Of a DNA stretch of 64,000 nt, positions 1-64,000 are shown in pieces (the first letter of the stretch is position 1; every line of letters begins with the position of its first letter). This DNA is from Natronobiforma cellulositropha (lineage in GTDB: Archaea > Halobacteriota > Halobacteria > Halobacteriales > Natrialbaceae). The stretch lies in NCBI RefSeq assembly GCF_025629245.1, contig NZ_JANZXN010000004.1, positions 114,858 to 178,857 of the forward strand, written 5' to 3'. The notes below the pieces were generated by a model. It was not told where the DNA came from. It ran no database searches and saw nothing but the letters and a program-made list of their open reading frames with translations. Both the position numbers and the translations under genes were made by a program.

Positions 1-198
1 GCGCTCGGTGAGCGTCCCCACGGCGGCCTCGAGTTCGACGACGCGACGCTGGAGGCGGGCGTAGGAACGCCCGAGATCGGTCGCCGCGGCGTGGAGCGAG
101 CCACAGCGGTCGATCGCCTCGAGCATCTCGATGTCGCGGCGGTCGACGGTGACCTCGCCGACGGCGAGTTTCGGGCTGTAGTCCTTCTCGATGGTCAT
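1..198 (-). CDS. ModE/LysR-type winged-helix regulator, C-terminal part cut off by window edge
   Basis: The first 66 residues are visible, starting at ATG 198 and running off the left edge. After a short lead the sequence DIEMLEAIDRCGSLHAAA followed by LGRSYARLQRRV is the helix-turn-helix of the ModE N-terminal / LysR-type domain, which binds DNA. It starts 14 bp after the tupC stop on the same strand, so it is probably the last gene of the tupABC operon. In such operons a ModE-like protein usually senses oxyanion and controls the transporter. Whether it carries a molybdate/tungstate-binding domain cannot be seen. Confidence 0.75.
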   Translation of the reverse strand, partial: MTIEKDYSPKLAVGEVTVDRRDIEMLEAIDRCGSLHAAATDLGRSYARLQRRVVELEAAVGTLTER

Positions 199-212
199 CG
201 GCGCGTCTCGGC

Positions 213-977
213 TCAGTATATCAGTTCGCCGTCGATAAACTTCCGGGTTCGTTCGTCTGCCGGGTTCTCGAAGACGGTTTCGGCGTCACCGACGTCGATG
301 ACGCCGCCGTCCAGTAAGACGGCGACGCGGTCGGCGATGCGCTCGGCCTGGTGCATGTCGTGGGTCGCGACGACGACGCCGATGTCGCGGCGGCGGGCCT
401 CGAGTACGGCGCGTTCGATGAGGGCGGTGTTTCGCGGGTCGAGGTCGGAGGTCGGTTCGTCGAGGAGGAGTACGTCGGGGTCGTAGGCCAGCGCACGGGC
501 GAAGGCGACGCGCTGAGCCTCGCCGCCCGAGAGCGACGCGGCGTGCTGGTCGAGCTGGTCGGCGAGACCGACGGTCTCGAGCGCGTCGAGGACGGCGGCG
601 TCGGTCGGCATTCCGAGACGGGTCGCGAGTTCGTGACGGAGCCGGGCGGGCCAGGATTTGCGCACCCGGAGACCGTACTCGACGTTCCGGCGGACGCTCG
701 CGCCGAAGAGACTCGCCTCCTGGAAGACGGTGGCGACCCCACGGCGAGCGGCGAGGCGTTCCTGTGTCGAGAGCGTCCAGACGTCGGTTCCGTCGTCGGT
801 GACCGATCCCCGGTCCGGCCGCTCGAAGAGGGCGAGCAGGCGCAGGAGCGTCGACTTGCCGACGCCGGAGGGACCGATGACCGCGAGCACCTCGCCGGAG
901 TGGGCCGTCAGCGAGACGTCTTCGAGAACGAAGCCGTCACCGTAGCCGTGGGAGACACCCTCGAGGGCGAGCGTCAT
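213..977 (-). CDS. tupC: Tungstate ABC transporter ATP-binding protein
   Basis: This 254-residue ABC ATPase energises oxyanion import on the cytoplasmic face of the membrane. It shows Walker [15 protein letters not shown] near residue 35, the signature [16 protein letters not shown], Walker [15 protein letters not shown] and the switch His in VATHD. The start ATG at 977 overlaps the tupB stop by 4 bp (ATGA), so it is translationally coupled to the permease gene. An in-frame opening extends further upstream but lies over the permease gene and is not used. Closely related families carry molybdate or sulfate; the TupA-type binding protein upstream favours tungstate. Confidence 0.9.
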
Positions 978-1690
978 CGGTACCTCCCGCCCGTGCCGCC
1001 GAGGCGGATCACGATGGCGTTGACGACCAGCACGAGGGCGACCAGAATCGCGCCGAGGAGCATCGCGGTCTCGAAGCGCCCCTGGCGTGCCTCGAGTTGG
1101 ATCGCGGTGGTGAGCGTCCGGGTGTAGGAGGTGCCGTCGGCGCTGGCGATGTTGCCGCCGACGATGAGGACGGAGCCGACTTCGCTGACTGCACGGCCGA
1201 AGCCCGCGAGAATCGCCGTCGCGATGCCGTAGCGCGCCTCCTTGATGACGACGAGGGCGACGTCGAGACGCGTCCCGCCCATCGCGTAGGCCGCGTCGCG
1301 GACGCGCCGGTCGACGCCGCTCACCGCCGCGAGGCTGACGCCGGTGACGACCGGGGCGGCGAGAACGAACTGTGAGAGGATCATCGCCTCGGGGGTGAAG
1401 ACGAGGTTCAGCGGGCCGAGCGGTCCCTGGTTCGAGACGGCGAAGAGCACGACCAGGCCGACGACGACGCTCGGAAAGCCCATTCCCGTGTTGATCACGG
1501 CGGTCACCAGTCGCTTGCCGCGGAACTCGGAGAAGCCGATCGCGAGCGCGAGCGGCAGACTGAACAGCGTACTCAACGCCACGGCGACGAGGCTCACGTA
1601 GAGCGAGACGCGAACGATGCTGCGGACGTAGTGCCACTCGAAGGGAAACTCGACGAACGACGAGGCGAGAATCGCGGTCTCGAGTGTCAT
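974..1690 (-). CDS. tupB: Tungstate ABC transporter permease
   Basis: This 238-residue integral membrane protein has about five to six hydrophobic segments, for example around residues 28-50, 60-85, 105-125 and 205-228. The conserved permease loop that contacts the ATPase is seen as [21 protein letters not shown], shortened here to its core [11 protein letters not shown], followed by [14 protein letters not shown], typical of the TupB/WtpB subfamily. It overlaps tupC by 4 bp and begins 5 bp after the tupA stop, so the three genes form one tight operon. It forms the membrane channel for tungstate passed on by TupA. Confidence 0.9.
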
Positions 1691-1694
1691 AGGC

Positions 1695-2624
1695 TCAGTC
1701 GTTGCCCGCCCTACTCCAGTCTGCTGGAACGTACTGCTCGAAGTTCGGGTCGGCCGAGAGCGCCTCGGGGAAGAACAGTTGCTCGCCGTTGGCGGTGTAG
1801 GATTCGATCCGGTCGTGGCCCTCGGGACCGGTCAGGTAGCCGATGTACGCCATCGCCAGGTCGTACTCGACGTGGTCGTAGACGGCGGGGTTGACCGCGA
1901 CGATGCCGTACGGGTTCGCGAGGCGGTCGGGACCGTCCTCGATCGGTCCCTCGAGCAGAATCTCGAGGTCGAGGGTCTCGCGCATCGAGAGGTAGGTTCC
2001 CCGGTCAGAGAGGGTGTAGCCGCCGCTCTGGTTGGCCTGGTTGAGGATCATGCCCATGCCGTCGCCGGCCTCGCGGTACCACTCCCCGCGTTCGTCACCG
2101 ACGGCGGTCGCCGCCCAGATCTCGAGTTCTTTGGTGTGTGTCCCCGAGTTGTCTCCCCGGGAGACGAACGTCGCTTCGGCGTCGGCGATCCGTTCGAACG
2201 CCTCGAGTGCGTCCTCGGTGGCGCCGACTCCAGCGGGGTCGTCGGGGTCGCCGACGATCACGAAGTCGTTGAACATGAGGTCGCGGCGGTTGACGCCGTA
2301 GCCCTCGCGCAGGAACTCGTCTTCGAGCGAACGGGCGTGAACGAGGACGACGTCGGCGTCGCCGCTGCGCGCGGTCTCGAGTGCCGCGGCGGTTCCGAGT
2401 CCGACGGTCTCGACGGTGACGCCGTAGCGTGCTTCGAACGGTGCGTTGAGGTCGTCGAGCAGTCCGGTGTCGTACGTACTCGTCGTCGTGGTGAGTCTGA
2501 GGGTCTCGCCGCTGAGTGCGGGTCTCTCGGTGTCGTCGCCGTCGTCGAGTGCCAGACAGCCTGCGAGTGCAGCCGCCACCCCACCGCCGACGCCAGCGAG
2601 AACGGCGCGACGATGTATCGTCAT
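1695..2624 (-). CDS. tupA: Tungstate-binding lipoprotein of ABC transporter
   Basis: This extracytoplasmic binding protein has about 309 residues. The N terminus carries a twin-arginine start ([13 protein letters not shown]), a hydrophobic stretch and a lipobox LAGC, so it is probably Tat-exported and lipid-anchored. The mature part opens with [16 protein letters not shown], the TTTS motif region typical of TupA, and contains [16 protein letters not shown], also typical of the family. I chose ATG 2624 over GTG 2633 because a TATA-like CTTATTTAC lies 24-32 bp upstream of 2624, which fits leaderless transcription. It is the first gene of tupABC. Confidence 0.9.
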
Positions 2625-2647
2625 GGATACCACGACGGAGTAGGTGG

Positions 2648-2656
2648 GTAAATAAG
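2648..2656 (-). promoter_or_regulatory. TATA-like element of the tup operon
   Basis: On the minus strand CTTATTTAC stands out from GC-rich surroundings 24-32 bp before ATG 2624. This is the spacing of a haloarchaeal TATA box on a leaderless transcript. Confidence 0.55.
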
Positions 2657-2835
2657 TTCGGAACTGGACGCAACCACGGTCGGTTGAGGAAAACGGCTAT
2701 CTGGACGGTCTCGAGCCGGACGAAACCAGGAGTAGTTATCAGGACCCAACCAGGTGGGCCACGCGAGCCAGGAACTCGCAGACGAAAGCGGGTGGCGCTC
2801 GGGGCGTGGTGGCTGTGTGAGGTGACTGCACCGAT

Positions 2836-2854
2836 ACACTAATGCAATTAGTGT
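2836..2854. promoter_or_regulatory. Perfect 19-bp palindrome over the promoter of the 2869 membrane gene
   Basis: ACACTAAT and ATTAGTGT form a perfect 8-bp inverted repeat around GCA. It covers the place where the TATA element of the following gene should be, 15-33 bp before its ATG, so a dimeric regulator bound here would block transcription. The DNA is also unusually AT-rich. The binding protein is unknown. A TATA-like stretch inside the palindrome would serve as core promoter. Confidence 0.5.
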
Positions 2855-2868
2855 TAGAATAGAAGGGC

Positions 2869-3189
2869 ATGATGCGGCTGAACCGGGGGCTTCCGGCGTG
2901 TGTGATGGTCGTGGTCGTCTGTTCGGTCACGCTGTTCTGGCTGCCGGTGGTGCTCGTGTTCGATCTGACGCACATGATCGCCGGGTTCCTCGCCGGGCGC
3001 CTCGGTGGAACGGCGTTTCGCGGCACGCTCGCGGGAGTCATCGGTGGCCTGTTCGTGCTGGTACTCTGGCTCGTCGTCTACGCGGTGTTCGGGTGGGTGA
3101 GCCTCACCGCGCTCGTGTGGTTGCTCTCGATACCGGTGTACACGTCGGTGTTCGGGGCCATCGGCGGCTGGACCGGACGAACGGTGTGA
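2869..3189 (+). CDS. Small four-helix membrane protein, DUF5518-like
   Basis: This 106-residue hydrophobic protein has about four membrane segments (residues ~10-32, 33-50, 52-75, 80-103) and glycine-rich turns such as GFLAGRLGGTAFRGT and GAIGGWTGR. It resembles the small haloarchaeal DUF5518-type membrane proteins of unknown function. The start may be ATG 2869 or the next codon ATG 2872. A perfect palindrome lies on its promoter, suggesting it is switched by a dedicated regulator. It is flanked by the divergent tup operon and a histidine kinase gene and appears to be a single-gene unit. Confidence 0.75.
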   Translation: MMRLNRGLPACVMVVVVCSVTLFWLPVVLVFDLTHMIAGFLAGRLGGTAFRGTLAGVIGGLFVLVLWLVVYAVFGWVSLTALVWLLSIPVYTSVFGAIGGWTGRTV

Positions 3190-3299
3190 TCGCTCGAGTA
3201 CCACTCGCTAGCGCCACCTGCCGTAGTCAGCGCCGCGACCTGTCTCATATATAGACAGATACTGTTATATCAGGCGAGTCGGTGAATAATACCATCCAA

Positions 3300-5639
3300 A
3301 TGGGTTGGCAGCTGACCTATCACGTGTTACCACAGCTTGCCGCCGTCTCGGTGAGCGTCGCCCTCGCGACGGTCGTCTGGCGCAACCGAGAGTCACGGGG
3401 ATCGCTCCCCCTGCTGGCGACCCTGGTCGGTGCCGTCGGGTGGTCTCTGACCTACGCGTTTCAGATCGCGAACACGGCTCTCGAGACCAAACTCTTCTGG
3501 AACGATCTCCGATACGTGTTCGTCCTCGTCACGATCGTCGGCTACATCGCCTTCGCCGCGCGCTACACCTCGAACGACCGCTGGCTCCGTCAGCCGACGT
3601 TTCTCGCCCTCGTCTTCCCGGCAATCGTGACGGTCGCGCTCGTGTACACCAACGACGTACACGGTCTCGTTCGCACGGGCGAGAGCCTGAGGACCGCCGG
3701 TGGAACCGTGGTGCTCTCGTTCGACCGTGGCACCTGGTTCTGGGTGTATCTGGCGTACGTCTACGTACTCATGGCGACGGCCATCTTCTGGATCACCCGG
3801 TTCGCGAGACGGAACTGGACGATCTATCGCGACCAGGCGATCACCATCGTCGTCGCCGCGATCGTCCCGTGGTTCGTCAACGGGCTGTACGTGCTCGAGG
3901 TGACGACCGTCGACTACACCGCGTTCGGTCTCTCGATCTCTGCGGTCGCGTTCGTGTGGGCGATGTACCGCTACGACTTACTCGACCTCGTTCCCATCGC
4001 TCGAGAGCGTATCATCGAAGAGATGCGCGACGGCGTGCTCGTTCTCGACATCGAAGACCGGATCGTCGACCTCAACGAGGCCGCCCTGCCGGTACTCGAC
4101 GCCGACAGCGAGACCTCTGTCCTCGGCAAGGCGGTCGTCTCGACGCTCGCTGCGTCACCCGTCGACGAGACGCGAGAGAAGTGGCTGGCCGACGGACACG
4201 GCCACCCGCTCCCGGCGCGTCCGGGCGCCGACTACGGCGGGGACGCGTCGGCCAGCCGACAACGAGTGAACGAGCCACTACACGAGCAGCGCGACCGCCG
4301 AGAGGGCGTCGACCGTGACGGGTTCGAGACGCTCGTCGGACTCACGCTCGAGGACGTCTTCGAACGAGACGTCAGCGAGAAGTGTACGACCGAGGTGACG
4401 TGTACGGTCGACGGCAAGCGCCGCCACTACGTGCTCTCGCTCTCGCCGCTGCACGACGGCGGCGGGAAGATCACGGGCCGACTCGTCGTCGCAGAGGACG
4501 TGACGGCGATCAAACGCCGCGAGCACAAACTCGAGGCGATCACCCGGACGCTCGAGGAACGCTCCCACCAGCTCGAGTTGCGCAACAAAGAGCAGGCGAC
4601 ACTCATCGAGAACCTCCCGGGCGTCGTCTACCGCTGTACCGGCGGCCCAGAGGAACGAATGACCTTCGTCAGCAGCGGGGCGAAAGCGCTCACCGGCTAC
4701 AGCGCCGCCGAGTTCGAGTCGGGAGCGGTCACCGTCGACTCGATCATCTACCCCGACGACCACGAGACCACCCGCCAGCAGCGCGAGATCGCGATCGCCA
4801 ACCGCGAGCGCTTCGACGTCGTCTACCGCATCGTCACGAACGACGAGACCCAGCGGTGGGTGCGCGACATCGGCAAGGGCGTCTACGACGCCGACGGCGA
4901 CCTCGAGTTCGTCGAGGGGTTCATGCTCGACGTCACCGAGAACAAACAGCGCGAGCAACTCCAGGTGCTCAACCGGGTGTTGCGACACAACATCAGAAAC
5001 GAGATGAACGTCATCTCGGGCCGACTCGACCTCGCGCTGGCGAGCGCGGACGAGGAGACGCGAAGCCACCTCGAGATCGTCGCGCGAGCGGCAGACCGGG
5101 TCACGCGCCTCGGGACGAAAGCGCGCAAGATACAGGGACTGCTCGACGCCGATCACGCCCCCGAAATCGAACGCATCGACGCGGTCCGGACCGTCGAGGG
5201 GGCGATCATGCGCTTCAACCTCGAGTACGCCCGCGAGGTGACCCTCGAGACGTCACTGCCGGGGGCGGTTCCCGTCTACGGCAACGAACACCTCGAGACG
5301 GCGGTGTACGAACTGCTCGAGAACGCCGCGGTCCACGGCCGAGAGACGACGCCGGGCGACCCCACGGCGGACGGATCCGACCCGACGATCACGGTCACGG
5401 TCCGTGAGCCCTCGAGCGAGCGCGCCGCGATCGAGATCAGCGACGATGGGCCGGGCATTCCGTCCTCGGAGCTCGAGGCGATCACCGGACGCATGGAGTC
5501 GCCGCTCGTCCACGGGAGCGGCCTGGGACTCTGGATCGTCCGCTGGGTCGTCGACGCCTACGGCGACCTCGAGATCGACAGCGACGAGGCGGGAACGACC
5601 GTCACCGTGCGACTGCGCCGAGTCGAAGAGACGGAGTGA
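3300..5639 (+). CDS. 7TM-sensor PAS histidine kinase
   Basis: This 779-residue membrane-bound sensor kinase starts with a seven-helix N-terminal region (about residues 1-228) of the 7TM histidine-kinase type. A PAS domain around residue 240 (GVLVLDIEDRIVDLNEAA) follows, interrupted by a polar insert near 300-340. A second PAS of the PAS_3 type lies near 430-550 (LIENLPGVVYRC, WVRDIGKGVYDADGD). The kinase core has the haloarchaeal H-box LRHNIRNEMNVI, with phospho-acceptor His563, N-box ELLENAAVHG, and G-boxes DDGPGIP and GSGLGLWIV. I prefer ATG 3300 to GTG 3282 because TGTTATATC lies about 30 bp upstream. No response regulator is adjacent, so it is an orphan kinase with unknown signal. Confidence 0.9.
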   Translation: MGWQLTYHVLPQLAAVSVSVALATVVWRNRESRGSLPLLATLVGAVGWSLTYAFQIANTALETKLFWNDLRYVFVLVTIVGYIAFAARYTSNDRWLRQPTFLALVFPAIVTVALVYTNDVHGLVRTGESLRTAGGTVVLSFDRGTWFWVYLAYVYVLMATAIFWITRFARRNWTIYRDQAITIVVAAIVPWFVNGLYVLEVTTVDYTAFGLSISAVAFVWAMYRYDLLDLVPIARERIIEEMRDGVLVLDIEDRIVDLNEAALPVLDADSETSVLGKAVVSTLAASPVDETREKWLADGHGHPLPARPGADYGGDASASRQRVNEPLHEQRDRREGVDRDGFETLVGLTLEDVFERDVSEKCTTEVTCTVDGKRRHYVLSLSPLHDGGGKITGRLVVAEDVTAIKRREHKLEAITRTLEERSHQLELRNKEQATLIENLPGVVYRCTGGPEERMTFVSSGAKALTGYSAAEFESGAVTVDSIIYPDDHETTRQQREIAIANRERFDVVYRIVTNDETQRWVRDIGKGVYDADGDLEFVEGFMLDVTENKQREQLQVLNRVLRHNIRNEMNVISGRLDLALASADEETRSHLEIVARAADRVTRLGTKARKIQGLLDADHAPEIERIDAVRTVEGAIMRFNLEYAREVTLETSLPGAVPVYGNEHLETAVYELLENAAVHGRETTPGDPTADGSDPTITVTVREPSSERAAIEISDDGPGIPSSELEAITGRMESPLVHGSGLGLWIVRWVVDAYGDLEIDSDEAGTTVTVRLRRVEETE

Positions 5640-5927
5640 TCAGATGTCGTCGACGACGTGTGCGAACGCGTCCGTATCGAGGACCTGCATCGTCTCGGCC
5701 GAGAGACCGTGGCGGCGAAGCGTCAACGCCGACTTGAAGCCGGTCTCGTGGTCGGGGGCTTCGAAGGTCACGAGGAAGTCGTGCGAGCCGAGGATGGCGT
5801 ACGACTCGCGTAGTTCGACGCCGAGTTCGGTGAACTCGCGGTCGATCTCACCCCAGATCGACGCCAGTTCCTGTGCGGTGTGGACCTCGCGGTCGGTCGC
5901 GTCGACGAGTGATGCGTACGTCGGCAT
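5640..5927 (-). CDS. GYD domain protein
   Basis: This 95-residue cytoplasmic protein of the GYD family (PF08734) shows the typical order: MPTYASLVD at the N terminus, a helix, then YAILGSHDFLVTFEAPD in the middle, where the family often reads YxxxGxYDxV. GYD proteins form ferredoxin-like dimers and their role is unknown. ATG 5927 is used because the family begins with this beta strand and CCTTTCGG lies about 27 bp upstream. Its stop abuts that of the histidine kinase, so the two genes are convergent with no spacer. Confidence 0.8.
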   Translation of the reverse strand: MPTYASLVDATDREVHTAQELASIWGEIDREFTELGVELRESYAILGSHDFLVTFEAPDHETGFKSALTLRRHGLSAETMQVLDTDAFAHVVDDI

Positions 5928-6151
5928 AGACGAGTGCAAGCGAGCGGGACCGAAAGGCCTTGGCGTGGCGACTCCCGGCAGCCCTTGTGCGGACGGTCCC
6001 CTTACTCGCCCCTGGCCGACGGCATCGAAGTAGACATTCGTACACCAGAGGCGGAAGATACGGCAGAATTTGCATCGTGAGAGTTGATCACACGGTGATC
6101 CGGTCGGCCAGTCCACGTACCTTTTTGCCACCGACCCACCTACCGGTGGGC

Positions 6152-7912
6152 ATGAGAAATGCGAAAATCGTCTGTACGCTGGGACCAGCCTCCGCTTCTC
6201 AGCGGACGGTTCGGTCCCTCGCGGACGCTGGTATGTCCGTTGCCAGGCTCAACGCGAGCCACGGCAGCCTCGAGTCGCGCGCGTCGATGATCGAGACGGT
6301 GCGCAACGTCGACGAACAACGCGAGATGCCCGTCGCGGTGATGCTCGACACGAAAGGTCCCGAGATCAGGACGGCACCGCTGCCCGACGGTGAGACGGTC
6401 ACACTCGAGACTGGCTCGACCGTCCGGTTCGTCGAGGGAGACGAGGCGAGCGCCGAGACGGTCGGTCTCTCGCTGGCGATCGACGCCGTCGACGTCGGCG
6501 ACCGGATCCTCCTCGCCGATGGCCTGATCGAGACACGCGTCGAAGGCGTCGAAGACGGCGGCGAGACCATCCTCGCCCACGTCGAGACCGGCGGCGAGTT
6601 AGGCGGACGGAAGGGCGTCAACGTCCCCGGCGTCGACCTCGACCTGGACATCGTCACGGAGAAAGACCGCGCCGACCTCGAACTCGCCGCCGAGATGGAC
6701 GTCGACTTCGTCGCCGCGAGTTTCGTCCGCGACGCGGCGGACGTCTACGAGGTCAACGAGGTGCTCGAGGAGTTCGGTGCCGACATCCCGATCATCTCGA
6801 AGATCGAACGCGCGGGCGCGGTCGAGAACCTGACGGAGATCATCGAAGCCTCCTACGGCGTGATGGTCGCCCGCGGCGACCTCGGCGTCGAGTGTCCGAT
6901 GGAGGACGTGCCGATGATCCAGAAGCGCATCATCCGCCGGTGTCGCGAGGCGGGTGCGCCGGTCATCACCGCCACCGAGATGCTCGACTCGATGGTTCAC
7001 TCGAGACGCCCGACGCGCGCGGAGGCCTCGGACGTCGCCAACGCCGTCCTCGACGGAACCGACGCGGTCATGCTCTCGGCCGAGACCGCCGTCGGCGACC
7101 ACCCGGTCGCCGTCGTCGAGGCGATGGACAGTATCGTCTCCGAAGTCGAAGGCTCCCGGGAGTACGCCGAGTTGCTCGAACAGCGCGTCCCCTCCTCGGG
7201 TGACGCCCGGACGGACGCCCTCGCACGCTCGGCACGGTTTCTCGCGCGCGACATCGGTGCCGACGCCGTCGTGACTGCGACCGAGTCCGGCTACACGGCG
7301 TTGAAGACCGCGAAGTACCGCCCCGGCGTCCCGGTCGTCGCCTCGACACCGAGCCACCGCGTCCGGCGGCAACTCGCGCTCTCCTGGGGCGTGACGCCGC
7401 TGTTCGCGTCGGTCTCGAACCAGGGAGCCGACGCCGTCATCGAGAAGGCCGTCCAGTCCGCGCTCGACGCGGGCGTCGCAGACAGCGGCGACACCGTCGT
7501 CGTCCTCTGTGGGATGATGACCGAACTCGAGGGGGCGAACACGACGAACATGATGAAAGTTCACGTCGCCGCCGAGGCGCTCGCGACCGGCCGCGTCGTC
7601 GTCGACGGGCGCGTCTCCGGTCCCGTCGCGTTCTCCGACGACGGCGACCTCTCGAGGCTGCCCGACGGGGCCATCGTCACGCTCGACCGGGAGTTCGACG
7701 GCGAGTTCGACGGCAACCTCTCGAGGATCGCCGGCATCGTCGACGCTCGACGCGGCATGACCGGCTACCCAGCACTCGTCGCGCGCGAACTCGACATCCC
7801 GATGCTCAGCGGGGCCGACCTCACCGACCTGGCCGACGGCCGCGAGGTGACCGTCGACGCCGAACGCGGCGTCGTCTACGACGGGCGACTCGACGGCGCG
7901 TCGGATCGCTAG
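6152..7912 (+). CDS. pyk: Pyruvate kinase with C-terminal PEP-utiliser mobile domain
   Basis: This 586-residue glycolytic enzyme converts PEP and ADP to pyruvate and ATP. The start MRNAKIVCTLGPAS and the active-site region MVARGDLGVECP with ITATEMLDSM are diagnostic. Residues ~1-345 hold the barrel and lid, 350-475 the C-domain. A PEP-utiliser swivel domain (LARG-type, near GKLSRIAG/YPALVARELDIPML) occupies the last ~100 residues, as in other haloarchaeal and Bacillus enzymes. ATG 6152 fits the family start, with CTTTTTGCC about 25-30 bp upstream. A short inverted repeat CCCACC/GGTGGG (6135-6150) sits just before the start. No glycolytic neighbours are present. Confidence 0.97.
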   Translation: MRNAKIVCTLGPASASQRTVRSLADAGMSVARLNASHGSLESRASMIETVRNVDEQREMPVAVMLDTKGPEIRTAPLPDGETVTLETGSTVRFVEGDEASAETVGLSLAIDAVDVGDRILLADGLIETRVEGVEDGGETILAHVETGGELGGRKGVNVPGVDLDLDIVTEKDRADLELAAEMDVDFVAASFVRDAADVYEVNEVLEEFGADIPIISKIERAGAVENLTEIIEASYGVMVARGDLGVECPMEDVPMIQKRIIRRCREAGAPVITATEMLDSMVHSRRPTRAEASDVANAVLDGTDAVMLSAETAVGDHPVAVVEAMDSIVSEVEGSREYAELLEQRVPSSGDARTDALARSARFLARDIGADAVVTATESGYTALKTAKYRPGVPVVASTPSHRVRRQLALSWGVTPLFASVSNQGADAVIEKAVQSALDAGVADSGDTVVVLCGMMTELEGANTTNMMKVHVAAEALATGRVVVDGRVSGPVAFSDDGDLSRLPDGAIVTLDREFDGEFDGNLSRIAGIVDARRGMTGYPALVARELDIPMLSGADLTDLADGREVTVDAERGVVYDGRLDGASDR

Positions 7913-7978
7913 CGGACACCCCCGGCCGCAACGGGACGGCGACGGCGGACTTTTCACCGCGGCGTGCGTACTCACCGT

Positions 7979-8290
7979 ATGGACGAGGACGCCTCGCCCG
8001 CTCGAGCGGACGAGCGAGACGGCGACGAGACCGAGGCTCACGACGAGTACGACCGGATACCGATCGACACGACTCGTGCGCCTGCGGCCGCCGAACGGGA
8101 CGGCGAAACGGACGCGACCGAAGACACGGAACGCGAAGGGGAGGTGGACGACCACCTCGTACCGGAGCCGAACTCGACGGTGATCGAGCCAGGGTCGCCG
8201 ACGCTCGAGGGTGCCGTCTTCGTCGTTCTCGGCGTCGTGCTCACGGTCGCCATCCTGCTCCGACTGGTGTCGATCGGGTTCGTCGGCTGA
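7979..8290 (+). CDS. Acidic protein with one C-terminal membrane helix (DUF7312-like)
   Basis: This 103-residue protein has a highly charged, probably disordered cytoplasmic part (residues 1-70, rich in D, E and R) and one hydrophobic segment near residues 80-98. The motif VPEPNSTVIEPGSPTLEGAVF before the helix, core EPGSPTLEGAVF, resembles the haloarchaeal DUF7312 family. ATG 7979 is preferred to the upstream GTG at 7964. It lies between pyk and nfeD on the same strand. Function is unknown. Confidence 0.65.
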   Translation: MDEDASPARADERDGDETEAHDEYDRIPIDTTRAPAAAERDGETDATEDTEREGEVDDHLVPEPNSTVIEPGSPTLEGAVFVVLGVVLTVAILLRLVSIGFVG

Positions 8291-8337
8291 GCGGTTCGCG
8301 GTAAACATTTAATCGTGGCGAGACCTAACCGTCGTAC

Positions 8338-8964
8338 ATGCTCGAACTCCTCGTAGCGAATATGCCGTACCTGTTGCTCGCGGCAGGGCTCTTTCTGGTC
8401 GCGCTCGAGGCGCTCTCACCTGGTGCGCACCTGATCGTCGTCGGCGTCGCACTCGTCGGTGCGGGGCTGTTCGGTCTCGTGCTCGGCCCGTTCCTCGGCG
8501 GAACGGTGTTACTGCTGGTCCTCGCCGCGTTGACGCTCGCGATCGGTTCGGTCGCGACGTGGATCTACCGCGAGTTCGACTTCTACGGCGGGAAGGGCAC
8601 CGCCCAGACGCGCGACTCCGACGCGCTCTCGGGACGTGTCGGCTACGTCACCGAGACGGTCACCCCACGGGGCGGCCAGGTCAAACTCGAGGACGGCGGC
8701 TTCAGCCCCTTCTACAGCGCCCGTGCCCAGGAGGGGACGATCGAAGAGGGAGAGAAAGTGCTCGTGCTCGACCCCGGCGGCGGAAACGTTCTGACGGTCG
8801 AATCCTACGACGTGCTCGAAGAGGACGAGATCGACCGCGAACTGGCTCGAGAGGCCGCGAAACGATCTGCGGAGATCGAAGAGGGCGAGTCCGCGAGCGG
8901 GACCGACGCGGGTGGCGAGGAGACCGAACGCAAAGAGACCGAGACGGAGCGGTCGGGTGCCTGA
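8338..8964 (+). CDS. nfeD: NfeD family membrane protein
   Basis: This 208-residue protein has two to three membrane segments in the first 75 residues (LLLAAGLFLVALEALSPGAH, and two more). An OB-fold NfeD domain follows (about 95-150, LSGRVGYVTETVTPRGGQVK), then an acidic tail. ACATTTAATCG about 28 bp upstream of ATG 8338 looks like its promoter. It is followed 83 bp later by a stomatin gene; NfeD and stomatin form a conserved pair that organises membrane microdomains. This is the short NfeD form without a serine-protease domain. Confidence 0.85.
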   Translation: MLELLVANMPYLLLAAGLFLVALEALSPGAHLIVVGVALVGAGLFGLVLGPFLGGTVLLLVLAALTLAIGSVATWIYREFDFYGGKGTAQTRDSDALSGRVGYVTETVTPRGGQVKLEDGGFSPFYSARAQEGTIEEGEKVLVLDPGGGNVLTVESYDVLEEDEIDRELAREAAKRSAEIEEGESASGTDAGGEETERKETETERSGA

Positions 8965-9047
8965 TCGCCTGACAGAGACAGTCACTCTCTCGCAAATGTC
9001 TACGGAATAAGGGAACGCTTTTTACGGCACCGCTACAAGTCGAACCT

Positions 9048-10178
9048 ATGGTCCTAGAGACTGTCGTCCTGCAGGCCGAAATCGGTCTGTTCGTCGGTGC
9101 ACTCGTACTGATCGTCGTTCTCGCCGCACTGTTCAGCGCGGTCGAGATCGTGAACGCGTACGAGAAACGGGCGCTGACCGTCTTCGGGGAGTACCGAAAG
9201 CTCCTCGAACCGGGTATCAACATCGTCCCACCGTTCGTCTCGAAGGCACACACGTTCGATATGCGTACACAGACGCTCGACGTGCCCCGCCAGGAGGCGA
9301 TCACCCGCGACAACTCGCCGGTGACCGCAGACGCCGTCGTCTACATTCGCGTCATGGACGCGAAGAAGGCGTTCCTCGAGGTCGAAAACTACAGTACTGC
9401 TGTGTCGAACCTCGCGCAGACGACGCTGCGTGCCGTCCTCGGTGACATGGAACTCGACGACACGCTGAACAAGCGCCAGGAGATCAACGCGCGCATCCGC
9501 ACGGAACTCGACGAACCCACCGACGAGTGGGGTATCCGCGTCGAGTCCGTCGAGGTCCGCGAGGTCAACCCCTCCCAGGACGTCCAGCGCGCGATGGAGC
9601 AACAGACCTCCGCAGAGCGCAGACGCCGTGCCATGATCTTAGAGGCACAGGGTGAGCGACGCAGCGCCGTCGAGAAGGCCGAAGGTGACAAACAGAGCCA
9701 GATCATCCGCGCACAGGGTGAGAAACAGAGCCAGATCCTCGAAGCACAGGGTGACGCCATCTCGACCGTCCTGCGCGCACGCTCTGCGGAGTCGATGGGC
9801 GAGCGCGCCGTCATCGACAAGGGCATGGACGCGCTGATGGAGATCGGTACCAGCGAATCCACGACGTTCGTCCTCCCGCAGGAACTCACCTCGATGGTCG
9901 GCCGCTACGGCAAACACCTCACCGGCAGCGACATCAAGGAGGACGCCGGCGTCCTCGACAGCCTCGAGTTCGACGACGAGACGCGCGAACTCATCGGTCT
10001 CGACGACATCGCCGAGATCATCGGCGAGATCGACAAGGAAGCCGAGATGGATCTCGAGGCGATGGAACAGCAGGCCCAGGCGATCAAAGAGGGCAAAGAT
10101 ACCAGCGCGCTCTCGAGCGGTGACGACGCACTCGACGGCGATCTCGAGACCGAAGCTGAGAGCGGAACGGGCGCCTGA
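9048..10178 (+). CDS. Stomatin/prohibitin-like SPFH protein
   Basis: This 376-residue protein has one N-terminal membrane helix (about residues 8-30) and a band-7/SPFH domain (about 30-210) with the family motif RTQTLDVPRQEAITRDN. A coiled-coil follows with repeated heptad-like blocks (EAQGERRSAVEKAEGDK, RAQGEKQSQILEAQGD), then an acidic tail. It should form large rings at the inner face of the membrane together with the NfeD protein encoded just upstream. CTTTTTACGG lies about 28 bp before ATG 9048, so it also has its own promoter. Confidence 0.9.
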   Translation: MVLETVVLQAEIGLFVGALVLIVVLAALFSAVEIVNAYEKRALTVFGEYRKLLEPGINIVPPFVSKAHTFDMRTQTLDVPRQEAITRDNSPVTADAVVYIRVMDAKKAFLEVENYSTAVSNLAQTTLRAVLGDMELDDTLNKRQEINARIRTELDEPTDEWGIRVESVEVREVNPSQDVQRAMEQQTSAERRRRAMILEAQGERRSAVEKAEGDKQSQIIRAQGEKQSQILEAQGDAISTVLRARSAESMGERAVIDKGMDALMEIGTSESTTFVLPQELTSMVGRYGKHLTGSDIKEDAGVLDSLEFDDETRELIGLDDIAEIIGEIDKEAEMDLEAMEQQAQAIKEGKDTSALSSGDDALDGDLETEAESGTGA

Positions 10179-10297
10179 GCGTCCTCGGCCGCCCGCTGAG
10201 AGTTCCACGCCCTGACGGCCCACCCGAGACGGGCAATCGTCCGGAGCGAAACGCGTTTTACCCCCCGACTCATTTCCAAACACGGGTACGGTAACGT

Positions 10298-10915
10298 ATG
10301 ACAACTACTGACGGGGTCGACGAAGAGAAGCGGGCGACCTTGCGACGGTTCGCCGCCGTTGGCGCGGCCACACCGCTCGCTCGGTTCTCCGACCCGGCAG
10401 CGGCAGATGCGGGCGAGAGCGACGCGCGTGATGCGATCGCAGGCTATCTCTCGACGACACCCGGTGCACACTTCTCGAAGATTCGTGACGACCTCCAGCT
10501 CGGCACCGGCGAAACACAACACCACCTCCGGCGACTCGAGGAACTCGGCGTCGTCGAACGCTTCCGTGACGGCGACTACAAGCGCTTCGTCGTCGCCGAC
10601 CGGTTCGACGCCTTCGAGAAGAACGCGCTCGGCTACCTCCGGCGCGACACTCCGCGCGGAATGCTGATCGAACTCCTGCGCAACCCGGCGGTGACGGCGA
10701 GTGACCTCGCGGCCGCGCTCGAAGTCTCACCACCGACGGTGAGTAAGTACGCAGGCGAACTCGAGGAGGCGGGCCTGCTCACTCGAGACGATGGCTACAC
10801 CGTCGAACGGCCGGAGACGATCTTACTCTTGCTCGTCCGTCACGCCGACTCGTTCGGCGAACGGGGGGAGGCGCTGGCGACCGACGCCGACGCGCTGATC
10901 GCCTACGACCCCTGA
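10298..10915 (+). CDS. Transcriptional regulator with two winged-helix domains
   Basis: This 205-residue protein carries two winged helices. The first is at about residues 45-100 (GAHFSKIRDDLQLGTGETQHHLRRLEELGVVERF), core TGETQHHLRRLEELG; the second at about 120-165 (TASDLAAALEVSPPTVSKYAGELEEAG), core SPPTVSKYAGELEE. GCGTTTTACC is about 40 bp before the ATG. The N terminus has an RRFAAVG stretch that looks faintly like a Tat signal but lacks a long hydrophobic core. The target is unknown. It lies after the stomatin gene and may be transcribed alone. Confidence 0.75.
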   Translation: MTTTDGVDEEKRATLRRFAAVGAATPLARFSDPAAADAGESDARDAIAGYLSTTPGAHFSKIRDDLQLGTGETQHHLRRLEELGVVERFRDGDYKRFVVADRFDAFEKNALGYLRRDTPRGMLIELLRNPAVTASDLAAALEVSPPTVSKYAGELEEAGLLTRDDGYTVERPETILLLLVRHADSFGERGEALATDADALIAYDP

Positions 10916-10964
10916 CGCGGAGAGACCTCTCGTTGCGAGGACGGTGACAGACGAGAGAATACGT

Positions 10965-11198
10965 TCAGACGTTGACTTTCCAGGTCGTACTCGAGGAGTA
11001 GCCCCACTTTACGATCTCGATGTCGTAGCTTCCCTCCTGGAGGGCGGTGATGTTCGAGCCGACTTCCTTGGCGGTCATGCCGAGTTCCTGGCCGATGAGT
11101 CGGGACTTGAAGTAGGTCTTGGTCGTGGCGTGTTCCCGTAAGTACTGGAGGATCTGGAACTGCTTCGTGGTCAGGTCGGGGGAGGCTGTGGTGCTCAT
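10965..11198 (-). CDS. Small winged-helix protein, DUF7123-like
   Basis: This 77-residue protein is essentially one winged helix: TTKQFQILQYLREH, then the recognition part SRLIGQELGMTAKEVGSNI, then the wing YDIEIVKWGYSSSTTWKV. It matches the haloarchaeal DUF7123 family, small putative DNA-binding proteins of unknown role. ATG 11198 is chosen because CTAATATGG (minus strand, about 11219-11227) sits 22-30 bp upstream; the GTG further up lies inside the promoter. Its upstream region carries an 18-bp direct repeat. Confidence 0.75.
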   Translation of the reverse strand: MSTTASPDLTTKQFQILQYLREHATTKTYFKSRLIGQELGMTAKEVGSNITALQEGSYDIEIVKWGYSSSTTWKVNV

Positions 11199-11531
11199 AC
11201 CAGTGTGATAGGGAGTGTCCATATTAGGGGGTTTGGTACGTGTGGTTAATCGGCCGCAGTCTTGCGGTTTCTGCGGTCAGTAAGAGACTATTACTCGGAC
11301 CACAACACCTGGTTGGTACGGGTGGTTAATGCATAATTTCAGCAGAGAACCACCAGTTCAAGAATGTGTGACTCGAGTGACCGTCACGGAGACGAGTGGA
11401 ACCGACGAACCGGCCGCTCGCGCGTGGAGACGGGTGCAGGTGCCTCAGCGCACAGTGGCAGCCGACTGCTCACTCGTCGTTACCAGCGGAGCAATTTCGT
11501 ATTACTCGGAGGTCGACCGGGAAGGAGTCCG
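11199..11531. other. Gene-free region with promoter and direct repeats
   Basis: This 333-bp stretch between the DUF7123-like gene and the DUF84 gene has no credible coding frame. Openings on the plus strand use codons unlike the neighbours. It holds the promoter of the minus-strand gene ending at 11198 and the two 18-bp direct repeats at 11233 and 11313. The rest (11340-11531) shows nothing I recognise. Confidence 0.5.
11233..11330. repeat. Two direct repeats of 18 bp, 80 bp apart
   Basis: TTGGTACGTGTGGTTAAT at 11233-11250 recurs at 11313-11330 with one change (G for T at the ninth base). Such paired sites upstream of a small winged-helix gene could be regulator-binding sites, though that is inference. 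Confidence 0.6.
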
Positions 11532-12044
11532 TCAGGCGTCGACGAGAAACGGGCCGAACGCGCACGCGAGGGCGGCCGCGAGCGCGCGTTCTCTGTCGAG
11601 GAGACCATCGGTGAGGAGACCGATGGCACCGGGACCGTCGGCGAGTCCCGACCGGCCGTAGAGGTCGTCCATCACGGGTCCGAGCGCCTCGCCGCGCTCG
11701 ACGCGTGCGCGGACCGTCTCCGGGAGCGGGAGTGACGGACCACCACCGACTTCGATCCGCTCACCGTCGGTCACGGCCGCCCACATCACGAGCGAGTCAC
11801 CGGGGACGCCCGACAGCGCCGCCACACCGCTCTCGAGACCGACGCCGTACGCGGCCGACTCGAGCGCCGCGAACGCTCGCGTCGCGCGAGTTCGACTCCC
11901 GTCGACCGTCTCGGCGACCGAACGTGGCTGCTCGGCGACGCCGGAGTCGACGGCGAGAGTCGAGACGGTCGGGTCGAAGCGCTCGAGGGTGCGTTCGACT
12001 GCTGCGCGTTTGGCCGGGTTCGTGCTCCCGAGAGCGACGTGCAT
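11532..12044 (-). CDS. yjjX: DUF84 / YjjX family inosine-xanthosine triphosphatase
   Basis: This 170-residue cytoplasmic enzyme is expected to hydrolyse ITP and XTP, cleaning oxidised or deaminated nucleotides. Family marks are the start MHVALGSTNPAKRAAVERTL, VDSGVAEQPRSVAET, YGVGLESGV and the C-terminal GPGAIGLLTDGLLDRERAL. ATG 12044 is used because the family begins with this beta strand; an eight-residue extension is possible from GTG 12068. A GATATATCC element on the minus strand near 12092-12100 would give a short leader. Confidence 0.85.
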   Translation of the reverse strand: MHVALGSTNPAKRAAVERTLERFDPTVSTLAVDSGVAEQPRSVAETVDGSRTRATRAFAALESAAYGVGLESGVAALSGVPGDSLVMWAAVTDGERIEVGGGPSLPLPETVRARVERGEALGPVMDDLYGRSGLADGPGAIGLLTDGLLDRERALAAALACAFGPFLVDA

Positions 12045-12258
12045 ACGGGTGTCGTCGGGGTGAACCACCTTGGAGGCGCCGCTCCGTGACAGGATATATC
12101 AATGTTTTCATTTCTCATGCTGGTAACGGGTAACAGGGCGCGTACCGGCGTGATAGCGCCACGAATTCGAAATTCTTAAATGCGGGGTGTCTGAACGGAG
12201 TAGGTAACGAATCCGTCCGGGCTTCTCGGCAGTTCGGCCGGCCAGCATTCGCCCTCAT

Positions 12259-13245
12259 ATGACCAACGCACCATCGAGCACGCGAGTACGGCGTAACGAA
12301 CGACAGACGGACGAACAAGCGGACGAGCGCGAGCACGAACACGGCGACCTGAGCTGTCCGGAGTGTACCGGCCACCTCATCGTCGACGACGAACACGGCG
12401 AGACCATCTGTGAAGACTGTGGGCTCGTCGTCGACGAGAAGTCGGTCGACCGCGGCCCGGAGTGGCGCGCGTTCGACGCCGCAGAGAAGAACAAGAAGTC
12501 CCGCGTCGGTGCACCGACGACGAACACGATGCACGACAAGGGGCTGTCGACGAACATCGACTGGCGCAACAAAGACGCCTACGGGAACTCACTCGGCTCG
12601 CGCCAGCGCGAGAAGATGCAGCGGCTGCGCAAGTGGAACGAGCGCTTCCGGACGCGCGACTCGAAAGAACGCAACCTCAAGCAGGCCCTCGGTGAGATCG
12701 ACCGGATGGCCAGCGCACTCGGTCTCCCGACGAACGTCCGCGAGACCGCGAGCGTCATCTACCGGCGCGCACTCAACGAGGACCTGCTGCCGGGGCGCTC
12801 GATCGAGGGCGTCTCGACCGCCTGCGTCTACGCCGCCGCCCGACAGGCCGGTGTCCCACGCAGCTTAGACGAGATCGCCGACGTCTCGCGCGTCGAGAAG
12901 AACGAGATCGCCCGCACCTACCGGTACGTCGTGCGCGAACTCGGACTCGAGGTCCAGCCTGCGGACCCGGAGAGCTACGTCCCGCGCTTCGCGAGCGGTC
13001 TCGACCTCTCGGACGAGGCCGAACACCGCGCGCGCTCGCTCTTACAGAACGCCAAGGAGAAGGGCGTCCACTCCGGGAAGTCGCCGGTCGGTCTCGCCGC
13101 CGCCGCCGTCTACGCCGCGGCACTCCTCACGAACGAGAAGACCACCCAGGCCGCCGTCAGCGACGTCGCTGACATCTCCGAGGTGACGATCCGCAACCGC
13201 TACCACGAGCTGCTCGAGGCCGAAGAGACCATCGGCGTCGCCTGA
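12259..13245 (+). CDS. tfb: Transcription initiation factor IIB
   Basis: This 328-residue general factor bridges TBP and RNA polymerase. The N-terminal zinc ribbon is CPECTGHLIVDDEHGETICEDCG (Cys pairs about residues 34-37 and 53-56). The B-finger/reader region follows, then two cyclin-like repeats (about 125-215 and 225-320). The second contains SVSDVADISEVTIRNRYHEL, core ISEVTIRNRYHEL, which contacts the BRE. TTCTTAAAT near 12172-12180 may be the TATA element, giving a leader of about 50 nt. Haloarchaea usually have several TFBs with different roles; which paralogue this is cannot be told. Confidence 0.97.
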   Translation: MTNAPSSTRVRRNERQTDEQADEREHEHGDLSCPECTGHLIVDDEHGETICEDCGLVVDEKSVDRGPEWRAFDAAEKNKKSRVGAPTTNTMHDKGLSTNIDWRNKDAYGNSLGSRQREKMQRLRKWNERFRTRDSKERNLKQALGEIDRMASALGLPTNVRETASVIYRRALNEDLLPGRSIEGVSTACVYAAARQAGVPRSLDEIADVSRVEKNEIARTYRYVVRELGLEVQPADPESYVPRFASGLDLSDEAEHRARSLLQNAKEKGVHSGKSPVGLAAAAVYAAALLTNEKTTQAAVSDVADISEVTIRNRYHELLEAEETIGVA

Positions 13246-13286
13246 AGAACCGACCGTTTTTTCGACGCCGACTGCGAGGCTCGCGT

Positions 13287-13955
13287 ATGGACTTCGACTC
13301 GTTCGTGCTCGCAGCCGCCACCGCAGACCTCACCGACGAGCCAGCCGCCCGCGAACACGCCGACGCCCTCGAGTTTCGGATGGACCTCGCGAACGACCCA
13401 CTCTCGGCACTCGAGACCTACGACGGCGAGCTACCGATTCTCGCGACCAACCGCGCCGAGTGGGAGGGCGGCGAGGCGGCCGAGGAAGGCCGGCTGGCGG
13501 CGCTCGCGGAGGCGACGGGGATCGACGCCGTCGAAGCGATCGACGTCGAACTCGCCTCGATCCTCGACGGGGAAGCCGACGACCTACTCGAGACGGCCCG
13601 TGAACGCGGCGTCGCAGTGATCGCCTCCGCTCACGACTTCGAGGGGACACCCCCGCGCGGTGAGATGGTGAAGACGCTGACCGAAGCGCGAAAGTACGCC
13701 GACGTGGCGAAGCTCGCGGTGACGGCGACCTCGACGTGGGACACCCTCGCGTTGCTCTCGGCGACCGAACAGCTGACGGCCCACGGCGACACCGTCGCGA
13801 CGATGGCGATGGGCGAGACCGGCAGCCACACCCGTGCCGTCGCACCGGTGTACGGCTCGAAGATCGGCTACGCCCCCGTCGATCCGGCCGACGCGACCGC
13901 TCCCGGCCAGTACGACCTCGAGACGCTCTCGCGACTCGTCGCGGCGCTCGAGTGA
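13287..13955 (+). CDS. aroD: 3-dehydroquinate dehydratase, type I
   Basis: This 222-residue shikimate-pathway enzyme dehydrates 3-dehydroquinate through a Schiff base. His116 in VIASAHDFEGTP and Lys142 in DVAKLAVTA are the catalytic pair of the type I enzyme. The N-terminal LEFRMDLA corresponds to the substrate-binding EMRxD segment, and the C-terminal MGETGSHTRAVAPVYGSKIGYA core GETGSHTRA is typical. A T-run at 13257-13262, 25-30 bp upstream, is its probable TATA element. DHQ synthase II, which makes its substrate, is encoded about 0.5 kb downstream on the other strand. Confidence 0.95.
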   Translation: MDFDSFVLAAATADLTDEPAAREHADALEFRMDLANDPLSALETYDGELPILATNRAEWEGGEAAEEGRLAALAEATGIDAVEAIDVELASILDGEADDLLETARERGVAVIASAHDFEGTPPRGEMVKTLTEARKYADVAKLAVTATSTWDTLALLSATEQLTAHGDTVATMAMGETGSHTRAVAPVYGSKIGYAPVDPADATAPGQYDLETLSRLVAALE

Positions 13956-14007
13956 CGGAAGCGAAATCGGAATGTTAAGGGGAGGGGTCCCCTATGGCTA
14001 CGCACGA

Positions 14008-14415
14008 ATGACCTGGATTCGTGCGCTGGCTGCCGCCGTTCTCTCACTCTTCCTCCCCGGTGCGGGCCACGCACTGATTCGTGACTGGGCGCGTGCGCTG
14101 TTGTTCGCGAGCGTGTTCGCGCTGACTGTGGTGCTCGTCTTGCCGTTCGAAGACCTCCTCGAGACGGGGTCGGTGACCGAGGCGATGGACGTCATCTCGA
14201 GTGAACCGGCGTTGAGCCAGTTCATGCTCTCGTTTATGCTCCTGTTCGCCGCCCTCGACGCGGGCTTTCGGGCGATGTCGCCCCCGTTCGGGCCGACGGC
14301 GGCGGGTGACGGGCCGACCTGTCCCCACTGCGGGCGCGAACTCGACACCGACCTCGAGTTCTGTCACTGGTGTACGACGCGCGTGATGTATCCCGACGAG
14401 GAACAGGAGTCGTAA
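14008..14415 (+). CDS. Membrane protein with C-terminal zinc ribbon (DUF7575-like)
   Basis: This 135-residue protein has two or three membrane segments (about residues 5-25, 28-50, 72-88). A zinc ribbon near residues 103-122 reads CPHCGRELDTDLEFCHWC. The layout matches the haloarchaeal DUF7575 family; function is unknown. ATG 14008 is supported by AATGTTAAGG about 28-37 bp upstream. It lies between aroD and DHQ synthase II but nothing ties it to the pathway. Confidence 0.75.
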   Translation: MTWIRALAAAVLSLFLPGAGHALIRDWARALLFASVFALTVVLVLPFEDLLETGSVTEAMDVISSEPALSQFMLSFMLLFAALDAGFRAMSPPFGPTAAGDGPTCPHCGRELDTDLEFCHWCTTRVMYPDEEQES

Positions 14416-14444
14416 CGAAGCGGCGGCCGAAAACTGAGGCGGCG

Positions 14445-15626
14445 CTACTTCTCGATGATGCTCTCTTCGACCGCCTCGCCGAAGTGGCGGGCGGTGTCCT
14501 CGTAGAACAGTCGGAGTTCGTCGCCGGTCTCGAGGTCGGTGACCGCCTTCCGGCCCTCGCTCGTGGCGACTTTGATCGTCTCTGCGTTCTGTAAGAGCGT
14601 CTCGATGTGGTCGCCGGAGTCGGTGTCGATGGCGACGCGGAACATCGGCCGCTTCTCGATTTTGACCCGGCCGACGATGGCCTCGCGGGTGTGGCCGTCG
14701 AGGTCGACGACCTGGACCTCGTCGCCGCTCTGGAGTTCGGCGAGGTACTTCGTCCCGCCGTCGGGGGTGCGGACGTAGGCGTGGACGGCACCGGCGTTGA
14801 CGCGGAACGGGCGGGAGGCGACGTAGGGCGACTCGGCGGTCTCGGCGTGGACGAAGACCAGACCGCGGGACATCGAGCCGATGAGCATCCCCTCGTCGTG
14901 TTCTAAGAGGCTGCCGGTGTCGACGCAGACGCGGTCGGCGCTGCCGATCTGTTCGACGTCGGTCACCGTCCCCCACTCGAGGTCGACGCGCTCGCGCTCG
15001 GCAGCGTCGCGCGTCTCGACGGTGCGCCGAATCTGGTCGGGGTCGTCGGAGTCGAGCAAGACCGCATCAGCGCCGATCTCGAGCGTCTCGAAGGCGGTCT
15101 TGGCCTCTTCGGCGTTGGTCACGCCCGCGATGAGCATCGTCTCCGAGCCGATGCGTGCGATGAGGTTCTCGAGCGGGATGATCGTCCAGTCGTCACCGAT
15201 GACGATGGTGTAGTCGGCCGCGACGGCCGCGGCTTCGGCGAACGCCTCGTACTCCTTGCCGAGGATGCGGACGTACGCACCGCGCTCGACGTCGGCGTCG
15301 CGTCTGAGCGTCGAGAGATCGGCCGACCCGGAGAAGTCCCCGGGGAGGTCGATGGTGCCGTCGCCTTCGCCGTCTTTCCCGACGACGTAGGCGTCTGCGG
15401 GTTCCTCGAGTTCCTCGTCGTCTTCGGCGTCGTCGATCAGCGTCACGTCGCCGTCGGTTTTGAACGCGGCGACGTTGATCTCACCGAGTTCGCGGACGCG
15501 TTCGACGTCGGCTTCGTCTACCAGTACCCAGTCGGCACCTGCCTCGAGCGCGGTCGTAATCCGCGCACGGCGAACGTCCCAGTCGCCGACGCTGTCGTCG
15601 GCTTTGACCCAGACTGCTCTCGTCAT
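14445..15626 (-). CDS. aroB': 3-dehydroquinate synthase II
   Basis: This 393-residue archaeal enzyme makes 3-dehydroquinate from ADTH by NAD-dependent oxidative deamination and ring closure. Diagnostic parts are the start MTRAVWVKADD, IGDDWTIIPLENLIA, VTNAEEAKTAFETLEIGADAVLL in the middle, core EIGADAVLLDS, and the C-terminal GSMSRGLVFVHAET and PFRVNAGAVHAYV. ATG 15626 matches the family start. It works between ADTH synthase (encoded 3-4 kb to the right) and AroD (just upstream). A 14-bp dyad GATCGC-CT-GCGATC lies at 15704-15717 in its upstream region. Confidence 0.95.
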   Translation of the reverse strand: MTRAVWVKADDSVGDWDVRRARITTALEAGADWVLVDEADVERVRELGEINVAAFKTDGDVTLIDDAEDDEELEEPADAYVVGKDGEGDGTIDLPGDFSGSADLSTLRRDADVERGAYVRILGKEYEAFAEAAAVAADYTIVIGDDWTIIPLENLIARIGSETMLIAGVTNAEEAKTAFETLEIGADAVLLDSDDPDQIRRTVETRDAAERERVDLEWGTVTDVEQIGSADRVCVDTGSLLEHDEGMLIGSMSRGLVFVHAETAESPYVASRPFRVNAGAVHAYVRTPDGGTKYLAELQSGDEVQVVDLDGHTREAIVGRVKIEKRPMFRVAIDTDSGDHIETLLQNAETIKVATSEGRKAVTDLETGDELRLFYEDTARHFGEAVEESIIEK

Positions 15627-15912
15627 GACTCGACCGTCGAAGCCAGCGGCCTTGAACGTGGCGAAAGCGACAGCAGTCGCCACTGTACGGCTGGCTGTTC
15701 AGTGATCGCCTGCGATCGTATTCGAGACGAGCGTTCGCAACCCGCGCCGGAGACACACCCAATCTCGAGTGAATTGGCGACCTGATTGCAGACGGGCGAG
15801 GAACGGAGCCACCGGCGTGATGGAGATCGATAGTACCGACAGTTGCAATAGTAATCGCATTCTCAATACTGTCTTCAATTCAAATACGTTTCCCGAGGAA
15901 CGAATATCGTGT

Positions 15913-16560
15913 ATGGTGACACACAAGTGCCAGTCGGTCACGGAACGCTCGAACATCGAAGCCGTCGCGGCGGCCCTCGGGTGTGCCGACGAGCGCGTAC
16001 TCGAGCTGGCTCGCGTGATCGACGAGCACGGAGGGGGCGGCGCACGAACGCTCTACGGGCCGGAAGTGACACTCGTCGCAGCGCTGCGCGTCGCGAGCGA
16101 GCGGACGGACTGCGACGGTCCCGACCCGGAGGAGGCGTGTGCGGTCGGTGACGCCGACCCGTGTACGCTCGCTCACGCCGAGACGCTGATCGAGCGCGAA
16201 CTCAGCCCGCGAGCATCGGCGGAGACGTATCGCTCGCTCAGGCGGCGGCTCATCGCGATCACCGAGATTCTGGCCGCCGTCGAGAACGGCCGGTCGAACG
16301 CACCTCGGCTCCCGCCGTCGACGCCGACGGACCCGGCGCTGCTCGCGCTGACGAGTCGCCCGCTCGAGACGGTCGACGCCGACGCGCTCAGGGCCCACCG
16401 CGAGCGCCTCGAGACGGACCTCGACGTGGCTCGCCTCGGCGTTCGCTTACACGCGCTGGTCACCGAAGCGCGAGCAGACGAGAGCACACCCGAAGCAGAC
16501 CAGAACGAGCGGGCTGAGCGCCACCAGGTCGCGCGTGAGCGCGACGACCGGAGACGGTGA
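15913..16560 (+). CDS. Unrecognised acidic protein
   Basis: This 215-residue soluble protein is mostly helical, Arg- and Glu-rich, with two early cysteines and DCDGPDPEEACAVGDADPC, which holds three cysteines in the middle. I do not recognise the family. The region 44-60 (RTLYGPEVTLVAALRVA) may be a helix in a small domain, and the C terminus is charged. ATG 15913 is favoured because the DNA before it turns AT-rich, with TTCAAATAC about 28-35 bp upstream. A 6-bp inverted repeat GACAGT/ACTGTC flanks 15838-15873. Its stop lies 13 bp from that of the CARF-like regulator. Confidence 0.6.
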   Translation: MVTHKCQSVTERSNIEAVAAALGCADERVLELARVIDEHGGGGARTLYGPEVTLVAALRVASERTDCDGPDPEEACAVGDADPCTLAHAETLIERELSPRASAETYRSLRRRLIAITEILAAVENGRSNAPRLPPSTPTDPALLALTSRPLETVDADALRAHRERLETDLDVARLGVRLHALVTEARADESTPEADQNERAERHQVARERDDRRR

Positions 16561-16573
16561 GAACGGGCCGCGT

Positions 16574-17368
16574 TCACTCCCCGCCGTACTCGAGTTTGTG
16601 TCGAAACGCCCGGTAGGCGTTCTCGCCGCGTTCGGTCAACTCGATGGCGTAGCGACGCCCGCGCTGCTCGAGACGGACGTAGCCGTCGGTCTCGAGCGGG
16701 TCGAGAATGCGCGTATCGAGGACGCGAAACGCCCCTTTGTCCTCACCGCCAGCGCCGTCCGGCGGCGTGCGGTCGGCCATGAACGGGAGCCCCTCGTCCC
16801 GGCCGTAGGCGATGAGGTCCTTCTTCTTCGGCGGCGCAGTTCGGCGCTCGTCGAACCCGTCCCAGCGCGTCGGATCGGCGAGAAACTCCATGATGGCGAC
16901 CTGCTCGGGCGACGGCGAGGCGATCGGATACGTCGGCAACTGCGAGAGGTCCGCCATTCCGACCGAGGCGGGCGCGCTCGATCCCTCGTGGGCGAACCCC
17001 TCCGGTTTCACGTAGTAGGCCGTCGCGTCCGTATCGACGTCCATACACGCGATGGTCGCCCCGATGGCGGCGATGGTTCCACCACCCGAGACGTTCACCC
17101 GCACGTCGTCGGCGGCGTGTCTGGCCGCGAGCGTCGTCACGGTCCCGAGGACGGCGTAGACGTCACCCAGGTCGCACGCGACCGTCTCGACCGTCCGAAC
17201 GGCCCGCTCGAGTTCCTCGAGCAGGTCGTCGTGGTAGGTGGCCGACTGACGCTCGTCGAGCAAGACGTAGACGAGGTCTGCACGCATCGCCGTCACCGGT
17301 TCGAGGATCCGGTCGTACTCGTAGCCGAGAGGGACGACGTGGACCCGCTGGGGGACGTCCATGTCCAT
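16574..17368 (-). CDS. HFX_2341 family regulator: CARF-like domain plus winged helix
   Basis: This 264-residue protein has an N-terminal Rossmann-like domain (about 1-150). VHVVPLGYEYDRILEP and DVRVNVSGGGTIAAIGATIA correspond to the two ligand-binding motifs of CARF domains, which sense cyclic oligonucleotides in Csa3/Csm6-type proteins. The C-terminal half (about 170-264) is a winged helix with LETDGYVRLEQRGRRYAIEL, core DGYVRLEQRGRRY. It matches the HFX_2341 / DUF6293 family of putative regulators. ATG 17368 is one of two in-frame ATGs (the other 17362). No CRISPR genes are in the window. Ligand and targets are unknown. Confidence 0.8.
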   Translation of the reverse strand: MDMDVPQRVHVVPLGYEYDRILEPVTAMRADLVYVLLDERQSATYHDDLLEELERAVRTVETVACDLGDVYAVLGTVTTLAARHAADDVRVNVSGGGTIAAIGATIACMDVDTDATAYYVKPEGFAHEGSSAPASVGMADLSQLPTYPIASPSPEQVAIMEFLADPTRWDGFDERRTAPPKKKDLIAYGRDEGLPFMADRTPPDGAGGEDKGAFRVLDTRILDPLETDGYVRLEQRGRRYAIELTERGENAYRAFRHKLEYGGE

Positions 17369-17454
17369 GCACCGAGAGACGTGTCTGTGAAAATAACTGC
17401 TGTGACTCGCGGCGAGCGAAACGCTCAGGGAGGTGCCGTGAGTAGAGAGGAGAG

Positions 17455-18135
17455 ATGAGCCGGTACGACGCGATCTGTTTCGACCTCGACCACACCCTGT
17501 GTGAGTCGACACAGGACCCCACAGCCGTCCTCGAGACGGCGTGTGCCCGGGTCGGTCTCGAGCGCTTCTGTTCGGCGACCGACCTCCGGGCGGCCGTCCC
17601 CGCGATTCCCACCGCCGGAACCGACCGGGAGTTTTACGAACTGCTCTTCGCCGAGGTGGCGACCCGTGCGGGTCTCGAGGTCGGGGACGCGACCGTCGAC
17701 GACCTCGCGGGGGCGTATCTCGCCGAGCGCGACCCGAGCGCCGTCCGCTTCTGTGACGGCGCGGCCGACGCGCTCGACCTCGCGCGGTCGGTCGGTCCCG
17801 TCGGGCTGATCACCAACGGCGGCCGACCCACGCAGACGCAGAAACTCGAGAGCCTCGACATCGCCGACGCCTTCGACGCGGCCGTCTACACCGACCTCGA
17901 GGCGGGCGTCCACCCGAAACCGCACACGATTCCGTTCGAGCGCGCGCTCTCGAGGCTGGGAGTCGCTCCCGAACGCACCCTCCACATCGGTGACTCGCTC
18001 CACGCCGACGTCGCGGGCGCGAACGCGATGGGGATGGACTCCGCCTGGATCGACGTCGGCGACGAGCGCGTCCCGGACCACCAGCCGACGTACGAACTCG
18101 AGACGCTCACCGACCTCGAGTCGGTTCTCTCCTGA
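17455..18135 (+). CDS. HAD-superfamily phosphatase
   Basis: This 226-residue soluble hydrolase has HAD motif I ICFDLDHTL (nucleophile Asp10), motif II LITNGG, motif III Lys in GVHPKPHTIPFERAL and motif IV HIGDSLHADVAGANAMG. A helical cap lies between motifs I and II. The fold fits a phosphoglycolate-phosphatase-like enzyme on a small metabolite, but the substrate cannot be read from the sequence. It is divergent from the CARF-like regulator, with 86 bp between the starts, so the two may share a control region. Confidence 0.85.
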   Translation: MSRYDAICFDLDHTLCESTQDPTAVLETACARVGLERFCSATDLRAAVPAIPTAGTDREFYELLFAEVATRAGLEVGDATVDDLAGAYLAERDPSAVRFCDGAADALDLARSVGPVGLITNGGRPTQTQKLESLDIADAFDAAVYTDLEAGVHPKPHTIPFERALSRLGVAPERTLHIGDSLHADVAGANAMGMDSAWIDVGDERVPDHQPTYELETLTDLESVLS

Positions 18136-18174
18136 CCCACCGCTCGTCTCTCGACCTACCGCCCACCTCCCGGC

Positions 18175-18735
18175 TCACCACTCCGCACCGAGTGCCGCCT
18201 TCGCACCGCCGTAGCCACTCGCCGAGCGCCAGGTCCGGCCGCTCTCGACGTGTTCGACCTCGTAGCCGCCGCCACAGACGCCACACCGGTAGCGATCCGG
18301 CGCACGGACCGGCTTCGACGCCCGGTGACGCTCGGCGGACCAGCCACACTCGAGACACGACAGGGTGTAGCGCGGCGGCGTGAACGACGCACAGTGTCTC
18401 GGCACGTCGAGTTCGGCCGCCCGCTCGAGAAAGCGCTCGCCGTGGCCCGCCTCGCCGAAGCGCTGGAACTCCCAGGCGTGGATCAACTCGTGGCGGACGA
18501 CCGCCTCGAACGCCGACGGTTCGAACGCACAGTAGGCCCGCCGCGAGAGCACGATGGTCGCAACCTCGCGGTCTGCGTCCCACCGACACGACCCCGCGCG
18601 GCGTTTCGCCCGCCTCGAGACCGCCCACTCGAGCGCGTCGAACTCGACCGCGAGTCCATTTCGCTCGTCGCGAATCACGGCCCTGGCGTGGACGCGGGCG
18701 TGGGCGAGGATCTGTTCGTCGGTCGGGTCGCTCAC
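18175..18735 (-). CDS. SprT-like zinc metalloprotease domain protein
   Basis: This protein of about 186 residues contains HELIHAWEFQRFG, the HExxH zinc site of SprT/Spartan-like domains. C-terminal Cys pairs in LSCLECGWS and YRCGVCGG form a zinc ribbon, as in SprT. Relatives cleave DNA-protein crosslinks, but activity here is untested. No ATG is available; GTG 18735 is preferred because the family-like part starts at SDPTDEQI, and GTG 18759 would add eight residues. It is convergent with the HAD gene and 26-50 bp from ADTH synthase on the same strand. Confidence 0.8.
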   Translation of the reverse strand: MSDPTDEQILAHARVHARAVIRDERNGLAVEFDALEWAVSRRAKRRAGSCRWDADREVATIVLSRRAYCAFEPSAFEAVVRHELIHAWEFQRFGEAGHGERFLERAAELDVPRHCASFTPPRYTLSCLECGWSAERHRASKPVRAPDRYRCGVCGGGYEVEHVESGRTWRSASGYGGAKAALGAEW

Positions 18736-18785
18736 GGCGGGGACGACGGACGCCCACACCCTAACGGTTGCGACCGCCTCGCATC

Positions 18786-19580
18786 TCAGACCTCGAGCGC
18801 GAGACCGGCGCGCTCGAGTGCCTCCTCGACCGAGGCGTCCTCGTGGACGACAGCGGCGACCGCGCGCGTGATCGCCTCGGGGTCTTCGTGCTGGAAGATC
18901 GACCGTCCCATCGAGATGCCAGCGCCACCGGCGTCCATCGCGCCGCGGACCATCTCGATGGTCTCGCGGTCGCTGCCGCGGGCACCGCCGGCGATGACGA
19001 CGGGCAGGGCGGTCGAGCCGACGACGTGTTCGAAGCTCTCGGGGTCGCCGCTGTAGCCGGTCTTGACGATGTCCGCACCGACCTCCTCGGCGAGCCTGAC
19101 GGCGTGGCCGAGCGCCTGCGGGTCGCTGCCGTCGACGTCCGGACCGCGCGCGTAGGCCATCGCGAGGACGGGGATGCCGAAGCGGGCGGCCTCACTCGTC
19201 AGCTCGCCGAGCTGGGTGATCTGGCCGGGCTCGCTGTTCGAGCCGACGTTGATGTGAAAGGAGACGGCGTCGGCCCCGGCGCGGATCGCGTCCTCGAGCG
19301 TGCCGGTGCGGCGTTTGTCGTTCGGGTCCGGCCCGAGCGCCGTCGAGCCGTTGAGGTGGACGATGTAGCCCTGGCCGTTCTTGTTCGGGTGAACGCGCGC
19401 GGCGAGTCCTTTCTGGGTGAGGACGGCGTCCGCACCGCCGCGCGTGATCGCGTCGATAGTCGATTCGATCCCTCTGAGACCGTCGATTGCGCCGAGAGAG
19501 ATACCGTGGTCCATCGGGACGATGACGTAGGAGCCGTCTGTCCCGATCCGTTCGAGTCGTGCGTCGATTCCAGGAGTCAT
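18786..19580 (-). CDS. aroA': 2-amino-3,7-dideoxy-D-threo-hept-6-ulosonate (ADTH) synthase
   Basis: This 264-residue class I aldolase-like enzyme condenses L-aspartate semialdehyde with DKFP, the first step of the archaeal route to 3-dehydroquinate. Marks are YVIVPMDHGISLG near residue 18, LTQKGLAARVH, SFHINVGSNSE, KTGYSGDPESF with the Schiff-base Lys, and PVVIAGGARGSDRET. The start ATG 19580 fits the family. It follows trpA by 52 bp on the same strand, so it is probably transcribed with or just after trpCBA. That couples shikimate entry to tryptophan synthesis. Confidence 0.93.
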   Translation of the reverse strand: MTPGIDARLERIGTDGSYVIVPMDHGISLGAIDGLRGIESTIDAITRGGADAVLTQKGLAARVHPNKNGQGYIVHLNGSTALGPDPNDKRRTGTLEDAIRAGADAVSFHINVGSNSEPGQITQLGELTSEAARFGIPVLAMAYARGPDVDGSDPQALGHAVRLAEEVGADIVKTGYSGDPESFEHVVGSTALPVVIAGGARGSDRETIEMVRGAMDAGGAGISMGRSIFQHEDPEAITRAVAAVVHEDASVEEALERAGLALEV

Positions 19581-19632
19581 GTTGCGAGTGTATAGCAAGC
19601 TTTCTGTTATGGGTGTTTCTGATTCCGCCCGG

Positions 19633-20481
19633 CTACTGCTTCGTCGGGGCGTCGGCGAGTCCCGCCTCGGCACCGCCTTTCAGTTCGCGGGCTTTCGCCT
19701 CGAGCGCCGCGGCCGGGTCGTCGGCGTCGGCGATCAGGTCGATGAGTGCGGAGCCGACGATCACGCCGTCGGCACCGGCGGTGACGATTTCGGCGGCGTG
19801 GTCGGCTTCGCTGACGCCGAAGCCGACCGCCTTCGGCACGCCGTCAGCGCTGGCGTCGTACGCGGCCAGTCGCTCGAGGCTCTCGTGGGTCGCCCCGGAG
19901 ACGTCCGCGCGCGCGCCGGTCGTCCCGAGTCGCGCCTGGACGTAGACGAAGCCGGAGGCCTGGGACATGATCGTCTCGAGGCGCTCGCCCGCGGTCGTCG
20001 GCGCGACGATGAAGACGAGGTCGAGACCGAACTCCTCACAGGCGGCTTTCAGCGGGCCGCTCTCTTCGGCGGGTAAGTCGGGGACGATGATCCCAGAGAG
20101 ACCCGCCTCGGCGGCGCGCTCGACGAACGGCCGGACGTCCGGCCCGTCTCGTGACTCTCCGCTCGAGCCGTACTGCAACACCATGTTGTAGTAGGTCATC
20201 ACGAGCAGCGGCGCGTCGGTCTCGAGGTCGTCGACCATCTCGAAGAAGCGCCGCGGGGTCGTCCCCGCCGCGAGCGAGCGGTTGATCGCCGCCTGAATCG
20301 TCGGCCCTTCGGCGATCGGTTCCGAGAAGGGCAAGCCGAGTTCGATCAGGTCCGAACCGCCGCGGTCGAGCGCCTCGACGTAGGCTTTCGTCTCCTCGAG
20401 CGAGGGGTCGCCCGCGGTGATGTAGGTGATGAGCGCGGGGTGGTGCTCGCGAATCGCGCGCTCGATGTCGGAGTCGGTCAT
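19633..20481 (-). CDS. trpA: Tryptophan synthase alpha subunit
   Basis: This 282-residue TIM barrel cleaves indole-3-glycerol phosphate and passes indole to Trp[20 protein letters not shown] core [15 protein letters not shown] holds the catalytic Glu47. The position of E. coli Asp60 is Glu58 here, a change I believe recurs in haloarchaeal TrpA. The phosphate loop is GFGVSEADH plus [11 protein letters not shown]. The C terminus has an extra short tail ([12 protein letters not shown]). It overlaps trpB by 4 bp, so translation is coupled. Confidence 0.97.
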
Positions 20482-21713
20482 CGCTCGAACACCTCCACGT
20501 CCGGAGCCGCCTCGAGATCACGTTTCTCGGTCTCCTCGAGAACGGTCTCTAGGTCCTTATCGCCGCGTCCGGAGACGTTGACCACGACGACCTCGCCGAG
20601 GTCCTCGGCGGCGTCCTCGAGATAGCCGAGGGCGTGGCTCGACTCGAGGGCGGGGATGATCCCCTCGAGTCGCGAGAGGCGGTGGAAGGCGTTGAGGGCG
20701 GTCTCGTCGTCGACGCTGACCGGCGTCACCCGGTCGGTCGCGACGAGGTGGGAGAGTTCGGGACCGACGCCCGCGTAGTCGAGACCGGCGCTGACGCTGT
20801 GTGACTCCATGATCTGGCCGTCACCGCTCTGGAGGAGTTTCGTCATCGCACCGTGGAGGACACCGTCGGTGCCCGTCGAGAGCGTCGCCGAGTTGGGGGC
20901 GAGACCCGCCTCCTCGTCGATGTCGAGGCTCGAGCCACCGGCCTCGACGGCGTAGAGCGCCACCGACTCGTCGGGGACGAACGCGTGGAACGCCCCCATC
21001 GTGTTCGAGCCGCCGCCAGCACAGGCGACGACGCTGTCGGGGAGCCGTCCCGCCTGGGCCTGTATCTGCTCGCGGGCCTCCTCGCTGATGACCGCCTGGA
21101 AGTCCCTGACCATCTTCGGGAACGGGTGGGGACCGACGACGGAGCCGATGACGTAGTGAGTCGTCTCGACGGTCGTCGCCCAGTCGCGGAGCGTCGCGTT
21201 GATCGCCTCTTTCAGCGTCGCACTGCCCGCGTCGACGGGGTTGACCGCCGCGCCGTTCATCCGCATCCGGTAGACGTTCGGCCGCTGGCGGTTGACGTCC
21301 GTCCGGCCCATGTAGATCTCACAGGGCATCTCGAGGTGGGCTGCGGCCATCGCGGTCGCCGTCCCGTGCTGGCCCGCGCCCGTCTCGGCGATGATCCGCT
21401 CTTTGCCCATGTACTTCGCGAGCAACACCTGCCCGAGCGCGTTGTTGAGTTTGTGCGCGCCGCCGTGGACGAGGTCCTCGCGTTTGAGGTAGACCTCGCG
21501 GCCGTAGCGCTCGCTCAGCCGATCCGCACGCTGGAGCGGCGTCGGCCGCCCGCCGAACTCGCGCATGCGCTCTTCGAACTCGTCGAGGAAGCCGTCCTCG
21601 TTCTCGAGGACGTAGCGCTGGTAGGCGTCCTCGAGTTCCTCGAGCGCTGGCATCAGCGCCTCGGGTACGTACTGTCCACCGTAGCGTCCGAAACTCGTCT
21701 CGCTCTCGCTCAT
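20478..21713 (-). CDS. trpB: Tryptophan synthase beta subunit
   Basis: This 411-residue PLP enzyme joins indole and serine. Lys88 in [13 protein letters not shown] binds [17 protein letters not shown] grips the cofactor phosphate, and [12 protein letters not shown] is the substrate carboxylate loop. The start [10 protein letters not shown] is typical of the TrpB1 type that pairs with TrpA. It overlaps trpC and trpA by 4 bp each. Confidence 0.98.
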
Positions 21714-22480
21714 GTCTGTGTCTCCGTCTCTGCCTCGACCAGTTCGCGCGTCGTCGCGGTGACGTCCGCTCCGGCCATGATGGCGCTGCCGACCAACAGT
21801 GCGTCCGCGCCGGCCTCGCGCATCCGCCGGACGTCCGCCGGGGTCGAGACGCCGCTCTCTGCGATCAGGGTCACGTCCTCGGGGGCGTGCGGTGAGACCG
21901 CCTCGAACGTCGCTAAATCGACCTCGAGTTTCGCTAAGTCTCGGTTGTTGACACCGATCAGGTCGGCACCCGCTTCGAGGGCGACCGTCAGTTCCTCGCG
22001 GTCGTGGACCTCGACGAGCGGCTGAAAACCGCGCTCGCGGGTCGCCTCGAGCAGCGACTCGAGGTCGTCGACGAAGCGGACGATCAACAGGAGGAGGTCC
22101 GACTCGACCACGTCGAGGTGTTCCTCGCGGAGGACGAAGTCCTTCCGGAGGACCGGCACGTCGACCGCCTCGCGGATGCGCTCGAGTGACTCCGGCGAGC
22201 CACCGAAGTGGGTCGGTTCGGTGAGCACCGAGATGGCGCTCGCCCCACCCTCGACCATCGCGCGTGCGAGGTCGACCGGGTCGTCCTCTCGTGTCCCGTC
22301 GGTCGTCGGCGAGGTCGGCTTGACCTCCGCGATCACCGGTACCCGGCCGTCGGTCTCGGCGCGCTCGAGCGCTGCCGGGAACGAACGCGCCTCGACGGCG
22401 ACCCGTTCGCCGCCCGTCCGCGCTCGCGCAGCCTCGAGAATCGACTCGACTGCGGGAGCCAGTTCTTCACCTTGGTTCAT
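21710..22480 (-). CDS. trpC: Indole-3-glycerol-phosphate synthase
   Basis: This 256-residue barrel closes the indole ring from CdRP. Catalytic residues lie in [15 protein letters not shown], where the family reads xKxxSPS, in VLRKDFVL, and in LIGVNNRDL and LIAESGVST. It is the first gene of trpCBA. ATG 22480 lies just past a TGTACA dyad that covers the promoter. The other trp genes (trpDEFG) are not in the window, as in haloarchaea that split the pathway into two operons. Confidence 0.96.
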
Positions 22481-22482
22481 TG

Positions 22483-22510
22483 TTGTACATCAACGTACGC
22501 ATGTGTACAA
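22483..22510. promoter_or_regulatory. TGTACA dyad on the trpCBA promoter, candidate tryptophan operator
   Basis: TTGTACA at 22483-22489 and TGTACAA at 22504-22510 form a perfect inverted repeat, and CGTACG sits exactly at the centre (22494-22499). The three palindromic TAC elements are 10 bp apart, one helical turn. The right half overlaps the minus-strand TATA-like CTTTTGTA, and the dyad ends 3 bp before the trpC ATG. TGTACA is the reported TRP-box consensus of TrpY in Methanothermobacter, so a TrpY-like repressor is plausible. Confidence 0.6.
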
Positions 22511-22574
22511 AAGCTTTGCGCCCTCGGAGCCGCTGCGGCGAATATTGAAGTCCGGCCCGCCCTTCTCACGTAGC

Positions 22575-23045
22575 ATGGACGACGATCCGGAGTCGGGAAT
22601 CTACGCGCGCGAGTCGCCGTACCTCGAACGGTTCGTACAGATCGGCGTCGCGAGCGGCCGCCTGCTGCGCGTCTCGTTCCCGGAACACCCCGACGAGAAC
22701 GCGCGAGCGGACCACCCACTACTCGAGCGACTGTTCGAGTACCTGGCGGGCGTCGAGGAGGTGGGCTTCGAGGAGGTCGAGGTCGCGCTGACGATGGCGA
22801 CCGACCAGCGGGCGGTCCTCGAGAGCCTCCGGACGGTTCCCTACGGCGAACAGGTCGACGTGACGACGCTCACCCGGATGACGGCTGGACTCGACCCCGC
22901 AGACGACGAGGACATCGTGCTCGTGCGGACGGCGCTCGCGGAGAACCCGCTCCCGATCGTGATCCCCGACCACCGCGTGCGCGACGGCCCGAGCGCTGCG
23001 CCGCCGCCGGTCGAGCAGAAACTGCGCTCGCTCGAGGGTCTCTGA
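22575..23045 (+). CDS. MGMT-like alkyltransferase-like protein lacking the active cysteine
   Basis: This 156-residue protein has the C-terminal DNA-binding domain of O6-alkylguanine-DNA alkyltransferase (about 85-150). It shows VPYGEQVDVTTLTRMTAGL and NPLPIVIPDHRVR. True enzymes read IPCHRV; here the acceptor Cys is Asp, so it cannot accept an alkyl group. Alkyltransferase-like proteins with other replacements flag damaged bases for nucleotide excision repair, which is a possible role. ATG 22575 is preferred. It is divergent from trpC, 94 bp between starts. Confidence 0.85.
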   Translation: MDDDPESGIYARESPYLERFVQIGVASGRLLRVSFPEHPDENARADHPLLERLFEYLAGVEEVGFEEVEVALTMATDQRAVLESLRTVPYGEQVDVTTLTRMTAGLDPADDEDIVLVRTALAENPLPIVIPDHRVRDGPSAAPPPVEQKLRSLEGL

Positions 23046-23157
23046 GCGGACTCGAGGCGGCGTCTCGAGGAGGTCTCGATACTCCCCCACAGTCCTTAAA
23101 CGAGATAATATCCCTTTGGGGAAGCCTTTTACATAGAGAACCGTGTCCGTATGCGAT

Positions 23158-23649
23158 ATGAACCAGGCAGACGTCACCCACGTTCAGAAGGCCTGCGCGT
23201 ACATCACGCGCAACGGGAACGAACTGCTCGTCTTCGAGGGTCCCGGCCACGAGGGACTTCAGATCCCGAAGGGGACGCTCGAGGAGGGCGAACGCCCGCG
23301 CGAGGCGCTGTTTCGTGAAATCGTCGAAGAGAGCGGGCTGGCGGGCGTCGGCCCGACCCGTCACGTCGCGAGCGACGTCTGGACCCGTCGCGAGTCGCCG
23401 CCGAAGCGCTACGTGCGTCACTTCTTCCACACGAGCGTCTACGAACCGCGCGACGAGTGGACCCACATCGTGACCGGCGACGGCGAGGAACGCGGCGCGG
23501 CGTTCGAGTTCTCCTGGCTCGAGTTACCGGCCGACCGGGAGTTCGCACTCGACCTCGACGACTACACCCACCTGCTGGCGGACCCGTCACCGACGCCCGA
23601 GTCGACGGAGCCGGCGGCGTCGGTCGCCGTAGAGCCGACCTCCGACTGA
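23158..23649 (+). CDS. NUDIX hydrolase
   Basis: This 163-residue hydrolase has a Nudix box that reads PKGTLEEGERPREALFREIVEESG, core PREALFREIVEESG; the canonical first Gly and REIxEE Glu residues are present, so metal-dependent cleavage of a nucleoside-diphosphate-X bond is expected. The substrate is not evident. The C-terminal tail (about 145-163) is low-complexity. ATG 23158 is chosen over GTG 23143 because CTTTTACAT lies about 25-33 bp upstream, as on leaderless genes. Confidence 0.85.
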   Translation: MNQADVTHVQKACAYITRNGNELLVFEGPGHEGLQIPKGTLEEGERPREALFREIVEESGLAGVGPTRHVASDVWTRRESPPKRYVRHFFHTSVYEPRDEWTHIVTGDGEERGAAFEFSWLELPADREFALDLDDYTHLLADPSPTPESTEPAASVAVEPTSD

Positions 23650-23813
23650 TCGGAGACCGGGGATCGGTTGGCTCCCCGATCCGTGGTGCGTGACGAAGTG
23701 GAGTTTTCCGCCAGAGAATCGACCGTTCGTGACGATTTTTCCCGCTCCGGTGAGTACCCGTCGAAAAGAGTTATTACCGAGTAGTTTGTTATCATACCAC
23801 ACGGAGAAGACCG

Positions 23814-23933
23814 ATGCGAATCAGCGAAGACCGCTACACCTGTCAGGATTGTTCGACCGATGTCCACCCGCTCTCCTACTGGGCGCAGTGTCCGGAGTGC
23901 GGTGGTCAGTTGCGAACCAGCATCGCCGACTGA
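23814..23933 (+). CDS. 39-aa zinc-ribbon microprotein (rubrerythrin-like type)
   Basis: The predicted 39-residue protein starts at ATG 23814 and ends with TGA 23931-23933. It has two Cys pairs, YTCQDCST and AQCPECGG, 18 residues apart, the rubredoxin-like zinc or iron knuckle of haloarchaeal rubrerythrin-like small proteins. GTTATCAT about 22-30 bp upstream supports leaderless expression. Codon use is normal for the genome. Function is unknown. Confidence 0.75.
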   Translation: MRISEDRYTCQDCSTDVHPLSYWAQCPECGGQLRTSIAD

Positions 23934-23951
23934 GTCGGCCGGGCCGCCCGT

Positions 23952-24305
23952 TCACTCGGCGATCCAGATCGCGTAGATGTAGAGTAAGACGCCGGTGAAC
24001 ACCGCGACGGTCGAAGCGAGGTCGAGAACGACGTCGTCGAGAGCGACCCAGGCGAGCTGGGCGAGACCGCCGACGACGAGACAGAGACCCGCCGCCGTCA
24101 GCGCCGAGAAATCCTGCCTCGAGCCTCTGAACAGCAGGCCGCCGATACCGATGGCGACGAGTCCGAAGAGGATGTCGGCGGCGATCCGTGCCGTCACGTC
24201 ATTTGCCGTTCCTGCGTAGATGATCAGCGCGAAGTACAGCAAGATGCTGGCGACGATTGCCTGCCGGACTCTCACCGAGGCATCACGGAGCGTTGTCGTG
24301 CTCAT
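23952..24305 (-). CDS. Small four-helix membrane protein
   Basis: This 117-residue protein has about four hydrophobic helices (residues ~15-33, 43-60, 68-88, 95-115) joined by short loops, with a short charged N terminus. I do not recognise a family. ATG 24305 is preferred; the frame stays open upstream only because GC-rich DNA lacks stops. It is convergent with the zinc-ribbon microprotein gene, 18 bp between stops, and follows the CPBP protease gene on the same strand 59 bp away. Confidence 0.65.
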   Translation of the reverse strand: MSTTTLRDASVRVRQAIVASILLYFALIIYAGTANDVTARIAADILFGLVAIGIGGLLFRGSRQDFSALTAAGLCLVVGGLAQLAWVALDDVVLDLASTVAVFTGVLLYIYAIWIAE

Positions 24306-24364
24306 ACCAACACGAATGGGGCAGTGACGCTTAGCTGTCGGTGGTTCGTCTCGCCTCGAGAGCG

Positions 24365-25279
24365 TCACGACGACCACTCGAGACCGGTCCCCTCGTGGAG
24401 GACGAACTCGAAGGCGTTGACGAGGTAGTGGGCGACGACGACGGTCAGGAGGCTCTCGGTGAGGATGAAGACGGCCGCCAGAACGAACCCGAGGGTGCCG
24501 GTGACGAGGATGCCGACCCGTCCCTGAATGCCGTGGCCGAGGGCGAACGCGAGCGAGGAGACGACGGCGAGCAGCCACGGCGAGACGCCGAAGCCGACCG
24601 AGAGCGCACCGATCAACGCCGCGCGGAAGAGAAACTCCTCGAAGAGCGCGATCACCGGCAGGACGACGACCAGGAGGACGAGCCAGCCGCCGCGCGTCTC
24701 GGGGGCCAGCAGTTCGCGAAGCTCCGTGCCGGGGTCGACGCCGCGTCGGGCCGCAGCCACCGAGCCGAGTTCGTTCACCGCTGCGAGGACGACGCCGACG
24801 CCCACCCCGACGAGCAGGCCAGTGAGGAGGTACGACTGGCTGAATTCGATCCCGAGCGCACTCGCCGGAACTGCCGTGTAGACGGCTGCACCGATCAACA
24901 CCGCAGCGAACAGTCCCTGCGAGAGTGCGACGTTCGCCAGCAGCGCACCGGTCGACATCGACTCCGGCGGCTGCAGGTTCGACTGCGCTGCTCGAGCGCC
25001 GTCCCGCTCGGGCACTCGCCCCGTCGGCGGTTCGTTCGAACGCGGTTCGGTGGAAGACTCGAGCGACCGCGGTTCGGCGGAGGGGTCGTGCGACGAGCGT
25101 GTCGACTCGGCGGTCTGTGCAGGTTCGCTCGCACTCGAGTCGGAGCCGGCGGCGTCCGTACGGGTGGGCGTGTCAGCGTCGTCGGGTCCGGTCAGTGAGT
25201 GCGTGGTCGCGTGCGAGAGAAGTAAGAGGAGGGCGCAGACGACGCCGGTCAGGCCAGCGAACGTCGCCCACTGCGTCAT
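24365..25279 (-). CDS. CPBP family intramembrane metalloprotease
   Basis: This 304-residue protein has one N-terminal helix, then an extended hydrophilic linker (residues ~30-105, rich in S, P, E and R), then about seven helices. The CPBP (CAAX protease and bacteriocin-processing) motifs are EEFLFRA, then the His in FALGHGIQG and the final HYLVNAF. It should cut substrates inside the membrane; no substrate is known. It starts 3 bp after the lonB stop on the same strand, so the two membrane proteases are probably co-transcribed. Confidence 0.88.
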   Translation of the reverse strand: MTQWATFAGLTGVVCALLLLLSHATTHSLTGPDDADTPTRTDAAGSDSSASEPAQTAESTRSSHDPSAEPRSLESSTEPRSNEPPTGRVPERDGARAAQSNLQPPESMSTGALLANVALSQGLFAAVLIGAAVYTAVPASALGIEFSQSYLLTGLLVGVGVGVVLAAVNELGSVAAARRGVDPGTELRELLAPETRGGWLVLLVVVLPVIALFEEFLFRAALIGALSVGFGVSPWLLAVVSSLAFALGHGIQGRVGILVTGTLGFVLAAVFILTESLLTVVVAHYLVNAFEFVLHEGTGLEWSS

Positions 25280-25282
25280 CGG

Positions 25283-27517
25283 TTACTGTGGGCTCGGGTT
25301 CGATCCACCTGCAGACGTGCCGGGAACCTGGCCGTCGAAGGCGGTGCCGGTGATCTGTTTGAGGCGGTCGAGCAGCGAGTCCTTCTCGGGTTCGCCGATG
25401 AGGGCGACCTCGAGCACTTCGCTGATGTTGTCACAGGGGATGATCTCGATCATCTCCTTGTACTCGTCTTCGATCATCACGTCCTGCTCGTTCGTCTTGG
25501 GGATGATGACGCGTGTACAGCCAGCTTTCGCGGCGGCTTCGATCTTGTGGGTGACGCCGCCGACGGGGAGGACGTCCCCGCGCACCGAGAGCGAGCCGGT
25601 CATCGCGACCGACTGGTCGACCGGGATGTCCTCTAAGGCGCTGATGACGGCGGTCGCGACGGTGATCGAGGCGGAGTCGCCGTCGACGCCGCCCTGTCCG
25701 GCCTGGACGAACTGGATGTGGACGTCCTTCTCCGAGAGGTCGACGTCGGAGAACTTCTTGATGATCGCCGAGACGTTCTGGACGGACTCTTCGGCCATCT
25801 CCTTGAGCTGGCCGGTCGCGATGACCTGTCCGCCACCCTGGGCGGGGGCGATCTCCGCCATCACGGGGAGCATGATCCCGGAGTCTTCGCCCATGACCGC
25901 GAGACCGTTGACGCGGCCTTCGACGCCGCCTTCGTTGACCTGGAGTTCGTAGTCCTTCCGGCGGGCGATGTAGTCGTCGGCGAGCTGTTGTTCGATCGAT
26001 CGCGAGCGCGCCTTCGCTTGCAAGACGTCGTCGCGACTGGTCGCGTCTTTCTCCTCGGCGCGTGCGATGTCGCCGGCGACGCGGACGAGTCCGCCGAGGT
26101 TACGGAAGTGAAGCGTGAGGTGTTCCTTCCGCCCGGCACGGCGTTTCGCCTCGAGGATAACCTCCTCGACGGCGTCGCGCGTGAAGTGGGGGAGGCGGCC
26201 GTCGCGTTCGACCTCCTGAGCGATGAAGCGGGCGTACTTGCGGCGCATCTCGGGGGTGTCCTCGATGGTGTCCTCCATGTAGACCTCGTAGCCGTAGCCC
26301 TTGATGCGCGAGCGGAGTGCGGGGTGCATGTTCTCCATCGCATCGAGGTTCCCCGCGGCGATCATGATGAAGTCACAGGGGACGGGTTCGGTTTGGACCA
26401 TCGCACCCGAGGAGCGCTCGGACTGGCCCGTGATGGCGAACTCGCCCTCCTGGATCGCCGTCATCAGCTTCTGCTGGGTGCGCACGTCGAGGGTGTTGAT
26501 CTCGTCGACGAACAGCACGCCCTTGTTCGACTTGTGGATCGAACCGGGTTCGACGCGGTCGTGACTCGGCGTCTCCATGCCACCGGACTGGAAGGGGTCG
26601 TGGCGGACGTCGCCGAGTAAGGCACCGGCGTGTGCGCCGGTGGCGTCTTCGAACGGCGCGGTGCGCTGGTCGCCGTTGTTGACGATCATGTTCGGCACCA
26701 TCGCGTCCGTCCCGCGGGAGGTGTACCGGAAGATGAGCCAGATGACACCGGCGGCGATGATCCCCATCAGGATGCTGGCCGAACTGAGGATCGTGTAGCC
26801 GATGATGATCGCGATGATGATCCACATCAGGATCGAGCGCATCTGGTTGCGCTTTCTGGCCTCCTCTTTGTGTGCTTCGATGATCTGTTCGCCCTTGCCA
26901 GCGGGGACGGTCCGGACCTTCGGCTCGTTGCCGTCGTCCGGGTTGTGGTAGACGAGAACGTCCTGGAGGTCCTCTTTCGGGAGGAGCTGACTCATCGCCT
27001 TCGCCAGCATCGACTTGCCAGTCCCGGGCGAGCCGATCATCATCACGTGGCGTCGCTGCTGGGCAGCCTTGATGATGATGTCGCGGGCTTCGTCCTGACC
27101 GATGACCTGGTCGACGAGCCGGTCCGGGACCTCTATGTCGTCGGTCGAGTCGATCGCGAGACCGCCGAGTAAGTCGTCCTCGGCGATCTCCTCGTCGATC
27201 TCGACGCCCGGATCGACCTCGACGGTGCTCCCGAGATCGTCGATCGTCTCCCCGACCTCGTCACCGTCTTCGGTGGTCTCGGAGTCTTCGTCGACGTCGT
27301 CCTCGATCTCCAGGGCGGAGCCGTCGGCGTGGACGGCGGTCTCGTCGGGATCTGACTCGCCGTCGGAGTCGGCGACAGACGACCCGTCGTCCTCGGGTCG
27401 CTCTGGCACCTCCTCTCGGTCGGCGTCGACCGGTGGCCGGTCGTCCGGCGCCTGCTCAGTGGAGTCGGAATCGGTCTCCGCTGAGGCGGCGTCGTCAACG
27501 TTCGTATCGTTACTCAT
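25283..27517 (-). CDS. lonB: Membrane-anchored archaeal Lon protease
   Basis: This 744-residue AAA+ protease removes misfolded and regulatory proteins and is essential in haloarchaea. After a very acidic N-terminal region (about 1-125), Walker [15 protein letters not shown] is followed by an insert with two membrane helices (about 230-275). Walker B is [11 protein letters not shown]. The C-terminal protease domain has [11 protein letters not shown] with the catalytic Ser and the partner Lys in [23 protein letters not shown] (minus strand, 27557-27566) is the probable TATA box, giving a leader of about 15-20 nt. Confidence 0.97.
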
Positions 27518-27681
27518 AGAACTGTATTCAGTACGTCAACCGAAGGCGTTGCGACTGATATACTTTCTCCCTCACGACAGACCCTCAGCGGCAGCCAGGA
27601 GGGCCAACGCAACCGATATCGTGGCTTTCGTCTCGAGCGACAGCTCGCCAGTCTTAAGCGTTCGAAGCCCAGAGGGGGAGT

Positions 27682-28200
27682 ATGACGCGGGGGTTCTACA
27701 TCGGCCGCTTTCAACCCTACCACGAAGGCCACCACGCGATGGTGAATCAGATCGCCGCCGAAGTCGACGAACTCGTCCTCGGCATCGGGAGCGCTGGCGA
27801 CTCGCACACGCCACGAAATCCGTTCACCGCGGGCGAGCGGATCATGATGATCACGAAGTGTCTGGTCGACCTCGACATCGTCACCTACGTCGTCCCCATC
27901 GAGGACCTGGAGCGAAACTCCGTCTGGGTGAGCCACGTCCAGAGCATCTCACCCGACTTCGACGTGGCGTACTCGAACAACCCGCTCGTGATTCAGCTGT
28001 TCCGGGAGGCCGGCGTCGACGTCCGCCAGTCGCCGATGTTCCGCCGAGAGGTACTCGAGGGAGCGGAGGTTCGCGAGCGCATGGCCGCCGACGGGGACTG
28101 GGAGGCGCTGGTGCCGGAGCCGGTGGCGACCGTGATCGACGAAATCGACGGCATCGAGCGGATGCAGATGATCAGCGAGACGGACGCCAACGGCGAGTGA
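27682..28200 (+). CDS. Nicotinamide-nucleotide adenylyltransferase
   Basis: This 172-residue archaeal NMNAT makes NAD from NMN and ATP. GRFQPYHEGHHAMV is the nucleotidyltransferase HxGH-type site with the preceding phosphate loop, and the C-terminal VRQSPMFRREVLEGAEVR core SPMFRREVLEG is typical of the archaeal enzyme. The start matches the family. It is followed 40 bp later by the SAM hydrolase gene on the same strand, an arrangement I recall in other haloarchaea. Confidence 0.95.
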   Translation: MTRGFYIGRFQPYHEGHHAMVNQIAAEVDELVLGIGSAGDSHTPRNPFTAGERIMMITKCLVDLDIVTYVVPIEDLERNSVWVSHVQSISPDFDVAYSNNPLVIQLFREAGVDVRQSPMFRREVLEGAEVRERMAADGDWEALVPEPVATVIDEIDGIERMQMISETDANGE

Positions 28201-28240
28201 GTCGAGCCGCCTTTGAGCGGTGAGCACCTCACCGTCGGGT

Positions 28241-29017
28241 ATGATCACCCTCGCTTCCGACTTCGGGACGCCCTACCCGGCGGCGATGAAGGGCGTGATA
28301 CTGGCGCGGACGGAGACACCGGTCGACCTCGTCGACGTCGCACACGACTTTCCCCGTGGAGACGTTCGGACGGCCGCGTTCTGGCTTCGAGAGGTCCTCC
28401 CGTACTTCCCGCCGGCGGTTCACCTGGCCGTCGTCGACCCCGGCGTCGGCACCGACCGGAACGCGCTCGTGATTCGCGCGGGCGAGCACGCCCTCGTCGG
28501 CCCGGACAACGGCGTCTTGCTCCCGGCCGCACGGCGGCTCCTCGAGGCGAGCGAGACCGACGCGCTCTCGGCGTTCACCATCGACGACTCGAGCGCCGAG
28601 AGTGCGACGTTCCACGGGCGAGACGTCTTCGCGCCGGCCGCCGCGGCGGTCCACGAGGCGGGCGTCGACGCCCTCGAGACGGTGCCGTCGCTCACACCGG
28701 TGCCGTCGGTCGTCGACCTGACGATACCCGACGCGAGGCTCGAGGAAACGGGCGCGACGGGTGAGGTGCTCGTCGTCGACGACTTCGGAAACGTCGTGAC
28801 GAACGTTCCGGGCGCGGTACTCGAGGGCCGAGAGGACGTCCGCGTCGACGGCCAGCGGGTACCGGTCGGCGAGACGTTCGCGGCGGTACCGCCGGGTGAG
28901 AAACTCGCGACGGTCGGCAGCCACGGCTTCGTCGAACTCGACGTCAACGACGGGCGTGGTGACGAGGCGTTCTCGCTCGCACCGGGTGAGGTGGTCCGTC
29001 TCGAGTGGCCGATCTGA
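28241..29017 (+). CDS. SAM hydrolase / SAM-dependent halogenase-like protein (DUF62)
   Basis: This 258-residue protein is of the S-adenosyl-L-methionine hydroxide adenosyltransferase family, which splits SAM to adenosine and methionine. Marks are ITLASDFGTPYPAAMKGVI, VVDPGVGTDRNALVI, VGPDNGVLLPAA and ATFHGRDVFAPAAA. The hydrolase type, not the fluorinase, is expected because the chloride/fluoride loop of fluorinases is absent as far as I can see. ATG 28241 is chosen over GTG 28220 from the family start. Confidence 0.9.
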   Translation: MITLASDFGTPYPAAMKGVILARTETPVDLVDVAHDFPRGDVRTAAFWLREVLPYFPPAVHLAVVDPGVGTDRNALVIRAGEHALVGPDNGVLLPAARRLLEASETDALSAFTIDDSSAESATFHGRDVFAPAAAAVHEAGVDALETVPSLTPVPSVVDLTIPDARLEETGATGEVLVVDDFGNVVTNVPGAVLEGREDVRVDGQRVPVGETFAAVPPGEKLATVGSHGFVELDVNDGRGDEAFSLAPGEVVRLEWPI

Positions 29018-29019
29018 AC

Positions 29020-29382
29020 TCAGGCAGGCGCCGCGGTCCGTTTCACGGGATCGATCACGATCTCGCCGTCTGCACAGACCGTCACACTACAGCGAGCGAA
29101 GCGAAAGGAGACCGATCCGGTCGCCCCGGTGCGCTCGCCGCGCCAGTGGTGAAAGAGCGCGTTCAGCGCGTCGGGGTCGATACGCTCGTAGAGCGTCTCG
29201 AGATCGTCGACCTCGACCTCGAGGACGGACGAAACCGCCTCCAGCAGAGCTGAGCTGACCGGCTCGTAGGACTCGTCGTCGTACCACGTGTGGTACGTTC
29301 CCCGACAACAGTCGTAGTAGACCGGCCTCCCGCCTGCGTCTCCGATGTGCTCGAGTCGGTCCGCCGGAGTGTGCTCGGGCAT
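29020..29382 (-). CDS. HalOD1 output-domain protein
   Basis: This 120-residue standalone protein of the HalOD1 family is a haloarchaeal output domain linked to signal transduction. The centre LLEAVSSVLEVEVDDLETLYERIDPDALNALF core DPDALNALFHHWRG and the terminal CSVTVCADGEIVI are characteristic. ATG 29382 is chosen over ATG 29415 because GTTATATGTT lies 20-30 bp upstream of 29382. It is convergent with the SAM hydrolase gene, 2 bp between stops. Its role is unknown. Confidence 0.8.
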   Translation of the reverse strand: MPEHTPADRLEHIGDAGGRPVYYDCCRGTYHTWYDDESYEPVSSALLEAVSSVLEVEVDDLETLYERIDPDALNALFHHWRGERTGATGSVSFRFARCSVTVCADGEIVIDPVKRTAAPA

Positions 29383-29528
29383 ATCACCGATGTACCATGC
29401 GTTAACATATAACATTATTGGCCAACGTAGAGTGTCTATTCAGACATACTGTTTCGCGAACGAATACGGCCGAGGGCGACCAGGAAGAAATTGATCCGCG
29501 ATCGAAGACCGTGAACGGTCAGCGTCGC

Positions 29529-31103
29529 TTACTCGGCGGCGATGACGTCGTCGATACGGACGATCATGGTCGCGGCCTCGGTGGCGCTCTCGATCGCCTC
29601 ACGTTTGACGTCTGCGGGGTCGACGACGCCGAGTTCGATCGGGTCGGCGACGGTGACGCTCTCACCGTCGGTGACGAGACCGGCGCGGCCGTCGGTCTCG
29701 TGAGCGGCACGCAGGTCGACGAGGGCGTCGATCGGGTCCGTACCGGTGTTGGCGGCGAGGGTGCGGGGGACGACGTCGAGGGCGTCGGCGAACGCCGTGA
29801 CGGCGAGCTGTTTCCGCCCCTCGATACCGGCAGCTGCAGAGCGGATGCGGTCGGCGATCGCGATCTCCGTGGCACCAGCGCCGGGAACGACCTCGCCGGA
29901 GTCGAGCGCCGCGGTGACGACGTCGAGGGCGTCTTTGAGCGTCCGGTTGAGTTCGTTGATGAAGTGTTCGGTTCCGCCACGGATGAAGAGCGTGACGGCT
30001 TCGGCGGTCGCACCGCCCTCGACGAAGACGAGGTCGTCGTCGCCGTAGGTCTCGGTGCGGACGCGGTCGGCCTGGCCGAAGTCCTCCTCGGAGAGGTCGG
30101 CGACGGCGCCGACGCGTGCGGCACCGGTGGCACCGGCGACCTGGCGGGCACCCCGGTTCTTGACCTCGAAGGCGAGGATGCCTTCGTCGGCGAGCACCGC
30201 CGCGATGCGGTCGTCGATGTCTTTGGTCGTGAACAGCACGTCGACGCCGGAGTCGACGACGGTCTGGGCGGTCTCGCGGAGTTCACTCGTCTCGGCGTCG
30301 ATCGCGGCGTTGAGCTGATCGATCGACTCGATCGAGTACTCGGCGTCGATATCACCGGTGCGGACACCCAGGTCGACGTCGATGATCGCGATGTTCGCGT
30401 CCTCGATCGTCGTGGGCATCTCGTCGTGGAGCGGTTCCTCCTCGAGGACGATTCCCTCGATCAACTCGGTCGCCGACGAGGAGGCCCCGACCTGTGCGTG
30501 GACGTGGATGTCGTCGCGCTTGACGCCATCCTCGCTGTCGACACGGCGGACCGTCTCGACGACCGTCTCGGCGAGTACGTCGGGCGAGAGGTTCCCGGTC
30601 CCCTTCCCGGTCATGCTCGATTCGGCGACCTGGGCGAGGATGTCGTCGTCGACGTCGATCTCGAGTACCTGCTCGTCGATGGCCTCGAGGGCGATACGTG
30701 CGGCTTCGTGGTAGCCTTCGACGATCGTCGTCGCGTGGACGTCCTGCTCGATGAGGTCTTCGGCCTCGGCGAGGAGGTTGCCCGCGATTACCGCTGCCGT
30801 CGTCGTCCCGTCGCCGACCTCGTCCTCCTGGGACTCGGCGACCTCGACGATCATCTGTGCGGCAGGGTGTTCGATATCCATCTGGCGGAGGATCGACGCC
30901 CCGTCGTTCGTGATCATCACGTCACCGCTCGTGGTGACGAGCATCTTGTCCATACCTCGGGGACCGAGGGTCGTCCGAACGGCCTCCGCGACCGCCTTCC
31001 CGGCCATGATGTTCGACGACTGCGCGTCTCGGCCCTGTGTTCGCTGGCTGTCTTCGCTCAGAATGAACAGGGGCTGTCCGCCCATGCGTCGCTGTTGTGC
31101 CAT
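29529..31103 (-). CDS. Thermosome (group II chaperonin) subunit
   Basis: This 524-residue ATP-driven folding chamber subunit has [29 protein letters not shown] in the equatorial domain, core NDGASIL, and [13 protein letters not shown] for nucleotide. The apical domain lies near residues 210-370 and [14 protein letters not shown] in the second equatorial half. The C terminus stops at [11 protein letters not shown] without the long Gly-Met tail seen in some paralogues. Haloarchaea carry two or three such genes. Its promoter has a TATA box (AATTATATAG) and a palindrome near the start site. Confidence 0.97.
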
Positions 31104-31116
31104 GTGTAGATCCTCA

Positions 31117-31131
31117 CTAACGTATCGTTAG
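31117..31131. promoter_or_regulatory. Palindrome between TATA box and ATG of the thermosome gene
   Basis: CTAACG-TAT-CGTTAG is a perfect 6-bp inverted repeat around a 3-bp centre. It lies 14-28 bp before ATG 31103 and a few bases downstream of the TATA box, near the expected transcript start, a good position for a repressor. Confidence 0.5.
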
Positions 31132-31133
31132 CA

Positions 31134-31152
31134 CTTCTATATAATTCTTTCC
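31134..31152 (-). promoter_or_regulatory. Thermosome core promoter
   Basis: On the minus strand GAAAGAATTATATAGAAG contains a GAAA-type BRE followed by TTATATAG, about 33-45 bp before the ATG. It resembles heat-responsive cct promoters of haloarchaea as I recall them. Confidence 0.6.
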
Positions 31153-31258
31153 CTACCACCTCGCTCCCCTCTGGCGATTGTCCGTGTGAACGGACTACAC
31201 ACGGGAGAGCCCCCCCGACCGGTAGCACAATATGGGTCGAGTAAGAATCTCCCTCCGA

Positions 31259-32071
31259 ATGCTCGAGCTAGAGCACGGCTTCCGGGTGGTCGACGTCCAC
31301 ACACAGCTCACGCCGGACGCCGTCAGCACGCGCGGGCGGACGATTTCGCCCGACCGGCTCGAGCGCGAGATGCACCAGGCGGGCATCGTGAAAGCCGTGG
31401 TCTTCCCGGGGACGACTCCGGGACGGAGCTACGTCGCGGCGAACAACGGCGTCGCCCGCCTGAGCGTCGAACGGCCGTTCGTCGCCTTCGCACGGATCAA
31501 CGGTGCCGACGCAGCGACCACCACCGCGACGGGACGGTTTCGAAACGCCGTCAGCCGGCGCAAAGAGTGGCATACGACGCCCGACGACATCGAACAGTAC
31601 GCCTACGACGACCGCTTCTACGGCTTCACGCTCGATCCGATCGCCGACGGGTTTCCCGACGAAGCCGTCCTCGACCGACTCGAGGACGTCGGTCTGCCAC
31701 TGGTGGTCCGCGGCGGCGTCGGGGCCCCACCGCCGGTGCTCGCCGAGACGCTCCTCGAGCGGTCGCTCCCCGTCATCGTCGCCCACTTCGGCGGCCATCC
31801 GCTGGCACGCGAGTCGATGCACGAGATGATCGACCTGCTCGACTCCTACGACGAGTGTTACCTCGACACGAGTGCCGTCCGCTACCGCGACGTCCTCGAG
31901 CGGGCACTCTTAGAACACCCGGACCGGGTGCTCTTCGGCAGCGGTGCGCCGGCGTGTCACCCGAACGTCGCCGTGATGGAGATTCTTACCCTCGACGTCT
32001 CCGAAGACAAACTCTGGCGGGCGTTCTCGAAGAACGCCTGTCGCGTGGTCGGCGCGCTCGCGCCCGACTAA
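31259..32071 (+). CDS. Amidohydrolase / TatD-like metal-dependent hydrolase
   Basis: This 270-residue TIM-barrel protein of the amidohydrolase_2 type shows FRVVDVHTQLTPD with the DxH metal motif (one ligand, second His replaced by Gln), LPVIVAHFGGHP, CYLDTSAVRY and RVLFGSGAPACHP near the end. ATG 31259 is chosen over ATG 31232 because ACAATATGG lies 25-33 bp upstream, overlapping the earlier ATG. Substrate unknown. It overlaps the end of the convergent GT2 gene by 4 bp. Confidence 0.75.
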   Translation: MLELEHGFRVVDVHTQLTPDAVSTRGRTISPDRLEREMHQAGIVKAVVFPGTTPGRSYVAANNGVARLSVERPFVAFARINGADAATTTATGRFRNAVSRRKEWHTTPDDIEQYAYDDRFYGFTLDPIADGFPDEAVLDRLEDVGLPLVVRGGVGAPPPVLAETLLERSLPVIVAHFGGHPLARESMHEMIDLLDSYDECYLDTSAVRYRDVLERALLEHPDRVLFGSGAPACHPNVAVMEILTLDVSEDKLWRAFSKNACRVVGALAPD

Positions 32072-32988
32072 CGCTCGCTGTCCCGCCGGTCGTACACCCG
32101 GACCGCACGGTCGTGTCGCGTCGAGAGGCCGTTCGGATTTCGACGCCGCGTCCGGTCGGCGAAGCGGGCGCGAAGACCGTCCGTGAGACCGCGTCCGGTA
32201 CTCGAGAGCACGGTGACGCCGTCGCCGAACCAGCCGGTCGGCGTCTCGTCGCCGCTCGCGACGGTGCGGGCGTTCGCGTACCCGTCCCGAACCGCACTGA
32301 AGACGGTGCGGCCGACGACGGTCGGGCGCGGCCCGTAATTCTTCGCCAGCCGGTAGGCGAGCGACTGATAGCGCTCGCCCCACTCGCTCTGTGAGTGGCC
32401 GCCGTCGGTGCCGATTTCGTCGCGCGTGGCCATCTCTCCGCTCCAGATGACGTCGAAGCCGAGCGCACCGACCCGGTGTGCACAGTCGCGGTCGCCGCCG
32501 ACGACGAGGTACTCGTCGAAGCCGTCGAGCGCCTCGAGAACCGTCCGGTCGAACGCGACGTTGTTCCCGTCGAAGTGGGTCACCGTCCGTCCAGCGACGG
32601 TGTTCGCCCGCCTCGTGTCGGCCGTCGGACCGTCGCCTCCGAGGACGGGACCGGTGACGACGTCGCCGCCGCTCGCGATGGCAGTCTCGATGGCGTCGTA
32701 CCACGACGGCGAGACGCGGTAGCGGTCACCGAGGAACGCGACCACGTCACCGGTCGAGACCGCGAGACCGGCGTTCCTCGAGACGTTCGGGTTCCGCTCG
32801 GAGAGTTCGACGAGCACGTCGACGTCCTCACGGTCTCTGACCGCGCCGGTCGTCCCGTCGGAAGACGGCCCGTTGACGACGATAATCTCTGCCGTCGCAG
32901 GGAGACAGTTAGAGAGCGCATCGAGAGAGGAGAGCAACTGCTCTCGGTCGTTCAGCGTCGAAACGACCACCGAGAGCGCGAGCGTCAT
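32068..32988 (-). CDS. Family 2 glycosyltransferase
   Basis: This 306-residue GT-A enzyme has VVVSTLNDREQL near the start, VVNGPSSDGTTG for the nucleotide sugar, FLGDRYRVSPSWYDAI in place of the usual DDD motif, and NNVAFDRTVLEALDGFDE with GGDRDC as the acceptor-site ED-like region. The DxD equivalent is weak (GDRYRV), so donor handling may be unusual. The C terminus is Arg-rich and cytoplasmic. No membrane helices are evident. It starts 75 bp from the end of the methyltransferase gene on the same strand. Confidence 0.8.
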   Translation of the reverse strand: MTLALSVVVSTLNDREQLLSSLDALSNCLPATAEIIVVNGPSSDGTTGAVRDREDVDVLVELSERNPNVSRNAGLAVSTGDVVAFLGDRYRVSPSWYDAIETAIASGGDVVTGPVLGGDGPTADTRRANTVAGRTVTHFDGNNVAFDRTVLEALDGFDEYLVVGGDRDCAHRVGALGFDVIWSGEMATRDEIGTDGGHSQSEWGERYQSLAYRLAKNYGPRPTVVGRTVFSAVRDGYANARTVASGDETPTGWFGDGVTVLSSTGRGLTDGLRARFADRTRRRNPNGLSTRHDRAVRVYDRRDSER

Positions 32989-33062
32989 GCCTGTAATAGG
33001 TTCGCCGGGAGGTAAAAATTGGCCGGGTTCGTCGCTGACGAAGTGGGGTGAGAGCGAGTCGT

Positions 33063-33770
33063 CTACCGGACCTTCGTATTCCAGTACGAGACCGACGCGA
33101 GGTGATCGGCGGCCGAGAGCGACCCGACGGCGCGGTCGACCGTCCGGATCGGTTCGGCGAGCACGTTCGGCATCGACCGGTAGAGACCGTACGGAACGAT
33201 GAAGTCGTCCTCGACGCCCCTCAGCGTCAGGTCGGTCTTCGCCAGCAAGACGGCGACCTCGCTCTTCGAGTACAGTCGCGATCCCATCGGCAGCGCCCAG
33301 TTGTAGACGCTGCGCGCGCTGAACCGGTTGAACGTATCGAAGACGATCTGTTCGCGCGAGACGCGGCGCATCTCCCGGAGGAACGACTCCGGGTCGTCCG
33401 CGAGGTGGAAAAAGCGCATCGCGACGACCGTATCGAAGTGGTCGTCCGGAAACGGTAACCGTCCCGCGTCACCTCTGAGAAACTCGAGGCGGTCCGCGAC
33501 GTCCATCTGTACTGCCTTCGCTCGGCCTTGCTGTAACATCGCCGACGAGATGTCGAGACCGACGACGTCCGCACCGCGGTCGGCCATCATCGTCGTAAAT
33601 CGCCCGGTACCACAGGCGATTTCGAGGACACGACGGTCATCGAGAGGCGCGAGTGCCTCGAGGACGGCGGTCTTCTCCCGTCTGTCGATCAGTTGCCCGC
33701 CCCGGGAGAAGCGCTTGTCGTCGTACTCCTCTGCGACGTCGTCGGCCTGGTACCACTCCTGTCCTTTCAC
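33063..33770 (-). CDS. Class I SAM-dependent methyltransferase
   Basis: This 235-residue methyltransferase of the UbiE/type 11 kind has motif I VLEIACGTGRFTTMMADRG, then DVVGLDISSAML, FLRGDAGRLPFPDDHFDTVVAMRFFHL in motifs II-III, core GRLPFPDDHFDTV. The substrate is not evident; beside a GT2 it may modify a sugar or lipid. GTG 33770 is chosen over ATG 33851 because the family part begins at QEWYQADDVAEEYDD and CTTTATTC lies 28-35 bp upstream of the GTG. Confidence 0.8.
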   Translation of the reverse strand: MKGQEWYQADDVAEEYDDKRFSRGGQLIDRREKTAVLEALAPLDDRRVLEIACGTGRFTTMMADRGADVVGLDISSAMLQQGRAKAVQMDVADRLEFLRGDAGRLPFPDDHFDTVVAMRFFHLADDPESFLREMRRVSREQIVFDTFNRFSARSVYNWALPMGSRLYSKSEVAVLLAKTDLTLRGVEDDFIVPYGLYRSMPNVLAEPIRTVDRAVGSLSAADHLASVSYWNTKVR

Positions 33771-33861
33771 ACTGGGCGAAACTACGCCACCCCGGGAATA
33801 AAGAGATACTGGACTCAGGTCGGGACGCATCCTTTTGGGCAGTGGTAGCATAGACCACAGT

Positions 33862-34002
33862 ATGGCACGATGTACTCGCTGTGGAGCGACGCCTGCCGCC
33901 GACGAACTCGTCCGCCACGAGGCCGCGGACCTCCTGTTCGTCCACTGCCCCGAGTGTCACACCGTCATGGGGACCTACCGCGAGCCGGGAGTTCGGCGCT
34001 AA
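33862..34002 (+). CDS. 46-aa zinc-ribbon microprotein
   Basis: This 46-residue protein, ATG 33862 to TAA 34002, has Cys pairs CTRCGA and CPECHT separated by 26 residues, a compact zinc ribbon with a basic tail. Codons are typical of the genome. The ATG is 91 bp from the divergent methyltransferase start. Function unknown. Confidence 0.7.
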   Translation: MARCTRCGATPAADELVRHEAADLLFVHCPECHTVMGTYREPGVRR

Positions 34003-34011
34003 CTGAGACGG

Positions 34012-34416
34012 TCACCCGCCGTCGGCGACGACACGGTCCGGCCGAATCCGGAGGATCACGCGCTCGCCCTCGTCATCGTCGTGGTACGGATACGTCTCGA
34101 CACCCATGTACCGCTTCGCGAGGCTGTCGATGTGTTCGACCGCCCCCTCGGTCGTCACCTCGACGACCGTCCCCCGCACAGAGAGGTAGCGGTACGGGTT
34201 CTCCGGGTCGACCATCGAAACCCCCACCGACGACTCTCGCTCGACGTTGCGCTCTTTCTGTCGCCCACGTGCGGTGTTCACCAGGAGGTGGCCCTCCTCG
34301 TCTACGCCGACCCAGACCGGCGTCACCTGCGGCGTCCCGTCGGGCATGACTGTCGCGAAGTGCGCGAGCGCATCGCTCTCGAACAGGTCGTGAAACGCCG
34401 CAGGGATCGCTTCCAT
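34012..34416 (-). CDS. PPOX-class F420-dependent flavin-fold protein
   Basis: This 134-residue split-barrel protein has HFATVMPDGTPQVTPVWVGVD near residue 20, core PDGTPQVTPVW, GHLLVNTARGRQKERNV and YLSVRGTVVEV, typical of the TIGR03618 PPOX family that binds F420 or FMN. The substrate is unknown. ATG 34416 is used; GTATAGTAGTAC sits 22-32 bp upstream. Its stop lies 10 bp from that of the zinc-ribbon microprotein gene. Confidence 0.85.
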   Translation of the reverse strand: MEAIPAAFHDLFESDALAHFATVMPDGTPQVTPVWVGVDEEGHLLVNTARGRQKERNVERESSVGVSMVDPENPYRYLSVRGTVVEVTTEGAVEHIDSLAKRYMGVETYPYHDDDEGERVILRIRPDRVVADGG

Positions 34417-34498
34417 ACCGGCGACTCGAAGCCGCGACGTATAGTAGTACACCCTCTAGCCGTTGGCAATGTTCGGGTGAATATATATGCTACATATG

Positions 34499-34539
34499 TC
34501 CCTATTATAAGCAAGATTGTAGGTATCCACATATAGGGA
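34499..34539. promoter_or_regulatory. Inverted repeat in the shared upstream region of PPOX and HTH genes
   Basis: TCCCTAT (34499-34505) and ATAGGGA (34533-34539) form an inverted repeat with 27 bp between arms, in a strikingly AT-rich 100-bp stretch. The right arm borders AAACTTTACC, the probable TATA element of the HTH gene. Weak but well placed. Confidence 0.35.
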
Positions 34540-34572
34540 AACTTTACCAACAGCCATTGCACTGGAGGTGAT

Positions 34573-34851
34573 ATGAGCACGAGTACCGTCGACGACCCGA
34601 GCGCGACCGAAGAACTCCTCTCAGAGACCGAGTACCGCGACCGACTCCGCGAACTGCCGCCGAGTGCGAAACTCGTCGCGAAAGTCCTCGAGTCGGACGC
34701 CCCGCTCTCACAGGGCCAGCTCGCCGAGGAGTCGCTGCTGCCCGACCGCACCGTCCGCTACGCACTCAACCGCCTCGAGGACGTCGACCTCGTCGGCTCC
34801 CGCTACAGCTTCCGCGACGCCAGAAAACAAGTCTACTACCTGCTTCGCTGA
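34573..34851 (+). CDS. Small winged-helix regulator (MarR-like)
   Basis: This 92-residue protein has a single winged helix: LSQGQLAEESLLPDRTVRYALNRL, core LPDRTVRYALNRLEDVD, with a wing ending KQVYYLLR. It is highly reminiscent of a conserved haloarchaeal helix-turn-helix protein, target unknown. AAACTTTACC lies about 25-35 bp before ATG 34573. The downstream YkgJ gene begins 46 bp later on the same strand, so the pair may be one unit. Confidence 0.8.
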   Translation: MSTSTVDDPSATEELLSETEYRDRLRELPPSAKLVAKVLESDAPLSQGQLAEESLLPDRTVRYALNRLEDVDLVGSRYSFRDARKQVYYLLR

Positions 34852-34897
34852 CGCGGCGAGCGTCGGGCTTTTCTCCGTCGACGGTCTCAGCAGAGAC

Positions 34898-35554
34898 GTG
34901 TCCACACTCGAAGACGACCTCGCACGCGCCCGCGAACTCGATGTCGAAGAACTCGCCGACGCCATCGACTCGATCGGCTTCGAGTGTACCCGCTGTGGCG
35001 CGTGCTGTACGCGCGAGGACGGCGACCCCCACACCGCGACGGTCTTCCCCGACGAAGTACGGACGATCACCGGAGCGACCGGCCACGAGTGGCGCGACGT
35101 CGCCCGCCCGATGCCGTACGGACTCGCCGAGCGGGCGGACGGCACGCTCGAGGGAGAGACCTTCGAGTGGGCGCTCGAGACCGACGCCTGTGGCGACTGT
35201 ACGTTTTACGAGGAACACGACGGCGTCGGCGCGTGTACCGTCCACGACACCCGGCCGCTGATCTGTCAGACCTACCCGTTCAGCGTCGCACTCGAGGGAA
35301 CCAGCCAGCCACTCGGCGACGCCGTCGACGAACGCGGCATCGTCCGCGCACACGAGTGTGAGGGACTCGGCCGAGACATCTCCCGCGAGGACGCCCGCGA
35401 ACTGGCCCGGACGCTGAAAGAACGCGCCGTTCGCGAACTCGAGGAGGCGATTGCACTCGGCGAGCGCTACGAGCCGACACCCCGCCCCGGCGAGGTCGTC
35501 GTCCACGACTCGGAAGGGGCGAAAGACGGAGACGGGCGGCCGCTCGAGCAGTGA
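34898..35554 (+). CDS. YkgJ family cysteine-cluster protein
   Basis: This 218-residue protein of the YkgJ / zinc-iron-chelating family shows GFECTRCGACCTRED near residue 28, DACGDCTFYEE and CTVHDTRPLICQTYPF, eight conserved cysteines that would bind an Fe-S cluster or zinc. The start is GTG 34898, the only codon that precedes the family region closely. Function is unknown, though some homologues act with nucleases or oxidoreductases. Confidence 0.85.
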   Translation: MSTLEDDLARARELDVEELADAIDSIGFECTRCGACCTREDGDPHTATVFPDEVRTITGATGHEWRDVARPMPYGLAERADGTLEGETFEWALETDACGDCTFYEEHDGVGACTVHDTRPLICQTYPFSVALEGTSQPLGDAVDERGIVRAHECEGLGRDISREDARELARTLKERAVRELEEAIALGERYEPTPRPGEVVVHDSEGAKDGDGRPLEQ

Positions 35555-35602
35555 TCGAGCGCGCCGGTCCCACGCGAGCGGCCGACGGCGCTCGGAACCC
35601 GC

Positions 35603-36046
35603 TCAAAAGGTCTCTTCGATGATCTCGCCGACGGCGAAGTTCGACTTCACTTCCGACACCTCGACTTTGACGCGTTCGCCGACCTCCGCGCCGGGGACGA
35701 TGATGACGTACCCGCGCTCGACGCGGGCGATACCGTCGCCCTGCTTGCCGATGTCTTCGATCTCGACGTAGCGCGTCTCGCCGACCTCGACCGGTGGCTG
35801 GGGCTCCGAAGACGGCGGACTCGAGCGCGCACTCGAGGAACTCGAGTGTGTACTACTCGTCGAGGTAGTCGTCGAAGCGGTTCCATCAGTCGAACGGCCA
35901 CGAGAGATGAGTGCGACGCGATAGACCTCCTCGAGATCGATATCGCCGGTTTCGACCTCTTGTTTCGGGAGTTCGATGACGTATCGGTCGTCCTCGACCG
36001 TGATGTCCGTACTGAACAGACACAGGAGTTTATCAGATATTTCCAC
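35603..36046 (-). CDS. TRAM-domain protein
   Basis: This 147-residue protein has an N-terminal part (1-50) of two beta strands, a Ser/Thr-rich linker (about 52-83) and a C-terminal TRAM domain. The TRAM region reads EIEDIGKQGDGIARVERGYVIIVPGAEVGERV, core GKQGDGIARVERGYV. TRAM modules bind RNA and are abundant as standalone proteins in archaea, possibly RNA chaperones. The GTTCTATTACG on the minus strand near 36083 is a possible promoter. Confidence 0.85.
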   Translation of the reverse strand: MEISDKLLCLFSTDITVEDDRYVIELPKQEVETGDIDLEEVYRVALISRGRSTDGTASTTTSTSSTHSSSSSARSSPPSSEPQPPVEVGETRYVEIEDIGKQGDGIARVERGYVIIVPGAEVGERVKVEVSEVKSNFAVGEIIEETF

Positions 36047-36133
36047 AGTTAGACCCTCTGTTCTCTGTCTGGCGGCCCATTCGTAATAGAACTACCGACC
36101 GAGGCGAAGAAATCTGCCCCTGCGGACGCTCTC

Positions 36134-37855
36134 TCAGTCCGCTCGTGGCGATTCGCCCGCGCTCGCGACACGGCTGAGGTCGACGCTGGCCGACTCACCG
36201 CGCAGGTCGATGTCGACTGCCGCCTCGACGTCGGCGAGCGAGTCGTACGGCCGGTTGACGACGATGTCGCCCGCGCGACGGCGGCCGATTCCCGGCACCG
36301 TCTCGAGTTCTGCGAGCGACGCCGCGTTCAGATCGAGCGGGTACGGAACGCCGGTCACCGACCGGTAGCCGTGGTCGACGACGGCGACGTCGATGGCTCG
36401 TCCGAGGTCGCGCTCGCCGGGCACCGCGACCAGCAGCGGGTAGGTGCCGAGCTGGCGACCGAAGGTCATCCCGTCGCTGTGGTACTCGAGGAAGACGTTC
36501 TCGAGGACGGTTCCCGGCGGGGTGACGCGCTCGAGCATCGGGCGGTCGATCTCCTCACGAATCCGGCGTTTGTAGCGTTTGAACAGCGGCTTGTGCTCGT
36601 GAGCGATCGACGCGCCGGTCTCTGACATCTCGGTGCCGGCGAAGGCCATCACCTGCCGGATGTTGATCCGCCGGAGCATGTAACCCGCCTCGTAGACGCG
36701 CTCGAGGAAGCGCCGGTTGTGCTCGTAGGTCTCCTCGCGCTCGCCCTGGAGACCGTGTAACAGGTTGATGCCCGGGAGCAGTTTCGGCAGCCGTCGGGGC
36801 TCGCCGTCGGGTCGCCAGCCCGCCTCCTCGTTGACGATTCTGACCGCCTCGAAACACTCCTCGGCGCTCACGTTGAGGTTGTTCTGCTCCTGGACCAGCG
36901 GGTCGGCCGACTCGAGACCGAACGCCGCGGTGTCGCCGGGGGTGTTGTGCTCGGCGATGATCCGGATGCCCTCCCGAGACGCCTCGGGCCAGCGGACGAC
37001 CGTGATCGGGTTCATATTGTCGAGGTGGAGCGTCTCGAGGTCGGGCGCGACCGCGCGAATGCCGCCGTAGAGCTCGCGGAGCGCGTCGGGGTTCGGCGCC
37101 TCGCCGTCGCCGCCGTAGGCGAGGATGTCCGCCTGGCGGCCGATGCGGAAGTGTTTCACACCGTGAGCCGAGAGCGCGTCGACCTCGTCGACGACTGACG
37201 CCGGCGGCCTGAACGACGGGTTGCCGTAGAGCGGTTCCGTACAGAACGAACAGCGGTAGGCACAGCCTCGGGAGGTCTCGAGTTCGCAGATGAGGTGGTC
37301 GGGGTGGTTCGGGTGCTGTTCGACGACGAACGCCCCCGCCCGCGCCCAGCGGCTCACCTCCGAGACGTCGCGCATCCGGTTCGAGAAGCCCTCGAGTCCG
37401 CTCTCGACGAGGTCGTAGGCGGCGGCCTCGACGTCTCCCTTCGCGACGAAGTCGAAGTCGAGATCGCGACGGGCCGTCTCGGTCGCCCCCTCGTTGGTCT
37501 CGCCGACGCCGAACTTGATCGGCCCGCCCATCAGCGTGGTGCCGCTGGCCGTCCAGGCCAGCTTTCGCACCTCGTCCGGTTCGGCGGGCGTCCCGCCGAC
37601 GTACTTGCCGGGGACGGTCATCCCGCCGAGGTAGAGCAACAGGTCGGTCTCGTCGACGTCGCGCCAGCGGGCAGGGTCGTCGCGCAGCGCGTCGATGGTG
37701 TGGTAGGTGATGTTCGACGGCGAGACGCCGGCGTCGACGAGCGCACCGGCGGTGTAGCGCGGGTACGTCGAGACGTACGGCGGGACCCCGAAGTGTGCGG
37801 GTTCGTCGACGTAGCCGTCGACGAGCGTCACGGTGAGCGTCGCGGGGTCGGTCAT
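36134..37855 (-). CDS. Radical SAM protein with C-terminal helix-hairpin-helix (COG1031)
   Basis: This 573-residue protein has an N-terminal region (about 1-180) that resembles a Rossmann-like or B12-binding-like fold without a clear DxHxxG. The radical SAM Cys triad is CAYRCSFC (Cys198, 202, 205) and binds a 4Fe-4S cluster. Near 440-500 there is a beta-rich part. A helix-hairpin-helix at about 515-548 (LETVPGIGRRRAGDIVV) probably touches nucleic acid. COG1031 proteins are archaeal and uncharacterised as far as I know. It may modify tRNA or DNA, but this is inference from the HhH. Confidence 0.85.
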   Translation of the reverse strand: MTDPATLTVTLVDGYVDEPAHFGVPPYVSTYPRYTAGALVDAGVSPSNITYHTIDALRDDPARWRDVDETDLLLYLGGMTVPGKYVGGTPAEPDEVRKLAWTASGTTLMGGPIKFGVGETNEGATETARRDLDFDFVAKGDVEAAAYDLVESGLEGFSNRMRDVSEVSRWARAGAFVVEQHPNHPDHLICELETSRGCAYRCSFCTEPLYGNPSFRPPASVVDEVDALSAHGVKHFRIGRQADILAYGGDGEAPNPDALRELYGGIRAVAPDLETLHLDNMNPITVVRWPEASREGIRIIAEHNTPGDTAAFGLESADPLVQEQNNLNVSAEECFEAVRIVNEEAGWRPDGEPRRLPKLLPGINLLHGLQGEREETYEHNRRFLERVYEAGYMLRRINIRQVMAFAGTEMSETGASIAHEHKPLFKRYKRRIREEIDRPMLERVTPPGTVLENVFLEYHSDGMTFGRQLGTYPLLVAVPGERDLGRAIDVAVVDHGYRSVTGVPYPLDLNAASLAELETVPGIGRRRAGDIVVNRPYDSLADVEAAVDIDLRGESASVDLSRVASAGESPRAD

Positions 37856-37978
37856 GGCTCGGGCGTAGCCGCTCGAGCGATAAAACGGTGACTACCCGCC
37901 GTGAGCCGACGCACGCGGCCGACGGAGCGATCCGCCGCAACCCGTGCGTTGATACCGCCGGCACGGGTAGACGAGTGT

Positions 37979-38137
37979 ATGCCCGCGACGCTCGAGGTCA
38001 CCTGTACGAACGAGGAGTGTACGCTCGACATGTTCGAACTTCACTACACCTACGAGATGCCCGACGAGACGACCGTCGAGGACTTCTCGTGTCCCTACTG
38101 CGGCGAGACGGATCCGCTCGAGGAACTCGTCCTCTGA
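37979..38137 (+). CDS. 52-aa zinc-binding protein (DUF7559-like)
   Basis: This 52-residue protein, ATG 37979 to TGA 38137, has VTCTNEECTLDMFELHYTYEM core CTNEECTLDMFELHY and CPYCGETDPLEE; four cysteines can bind zinc. It matches the haloarchaeal DUF7559 pattern as I recall it. The gene is 123 bp from the divergent radical SAM gene. Role unknown. Confidence 0.75.
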   Translation: MPATLEVTCTNEECTLDMFELHYTYEMPDETTVEDFSCPYCGETDPLEELVL

Positions 38138-38325
38138 ACGACTCGAACGGTTCGCGTCAGACATTTATTTAGTTCGCATCAAAAACAATAAGAAGGTAGC
38201 CGTCGTAGAGGGGAGAAGGCAATGGTTCGATCCACGGTTTCCCGCGTTTTTCGAAAGTATTTCCGCGGTTTCGGTTACGTTTGCGTCTACCGGTGCGAAT
38301 CCGCTGCCACCCTGAGTGAGATCCA

Positions 38326-38781
38326 ATGAGCTTCAAAGACGTCCGCGAGTCGATCGGGAGCACGCTCTACCGCCAGGTCGGGCGTGCGAACAGCCACGTA
38401 CAGGAGTACCGTTCCGTCCCCGTCGACGTCCTCGAGAGTGACGACGGCTACCTCGTCGTCTTCGACGCGCCGGGCGTCACGACCGAGGACATCCAGGTGC
38501 GCTACCTCGACGGCAACGTGAAGGTACAGATCGACCGGTTCCGCCCGTTCTACGAGGGGTTCGAGATGACCTTCCCCGGCCGCGGCATGGCCCTCGGCGG
38601 TGACGTCGACCTGCCGGCGGACGCGCTCGTCGACCCCGACGCCGCGACCGCACGCCTGACCGACGTCGGAACGCTCAACATCGAGATTCCGAAGGGCGAA
38701 CCGGTCGACGACGAGGAGCGAGTGGAGCCGGTCGACGAGGAGAGCGAGTCCGAAGACGCGGAAGTCACCGTCGACGACTAG
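38326..38781 (+). CDS. Hsp20 / alpha-crystallin small heat-shock protein
   Basis: This 151-residue protein has an alpha-crystallin domain (about 28-125). VPVDVLESDDGYLVVFDAPGV at the start, core DAPGVTTEDIQVRY, and TLNIEIPKGE at the end are typical. The tail is acidic. The segment TTTTTCGAAAGTATTTCC at 38248-38265 upstream contains TTCGAA and an A/T stretch, possibly its heat-responsive promoter, with a leader of about 40 nt. It overlaps the stop of the FAD oxidoreductase gene by 4 bp. Confidence 0.88.
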   Translation: MSFKDVRESIGSTLYRQVGRANSHVQEYRSVPVDVLESDDGYLVVFDAPGVTTEDIQVRYLDGNVKVQIDRFRPFYEGFEMTFPGRGMALGGDVDLPADALVDPDAATARLTDVGTLNIEIPKGEPVDDEERVEPVDEESESEDAEVTVDD

Positions 38782-39977
38782 TCGATCACGAGTCCTTCGA
38801 CGATTTCGAACGACTCGTCGCCGCGGAACCTGGCCGGATCGAAGCCGTCGAGCCCATCGCTCGAGCGGTCTCCGAGACCGCCGTCGGCGAGTATCTGCGT
38901 CGCGACCCGCTCACCGAACGCCGGTGCGCGCATGAACCCGTGGCCGTGAAAGCCGGTCGCGACGTAGATGCCCTCTTCGAGTTCGCCGACCAGCGGGTCG
39001 CCGTCCGGTGTCGCCGTACAGAGACCCGCCCACGCCCGGTCGTCGGCGGCGGGGGCAGCGTCGACGGCCGGCAGACGGTGAGCGACGCGCGAGCGAATCT
39101 CGCGGGCGAACCCCTCGTCGGCGTCGCGGTCGTACGCCTCCGGATCCGCCTCGACCGTTTCGGTGCCGTTGCCCGCGAGCACGCCCTCGGGATGCGGTCT
39201 GAGGTACAGCTCGTCGGTCGCGTCGTACCACATCGGCTCGTCGACGCCCGCGCCCTCGAGCGCGAGCACGGCCGCCTGCACGCGGTAGGGCTTCATCGCG
39301 AGCGCGAGTCCGGCGTCCTCGAGCAGACGGGTGGTGTGTGCACCCGCGGTGACGAGAACCGCGTCGAACGTCCGCTCGCGCCCGCCGTCGACGATGCGCG
39401 GCGGATCGCTTCGCACCTCGACCGGCGTCTGTGTCTCGAGTGTTGCCCCGGCGCCGGTGGCCGCCGCCGCGAGACAGGCCGTGTACGCCGCGGGGTCGGT
39501 GTAGCCCGCCGCACCCGCGACGCCGGCGACCGCGACGTCGTCGGTTCGAAGCGAGGGAAATCGGTCTCCGAGCGCCTCGGCGTCCATCTCGAGGGCGATC
39601 ACGCCGGCGGCCTGCATGCGTGGGAGGTGGTCGGAGATTGCGCCGGCGCTCCGGTCGTCGCCCTCGCGCGCGAACCAGACGTAGGGACACTCGACGAACG
39701 GGAACGTCTCGTCGCCGGCGAGCCTGCGCAGGCGTTCGATCGCTTCACCGGCGATGTCGGCGTCGCGCTCGTCCGCGAAGGCGTCGTAGCACACCCCCGC
39801 CGCCCGCCCGCTCGCACCGCTCGCGACGCCACCGCGGTCGTAGAGCGTGACCGTCGCTCCCCGCCGTGCGAGGTCGTAGGCCGCCGTCGTGCCGACTGCG
39901 CCAGCGCCGACGACGGCCACCTCGAGCGATCCCGTCGTGTCGATACGCACCTCGTCGGCCAGCAACGGGTCAGACAT
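38778..39977 (-). CDS. FAD-dependent oxidoreductase (DAO family)
   Basis: This 399-residue enzyme of the D-amino-acid oxidase / glycine oxidase fold starts with LEVAVVGAGAVGTTAAYDLARRGATVTLYDRG, core VVGAGAVGTTAA, the ADP-binding Rossmann motif with terminal Asp. It ends with GIYVATGFHGHGFMRAPA, the FAD ribityl contact. The substrate is probably an amine or amino acid. ATG 39977 is decided by GGAGGT at 39985-39990, 7 bases upstream, an ideal Shine-Dalgarno; GTG 40055 is not needed. A mini-ORF ends across this start (TGA overlapping ATGTCTGA). Confidence 0.88.
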   Translation of the reverse strand: MSDPLLADEVRIDTTGSLEVAVVGAGAVGTTAAYDLARRGATVTLYDRGGVASGASGRAAGVCYDAFADERDADIAGEAIERLRRLAGDETFPFVECPYVWFAREGDDRSAGAISDHLPRMQAAGVIALEMDAEALGDRFPSLRTDDVAVAGVAGAAGYTDPAAYTACLAAAATGAGATLETQTPVEVRSDPPRIVDGGRERTFDAVLVTAGAHTTRLLEDAGLALAMKPYRVQAAVLALEGAGVDEPMWYDATDELYLRPHPEGVLAGNGTETVEADPEAYDRDADEGFAREIRSRVAHRLPAVDAAPAADDRAWAGLCTATPDGDPLVGELEEGIYVATGFHGHGFMRAPAFGERVATQILADGGLGDRSSDGLDGFDPARFRGDESFEIVEGLVID

Positions 39978-40068
39978 CGCCGAGACCTCCGCACGCTCGA
40001 GGGCGCTTCCTTCGATACTCGTCTCCGGGACGGGCGAGTCGGTCACCGACCGCACGGCTGTCTCTCAT
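39970..40068 (-). CDS. Possible leaderless leader peptide ORF, 32 aa
   Basis: ATG 40068 opens 32 codons (MRDSRAVGDRLARPGDE, then a basic part) that end at TGA 39970-39972, inside the first codons of the FAD oxidoreductase (ATGTCTGA overlap). CTTTAAGTA on the minus strand lies 25-33 bp before it, so the transcript would begin at this ATG. It may serve to couple translation to the oxidoreductase. Whether the peptide is functional is unknown; low confidence as a gene. Confidence 0.35.
   Translation of the reverse strand: MRDSRAVGDRLARPGDEYRRKRPRACGGLGDV
39985..39990 (-). promoter_or_regulatory. Shine-Dalgarno GGAGGT for the FAD oxidoreductase
   Basis: GGAGGT on the minus strand is followed by 7 bases and then ATG 39977. 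Most starts in this window are leaderless, so this site decides an otherwise ambiguous start. Confidence 0.7.
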
Positions 40069-40127
40069 GGGAGTCTCTGCGTACGGCGATTACTTAAAGC
40101 GTCAGCCGTCCGTCCGACGCGGTCGGC

Positions 40128-40916
40128 TCAGAGGAACGAGGCGAGTCCACAGGCGGGATAGCCGACGACCGTCGTCGCCCCGGCGGCTTTGAGCGCCGCG
40201 ACGTCCGCACGAATCTCGTCGTCGGTACCGACGAGGGCGTACTCGCGCGCCGCCTCGAGTAACACCTCGCGCGTGCGGCCGCTCGCCGTGGCGTCGACCG
40301 GCGCGTCGGCGGTGAGCGTCTCGGCGACGGGCCGGCGGCGAGCGACGTACGCGCCGACCGCGTCGAGGACGGTGTCGGGGTCACTCGAGCGGACCGTCGG
40401 TGCGTAGATGGCGACGTCGGCGTCGAAGCCGGCGCTCCGGAGGGCGCGCAGGTCGCGCCGAGTCGTCCGCGTGAGTAACTCGTACTGGGTCGCGCCGGTG
40501 GCGAGGGCGACGCGCTCGATGCCCTCGGTGCCCACCCAGCCGTTCGGGTCGTACTCGAGGGCCGCGGCGAGTCTGGGTGCGACCGCGCGCCGGCGTTCAT
40601 CGGTGCGCAGGTACGACGGGTGGCCAGCGACGAAGACGCACTCGACCGACGCGGGCAGCGCCTCGAGTGTGGAGTTGTCGCCGAGTGGGTCGAAGCCGTC
40701 GGCGCGTACCGGGACCGTCAGGCGGACGGTGTGTGCACGCGCCAGCGTCTCGAGCGTCGACGCGTCGGGGACGTGTTCGGGTCCCTCGTAGTCGACCGCC
40801 AGCGTCGCGACCGGAGCGTCCGCCGCGCGCGTGAGGACACACTCGGTGGGCTTCAGCGCCAGCGCGTCGAGACCGACGACGGCCGACGCGCCGTCGGTGG
40901 GTGGTGACTCTAGCAT
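40128..40916 (-). CDS. DUF7388-like protein, possible TIM-barrel
   Basis: This 262-residue protein has short alternating beta/alpha stretches. Conserved-looking parts are VVGLDALALKPTECVLTRA, TVRLTVPVRADGFDPLG, FVAGHPSYL, NGWVGTEGIERVALATGATQYELLTRTT (core GTEGIERVALATGATQYEL), and a C-terminal GYPACGLASFL. It fits the haloarchaeal DUF7388 family and the layout recalls luciferase-like F420 oxidoreductases, but that is only an impression. It has one terminal Cys. ATG 40916 opens the frame. It is 74 bp from the FAD oxidoreductase leader on the same strand. Confidence 0.65.
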   Translation of the reverse strand: MLESPPTDGASAVVGLDALALKPTECVLTRAADAPVATLAVDYEGPEHVPDASTLETLARAHTVRLTVPVRADGFDPLGDNSTLEALPASVECVFVAGHPSYLRTDERRRAVAPRLAAALEYDPNGWVGTEGIERVALATGATQYELLTRTTRRDLRALRSAGFDADVAIYAPTVRSSDPDTVLDAVGAYVARRRPVAETLTADAPVDATASGRTREVLLEAAREYALVGTDDEIRADVAALKAAGATTVVGYPACGLASFL

Positions 40917-41054
40917 CGTCTCGAGGGACGGGCGAGCGCGGCCGTCGGTTCCCGACGAGGCGCACCCCGTGTGTTATCACTCCGCTTGCGGTCGGTGTGG
41001 AAAAAGCTGGCGCTTCCGCCGCGTGGTCGGCGGGAGTGGGTCTCGTGGGCGACG

Positions 41055-41975
41055 TCAGAGCGCGGTCAGCCGCACCGACCAGAAGTCGGCGAACGCGTCC
41101 TCGAGTGCGGATTTCGGTGCGCCGGTCGCGTCGACGGTCGCGACGGCGTCCGGCGCGAGGTCCGCGGCGAGTTGGTCGACGAGGTCGGTCCCGCCGACGA
41201 GGTAGAGCCGCTCTGCTGCGCGTTCCTCGAGTGCCTCCCGACACCGCTCGAGGTGGGCGTCGATCTGTTCCTCGCGGCGGCGCTCGAAGCGCGCCTGGGA
41301 GAAGCCACCCTTCGAGTGGCTGCCTTTGACCTCGCTCTCGAAGCCGCGGTAGGCGACGCGCTCGTCACCCTCGTAGATGCCGAGCGCGAAGAGATCCGCG
41401 CGAACGAGCGCCAGCGTGTACCGGCCGCTCGGACGGACCCAGGAGCGCTCGAGCGCGAACCGGTCGCTCCAGGTCGGCTCCGGCGTCGGAACGAGCGGAC
41501 CCGAGAGGGCGACGGCGAGCACGCCCGCATCGTCGAGACAGACCAGACAGGGGGCGGCTTCCGCGAGTCGGCGGCGCAGACGGCCGTCGCCGAGCGTCTC
41601 GGTGACGGCGTCGGGAACGTCGCCGTCGGCGCCGATCCCCGCGGTCAGCGCGCCTTCCGGACCCGTCTCGAACGACGACAGGCGGTCGAACACCTCGTCG
41701 ACCCGCCTACCCCGGAGCCGCTCGACTCGAGCCGGCGGTGACGCCTCGCGCTCGCCGTCGCTCGCGCGAGCGCGTTCGAGTTCGCCCTCGAGTTGAGCGA
41801 GGCGGTCCTCGAGTCGGTTGCGTTGCTCTTCGACGCGCTGGCGGTCGGTGACGGCGTCTGCGCGCCGGTCGGATTCAGCCTCGTAGCGCCGTCTCAGCCG
41901 CTCGTTCTCGGTCTCGAGTTCGTCGATTCGCTCCCGGAGGGGAGCGCGACCGAGTAGCCGGTCGAACACGGACAT
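41055..41975 (-). CDS. aVms1 / eRF1-like peptidyl-tRNA hydrolase
   Basis: This 306-residue protein starts with a coiled coil (about residues 15-75, heptads in ERIDELETENERLRRRYEAE, core DELETENERLRRRY). An eRF1 domain-2-like fold follows (about 110-300). SHSKGGFSQARFERRREEQ holds the Gln corresponding to the GGQ-like loop of Vms1/ANKZF1, which cuts nascent chains from tRNA on stalled ribosomes. ATG 41975 is the start. It suggests a ribosome-rescue role. A 16-bp-arm inverted repeat lies between it and the upstream gene. Confidence 0.85.
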   Translation of the reverse strand: MSVFDRLLGRAPLRERIDELETENERLRRRYEAESDRRADAVTDRQRVEEQRNRLEDRLAQLEGELERARASDGEREASPPARVERLRGRRVDEVFDRLSSFETGPEGALTAGIGADGDVPDAVTETLGDGRLRRRLAEAAPCLVCLDDAGVLAVALSGPLVPTPEPTWSDRFALERSWVRPSGRYTLALVRADLFALGIYEGDERVAYRGFESEVKGSHSKGGFSQARFERRREEQIDAHLERCREALEERAAERLYLVGGTDLVDQLAADLAPDAVATVDATGAPKSALEDAFADFWSVRLTAL

Positions 41976-42025
41976 TCGGCTGAACACGCGCGAGCCGACC
42001 ACTTCTAGGTTCCGACGGGTCGCGC

Positions 42026-42104
42026 ATACCGTCGGCTGTACGTCGGTACCGGAGACCGCGCCCCATCGTGCGGCCCACCGAAATGTCGGTACAGCCGACA
42101 GTAT
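42026..42104. repeat. Inverted repeat with 16-bp arms
   Basis: ATACCGTCGGCTGTAC (42026-42041) pairs with GTACAGCCGACAGTAT (42089-42104) with one mismatch and a 47-bp loop. It begins in the stop codon of the DUF5802 gene (minus strand), so its transcript could form a 3' stem-loop. It may act as a terminator or RNA-stability element. Each arm also neighbours a GTCGGTA direct repeat (42042 and 42085). Confidence 0.6.
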
Positions 42105-42481
42105 CAGGTGCCGGCCGACCAGTCGGTGTCGGTCGCCGCCGCCAACCCGCCCGCGAGACCGAGTAGCTGTCGGGCGCGCTCTCTGCGCGCGAGAAACACC
42201 TCCTCGAGTGAGGGTGGGTTGCTGATCGACGTCCCCTCGAGGAGTCCCCTGGGGACGGCGAGCGTGTTCGTCGGAACCGCGTCGTCGCCGTGGACGGCGA
42301 AGTGGGCGGACTCGAGTTTCATCACGAGCGGGGCGTCGAGCGGTTCGACGCCCTCGCCGGTGGTGTACAGTTCCTCGTTGACGCGTTCGTGCTGTTCGCT
42401 GTGCATCACCGCGTGATCGCCGTCGGTCGGCGTCACGTAGAGGCGCCCGAGATAGTAGCTTCGCGAGAACACCTCGAACAT
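42104..42481 (-). CDS. DUF5802 protein
   Basis: This 125-residue protein of the haloarchaeal DUF5802 family starts MFEVFSRSYYLGRLYVTPTDGD and has MHSEQHERVNEELYTTGEG in the middle, then PRGLLEGTSISNPPSLEEV. Function is unknown. ATG 42481 is chosen over 42511 because CCTTATGTT lies 27-34 bp upstream. An inverted repeat follows directly after the stop. Confidence 0.85.
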   Translation of the reverse strand: MFEVFSRSYYLGRLYVTPTDGDHAVMHSEQHERVNEELYTTGEGVEPLDAPLVMKLESAHFAVHGDDAVPTNTLAVPRGLLEGTSISNPPSLEEVFLARRERARQLLGLAGGLAAATDTDWSAGT

Positions 42482-42504
42482 GTTACCATCACCCAGGGTT
42501 CGAG

Positions 42505-42789
42505 CTAACATAAGGGTTGCCCGGACCGCTTAAGGGGAGCGCTTTCAAGCCACTCACAGGCGGCTGCTCGCACGAACGCACACCACTCGACGCCCGGCCG
42601 GGCAGCTGCCGACGCCGAGAAACCGTTCGAACCGTCCTCGAACACCCAACGGGCGTCCGGTTCGACGGGGACAGTATCGATTGAGACGATGTACACACCG
42701 CTCGCAGCCATCGCCCGGAGACCGACCTGAGAGGACGGTTTCTGCGGAACGATCGCGAGCGGGTGTGCACTGACTTTCAGTGACACCAT
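42505..42789 (-). CDS. Doubtful ORF, 94 aa
   Basis: ATG 42789 opens 94 codons that fill the gap between two clear genes. About two thirds of the codons end in G or C, less than in neighbours, and the stop TAG lies inside the TATA element of the DUF5802 gene. The protein (MVSLKVSAHPLAIVPQKPSS, then VYIVSIDTVPVEPDARWVFE) matches nothing I know. It could be a real fast-evolving gene, a decayed one, or nothing. The rest of the gap (42790-42878) shows no feature. Confidence 0.25.
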   Translation of the reverse strand: MVSLKVSAHPLAIVPQKPSSQVGLRAMAASGVYIVSIDTVPVEPDARWVFEDGSNGFSASAAARPGVEWCAFVRAAACEWLESAPLKRSGQPLC

Positions 42790-42910
42790 AATTTCGACGG
42801 CGTTTCTCGGGGATGAACCCAAAGAACCGACGTGAACGTCTCGGGATGGTGAGTGAACGGTTCGAACGAAGATCCGGCTTTTTAAGATATTTGGACGAGA
42901 GAAACAGGTA

Positions 42911-43846
42911 ATGACAGCAACCCGCCTCACGATCGCTGTCGTGTTCCTCGTCGGTGCGCTCACACTCGCACCGGTGGCGAGCGCGATACACGCCGGTGGG
43001 TTCGTCGAGACGCTGGGGGCGTCGGGGGAAACCGAAGAACACACCGAGGCGAACGCCACGGCCATGGGGACGGAGGTTTCGGCGTTCATGCAAGCGAGCG
43101 CGACCGACACCGACGAGTCGGTCGACGCCCGCATGTTCACCGCCGCATACGACCGCGGAGACAACGCGACCCGCCAGCGACTCATCGACGAACGAACGAC
43201 ACACCTCGAGTCGAGACTCGCCGCGCTCGAAGCCGAGTACGACGACGTGACCGAACGACGAGCCGAGTTGAACGACGCGGCCTACACCGCCCGGCTGACG
43301 AGCCTCGCGATCAGAATCGACGCACTCGAGCGCGCAGTCGACGACGCCGAACCGCGAGCGGCGGCCGTCGGCGCTGACACCGAGGCGCTGGCGACACTTC
43401 GGTCGAACGCGTCGTCACTCTCGGGACCGGAAGTCGCCGCGATTGCGACCCGACTCGGGGGTGTCGACCGGCCGGGAGGGCCGCCGGGGCACGGGACCAA
43501 CGCGACGGCAGAGCGCGGCCCGCCGAACGCCACCGGACTCGCGCTCGGTCAGCAGGGGAGCGACCAGCGCGGCCCGCCGGCAGGTGTTGGCGGCGGTCCA
43601 GACGGGGAGCACACTCCCGGTTCTGGAACCGCGAACGCGTCCAACGCGAGCGGGCCACCGGGACTCGCGGGAGCGGGAGAGGGTCCACCGGGACTCGCGG
43701 GAGCGGGAGACGACAACGAGACAGCGAACGCCAGCCACGACGGTCCACCGGGACACGACGGGGACCACGGAGCGGGACCACCGGAACGTGGTGCTGTCGG
43801 TCAGGGACCGGTGAACGTCGTGAACGCCAGTGACGACGGCCTGTGA
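42911..43846 (+). CDS. Secreted coiled-coil protein with GPP-rich tail (DUF7096-like)
   Basis: This 311-residue protein has a Sec signal peptide (about 1-25, LTIAVVFLVGALTLAPVASA). A helical region follows (about 80-190) with HLESRLAALEAEYDDVTERR, core SRLAALEAEYDDVTE, and LRSNASSLSGPEVAAIATRL, as in DUF7096 proteins. The tail (190-311) is rich in G, P and N with several NAT/NAS N-glycosylation sequons and GPP repeats, including a 10-residue tandem duplication. TTTTTAAGATAT lies about 25-35 bp before the ATG. The next gene encodes an ArsR-type regulator, a pairing I recall for this family. Confidence 0.75.
   Translation: MTATRLTIAVVFLVGALTLAPVASAIHAGGFVETLGASGETEEHTEANATAMGTEVSAFMQASATDTDESVDARMFTAAYDRGDNATRQRLIDERTTHLESRLAALEAEYDDVTERRAELNDAAYTARLTSLAIRIDALERAVDDAEPRAAAVGADTEALATLRSNASSLSGPEVAAIATRLGGVDRPGGPPGHGTNATAERGPPNATGLALGQQGSDQRGPPAGVGGGPDGEHTPGSGTANASNASGPPGLAGAGEGPPGLAGAGDDNETANASHDGPPGHDGDHGAGPPERGAVGQGPVNVVNASDDGL
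43651..43710 (+). repeat. Tandem 30-bp duplication in the DUF7096-like gene
   Basis: The 30 bases at 43651-43680 are repeated at 43681-43710 with two differences near the left end. Each unit encodes GPPGLAGAGE/D. It is a recent in-frame duplication that enlarges the GPP-rich tail. Confidence 0.75.
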
Positions 43847-43941
43847 GCCAGGTGCGCTGGCCCCTCGAGTGGAGAGTGGCCGCCACACCTGCTCCCTCGA
43901 GAGAAGACACCCTTTTCAACGCCCATCACTAACCACGGGTG

Positions 43942-44616
43942 ATGGACTCTGCCGCGTTGTTGGATCTGCTCGGAAACGAAAACCGGAGACGGATCCTCCG
44001 ACTGCTGGCACGGAAACCCTGTTACGTCACCGAAATCTCGGAGTACCTCAGCGTGAGTCCGAAAGCCGTCATCGAGCACTTGCGCAAACTCGAGGAGGCC
44101 GGACTCATCGAGAGCCGAACCGACGAGCAGCGACGCAAGTACTTCCACATCGCCAGGAACGTCCGCCTCGAGGTGAACGTCTCGCCCTACGGCTTCGCGA
44201 GCAAGAGCGCCTACCCCTCGAACAGCAGTTTCGACATCACGACCTGTCGTCACCTCACCCTCGACGTGAGCTACGACGAGAGCGACGAACTCGACGAACT
44301 CCTCTCGACGCTCGACAACCTAGAGCAACTCGAGAACGAACTCTCGCTCGCCCAGCGGTGGGTACAGGGGCGACTCTGTAACGTCCTCGATCAGATCTCG
44401 GAGAGCGTCGGGACGGGTCCCGACAGCCGCGTCTACGCCGACGTCCTCGCGAGCGTCCGTGCCGATCCGAAGGGGGTCGACGCGCTCAGCCACGACGTCG
44501 GCATCCCCCGCGAGATCACCGGCGACATTTTAGAGGAACTCGCAGACCGCGGCATCGTCCGACGGACGGCCCACGGGTGGGAACTCGCCACTAGTGAGTC
44601 AACTCGCGAGACCTGA
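43942..44616 (+). CDS. ArsR-type winged-helix regulator
   Basis: This 224-residue protein has an N-terminal winged helix (about 1-75): LLDLLGNENRRRILRLLARKPCYVTEISEYLSVSPKAVIEHLRKL, core SPKAVIEHLRKLEEAGL, ending RRKYFHIA. The second half has a coiled region and a short further winged-helix-like part (GIPREITGDILEELADRG). ATG 43942 is preferred to GTG 43939; CCTTTTCAAC lies about 25-32 bp upstream. It follows the DUF7096-like secreted protein gene and may control it. Confidence 0.8.
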   Translation: MDSAALLDLLGNENRRRILRLLARKPCYVTEISEYLSVSPKAVIEHLRKLEEAGLIESRTDEQRRKYFHIARNVRLEVNVSPYGFASKSAYPSNSSFDITTCRHLTLDVSYDESDELDELLSTLDNLEQLENELSLAQRWVQGRLCNVLDQISESVGTGPDSRVYADVLASVRADPKGVDALSHDVGIPREITGDILEELADRGIVRRTAHGWELATSESTRET

Positions 44617-44720
44617 CCGCTCGAGCAGTCTACTCGAGCCACGGCCGACCGCTCGGTGGGCGCCGGTGGCGACCGCCGGTGAAATACGCGTACTGGCCGT
44701 CGACGCCGCCCCGGCCGTGG

Positions 44721-45299
44721 TCAGATCTCTCGGGAGAGACCGTCTCTGAGGTCGCGCCCGAAGTAGTAGCCGATGACGGCGGCGAGGAGACCGACGCTGA
44801 CACCGACGGCGATCAGTCCCATGCCACGCCCGGCGAGGATCGGGACCATGTAGTCGGCGACCGCCGAGAGACCGCCCAGGCTGCTGCCAGCGACCACCAC
44901 CTCGCTGTAGCGACGCTTCGAGGTGAGCAGACCGAACGCGAACGCGACGGCGAACATGCCGACGGCCGTGCCGCCGATCGGGAGGAACAGATTCCCGACG
45001 AACAGCCCGAAGCCGAGCAAGAGAACGACTGCGACGAACGCCTTCACCGAGAAGTGCCTCGTCGGCGAGAGACGCGAACGAAGCGAGCGGTCGCTCGAGC
45101 CGAACGAGGGGAGCCACGACCGTCTCGAGCGAGTTTCCGTCGCCTCGTCGGTCGCTTCGGGGTCGGCGGCCGCGTCCGCCGCGCTCGAGTCCGACGGTGT
45201 GGTGCCACCGAGAAGCTGGTCCGTCTGCTCGAGGAGGTCGGCCGTCGATTGCGGCTCCTCCTCGCGCTCGATCGACACCTCGTCTGAGCGGTCGCTCAT
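44721..45299 (-). CDS. Membrane protein with acidic N-terminal tail
   Basis: This 192-residue protein has a disordered, D/E/S/T-rich cytoplasmic part (about 1-75) and four hydrophobic segments (about 88-108, 112-128, 135-155, 165-185). Loops are Arg-rich (SKRRYSEVV, YYFGRDLRDGL). I do not recognise a family. ATG 45299 is the first sensible start; the upstream opening lacks a promoter. The spacing to the convergent ArsR gene is 104 bp, with no other feature there. Confidence 0.65.
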   Translation of the reverse strand: MSDRSDEVSIEREEEPQSTADLLEQTDQLLGGTTPSDSSAADAAADPEATDEATETRSRRSWLPSFGSSDRSLRSRLSPTRHFSVKAFVAVVLLLGFGLFVGNLFLPIGGTAVGMFAVAFAFGLLTSKRRYSEVVVAGSSLGGLSAVADYMVPILAGRGMGLIAVGVSVGLLAAVIGYYFGRDLRDGLSREI

Positions 45300-45433
45300 A
45301 CTCGAGTCCGAGGCGCTCCGGGGTGATGGACCTTTCCCTGTCAACGCGCCGTCAGTCGAGCGCGGCACGGGACCGACCCACCCGCCGCAGAAACGGCCAC
45401 AGCGTTTTACACGCCCGGCGTCGCAGGCGGGAC

Positions 45434-45646
45434 ATGGCCTGGCTCGCGGCGCTGACGTTCGCGGTGGTCGCCCTCGCTGGCGCGTGGCTCGCGTGGACGC
45501 TGACGGCGAACCTCACCGCCCAGCCGGAGTACCCGACGATCATGACCGACACGATGCGCGTCCTCGGCGGGACCATCGCCGTCGGCGGTGCGGCGCTGGG
45601 CGTGGTCTTTCTCGTCTACGCCGTTCGCGCCTACTTCGGCGTGTGA
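45434..45646 (+). CDS. 70-aa two-helix membrane protein
   Basis: This 70-residue protein has two membrane helices (about 3-23, 42-66) with a short loop NLTAQPEYPTIMTDTMRVLGG. CGTTTTACAC lies about 30 bp upstream of ATG 45434. It precedes gatD by 77 bp on the same strand. No family recognised. Confidence 0.6.
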   Translation: MAWLAALTFAVVALAGAWLAWTLTANLTAQPEYPTIMTDTMRVLGGTIAVGGAALGVVFLVYAVRAYFGV

Positions 45647-45723
45647 GGACGCGACGAACGGTCCCGCCGGTGAGCGCCCGAAGAGGTGCTTTCAAGTCCG
45701 ACGGCCGAGAACTCCGTGACGAG

Positions 45724-46971
45724 ATGAATCCAGGAGACCGCGTCCGCGTCGAACGCGCGGGCGACACCTACGAGGGCGTGTTGCTCCCCTCGAGCACCGA
45801 CGACCACCTCGTCGTCAAACTCGAGGGCGGCTACAACGTCGGCGTCGACCGCGCCGAGGCGAGCGTCGACGTACTCGAGGCGGACGTCTACGACGTCGAG
45901 CGCGCACAGGACGGCGACGGCTCGAGTTCCGAGATCGAGTTCGACGAGGAGCTACCGACGATTTCGCTGATCTCGACCGGCGGCACCATCGCCTCGACGG
46001 TCGACTACCGCACCGGTGCGGTGACCGCCCAGTTCGACGCCGAAGACGTCCTCCGGGCGGTTCCCGACCTCGCCGGGCGGGCGAACTACCGGGGACGGGT
46101 CGTGACGAACATCCTCTCCGAGAACATGACGCCCGAGACCTGGCAAGAGCTCGCAGCAGCCGTCGCCGAAGAGATCGAGGCGGGTGCCGACGGCGTCGTC
46201 GTCATGCACGGCACCGACACGATGCAGTACAGCGCGAGCGCGCTCGCGTTCGCCCTCGAGACGCCCGTGCCGGTCGTCTTCACCGGCAGCCAGCGCTCGG
46301 CGGACCGCCCCTCCTCGGACAACGTCATGAACGCCGTCTGCGCCGTCGAGACCGCGAAGGGCGACTGCGCGGAGGTGCTCGTCTGCATGCACGCGAGCGA
46401 CGACGACGACACCTGTGCGCTCCACCGCGGGACGCGCGTCAGGAAGAACCACACCTCCCGGCGCGACGCCTTCGAGACCGTCGGCGCGAGTCCGCTCGGC
46501 GAGATCGACTACGAGAGCCTCGAGGCGACCTTCCGGGGCGACTACCAGCGCCGCGGCGAGACCGACCTCTCGATCTCGTCGGCGCTCGAGACCGACGTCG
46601 ACCTCCTGAAGTTCACCCCCGGGATGGACCCCGCCTTCCTCGACGTCGCCGACGGGAAGGCCGGACTCGTCCTCGAGGGGACCGGTCTCGGCCACGTCAG
46701 CACCGACCTGATCCCGAAGATCACCCAACTCGTCGAAGACGGCACGACGGTCGTCATGACCAGCCAGTGTCTCGAGGGGCGGGTCTGTGATCGGGTCTAC
46801 GACACCGGCCGCGACCTGCTCGAGGCGGGTGTCGTCGAAGCCGAGGACACCCTGCCGGGAACGGCGATGGTGAAGCTGATGTGGGCGCTCGCGAACGCCG
46901 AGGACGTCGAGGAGGCGATGGGGACCTCCATCGCGGGCGAGATCACCCGCCGCTCTGCACCCTGGACGTAG
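45724..46971 (+). CDS. gatD: Glutamyl-tRNA(Gln) amidotransferase subunit D
   Basis: This 415-residue archaeal GatD is a type I asparaginase-like amidase that supplies ammonia to GatE, which converts Glu-tRNA(Gln) to Gln-tRNA(Gln). It has the N-terminal SH3-like domain (1-70), ISTGGTIASTVDYRTG with catalytic Thr, MHGTDTMQYSA and LHRGTRVRKNHTSRRDAFE, core RVRKNHTSRRDAF. ATG 45724 matches the family. GatE is not in the window. It abuts the GNAT gene (no gap), suggesting co-transcription. Confidence 0.96.
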   Translation: MNPGDRVRVERAGDTYEGVLLPSSTDDHLVVKLEGGYNVGVDRAEASVDVLEADVYDVERAQDGDGSSSEIEFDEELPTISLISTGGTIASTVDYRTGAVTAQFDAEDVLRAVPDLAGRANYRGRVVTNILSENMTPETWQELAAAVAEEIEAGADGVVVMHGTDTMQYSASALAFALETPVPVVFTGSQRSADRPSSDNVMNAVCAVETAKGDCAEVLVCMHASDDDDTCALHRGTRVRKNHTSRRDAFETVGASPLGEIDYESLEATFRGDYQRRGETDLSISSALETDVDLLKFTPGMDPAFLDVADGKAGLVLEGTGLGHVSTDLIPKITQLVEDGTTVVMTSQCLEGRVCDRVYDTGRDLLEAGVVEAEDTLPGTAMVKLMWALANAEDVEEAMGTSIAGEITRRSAPWT

Positions 46972-47862
46972 ATGGAGATCAGACGGGCGACGCCGGAGGA
47001 TTACGCGGCCGTCCGCGAGATGACCGCGGACCTCTGGGACGACCGCGGCGGCGACTACCTCCCCGAGGTCTACCACGAGTGGCTCGAGTCGCCCGAAGAG
47101 ACCGGACGGCGGACGTTTCTCGCCGAACTCGACGGGCAGGCCGTGGGTATCGTCCAGGCGCTCGTCCTCTCGCCCGAAGAAGCCTGGTTTCAGAGCATGC
47201 GCGTCCACCCCGACGCGCGCCGGCAGGGGGTGAGCGCACGGCTCAACGAGACCTGCTTCGCGTGGGCCCGCGAGCGAGGTGCGCGGGTCGGCCGCGTGAT
47301 GATCTTCTCGTGGAATCCCGCGTCGATGGCCGCCGCGCGGGCGAACGGCTTCGACCCGGTGACCGTCTGCCGGTTCGCCCAGCCGACACCCGACGCGGAC
47401 GCGAGCGGGCCAGCGGGCTACACCGTCTCGAGCGACGCCGACGCCGCCTGGGAGTGCTGGCTCGAGAGCGACGCCCGGGGAGCGCTCGCGGGTCTGGCGC
47501 TCGCTCCGGAGTCGCCGTGGTCGCTGCGGGAACTCACGCGCACAGACCTCACCAAAGCGGGCGTGCTCACCGTCGAGCGTGACGGCGAGACGCGAGCGAT
47601 GGCCTGGCGAGTACGGGAGACCGAGCGCGAGGACGACGGCGAGTCGACGACGACGGTCGAGTACGGCGCGGCGGCGTGGACGGACGAAGAGAGCGCGCGG
47701 GCGCTGTTCGCGGCCATCGCACGCGACGCCGCCGACCGGGGTGGCGACGAGATTCGGGTCCTGCTCCCCGAGACCGCCACGGCGCTCGTCGACGCCGCCT
47801 ACGGCGGCTGTGAGCTGGCCGAAGAGGCGATGGTCGTCCTCGAGAATCCACTCGACGCCTAG
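46972..47862 (+). CDS. GNAT acetyltransferase, probable two-domain
   Basis: This 296-residue protein has an N-terminal GNAT fold (about 1-150) with the acetyl-CoA loop VHPDARRQGVSARL (Q/RxxGxG/A-like). A divergent second half (about 155-296) looks like a degenerate GNAT copy (VVEYGAAAWTDEESARALF). Substrate unknown. ATG follows the gatD stop directly, and the stop overlaps that of the convergent SAMP gene by 2 bp. The context suggests a link to translation or protein modification, but this is inference. Confidence 0.8.
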   Translation: MEIRRATPEDYAAVREMTADLWDDRGGDYLPEVYHEWLESPEETGRRTFLAELDGQAVGIVQALVLSPEEAWFQSMRVHPDARRQGVSARLNETCFAWARERGARVGRVMIFSWNPASMAAARANGFDPVTVCRFAQPTPDADASGPAGYTVSSDADAAWECWLESDARGALAGLALAPESPWSLRELTRTDLTKAGVLTVERDGETRAMAWRVRETEREDDGESTTTVEYGAAAWTDEESARALFAAIARDAADRGGDEIRVLLPETATALVDAAYGGCELAEEAMVVLENPLDA

Positions 47863-48140
47863 CCGCCGCTGACCGGCGGGAACAACGCGAGTTCGTCGTC
47901 CGCCTCGAGTTCGGTCCCGAGACCGTCCTCGCTCGCGACGTCCGCGCCGTTTCTGAGCACGTTGATCTCGGGGCGGAGCGTCCCGTCGTCGTCACGGACG
48001 CGTGTCTCGAGGTCGGGGTTAGCTGCGAGCAGCGCGTCGAGGGCGTCCCCGACGGTCTCGCCGGGTGCGGTGTCGACGGTGACCTCGCGCTCGCCGGCGA
48101 GTTCGGCGAGGTCGGCGAACAGCTTCCACTGCTGGGTCAT
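47859..48140 (-). CDS. MoaD-like ubiquitin-fold protein, probable SAMP
   Basis: This 93-residue beta-grasp protein ends in Gly-Gly (FPPVSGG), the adenylation/thiocarboxylate tail of MoaD, ThiS and the haloarchaeal small modifier proteins (SAMPs). VGDALDALLAANPDLETRV and PEINVLRNGADV fit MoaD. It can act in molybdopterin sulfur transfer or be conjugated to proteins by the E1-like UbaA. Which role this paralogue has is not decided here. ATG 48140 is preferred over 48167. Confidence 0.85.
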   Translation of the reverse strand: MTQQWKLFADLAELAGEREVTVDTAPGETVGDALDALLAANPDLETRVRDDDGTLRPEINVLRNGADVASEDGLGTELEADDELALFPPVSGG

Positions 48141-48196
48141 GCCCGCGGATTGTGACTCCCGGCGCAAGTAGCTACCGCTCGGCCCACCGTCGACAG

Positions 48197-49399
48197 CTAC
48201 CCACTCGCCGTCGCGAGACGACGAATCGCGGCCGGCCGGCCCACGAGGAAGACGCGGTCGCCGTGCTCGAGTACCGTCGACTCCTCCGGCAGTGGCCGGG
48301 CACGCCCGTCACGCTCGAGTCCGAGGACGACGACGGGGAGCGATCCAACGGCGCTCCCCTCGAGTCCGGTCGCGAGGTCGTCACCGTCCGCGCCGACGGT
48401 CACCGCGAGCACCGTCTCGCTCGCAGACCGGAGCACCGAGACGAACTCGCGGCCGGCGTCGGGTGCGACCGGGAGGGTCACGAGTCGGACTGGTTCTCGG
48501 GCGGAGAGGCGCGCGGCGAGCGACGGAGAGACGGCGAGCGTCGCGACGTTGCCCGCCGTCGCCCGCACCTCGGCCGTTCCGAGGCGGCGGGCGGCGTCGT
48601 CGGCCGGGGCGTCCGGGGAGGGTGTCGCGAGCGACCCGTCACTCGCGTCGGGGTCGTCCACCGCCGCTCCCGGTCTCGGCGCGTGCCACACCTCGACGGC
48701 GTCGCCCGGGCTGGCGTCGGGAGCGGGATCCGCTTCGACGGCGAGCGCGACGGTTCCGGGGGCGAGCGTCGGGCCGAGACCCGTTCGGCGGCTCCCGACG
48801 GCCAGACGGGAGACGGTGGCGTCGTCGGCGAACGACACCTCGACGACGCCGACGGCGTAGTCACGCTCGAGCCGGGAGACGAGGCGCTCTTCGAGTTCCG
48901 CTCGAGAGTCACTCCGTGGGAGGCGGAGGGTCGACCCCGCCAGCGCCGCCTTGCGAGCGTCGTCGACCGGGTCGTAACCGGGGACATCCTCGACCGTCTC
49001 TGGGAGCGTGAGAGCGGTGACGCGACCGCCGGAGCGGACGAACTGGGTGACTTCGTCGACCGTCTGTGGCGTCGCGGCGGCGACAGCGTCTCGAGCGAGG
49101 TAGTCGCCGAAGCGCCGGCCTGCGTCGGCGGCGATGGCGCTCGCGACGAAGACGGTGACGGTGTAGAGGGCTGTCAGCGGGTCGAACAGAGCGGTCTCGC
49201 CGATGATCGCGTCGCCGAGGGCGGTCTTCGTGTTGAGCCAGACGGCGACGGCGGAGAGACCCGTCAAGACGGCGACGCCGTCGGAGAGGGCGTCGGTACT
49301 GTACCAGCGGTAGACGAACGCGGAGACGGTACCGACACCGCCTGCCAACAGCGCGAAGCCGAGCACGCGAACCGCGGCGTCGACGAGGAGGTCGCTCAT
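48197..49399 (-). CDS. Membrane protein with TrkA_C-like domains
   Basis: This 400-residue protein has three membrane segments in the first ~95 residues and then soluble TrkA_C-type (RCK_C) domains. The last shows LPVVVLGLERDGRARPLPEESTVLEHGDRVFLVGRP, core ESTVLEHGDRVFLVG, typical of RCK_C. It probably regulates ion transport. It overlaps the neighbouring related gene by 4 bp (stop/start overlap), so the two are translated together. Opposite them is a K+ channel gene. Substrate ion is inferred as K+. Confidence 0.75.
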   Translation of the reverse strand: MSDLLVDAAVRVLGFALLAGGVGTVSAFVYRWYSTDALSDGVAVLTGLSAVAVWLNTKTALGDAIIGETALFDPLTALYTVTVFVASAIAADAGRRFGDYLARDAVAAATPQTVDEVTQFVRSGGRVTALTLPETVEDVPGYDPVDDARKAALAGSTLRLPRSDSRAELEERLVSRLERDYAVGVVEVSFADDATVSRLAVGSRRTGLGPTLAPGTVALAVEADPAPDASPGDAVEVWHAPRPGAAVDDPDASDGSLATPSPDAPADDAARRLGTAEVRATAGNVATLAVSPSLAARLSAREPVRLVTLPVAPDAGREFVSVLRSASETVLAVTVGADGDDLATGLEGSAVGSLPVVVLGLERDGRARPLPEESTVLEHGDRVFLVGRPAAIRRLATASG

Positions 49400-50658
49400 C
49401 GCGACGCCTCCGCGACGAACCGGTCGACGGCGCGTTCGGGACCGGCGACGAACACCTCGTCACCCGCCTCGAGCGCGCGTTCGATACCCGGCGCGAACAC
49501 CCACGTCTGCGGCCGGTCGGAGCCGGTCTCGCCGCGGCCCGGACGAAGCCACCGCCACGGGCGGCGGTCGCTCGTCGGCTCGCGGGGCGACCCCGCTGTG
49601 CGCAGGACCGCGAGGACGCGAACCGCACCGTCGGCCGGAACCGGGGTGTGGGTGTCGACCACCACGCGCTCGACGACCGTCTCCGTCCGCGAGAGCAGCG
49701 AGCGCGCCTCGAGTGCGGGACTCGTTCCACGGGAGCGGACGAGGAGTCGGTCGGAGTCGCTCTCGAGCAGCGCGGAGACGTCCCGTCGGGCGACGGCGAC
49801 GGTTACTCGCCCCCTTCCACCCGCGCTTTCGGTCGCCGGTGTGGCGGCGGGTGGCGCGTTCTCGGCTGTCTCCTGACCGTCGGCCGCTCGAGACGGCACG
49901 TGAGTGGCGTCGACGCTGAGGACCGTCCCGTCGACCGAGCGCGTCGGCGTCTCGAGGACGACCGTGTCGTCGCGGGCGAGTCCCGTCGGGACGAGCGTCT
50001 CGAGCGTGACGGCGCGAGAACCCTCCGGTACCCGCTTCGAGAGACCGCTCGAGGGTGGTGCGGCGGTGATCGTCGCCCGGCCGCGGTCGTCGAGACTGAC
50101 GGCGACGTCGGCGAGGTCGTGGTCGGTTCGCAGCCGTGTTTCGAGGCGGTGCTCGAGTTCCGAGAGCGGGAGGTCGGCGGGGAGTCGCCACGAGCCAGCC
50201 GCGAGCGCCTCTCGGAGTGACGGCGAGAGCGGCGGGAAGCCCTCCATGTCGCGAATCGGCCCGGCGGGACGGACGGTTACCTGGCCGACGCTGCCGACGA
50301 ACTCGACGGCGTCGGCAGAGAGCGTGCGTTTTCGAACGGCGGTGAGCGAGACACGCTTTGGCAGTTCGCTACCGAGTTTGTCGCCCTGGCTGTGGGCGTA
50401 GAGGGCGAGCATGATGACGACGAGAACGGCGACGAGCAGTCGGGGCGAGCGGACGATTTCGGGCTCTGCGAGGACGAGCAAGCCGCCGTTGACGCTGGCG
50501 ATGGCGAGCGCGAGGACGACGACACCGAATCCCGGGAGGGTGACGCCCGTGAAGTAGCGAGCGAGGAACCCGAGCGCACCGGCGACGAACGCCGGAACGA
50601 TCCCGGTGAGCAATCCGAGGTAGATCCCGAGCAGGACCTCGATCGGAAGCGATGACAT
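49396..50658 (-). CDS. Membrane protein with TrkA_C-like domains, partner of the 48197 gene
   Basis: This 420-residue protein has about three helices (about 5-30, 35-60, 65-90) and a soluble part with TrkA_C-type folds. The end reads WVFAPGIERALEAGDEVFVAGPERAVDRF, core ALEAGDEVFVAGPERAVD, again RCK_C-like. A low-complexity linker lies near 255-280. ATG 50658 is used because the frame upstream overlaps nothing but has no promoter. It is divergent from the Kch channel gene, with a 134-bp shared region. Confidence 0.75.
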   Translation of the reverse strand: MSSLPIEVLLGIYLGLLTGIVPAFVAGALGFLARYFTGVTLPGFGVVVLALAIASVNGGLLVLAEPEIVRSPRLLVAVLVVIMLALYAHSQGDKLGSELPKRVSLTAVRKRTLSADAVEFVGSVGQVTVRPAGPIRDMEGFPPLSPSLREALAAGSWRLPADLPLSELEHRLETRLRTDHDLADVAVSLDDRGRATITAAPPSSGLSKRVPEGSRAVTLETLVPTGLARDDTVVLETPTRSVDGTVLSVDATHVPSRAADGQETAENAPPAATPATESAGGRGRVTVAVARRDVSALLESDSDRLLVRSRGTSPALEARSLLSRTETVVERVVVDTHTPVPADGAVRVLAVLRTAGSPREPTSDRRPWRWLRPGRGETGSDRPQTWVFAPGIERALEAGDEVFVAGPERAVDRFVAEASR

Positions 50659-50792
50659 ACGGGGTCGTCTCGGCCGCCGGGCAAACCAGTACCGGTCGAA
50701 GAACCCGGGTGAGCGGCAGGTCGACGGACGGTCGGCCGGAGGCGCGCATCTCGAGTCGAAGGGATTTAGCGTTCGACGGACCCAGCGAGTGT

Positions 50793-51974
50793 ATGGTCGG
50801 CGAGTGGGTGACAGCACGGCTGCCGGAGAACTGGCGCTGGGTGGTGACGACGCGTGCAGCGGTCGTCTTCGCCCTCGCCGTCGCCGTGCTCTCGGTGGCA
50901 ACCGGGATCTACAACATCGAGCAGACAGATGCCGAGTTCGGTCCGGTCGCTCCGCACGTCCCAGAGGCCGTCCAGCAGGCGGTTGGCTTCACCGGCGTTC
51001 TGACGGGCTTTCTGATGGTCGCGAGCGCGCTCGCGCTCCGTCGTGGCCTCCGTGCGGGCTGGTGGGCGACGTTCGTCCTCCTGCCGATCACCGCCATCCA
51101 GGGGATCTTACAGGGGACTCCGTACTCGCTGCCGCTGGTCGTCCTCTCGGTGCTGTCGATCCCAACGCTGTTGCTCACCCGAACACGATTTCAGGAACCG
51201 CTCTCGCTGACGACGACGCAACTGGCCGCAGGCGGTGCGCTCGTCGGCGTCCAGACCTACGGCACCGTCGGTGCCTACGCCCTCAGAAACGAGTTCGACG
51301 GCGTCGACACCGTCCTCGAGGCCTTCTACTTCACGCTCATCACCTCGAGTACGGTCGGCTACGGCGACATCGGTCCCGAGAGCGAACAGGCGATGCTCTT
51401 TACGATGTCCGTCGTCGTCCTCGGTGTCGCCAGTTTCGGTATCGCCATCGGGGCGCTCGTCGGCCCGGCGATCCAGTCACGGATTACGAAGACACTCGGA
51501 AAGATGACCGACTCACAACTCGCAGCCCTCGAGAACCACGTCCTCGTCCTCGGTTACGGGGACCTGACCGAACCGATCGTCGACGAACTCGCCGCGACCG
51601 ACGCGGCGTTCGCCGTCGTCACCAGAGACCGCGACGCCGCTGAGATACTCACCGACCGCGGCGTCCCCGTCGTGACCGCGAACCCGAGCGACGACGGCCC
51701 GCTCGAGCGGGCGAACATCTCCAGGGCGCGGGCGGTCGTCACCGCGACGAACGACGACGCCCTCGACGCGCTCTCGGTGCTGACCGCCCGGGAACTCGCA
51801 CCCGACGTCCGGATCGTCGCCTCCGCGACCGACCGGGAGAACACGGCGAAACTCGAGCGCGCGGGTGCCGACGCCGTCGTCAGCCCCGCCGTCCTCGGCG
51901 GCCACTTGCTCGTGCGCTCGGCGCTCGGAAACGACGAGTCGGCGCTGATCGAGCGCATCCTCGGGCGGGAGTGA
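50793..51974 (+). CDS. Kch-type potassium channel with RCK/TrkA_N domain
   Basis: This 393-residue protein has about five helices in the first 130 residues. A two-helix pore with selectivity filter TVGYGDIG (about 187-194) follows. A cytoplasmic RCK domain starts at about 247 (HVLVLGYGDLTEPIVDEL, Rossmann GxGxxx). ATG 50793 is supported by GGATTTAGCG 22-31 bp upstream. The canonical GYG filter predicts K+ selectivity. RCK binding of NAD(H), nucleotides or Ca2+ probably gates it. Divergent TrkA_C genes suggest joint K+ control. Confidence 0.88.
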   Translation: MVGEWVTARLPENWRWVVTTRAAVVFALAVAVLSVATGIYNIEQTDAEFGPVAPHVPEAVQQAVGFTGVLTGFLMVASALALRRGLRAGWWATFVLLPITAIQGILQGTPYSLPLVVLSVLSIPTLLLTRTRFQEPLSLTTTQLAAGGALVGVQTYGTVGAYALRNEFDGVDTVLEAFYFTLITSSTVGYGDIGPESEQAMLFTMSVVVLGVASFGIAIGALVGPAIQSRITKTLGKMTDSQLAALENHVLVLGYGDLTEPIVDELAATDAAFAVVTRDRDAAEILTDRGVPVVTANPSDDGPLERANISRARAVVTATNDDALDALSVLTARELAPDVRIVASATDRENTAKLERAGADAVVSPAVLGGHLLVRSALGNDESALIERILGRE

Positions 51975-52034
51975 CGTGAATCCCGAGCGCAAGCCTCGCC
52001 TTCAGAGACGGGAGGATGTCAGCGTCCCCGGCAG

Positions 52035-52670
52035 CTACTCGGGTGCCCCCTCGAGAATCGCGACGCCGCTCGAGGTCCCGATGCGTGCGGCCCCGGCGTC
52101 GATCATCGCCAGCGCCTCCTCGTAGCTGCCGATCCCGCCGCTGGCTTTCACCGGGAGGTACTCGCTCATGACGGCGACGTCCTCGACGGTCGCCCCGCCG
52201 GAAGCGAAGCCGGTCGAGGTCTTGACCATCGCGGCGTCGGCGGCGACGGCGGCCTCGCAGGCGCGGCGGATCTCCGTCTCCTCGAGCAGCGCCGTCTCGA
52301 GGATGACTTTGACCGGAATCGGGACGGCAGCGACGAGTTCCTCGAGTTCGCGCGCGAAGCGGTCGTCCGCGCCGGCTTCGAGCAGGCCGACGTTACAGAC
52401 GACGTCGAGTTCGTCGGCACCCGCCTTCCACGCGATGACACCCTCGCGGCGTTTGACGTCGTGGTCGTGCTGGCCGTGTGGGAAGCCGACGACCGTCGCG
52501 AGTGTCACCTCGGGGAACTCGTCTGCGGCTTCCTCGACGTAACACGGGGGGATGCAGGCGTTCGTGCCGTACTCGTTCGCCTCCTCGAGGAGACGGCTCA
52601 CGTCGGCGGGCGTCGTCTCGGGTCCGAGGACGGTGTGGTCGATCAGGGGTGCGAGGTCGCGTCGGTCCAT
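52035..52670 (-). CDS. deoC: Deoxyribose-phosphate aldolase
   Basis: This 211-residue class I aldolase splits 2-deoxyribose-5-phosphate to acetaldehyde and glyceraldehyde-3-phosphate. Lys150 in [14 protein letters not shown] is the Schiff-base residue, Lys175 in [15 protein letters not shown] the helper, and Asp89 in ELDVVCNVG part of the relay. GCTTTTTTG on the minus strand about 25-33 bp upstream supports ATG 52670. It belongs to a nucleoside-degradation group with the PfkB and uridine phosphorylase genes further right. Confidence 0.97.
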
Positions 52671-52810
52671 GCAGAGGGGACAGGGTGTGTCGTCAAAAAA
52701 GCGCCTGGTCGTCTGCAACGACCTCACCGTCTGCGTGGGCGTCCGACGCGTGACTGACGAACCCTGTACAACCGGAAAGTGTTAGTCGGTGGTATGAGCC
52801 TAGTGGGAGT

Positions 52811-53632
52811 ATGGTAGTGCCAGAAGGGTTTCTCCTTCCACCGTGGTACATGCTCGTTCCGCTGGTGGTGGTGTTGGCAGCGGTCGTCGCGCTCCTGTGG
52901 GCGCTCGAGCCACCGGTGACCGACGAAACGGTGATCTCGTTCGCACCGTGGATGATGCTCGGCTCGACGCTGCACGTCCTCTACAAAATCGACGCGTTTC
53001 CGCCGGTGGTCGAACCGCTGTTCGGGGCACCGACGGTGTACCTGACGACGGCGGCCGTCGCCGGCTTCGTCTGGATTCTCGGCTCGTTCCTCTACGCGGC
53101 CGGACTACAGCGCTCGATCGATCGGTTCGTCGGCATCGGCGGCACCGGCTTCTTCGTCGTCTTCGCGATGTTTACCCTGTTTCTCGGCTGGGAAGCCGGG
53201 ACGTTCAGTCCCTTCTGGCCGGTGATCTCCGTCGTCATCGCGGGTATCGTCGCTGCCGTCGCGTGGATCGCGCTGAGCCTGTGGTTCACCGACGTCGCGG
53301 CGGTTACGGGTGTCACCGGTGCGTTCGTCGTCTTCTCACACACCCTCGACGGCGTCTCGACGGCGATCGGCTACGACCGACTCGGCGCGAGCGAAGAGGT
53401 CCCGCTCTCGCGGTACATTCTCGAGGCGGGCGAACAGCTCCCGACCGCCGACCTCATCGGTGCCGGCTGGGTGTTCGTGCTGGTGAAGGTGGTACTCGCC
53501 CTCCTGATCGTCTCGCTGTTCAAAGAGTACGTCCGCGAGCGCCCGCGACAGGCGCGACTGATTCTCGGTCTCGTCGCGGCCGTCGGTCTCGGACCCGGCG
53601 TCCACAACGTGCTGTTGTTCGTCGTGACGTGA
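52811..53632 (+). CDS. DUF63 membrane protein
   Basis: This 273-residue protein has about seven hydrophobic helices, with WMMLGSTLHVLYKIDAFP early and SHTLDGVSTAIGYDRLGASE in the middle, core HTLDGVSTAIGYD, which are typical of the archaeal DUF63 family. Function is unknown. ATG 52811 opens it. It stands between deoC and the PfkB kinase gene, on the plus strand. Confidence 0.85.
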   Translation: MVVPEGFLLPPWYMLVPLVVVLAAVVALLWALEPPVTDETVISFAPWMMLGSTLHVLYKIDAFPPVVEPLFGAPTVYLTTAAVAGFVWILGSFLYAAGLQRSIDRFVGIGGTGFFVVFAMFTLFLGWEAGTFSPFWPVISVVIAGIVAAVAWIALSLWFTDVAAVTGVTGAFVVFSHTLDGVSTAIGYDRLGASEEVPLSRYILEAGEQLPTADLIGAGWVFVLVKVVLALLIVSLFKEYVRERPRQARLILGLVAAVGLGPGVHNVLLFVVT

Positions 53633-53735
53633 TACGACGCGAGTGAGAATCACGATTTCTGTCGTGACGAGGATGTCAACGAGACACCAGTGTTTTGAGA
53701 ATGGGTGTCGTTCGTTCGGTCGAGAACAGAGAGCA

Positions 53736-54674
53736 ATGGTCACCGTACTCACCGCCGGGCACGTCAACTGGGACGTGACGTTCCGTCTCGATCGGCTCCC
53801 CGAACCGGATGGCGAAGCGACGATTCACGACCAGCACGGATCCGGAGGCGGGAGCGCAGCGAACGTCGCCTGCGCGCTCGCCGCCCTCGGTCTCGAGGCC
53901 GACCTCGTCGGCAGCGTCGGCACCGACCCGCTCGGCGAACTCGCGAGACGCGAACTCGAGGACGCCGGCGTCCGTCTCGACGGCCTGCTCGAGGTCGAGG
54001 ACCTCGAGACGACCGTGAAGTACCTCCTCGTCGACGACCACGGCGAGGTATCGGTACTCGGGAACGAAGGCGCAAACGAGGCGTTCGGTCCCGACGACAT
54101 CGCCGACGAGCGGGTTCGGGCGGCCGACCACGTCCACCTGACGAGCCAGCGTCCGGAGACGGCCGCCGCCATCGCGAGGGTTGCCACCGACGCGGGAGTT
54201 TCGGTGAGCGTCGACCTCGGTCGCCGGGTTGGCGACCGAAACTATCGAGACACGCTCGCGCTGGCGGACGTGATCTTCGCGAGCCAACACGAGGCTGACG
54301 CGCTGTTCGACGGCGAACTCGTACACGCCGTGGCCGACGACCGAGACGTGGCCCTCGTCGTCACCTGCGGCGCTGCCGGGGCGGAAGTGTACACACGAGA
54401 CGGACGGAGCGACTACCCGGGGTTCGCCGTCGATGCCGTCGACACCGCCGGTGCGGGTGACGCCTTCGCCGCGGGCTTTATCGCGAAGAGCCTGGAGGAA
54501 CGCGCCGGCGAGGGGCGACTCCGAGACGTACTCACAGACCGGACGACGCGTCGCCACGTCCTCGAGTTCGCCAACGCCTGTGGCGCGCTGGCCGCCATCT
54601 CCGAGGGTGCGCGGAGCGCGCCGACACGCGGAGGCGTTCGCACGTTCCTCGAGTCGGCGCGTATCTCGAACTGA
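53736..54674 (+). CDS. PfkB-family sugar kinase, possible ribose-1-phosphate kinase
   Basis: This 312-residue ribokinase-fold enzyme has GSGGGSAANVACALAALG near residue 30, VTCGAAGAEV and the signature DTAGAGDAFAAGFI with catalytic Asp. ATG 53736 is used; the upstream opening from GTG 53643 has no family start. Its neighbours deoC and uridine phosphorylase suggest a nucleoside pathway. In halophilic archaea a PfkB protein acts as ribose-1-phosphate kinase; whether this is that enzyme is inference. Confidence 0.85.
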   Translation: MVTVLTAGHVNWDVTFRLDRLPEPDGEATIHDQHGSGGGSAANVACALAALGLEADLVGSVGTDPLGELARRELEDAGVRLDGLLEVEDLETTVKYLLVDDHGEVSVLGNEGANEAFGPDDIADERVRAADHVHLTSQRPETAAAIARVATDAGVSVSVDLGRRVGDRNYRDTLALADVIFASQHEADALFDGELVHAVADDRDVALVVTCGAAGAEVYTRDGRSDYPGFAVDAVDTAGAGDAFAAGFIAKSLEERAGEGRLRDVLTDRTTRRHVLEFANACGALAAISEGARSAPTRGGVRTFLESARISN

Positions 54675-54797
54675 CCGGATCGGGCGGAACCGACCGACTC
54701 GAGCGTCGACGGTTCTCAGCGAGTGGTGTCTGACGGTAGATATATGCTCCGAGACGTTGGCCACTCGAACACGCGTCACGCCGACGTGTGAGAGAGC

Positions 54798-55106
54798 ATG
54801 AGCAGACAATCCACAGGCGGCTGTGCGTTCGGGAACGGGGGACAGCGCCACCGAGTACGATACGGTCGAGAGCAGGGAGAACCACCGAGCGTCGCCGTCG
54901 CGACGGCACTGGCGGACTACCACGGTGAGGACGTCCGCGCGACGAGCACCCACCTCTACGACTACGTCGATCCCGAGGCGCTCGACGCACTCTTCGCAGA
55001 CCGCTACGACGGGACGACGCGCGCGGACGGACAGATCCGATTCCAGGTCCACGGTGTGACGGTCGTGGTGCGGGCCGAGAGCGTCGTCGTCTACGCCACG
55101 GAGTGA
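54798..55106 (+). CDS. HalOD1 output-domain protein
   Basis: This 102-residue protein has a short Cys- and Gly-containing N terminus. The HalOD1 domain follows: VAVATALADYHGEDVRATSTHLYDYVDPEALDALF, core YVDPEALDALFADRYDG, and VTVVVRAESVVVYA at the end. TAGATATATGC about 50-60 bp upstream is a possible promoter. It lies between the PfkB and uridine phosphorylase genes, perhaps as a regulator of nucleoside use; this is inference. Confidence 0.78.
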   Translation: MSRQSTGGCAFGNGGQRHRVRYGREQGEPPSVAVATALADYHGEDVRATSTHLYDYVDPEALDALFADRYDGTTRADGQIRFQVHGVTVVVRAESVVVYATE

Positions 55107-55163
55107 TCGGTCCACAGGTGACAGAGCGTACCCTTTTTCTCGCCGCCCACAGAACGCGGGGGT

Positions 55164-55934
55164 ATGGCAACACAACCGCACCTGCTGGTCGACGACGGCG
55201 ACGTCCACGACGTCGCACTCGTTCCGGGTGACCCCGGCCGCGTCGAGCGAATCGCGAGCCACTGTGAAGACGTCGAGACCGTCGCGGAGAACCGCGAGTA
55301 CGCCGTCGTGAACGCGACCTACGAGGGCCAGCCGCTGACGATCTGTTCGACCGGTATCGGCTGTCCCTCGGCGGCCATCGCCGTCGAAGAACTCGCCAAC
55401 GTCGGCGTCGAGACGTTCGTCCGCGTCGGCACCACCGGTGCCCTCCAGCGCGGCATCGAGATCGGAGACATGGTCGTCGCCACCGGGGCGGCGAAGAACG
55501 AGGGGACGACCAAGCGCTACGAAGCCGTCGAGTATCCAGCGGTACCCGACTACCACGTCCTCTCGGCGCTGGTCGACGCTGCGGAGGCGAGTGAGGGCAG
55601 CCTGGCCGCACCGACCGCCGACGGCTCGAGTGGCGGCCAGGTACACGTCGGTCCCATCGCCTCCGACGACGCCTTCTACGCCGAGACCGACGCCTACGTC
55701 GCCGACTGGGAGACCGCCGGTCTCCTCGCCGTCGAGATGGAAGCCGCCGTCGTCTTCTCACTCGCTCGCCGGAAGGGCCTGCGCGCCGGGGCGATCTGTA
55801 CGGTCGACGGCAACCTCGTCGAAGGAACCCAGAAGGGAACCGACACCGACACCGAAGAACTCCCCGAGAAGGCGAAGAACAACGTCTCGAGAGCGATCGA
55901 CATCGCGCTCGAGGCGACCACCCGGCTACCGTAA
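55164..55934 (+). CDS. udp: Uridine phosphorylase family nucleoside phosphorylase
   Basis: This 256-residue enzyme phosphorolyses nucleosides to ribose-1-phosphate. Family marks are VALVPGDPGRVERIA for phosphate, STGIGCPSAAIAVEEL, VRVGTTGALQRGIEIGDMVV core RVGTTGALQRGI, and LLAVEMEAAVVFSLA with the ribose-binding Glu/Met. The substrate could be uridine or purine nucleosides. CCCTTTTTCTCG about 25-35 bp upstream is its probable promoter element. Confidence 0.92.
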   Translation: MATQPHLLVDDGDVHDVALVPGDPGRVERIASHCEDVETVAENREYAVVNATYEGQPLTICSTGIGCPSAAIAVEELANVGVETFVRVGTTGALQRGIEIGDMVVATGAAKNEGTTKRYEAVEYPAVPDYHVLSALVDAAEASEGSLAAPTADGSSGGQVHVGPIASDDAFYAETDAYVADWETAGLLAVEMEAAVVFSLARRKGLRAGAICTVDGNLVEGTQKGTDTDTEELPEKAKNNVSRAIDIALEATTRLP

Positions 55935-55946
55935 TACCGGCCGCGC

Positions 55947-56783
55947 TCAGCCGACGAGCGCCGCCGCAGCCTCGGTCGCGCGCCCGGTGACCCGATCGGT
56001 CCGCCGCGAGGCCTCCTCGAGCGAGGCGTTGAGGTCGCCGAAGAGTGCGTCGAAGGCGACCGCACCGCTCTCGTCTCGCCACTCCTCGAGTGCGACCTGC
56101 GTCGCCCCGCAGGCACGACAGCAGGGGCGGGCAGCCGCTGTGGCCGCCCCGGCCGTCTCGATGGGGGCGAAACAGCCGTGACAGCGACCGAGCGCGGTGA
56201 CGGTCGCTTCCACGCCGGCGACGACCGCTTTGAGTGCGTCCTGTAAGTCACGCGCCTCGTCGACGAACCGCTCGAGCGCCGCCACCGACGACTCGAGTGG
56301 CCCGTCGGCCGCCGCCGCGAGTCCGTCGAGGCGGCCATCCAGCGCCGCGAGGGTAACGCGGAGTCCGCGACGAGCCGTGAGGTACCGCTCGCCGAGAATT
56401 GGGGCGTCACCGTCGAGGAGCTGCGTCGGTGCCGTCGTCGCGAGTTCGGCGAACGCGACGACGTCGCGGATCAGCGCGCTCTGGGCGTCGACGGTCGAGC
56501 GCAACGTTTGAAACGCCTCGCGGCCGGCCGTCGCCACCGGTGGGGCGGACGCGAGAGTATCTCGACCGCGAAGCACGGCGTGACACGACACACAGACCGT
56601 GACGGCCGACTCGAGTGACGACGGGCCACCCGCTCGAGCGCCGTCGTCCGGACTGTCGAGGTGGTAGGCTACCAGAGAGTCACGCTCGAGGCGGTCGGCG
56701 TCGACACAACACTGGCAGGTGAACTCGTCTCGCTCGAACACCGCGTCCGGGTCGACTCGTCGGTCGGCTGGGGCTCCACTCAC
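55947..56783 (-). CDS. HNH-type zinc protein
   Basis: This 278-residue protein begins with an HNH-like region: FERDEFTCQCCVDADRL, YHLDSPDD and VTVCVSCHAVLRG (about residues 16-75). The Cys pairs bind zinc, but the central catalytic His is in YHL and a clear Asn is not seen, so nuclease activity is doubtful. A helical middle (about 95-190) is followed by a second zinc site CHGCFAP plus CCRACGATQ (about 203-233). Role unknown. It is convergent with udp and divergent from the AI-2E permease gene. Confidence 0.7.
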   Translation of the reverse strand: MSGAPADRRVDPDAVFERDEFTCQCCVDADRLERDSLVAYHLDSPDDGARAGGPSSLESAVTVCVSCHAVLRGRDTLASAPPVATAGREAFQTLRSTVDAQSALIRDVVAFAELATTAPTQLLDGDAPILGERYLTARRGLRVTLAALDGRLDGLAAAADGPLESSVAALERFVDEARDLQDALKAVVAGVEATVTALGRCHGCFAPIETAGAATAAARPCCRACGATQVALEEWRDESGAVAFDALFGDLNASLEEASRRTDRVTGRATEAAAALVG

Positions 56784-56885
56784 GCGCGAGCAGACGGCTC
56801 ACGCCGAGAAAAACACTCCGACCGCCGGAGACGGCGAGCACACCGCCGGGAGCGGTTTTATCGGTCTCGATGCCGAACTGCGTGT

Positions 56886-57902
56886 GTGAACCGGAGTCGA
56901 GGGTACCTGCTGGTGCTCGTCGCCGCCTTCGCTTACCTCTCGTTCTTACTCGTCGTTCCGTTCGCCCAGTACGTCCTCGCTGCACTGCTCATCGCCTACA
57001 TCCTGTACCCGCTCAGACGACGCCTCGTGACCTACACCTCGCCGACGGTTGCCGCGTTCGCGCTGGTGCTGCTCGCGGTCGTCGCCATCATCTTCCCGTT
57101 CGTCCTCGTCCTCGCCCTCGTCGCCGAAGACGCCGCGCGCGTCCTCGGACAGCTCGATGGGGACCTCCTCGAACTCGACGCCCTCGAGGAGACCATCGAG
57201 GAGATCGCCGGCTTCGAAGCCGACGTGGCCACCGCACTCGAGGGCTCTGGCCGGGACGTCGGCATGACCGTACTCGAGCAGTCACCGCAGTGGGTCGCGA
57301 CGTTCACGCACGCACTGGTCGGTCTCGGACTCGCCCTGTTCGTCCTCTACTACCTCCTGAAAGACGGGGGCAACCTCTACGAGTGGGTGCGGGAGCTGAC
57401 ACCGCTCCCCGAGGACGTCCAGGACGACCTCTACGACAGCTTAGACGAGGTGATGGCCGCCGTCCTCATCGGCCACGTCCTCATCGCCGTCGTCCAGGGA
57501 GCGATCGCCGGCGCCGGTCTGTTCGCGACGGGGATTCCGAACGCGACGCTCTGGACGGTCGTCATGGTGATCCTGGCGCTGGTCCCGCTCGTCGGGACGT
57601 TCCTCGTCTGGGGACCCGCCGTCGGCTACCTCCTGTTCACCGGCGAGCCACTGCTCGCGCTCGCCCTGTTCGTCTACAGCGCGATCATCGTCGGCGTCTC
57701 CGACGACTATCTCCGGCCGATCGTCGTCGACCGCTACGCCGAACTCAGTCCGGCCGTCATCATCGTCGGCGTCCTCGGTGGTATCTACGCCTTCGGCGTC
57801 ATGGGACTGTTCTTCGGGCCCGTCGTTCTCGGTGCGCTGATCGCCACGCTCGAGGTCGTCGACGAACACTACGGGCGACTCGAGGGCGACCGTAGCGAGT
57901 GA
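56886..57902 (+). CDS. AI-2E family permease
   Basis: This 338-residue protein of the AI-2E exporter / PerM family (PF01594) has about eight helices. Characteristic parts are YVLAALLIAYILYPLRRRL near 30, FVLYYLLKDGG near 155, and the C-terminal VWGPAVGYLLFTGEP and FFGPVVLGALIATLEVV. Substrate unknown; members export small molecules or Na+/H+. GTG 56886 is the start since GTTTTATCG lies 24-32 bp upstream and no ATG precedes the first helix. Confidence 0.85.
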   Translation: MNRSRGYLLVLVAAFAYLSFLLVVPFAQYVLAALLIAYILYPLRRRLVTYTSPTVAAFALVLLAVVAIIFPFVLVLALVAEDAARVLGQLDGDLLELDALEETIEEIAGFEADVATALEGSGRDVGMTVLEQSPQWVATFTHALVGLGLALFVLYYLLKDGGNLYEWVRELTPLPEDVQDDLYDSLDEVMAAVLIGHVLIAVVQGAIAGAGLFATGIPNATLWTVVMVILALVPLVGTFLVWGPAVGYLLFTGEPLLALALFVYSAIIVGVSDDYLRPIVVDRYAELSPAVIIVGVLGGIYAFGVMGLFFGPVVLGALIATLEVVDEHYGRLEGDRSE

Positions 57903-57927
57903 CTGCGTCGAAAAAACGAGTGCTGTC

Positions 57928-59916
57928 TCAGACGAACCGTCGGTAGCTGACCGCACCGACGACCGCCAGGAGGGCGAGCGCACCGACGCCGATGGCGACG
58001 GTGGTGGTCGAACCGAGCGAGAGCAGCGAGTCGTCTTCCGGTTCGAGGAACTCACTCACACCCTCGACGTCGATCGTGGGGAACTCGCGGTCCCAGTCGC
58101 CGGTGTGGACCTCGGTGTCGTCGTCGACGTACGCGCTCGCGCGGATCGCCGCCTCGTCGTCGGCGTCCGAAGCGTCGACGACAGTGGAGGCGAAGAGGAA
58201 CACGGTCGTGGAGTCGCCTTCGGTCTCGCCGTGGACCTCGGTAATAGTGAGACCGTCGTCCGTCTCGAACGTAGTGAGGTTGCCGAACTGTGCACCCGAC
58301 TCGAGTGAGAAGGTCGTCTCGTCGAGCGAGAGCGCGAGTTTCGCGGCTTCGAACTCGAGGTCTCGCAGCTCTTCGAGGTCGGAGACGAGGTCGTCTTCGA
58401 GCATCGGATCGGCGTCGACCTGCTGGATGAGGTCGTCGAGGTAGGAGTTCACCGCGTCCTCGTGCTCGAGGTCGAACGAGCCGGTGAGGAGGAGTTCCTC
58501 GTCGTCGGTCTCGAGCTGGAGGTCGAAGACGAGGTCGGCGAGGTACTCCTCGAGACCGCGGTCTTCGACGGCGGCGGTGTAGTCGGCCCAGTTCTCGGCG
58601 TCGTCTTCGTGCTCGAAGGCGACGACCAGTTCGTCGTCGTCGCTCTGGAGACTGAAGCTAGCCGAGGAGGTCTGGACGAGGTCCGCCTCGGCCTGTGCAT
58701 CGAGCAGTTCGCGGGTCTCGTCGAGCTGGTCTGCGAGTTCGTCGTCGAGTTCGTCGATCGACTCGGAGAGTTCGAACAGCGCGAGGAGGAACTCGTCGTA
58801 GCCGGCGAGTTCGAGGTCCCACTCGAGGGTCTGCTCGAGACCGTCGGTCTCGCTGACGACGTGGAAGTGCTCGATTTCGAGCGCGGCGACGCCGTCGGCG
58901 ATCGCCTGCGCTTCCGACTCGGAGAGGTCGAGGTCGCCCTCTGCGGCGAGTTCTTCGGCGAGCGCTTCGGCGAGCTGGTCGTGGACGTCGGCGAACGTCG
59001 CCTCGTACTCGAGCGAGACCGCGTGGGTCTCCTCGCCTTCCTCGAAGTCGTGGGACTCGAGCGAGACGTCGACGGTGCCGTCGAGACCCATCGCGAAGGC
59101 GGCGAACTCGGACTCGATGCGCTCTTCGGCGTTCTCTCGGGTTTCCCAGGCGTCGCGGTCCCAGTCGGTGACCTGGCGCTGTTCGCTGACCTCGAGGTGG
59201 TAGTCGCCGTCGGTCTCCGAGACGGTGAGTTCGAAGCGCTCTTCTTGCTCCTCGAACGCGAACAGCGAACCCTCGGCGAAGACGACCGACGAGGAGCCGC
59301 TCGATTCGTACGTCGAGACCGTCGTCGTACTCTCGGTGGAGAACTCGACCGAGTCGAAGAGGTCGAACTCGGAGCCAGAGTCGGCGGCGAACGGATCGTC
59401 GTCCGCGTCGTCCGTTTCGTCCTCGGCGGCGGCGATCACTGCCTCGAGCGACGAGGCGGAGCTGTAGGTGTCTCGCGTCTGGGTGTGGTCGACGCTCGCC
59501 GAGAGGTCGATCACGTCCTCGGGACGGTCGATTGCGATGTCCGTCGTCGCGCTGAGCAGGTCCGGCGTCAGGTGAACGGCGGCGTCACCGGTCAGCTCGG
59601 GTTCGTCGCCTTCGTCGTCGATCAGGTGGCCGAACTCGCCGTCGTAGACGAGGTGGAGGAGACCACGTTCGACGTCGACGCCGAAGTCGCCGTCGAGGAC
59701 GACTTCGTCGTCGGTCTCGGCGTCGTGGTCCGTCTCGTAGACGAAGATGGCGTCACCCTCGTCGGTGACGTACACTTCGTCGGCCGGCTCGAGCTCGTCG
59801 AGGTCGGTGTCGGCGCTCGACGCACGGTCGGTACCGGGGTCGAACGCGAGCGCACCGGCGCTCGTGACGAGCAGTACGGAGAGCAATACTGCCAGTGTTT
59901 TTTCAGGGCTGAACAT
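57928..59916 (-). CDS. Large acidic anchored surface protein
   Basis: This 662-residue protein has an N-terminal signal peptide (about 5-28, EKTLAVLLSVLLVTSAGALA), then about 600 residues very rich in D and E with no known domain. A C-terminal membrane helix ends YRRFV (LGSTTTVAIGVGALALLAVV), a surface anchor. The middle has repeated beta-like segments such as LQLETDDEELLLTGSFDLEH, core DDEELLLTGSFDLEHED. ATG 59916 is chosen over 59943 because CTATTATG lies 24-31 bp upstream, overlapping the earlier ATG. It faces the adjacent PKD/CARDB protein, so both may be envelope components. Confidence 0.75.
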   Translation of the reverse strand: MFSPEKTLAVLLSVLLVTSAGALAFDPGTDRASSADTDLDELEPADEVYVTDEGDAIFVYETDHDAETDDEVVLDGDFGVDVERGLLHLVYDGEFGHLIDDEGDEPELTGDAAVHLTPDLLSATTDIAIDRPEDVIDLSASVDHTQTRDTYSSASSLEAVIAAAEDETDDADDDPFAADSGSEFDLFDSVEFSTESTTTVSTYESSGSSSVVFAEGSLFAFEEQEERFELTVSETDGDYHLEVSEQRQVTDWDRDAWETRENAEERIESEFAAFAMGLDGTVDVSLESHDFEEGEETHAVSLEYEATFADVHDQLAEALAEELAAEGDLDLSESEAQAIADGVAALEIEHFHVVSETDGLEQTLEWDLELAGYDEFLLALFELSESIDELDDELADQLDETRELLDAQAEADLVQTSSASFSLQSDDDELVVAFEHEDDAENWADYTAAVEDRGLEEYLADLVFDLQLETDDEELLLTGSFDLEHEDAVNSYLDDLIQQVDADPMLEDDLVSDLEELRDLEFEAAKLALSLDETTFSLESGAQFGNLTTFETDDGLTITEVHGETEGDSTTVFLFASTVVDASDADDEAAIRASAYVDDDTEVHTGDWDREFPTIDVEGVSEFLEPEDDSLLSLGSTTTVAIGVGALALLAVVGAVSYRRFV

Positions 59917-60185
59917 ACGGGAAGGTTGCCAATACTCCGACATAATAGTTTCTGTTTTGATACGTCACGGGACGACACACCAGTCGGTTTGTGGTACCAA
60001 TGCACGCAACGTATGGCACCAATCAGCACAGGCCGCCGAGTTCGCGGTTCCGGGGAGTAGACGACGTAACGCACGCGTACGGGCGACAGTTCTGTCCGCG
60101 ATACACTGTTATTTTAAATAGAATATTTACTAAATCATTTGTTTTTCGAAGATATGGTTATTACGTCGTGTGCCGCCCGGGACCT

Positions 60186-60263
60186 ATGGATACGCATCGA
60201 GCGTCGGACGCACAGTGGGTATCGCGGAACAGTGAGGGCGACTCGGAGGTAGTGAATGGGTAA
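60186..60263 (+). CDS. Possible leaderless leader ORF, 25 aa
   Basis: ATG 60186 opens 25 codons (MDTHRASDAQWVSRNSEG, then DSEVVNG) ending at TAA 60261-60263, which overlaps the first codons of the giant secreted protein (ATG 60256). TGGTTATTAC lies about 22-31 bp before it. The Shine-Dalgarno of the giant gene is inside the ORF. It may be a translational coupler or small protein. Low confidence as a gene. Confidence 0.3.
   Translation: MDTHRASDAQWVSRNSEGDSEVVNG
60245..60250 (+). promoter_or_regulatory. Shine-Dalgarno GGAGGT for the giant secreted protein
   Basis: GGAGGT with a 5-base spacer to ATG 60256. It supports this start and a leadered transcript, unlike the many leaderless genes of the window. 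Confidence 0.65.
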
Positions 60264-63200
60264 TCGGGAGAGTCGGACGCCACTCCAGCGGCTGACGAAG
60301 GGCAGTCGAATCGTACTCGCAACGGCACTCTGTCTGCTCGTAATCGTCGCTCTCTCCCCATCGGGGGCGGTCGGAGTCGATGGGTACGACGACCCCGTGG
60401 CGCTGGCCGGTGCCGGCTCGGAGAACACCAGCGCCGTCGCGGCGACGCCCGACGGCTCGAGTGGAGCGTCGGTCGTCGACGAAACGAGTCTCGGTAGTAC
60501 AGCGGTTGGGACCGGCGACTCGGGCGGAGTCGGAACCCTTGGGTTCACCACACAGAGTGACGAACCCGAGCCGGTCGATCTACGGTTCATCCAGGTGGAC
60601 GAACCGACGAACTCGACGCCGTATCTGATGACCGAGTGGCAGCCGATCGTCGGCGGCGACGTGGCGGTTCGCCCGCAAGGCGGCGATCTGATCGGGTGGG
60701 GGATGACGAACACCGACGGTGTGTGGACGACGCCGCCGCTCGAGAGTGGTGCGTACACACGAGAGTTCATCAGCACCGATCCCCCGGTCTCGAGCGAGTC
60801 GGACTTCTTCGCCCCACGGGCCGAGTGGCGGTGGGCGCACTTCCCGAACTGTGGGCAGTACCTGAGCGAGAGTCAGACGAGCCAACAGCACTACACACAG
60901 GTCGTCACCAACGGCTGGCCGACGTGGGCCGACGACGTCGTCGGAATCGAACCGGAGGTCGCCGTCGCTGGAAAGCCGGTGACGATTTCGGCGTGTAACC
61001 CCTTCGAGTGGCTCGACTACGAACTCGAGTGGGAGTTCGACGACGGCACGACGGCGACCGGTGAGCAGTTCACCGTGGTCTTCGACGAGCCAGGAACCTA
61101 CGAGTTCTGGCCCGTCGACGGCCCAGCACACCGGACGGAGATCACCGTCGTCGACCTCGAGATCACCCGCGCGATGGGTGGAGAGTGGCTGGCGGTCGCC
61201 AACGACACCGAGGATTTCTACCAGGTCACCTCCGACGAGGACGAGCGCGACCTCGTCTCGGTGACCATCGGCGATGTCGAGACCGAAGAAGTCGGTTCGA
61301 ACGACTTCCGGGCGGCACTCGAGTCGCGACACGGCCAGTCGGTCGAGGTCGTCGCCGAGTTCGACGACGGGACGGTCGTCGAGGTGCCGACCGGCAGTGC
61401 GACGCTCGTCGATCCCGACTGGGTCCGGACGCTGGTGTGGATCTACGGTCCCGAGGCGACCGACGAGTGGTGTGACCTCGACGGCGACTGGCCGGATGGT
61501 GAGGTGTGTGGGCTCTGGGACGTGCGACACGAAGCGGGCATCGCGTGGGCAGGCATTCCAGGAACGCCGTGGGAAGACGACTTCGCCGCCAGCATCGGTA
61601 CCGGTCTCGAAGCGGATATGTACGCCCCAACGGGCGACTTACAGGGTGCCGTCGACGCCGGTGGGAACATCGCCGCCTTCGGCGTCGGCGTCGGTGCGGA
61701 CGGGAAGGCGAGCGCCGAGTTCGACGGCGTCGAGTTCCAGGGGGCGCTCGTCGAACTGCGAGGCGAACAGTCGCGAACGGTCAGGTCGAAGACCCCGGCC
61801 TCTCAACGCGGCGTCGGCGACATACAGGCGAAACTCCGCGTTCACTACGCGGTCGGTGGAGAGGTCTGGATCACCGAGGAGTTCGTCCTCGAAGACCCAG
61901 TGATCGACGGTGAAGTCGGCATGAGCGGGGTCGTCGAAGGATCGGTCTTCGGCGCGTCAGCACACGGTGAGGTGTACGGAAACGGGAGCACCTACGTGTA
62001 TCTGGGCACCGAGTACCCCATCGAACGCGTCGACCTCGAAGCCAACGCTGGCGTCAGAGGCGGCGTGACTCTCTACGGCCTGTACGAGCGGAACTTCGAC
62101 TACGTGTTACTCGAGTACGACGGCACCATCTACGAGGCGAGACCGGTGGGGACGACGGTGTCGACCGACCCGTTCACGTCGTTCGACAGCACCAGCCTGT
62201 CACCGGCGAGCACGCTCGAGACGGCGGCGGACGCCGAGGAAGCGAGTCGCCTCCGCCCGGCGAGCGGGCCGCAGCCACTCGCAGGCGTCCCCTCGGTCGA
62301 CGAGTCCTCGATCGGGGCGTTCGGGACCCTCTCGAGTCCCGAGCCATCGATTCTCGACGAGCGGACCGAGCGACTGACGAACCGTCCGTACGAGGACAGC
62401 GAACCCACGATGGCGGCGACGACCGACGGCTACGCCGTCCTCTGGAGTTCGCTCGCCGACGGTTCCCCGGTCGAGGATGGCCAGGACCTCCGGGTTCGCC
62501 ACTACGACGAGGAATTAGGCTGGGGCGAGACCGTCGCCGTCACCGACGACGACCGCCACGACTTCGAACCGACGCTGGCGAGTCTCGAGGGCAGCGACGA
62601 CCTGCTCGCGGCCTGGACGCGCCTCGACGCACCGGTGAGCGACCTGGACGGACCCGAGGAGGCAGCAGCGCACCTCGAGATCGCCACGGCGCACTTCGAC
62701 GGCGAGACGTGGAGTGAGGCGACGCTGCGCAGCAGTGGTGAGGCGCTCGACCGCGCGCCGGTGGTCGCGGCGAGCGAGGACGGCTGGCTGGTCGCCTGGA
62801 TGCACCACGCCAACGACGACCGACTCGACGTCGCGAACGCGGCGGTGGAGTACCGCCTGTTCGATGCCGACGCCGAACTCGTCCAGTCGGGGACGGTCCA
62901 GCACGCGGCGCTCCCGGCCGTCGGCACCCGCGCCGACGGGACGTTCGACCTCGCGTTCGTCGAGACGGAGACGAACACGCTCGAGGACGTGACCGTCGTC
63001 CACGGACAGGTCGACGCCGACGGCTTCGACGGAGCAGGCGCGCTCGCGTACGCCGTCGCGGGCTACGGCGACCACGCGGTCGACGGCGGTGACCTCGTCT
63101 GGACGCGAGATCACGAGGGTGAGACCGTCCTCGAGCACGCCGCTGGTGGCGCAGTCGAGACGCTCTCGGTCGACGGCGAACAGACACCCGTGAGCGACCT

Positions 63201-64000
63201 CGTGGTGCGCTCGAGTGGCGAGCAGACCCTGGTGCTCTACCGGGGAACGCCGGGCGTCCAGAACACGAGCGACCTGGTATATCGCTACGCGGTCGACGGC
63301 GAGTGGAGCGGTGACCACCGCCTCGTCGGCGGGCCGGAGGAGGATCTGACGATCTGGCACGCGGACGCCATCCTCGGCGACGAGGGCTTCACGGCGGCCT
63401 ACGCGATCCAGGAACCCGGTATCGAGAACCGAAACGACGTGTTCGTCACGACCGAACCGTTCGGACCGCGCTACGACGTCGGCGCCGACGGCCCGGCCAA
63501 CGCGAACGCGGGCGAGACCGTCGTGGTCGACGCGACGATCCGGAACGTCGGGACGAGCGCCGGTGCTGCGGTGTCGGTCGTCGCCACCGACGGCATCGAC
63601 ACGGCGACCGGCGAGCCACTGGCGACCGAAACCGTCGACGCGCTCGCGGTGAACGAGTCGGTGACGGTCCCGCTCGAGGTCGTCGTCCCCGACGGCGGCA
63701 CGGTGACCGTCGGCGTGGACGCACTCGAGACCCCCGCGGTCGACGAGTGGTTCGACGAGGAGACGACGGTCAGACTCGGCGCACCGAGTCTGGTCGTCGC
63801 GGTCGCCGAGGGTGAGATGCACTCGGCGACGAACGGGACGCTGACGCTCGGCGTCGAGAACCAGGGTGGGACGAACGCGAGCGACGTGCTCGTCCGCGTC
63901 GACGACGGCGACGCCTGGACGACGAACGCGACGCTCGAGGTTCCGGCGGGAGCAGTCGAGACGGTGACGGTGCCGGTCGACCTCTCGACGTTCAACACCA
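60256..64000 (+). CDS. Giant secreted protein with PKD and CARDB domains, C terminus beyond window
   Basis: The frame stays open from ATG 60256 to the right edge: 1248 residues with no stop. Residues ~18-40 form a signal peptide (RIVLATALCLLVIVALSPSG). A PKD-like fold near 235-300 (YELEWEFDDGTTATGEQFTV, FDEPGTYEFW) comes early. A middle region (about 640-1050) has beta-propeller-like repeats (WSSLADGS, WTRLDAP, VAWMHH, WTRDHEG). Two CARDB-type beta-sandwiches follow (from ~1075: VVVDATIRNVGTSAGA; ~1185: TLTLGVENQGGTNAS). NAS/NAT sequons suggest glycosylation. A cell-surface adhesin or matrix protein is likely. It needs sequence beyond 64000. Confidence 0.8.
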   Translation, partial: MGNRESRTPLQRLTKGSRIVLATALCLLVIVALSPSGAVGVDGYDDPVALAGAGSENTSAVAATPDGSSGASVVDETSLGSTAVGTGDSGGVGTLGFTTQSDEPEPVDLRFIQVDEPTNSTPYLMTEWQPIVGGDVAVRPQGGDLIGWGMTNTDGVWTTPPLESGAYTREFISTDPPVSSESDFFAPRAEWRWAHFPNCGQYLSESQTSQQHYTQVVTNGWPTWADDVVGIEPEVAVAGKPVTISACNPFEWLDYELEWEFDDGTTATGEQFTVVFDEPGTYEFWPVDGPAHRTEITVVDLEITRAMGGEWLAVANDTEDFYQVTSDEDERDLVSVTIGDVETEEVGSNDFRAALESRHGQSVEVVAEFDDGTVVEVPTGSATLVDPDWVRTLVWIYGPEATDEWCDLDGDWPDGEVCGLWDVRHEAGIAWAGIPGTPWEDDFAASIGTGLEADMYAPTGDLQGAVDAGGNIAAFGVGVGADGKASAEFDGVEFQGALVELRGEQSRTVRSKTPASQRGVGDIQAKLRVHYAVGGEVWITEEFVLEDPVIDGEVGMSGVVEGSVFGASAHGEVYGNGSTYVYLGTEYPIERVDLEANAGVRGGVTLYGLYERNFDYVLLEYDGTIYEARPVGTTVSTDPFTSFDSTSLSPASTLETAADAEEASRLRPASGPQPLAGVPSVDESSIGAFGTLSSPEPSILDERTERLTNRPYEDSEPTMAATTDGYAVLWSSLADGSPVEDGQDLRVRHYDEELGWGETVAVTDDDRHDFEPTLASLEGSDDLLAAWTRLDAPVSDLDGPEEAAAHLEIATAHFDGETWSEATLRSSGEALDRAPVVAASEDGWLVAWMHHANDDRLDVANAAVEYRLFDADAELVQSGTVQHAALPAVGTRADGTFDLAFVETETNTLEDVTVVHGQVDADGFDGAGALAYAVAGYGDHAVDGGDLVWTRDHEGETVLEHAAGGAVETLSVDGEQTPVSDLVVRSSGEQTLVLYRGTPGVQNTSDLVYRYAVDGEWSGDHRLVGGPEEDLTIWHADAILGDEGFTAAYAIQEPGIENRNDVFVTTEPFGPRYDVGADGPANANAGETVVVDATIRNVGTSAGAAVSVVATDGIDTATGEPLATETVDALAVNESVTVPLEVVVPDGGTVTVGVDALETPAVDEWFDEETTVRLGAPSLVVAVAEGEMHSATNGTLTLGVENQGGTNASDVLVRVDDGDAWTTNATLEVPAGAVETVTVPVDLSTFNT

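Follow-up and report, generated by a model that had tools for sequence, protein, structure and literature searches.

A conserved 10-bp-spaced array of TGTACA boxes at the haloarchaeal trpC promoter is probably a TrpY-type TRP-box operator

In 2005 Xie and Reeve reportedly described TGTACA as the TRP box of the tryptophan regulator TrpY in Methanothermobacter thermautotrophicus. Box binding and repression by TrpY are described in PMC6737238, where the haloarchaeal homologues form a separate, unexamined branch; close homologues of a second archaeal regulator of aromatic amino acid genes, Tar, are found mainly in Thermococcales (PMC6737238). Haloferax and Halobacterium are genetic model archaea in which trp genes and tryptophan serve as standard tools for selection and induction. 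A search confined to the open-access literature returned no paper naming a regulator of their trp operons.

The window considered here is a stretch of 64,000 nucleotides from the haloarchaeon Natronobiforma cellulositropha, and it carries trpC, trpB and trpA on the minus strand (Table 1). The gene for ADH synthase is probably the last of this operon; the enzyme catalyses the opening reaction of the aromatic pathway in archaea, and its counterpart in Halobacterium salinarum, OE1472F, belongs to the operon trpCBA-OE1472F (PMC4162585). The divergent neighbour of trpC (22575-23045, plus strand) resembles an alkyltransferase-like (MGMT) protein, with a PF01035 score of 26.4 bits, just below the cut-off, and PDHR in place of the usual active-site PCHR; its ATG lies about 65 bp from the end of the box array.

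Table 1. Promoter elements and genes of the trpCBA region, with related arrays elsewhere. Plain numbers are window positions; G000 is the genome of the window; negative numbers count from the trpC ATG.
Feature	Position	Strand	Remarks
Box 1, TGTACA	22504..22509	-	-24 to -29; overlaps TATA-like element; TGNNCA-type box in 81 trpC loci
Box 2, CGTACG (family consensus MGTNCR)	22494..22499	-	-14 to -19; GTNC: G in 81/81, T in 80/81, C in 81/81 loci
Box 3, TGTACA	22484..22489	-	-4 to -9; 3 bp before ATG; distance to ATG fixed in compared loci
TATA-like CTTTTGTA	22506..22513	-	Shares bases with box 1; conserved CTTA/CTTT directly 5' of box 1; information profile
BRE-like CGCAA	22516..22520	-	Both A in 81/81, C in 78/81 loci
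trpC, indole-3-glycerol phosphate synthase	21710..22480	-	PF00218, 240.6 bits
trpB, tryptophan synthase beta	20478..21713	-	PF00291; best matches are trpB inside trp operons
trpA, tryptophan synthase alpha	19633..20481	-	PF00290, 280 bits
ADH synthase (2-amino-3,7-dideoxy-D-threo-hept-6-ulosonate synthase)	18786..19673	-	TIGR01949, 355.9 bits, cut-off 299
Methyltransferase arrays	G000:C7:354270-354322 (L008:1480-1532); L360; L363:1463-1500		10-bp register; three haloarchaeal lineages
NSS transporter pairs	L334:1501-1522; L335:1501-1522		Directly before ATG

Read directly from the sequence, the region before trpC contains a perfect 7-bp inverted repeat, TTGTACA at 22483-22489 and TGTACAA at 22504-22510, whose centre (22496.5) is the middle of CGTACG at 22494-22499. 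The three boxes start at 22484, 22494 and 22504, exactly 10 bp apart. On the minus strand the promoter reads GGGCGCAAAGCTTTTGTACACATGCGTACGTTGATGTACAACAATG, with the BRE-like CGCAA followed by the TATA-like CTTTTGTA running into box 1, then by box 2, box 3, ACA and the ATG (22480). Judging from its position, we infer that CTTTTGTA is the TATA element of trpC, and CGCAA would be the BRE of the same promoter. The preliminary description of this DNA had reported a TGTACA dyad with central CGTACG just before the trpC ATG; its coordinates, 10-bp spacing and overlap with the TATA-like element are all exact. The window has one occurrence of TGTACA-N(8-30)-TGTACA, none of 100 dinucleotide shuffles has any, and the exact 20-bp-spaced pair has this single occurrence in the 3.76-Mb genome. 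The number of triple arrays expected in the window from base composition is 1.6e-5.

We compared the promoter with 80 further trpC loci obtained in one scan of sequenced species and selected by similarity of the TrpC protein, not by promoter, in genera including Natrinema, Haloferax, Halorubrum, Haloarcula, Haladaptatus, Halorussus and Halarchaeum. All 81 haloarchaeal loci proved to have the array in an unchanged register, with 3 bp between its end and an ATG; the few non-zero ATG offsets in this set reflect a different tblastn start. The consensus is CGCAAGNCTTW-TGTACA-NATNM-GTNC-RTTRR-TGTACA-NYA-ATG, and positions of the promoter carry 1.46 bits of information on average, those of the 57 bp upstream 0.05. 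A sequence-only model of the array (R1) found matches in 41 of 41 genomes of the window's family and in 135 of 145 genomes of the class; the ten genomes missed have trpC and a degenerate array at the same place. All 53 best-match loci checked were trpC, with the match farther from the aligned start in two of them, where the alignment begins at residue 23. Other promoters of the same genomes gave no match to R1. The paired boxes at 20-bp spacing for which the preliminary description proposed to search upstream of trpC in other haloarchaea are a feature of all genomes compared, in degenerate form in 10 of 145, and the array has been kept, not lost, in the relatives. In Halorubrum trpC promoters (e.g. 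L048, L060, L065), box 3 is extended to a palindrome, TTAGTGTACACTAA, that runs into the start codon, and box 1 reads TGAACA, so that the better of the two boxes is now the one on the start side.

Weaker secondary R1 matches recurred as well, and where such matches were shared among genomes and fetched, they turned out to lie at trpD, in a second tryptophan operon, trpDFEG. Fifty-three distinct trpD promoters follow the pattern CTTAAGTnGA TGTACWnAYT TGTACATTAC AAsACGAAnA CGTACATTGG TGTnCACWATG, which consists of five 10-bp units, with units 1, 2, 4 and 5 TGTACA-like and unit 3 degenerate. In the window's genome this array precedes the trpD start at G000:C51:6311 (L097:3264-3311), and its unit 5 is degenerate. 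The exact pair TGTACA-N4-TGTACA was found at 31 places in the 145 genomes, compared with 3 for the reversed control pattern, and 22 of the 29 places fetched were trpDFEG promoters; the boxes are nearly restricted to trp promoters. The second operon, which includes trpE, the other gene proposed for that search, carries them upstream of trpD in an extended form, and the earlier count of three sites is correct for trpC, while trpD has four good boxes within a five-unit register. The trpD transcript could be leaderless, with the TATA element in unit 3, or have a short leader, with the TATA element at CTTAAG.

Anthranilate-synthase-like genes on two other contigs, C24 (L091/L094, with phenylacetate-type neighbours) and C56 (L093/L096), were considered as trpE and rejected, since neither has an upstream array and trpDFEG lies on C51. 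The C24 locus (G000:C24 ~244915-247526; L094:4916-7527) contains a second gene for an anthranilate-synthase-like component I, lacking a trp box array. Its neighbours are a gene of the nitroreductase family, amidohydrolases and genes of phenylacetate catabolism, and it perhaps serves aromatic degradation or a secondary pathway.

Leaderless haloarchaeal promoters are compact, and the conserved block includes the BRE-like and TATA-like parts and the ATG. A core promoter and start-codon context preserved by descent, with no regulator involved, would account for these features. Against this, conservation of the middle box and of box 3 roughly equals that of the TATA region, R1 is unmatched by the other promoters of the same genomes, and trpDFEG and distant outgroups (see below) keep the 10-bp register in sequences that otherwise differ. 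We regard descent without a regulator as very improbable, and read the boxes as a probable operator.

Outside the trp operons, the window's genome contains a second R1 match at C7:354290, which at 10.6 bits and E=2.2 is not significant alone. It precedes a gene whose product is similar to class I SAM-dependent methyltransferases; the product has no Pfam match, and its homologues are so annotated. The exact-pair search separately picked out a homologue from another family (L360, 39% identity). A third one, in Haloarcula halophila (NZ_CP119560.1), is the one haloarchaeal homologue that the plasmid collection contains; it was chosen by protein similarity alone and likewise has TATACATCAGTGTACA before it. 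A 10-bp array occurs at each of the three methyltransferase loci (p=0.002), a figure biased for the first two, which were found by pattern. Homologues of this methyltransferase are also carried by Rhodococcus, Acinetobacter and Bacillales plasmids. An exact TGTACA-N4-TGTACA was also observed directly 5' of the ATG of an NSS/SNF Na+-dependent transporter gene (PF00209) in two genomes of one genus; among the genes induced in H. salinarum without aromatic amino acids are Na+-dependent transporters (PMC4162585). The methyltransferase in three haloarchaeal families and the transporter in one genus are possible extra targets; the transporter is a candidate tryptophan importer, and the methyltransferase, of unassigned function, may belong to tryptophan metabolism. 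Most dyads with 1-2 mismatches elsewhere in the genome score low with the operator matrix and were discarded. A TGTACA-like cluster with 18-22-bp tandem repeats was seen at G000:C24:196681-197494, not adjoining a trp gene.

The preliminary description had also called for a TrpY homologue. The window's genome encodes one, a 167-residue TrpY-family protein at G000:C17:10037-10525 that scores 238 bits with NCBIfam NF053754 (cut-off 180), and exactly one such protein is present in each of the 145 class genomes. Its C-terminal ACT signal is weak, below the Pfam cut-off, and sequence comparison returned no solved relative. ACT-domain matches on C45, C57, C9 and C6 were ruled out as TrpY by sequence and length. 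The trpY gene (contig C17) is separate from the trp operons on C34 and C51, and none of 27 haloarchaeal trpY promoters inspected has a box array. Among 47 TrpY sequences, drawn from the class and from 17 further families, 44-45 retain a segment VDRRVVD.T, the putative recognition helix.

Within the haloarchaeal class boxes and TrpY cannot co-vary, because both are universal there; the comparison also took in the phylum Halobacteriota. A TrpY-family match above the cut-off was found in 117 of 119 genomes; both exceptions belong to one family (f19), one genome having no TrpY match at all and the other a weak partial one. Heads of trp operons were scanned for three boxes at spacings from 7 to 14 bp, with p-values taken against 500 dinucleotide shuffles; box weights were set after the sequences had been seen, and the comparison between spacings is independent of them. 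A significant 10-bp three-box array (p<=0.004) was detected in 20 of 27 TrpY-bearing genomes outside haloarchaea, and among the eight spacings 10 bp scored best in 21 of 29 operon heads, where about 3.6 are expected. The array is kept in most of the related methanogens examined. No array was found at the trp operon heads of the two f19 genomes without TrpY (0/2), nor in two genomes of family f14 (0/2); the sampled TrpY proteins of f14 and f17 have DRKVV..A in place of DRRVVD.T. Three families (f13, f15 and f27) have TrpY and no convincing array, and the trp operon head of f23 was not located. The comparison of boxes with TrpY across the phylum, with arrays in 20 of 27 genomes that have TrpY and in 0 of 2 that do not, involves few negatives and several TrpY-bearing genomes lacking the array.

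These data bear on the identity of the factor. The boxes could be the operator of another tryptophan- or aromatic-responsive protein, such as the Lrp-family LrpA2/Trh1, with TrpY doing something else: in H. salinarum a lack of aromatic amino acids induces lrpA2 (trh1) 14.9-fold, and a regulatory role has been proposed for it (PMC4162585), and other roles are possible for TrpY homologues (PMC6737238). The hexamer is, however, the known TrpY box, and the 10-bp array recurs in a phylum where TrpY is near-universal and is absent from the two TrpY-less genomes, which makes a different factor improbable. We consider TrpY the factor that acts through the trp boxes of haloarchaea, with a probability of roughly 0.84. 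The earlier proposal of TrpY-type control of the haloarchaeal trp operon by the same box is well supported by the conserved arrays and the universal single TrpY. The feature is probably a TRP-box operator of TrpY type, representing a variant of TrpY/TRP-box control.

The three boxes, one per helical turn, would lie on one face of the DNA and extend over the core promoter of trpC, beginning at the TATA element and reaching the transcription start, which is expected at or near the ATG, the transcript probably being leaderless. As the boxes are one turn apart, contacts should be made from that face, and binding may be cooperative. When tryptophan is plentiful, TrpY would occupy neighbouring boxes; because box 1 and the TATA region have bases in common and box 3 extends to -4, occupancy should exclude TBP/TFB and RNA polymerase. 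The N-terminal, conserved helix of TrpY would be the putative DNA-binding element and the C-terminal ACT-like domain is expected to sense tryptophan. The same protein would also cover the trpDFEG promoter, where the array is longer and keeps to the 10-bp register. In H. salinarum all 7 trp ORFs are induced when aromatic amino acids are absent (PMC4162585), which fits repression. The native Haloferax trpCBA promoter is called "not tightly regulated" in a passage of PMC13147458 citing Large et al. 2007, which suggests that the range of repression there may be modest. An activator site or a two-way switch was also weighed, since Thermococcus Tar acts on this pathway as an activator, through TGGACA-N8-TGTCCA (PMC6737238). 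Tar sites, however, lie upstream of BRE/TATA with a start-to-start spacing of 14 bp, whereas the boxes here are spaced by 10 bp, overlap the TATA element and reach to 4 bp from the start codon, so that protein bound there should obstruct the basal machinery. Activation or two-way switching through the array is accordingly unlikely, and we retain a repressor operator as the preferred reading.

Together, the results provide a concrete, testable pair of operator and factor, and suggest a phylum-wide ancestral regulon. We lean slightly towards a scheme in which a 10-bp multi-box TrpY regulon was ancestral to most of Halobacteriota, and haloarchaea came to have no autoregulation by boxes and two trp operons, gaining the methyltransferase and, in some genera, an NSS transporter perhaps importing tryptophan. 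TrpY dimers would sit on adjacent turns, two of them on trpD boxes 1-2 and 4-5.

Compared with the Methanothermobacter system, the haloarchaeal one has the same TGTACA box at a trp promoter, boxes lying over the core promoter and a TrpY-family protein in the genome. It differs in that the trp genes are split into trpCBA-ADH synthase and trpDFEG, and in that trpY does not adjoin the trp genes and is without a box, whereas in Methanothermobacter trpY lies divergently to the trp operon and regulates itself through boxes, an arrangement that is not general in the TrpY family. The haloarchaeal arrays are strictly 10-bp, with three boxes at trpC and five units, four of them good, at trpD. With Tar (TK0271) of Thermococcus kodakarensis the locus shares a TGNNCA-type dyad at archaeal aromatic amino acid operons (PMC6737238), although Tar is an activator bound upstream of BRE/TATA and the trpC array extends from TATA to ATG. 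TkTrpY (TK1227), of the same family as the haloarchaeal protein, shows no specific binding or regulation of its host trp operon (PMC6737238), so homology alone is no proof of function. LrpA2/Trh1 of H. salinarum, of the Lrp family and with no direct link to these boxes known, is connected with aromatic amino acid limitation through its expression (PMC4162585).
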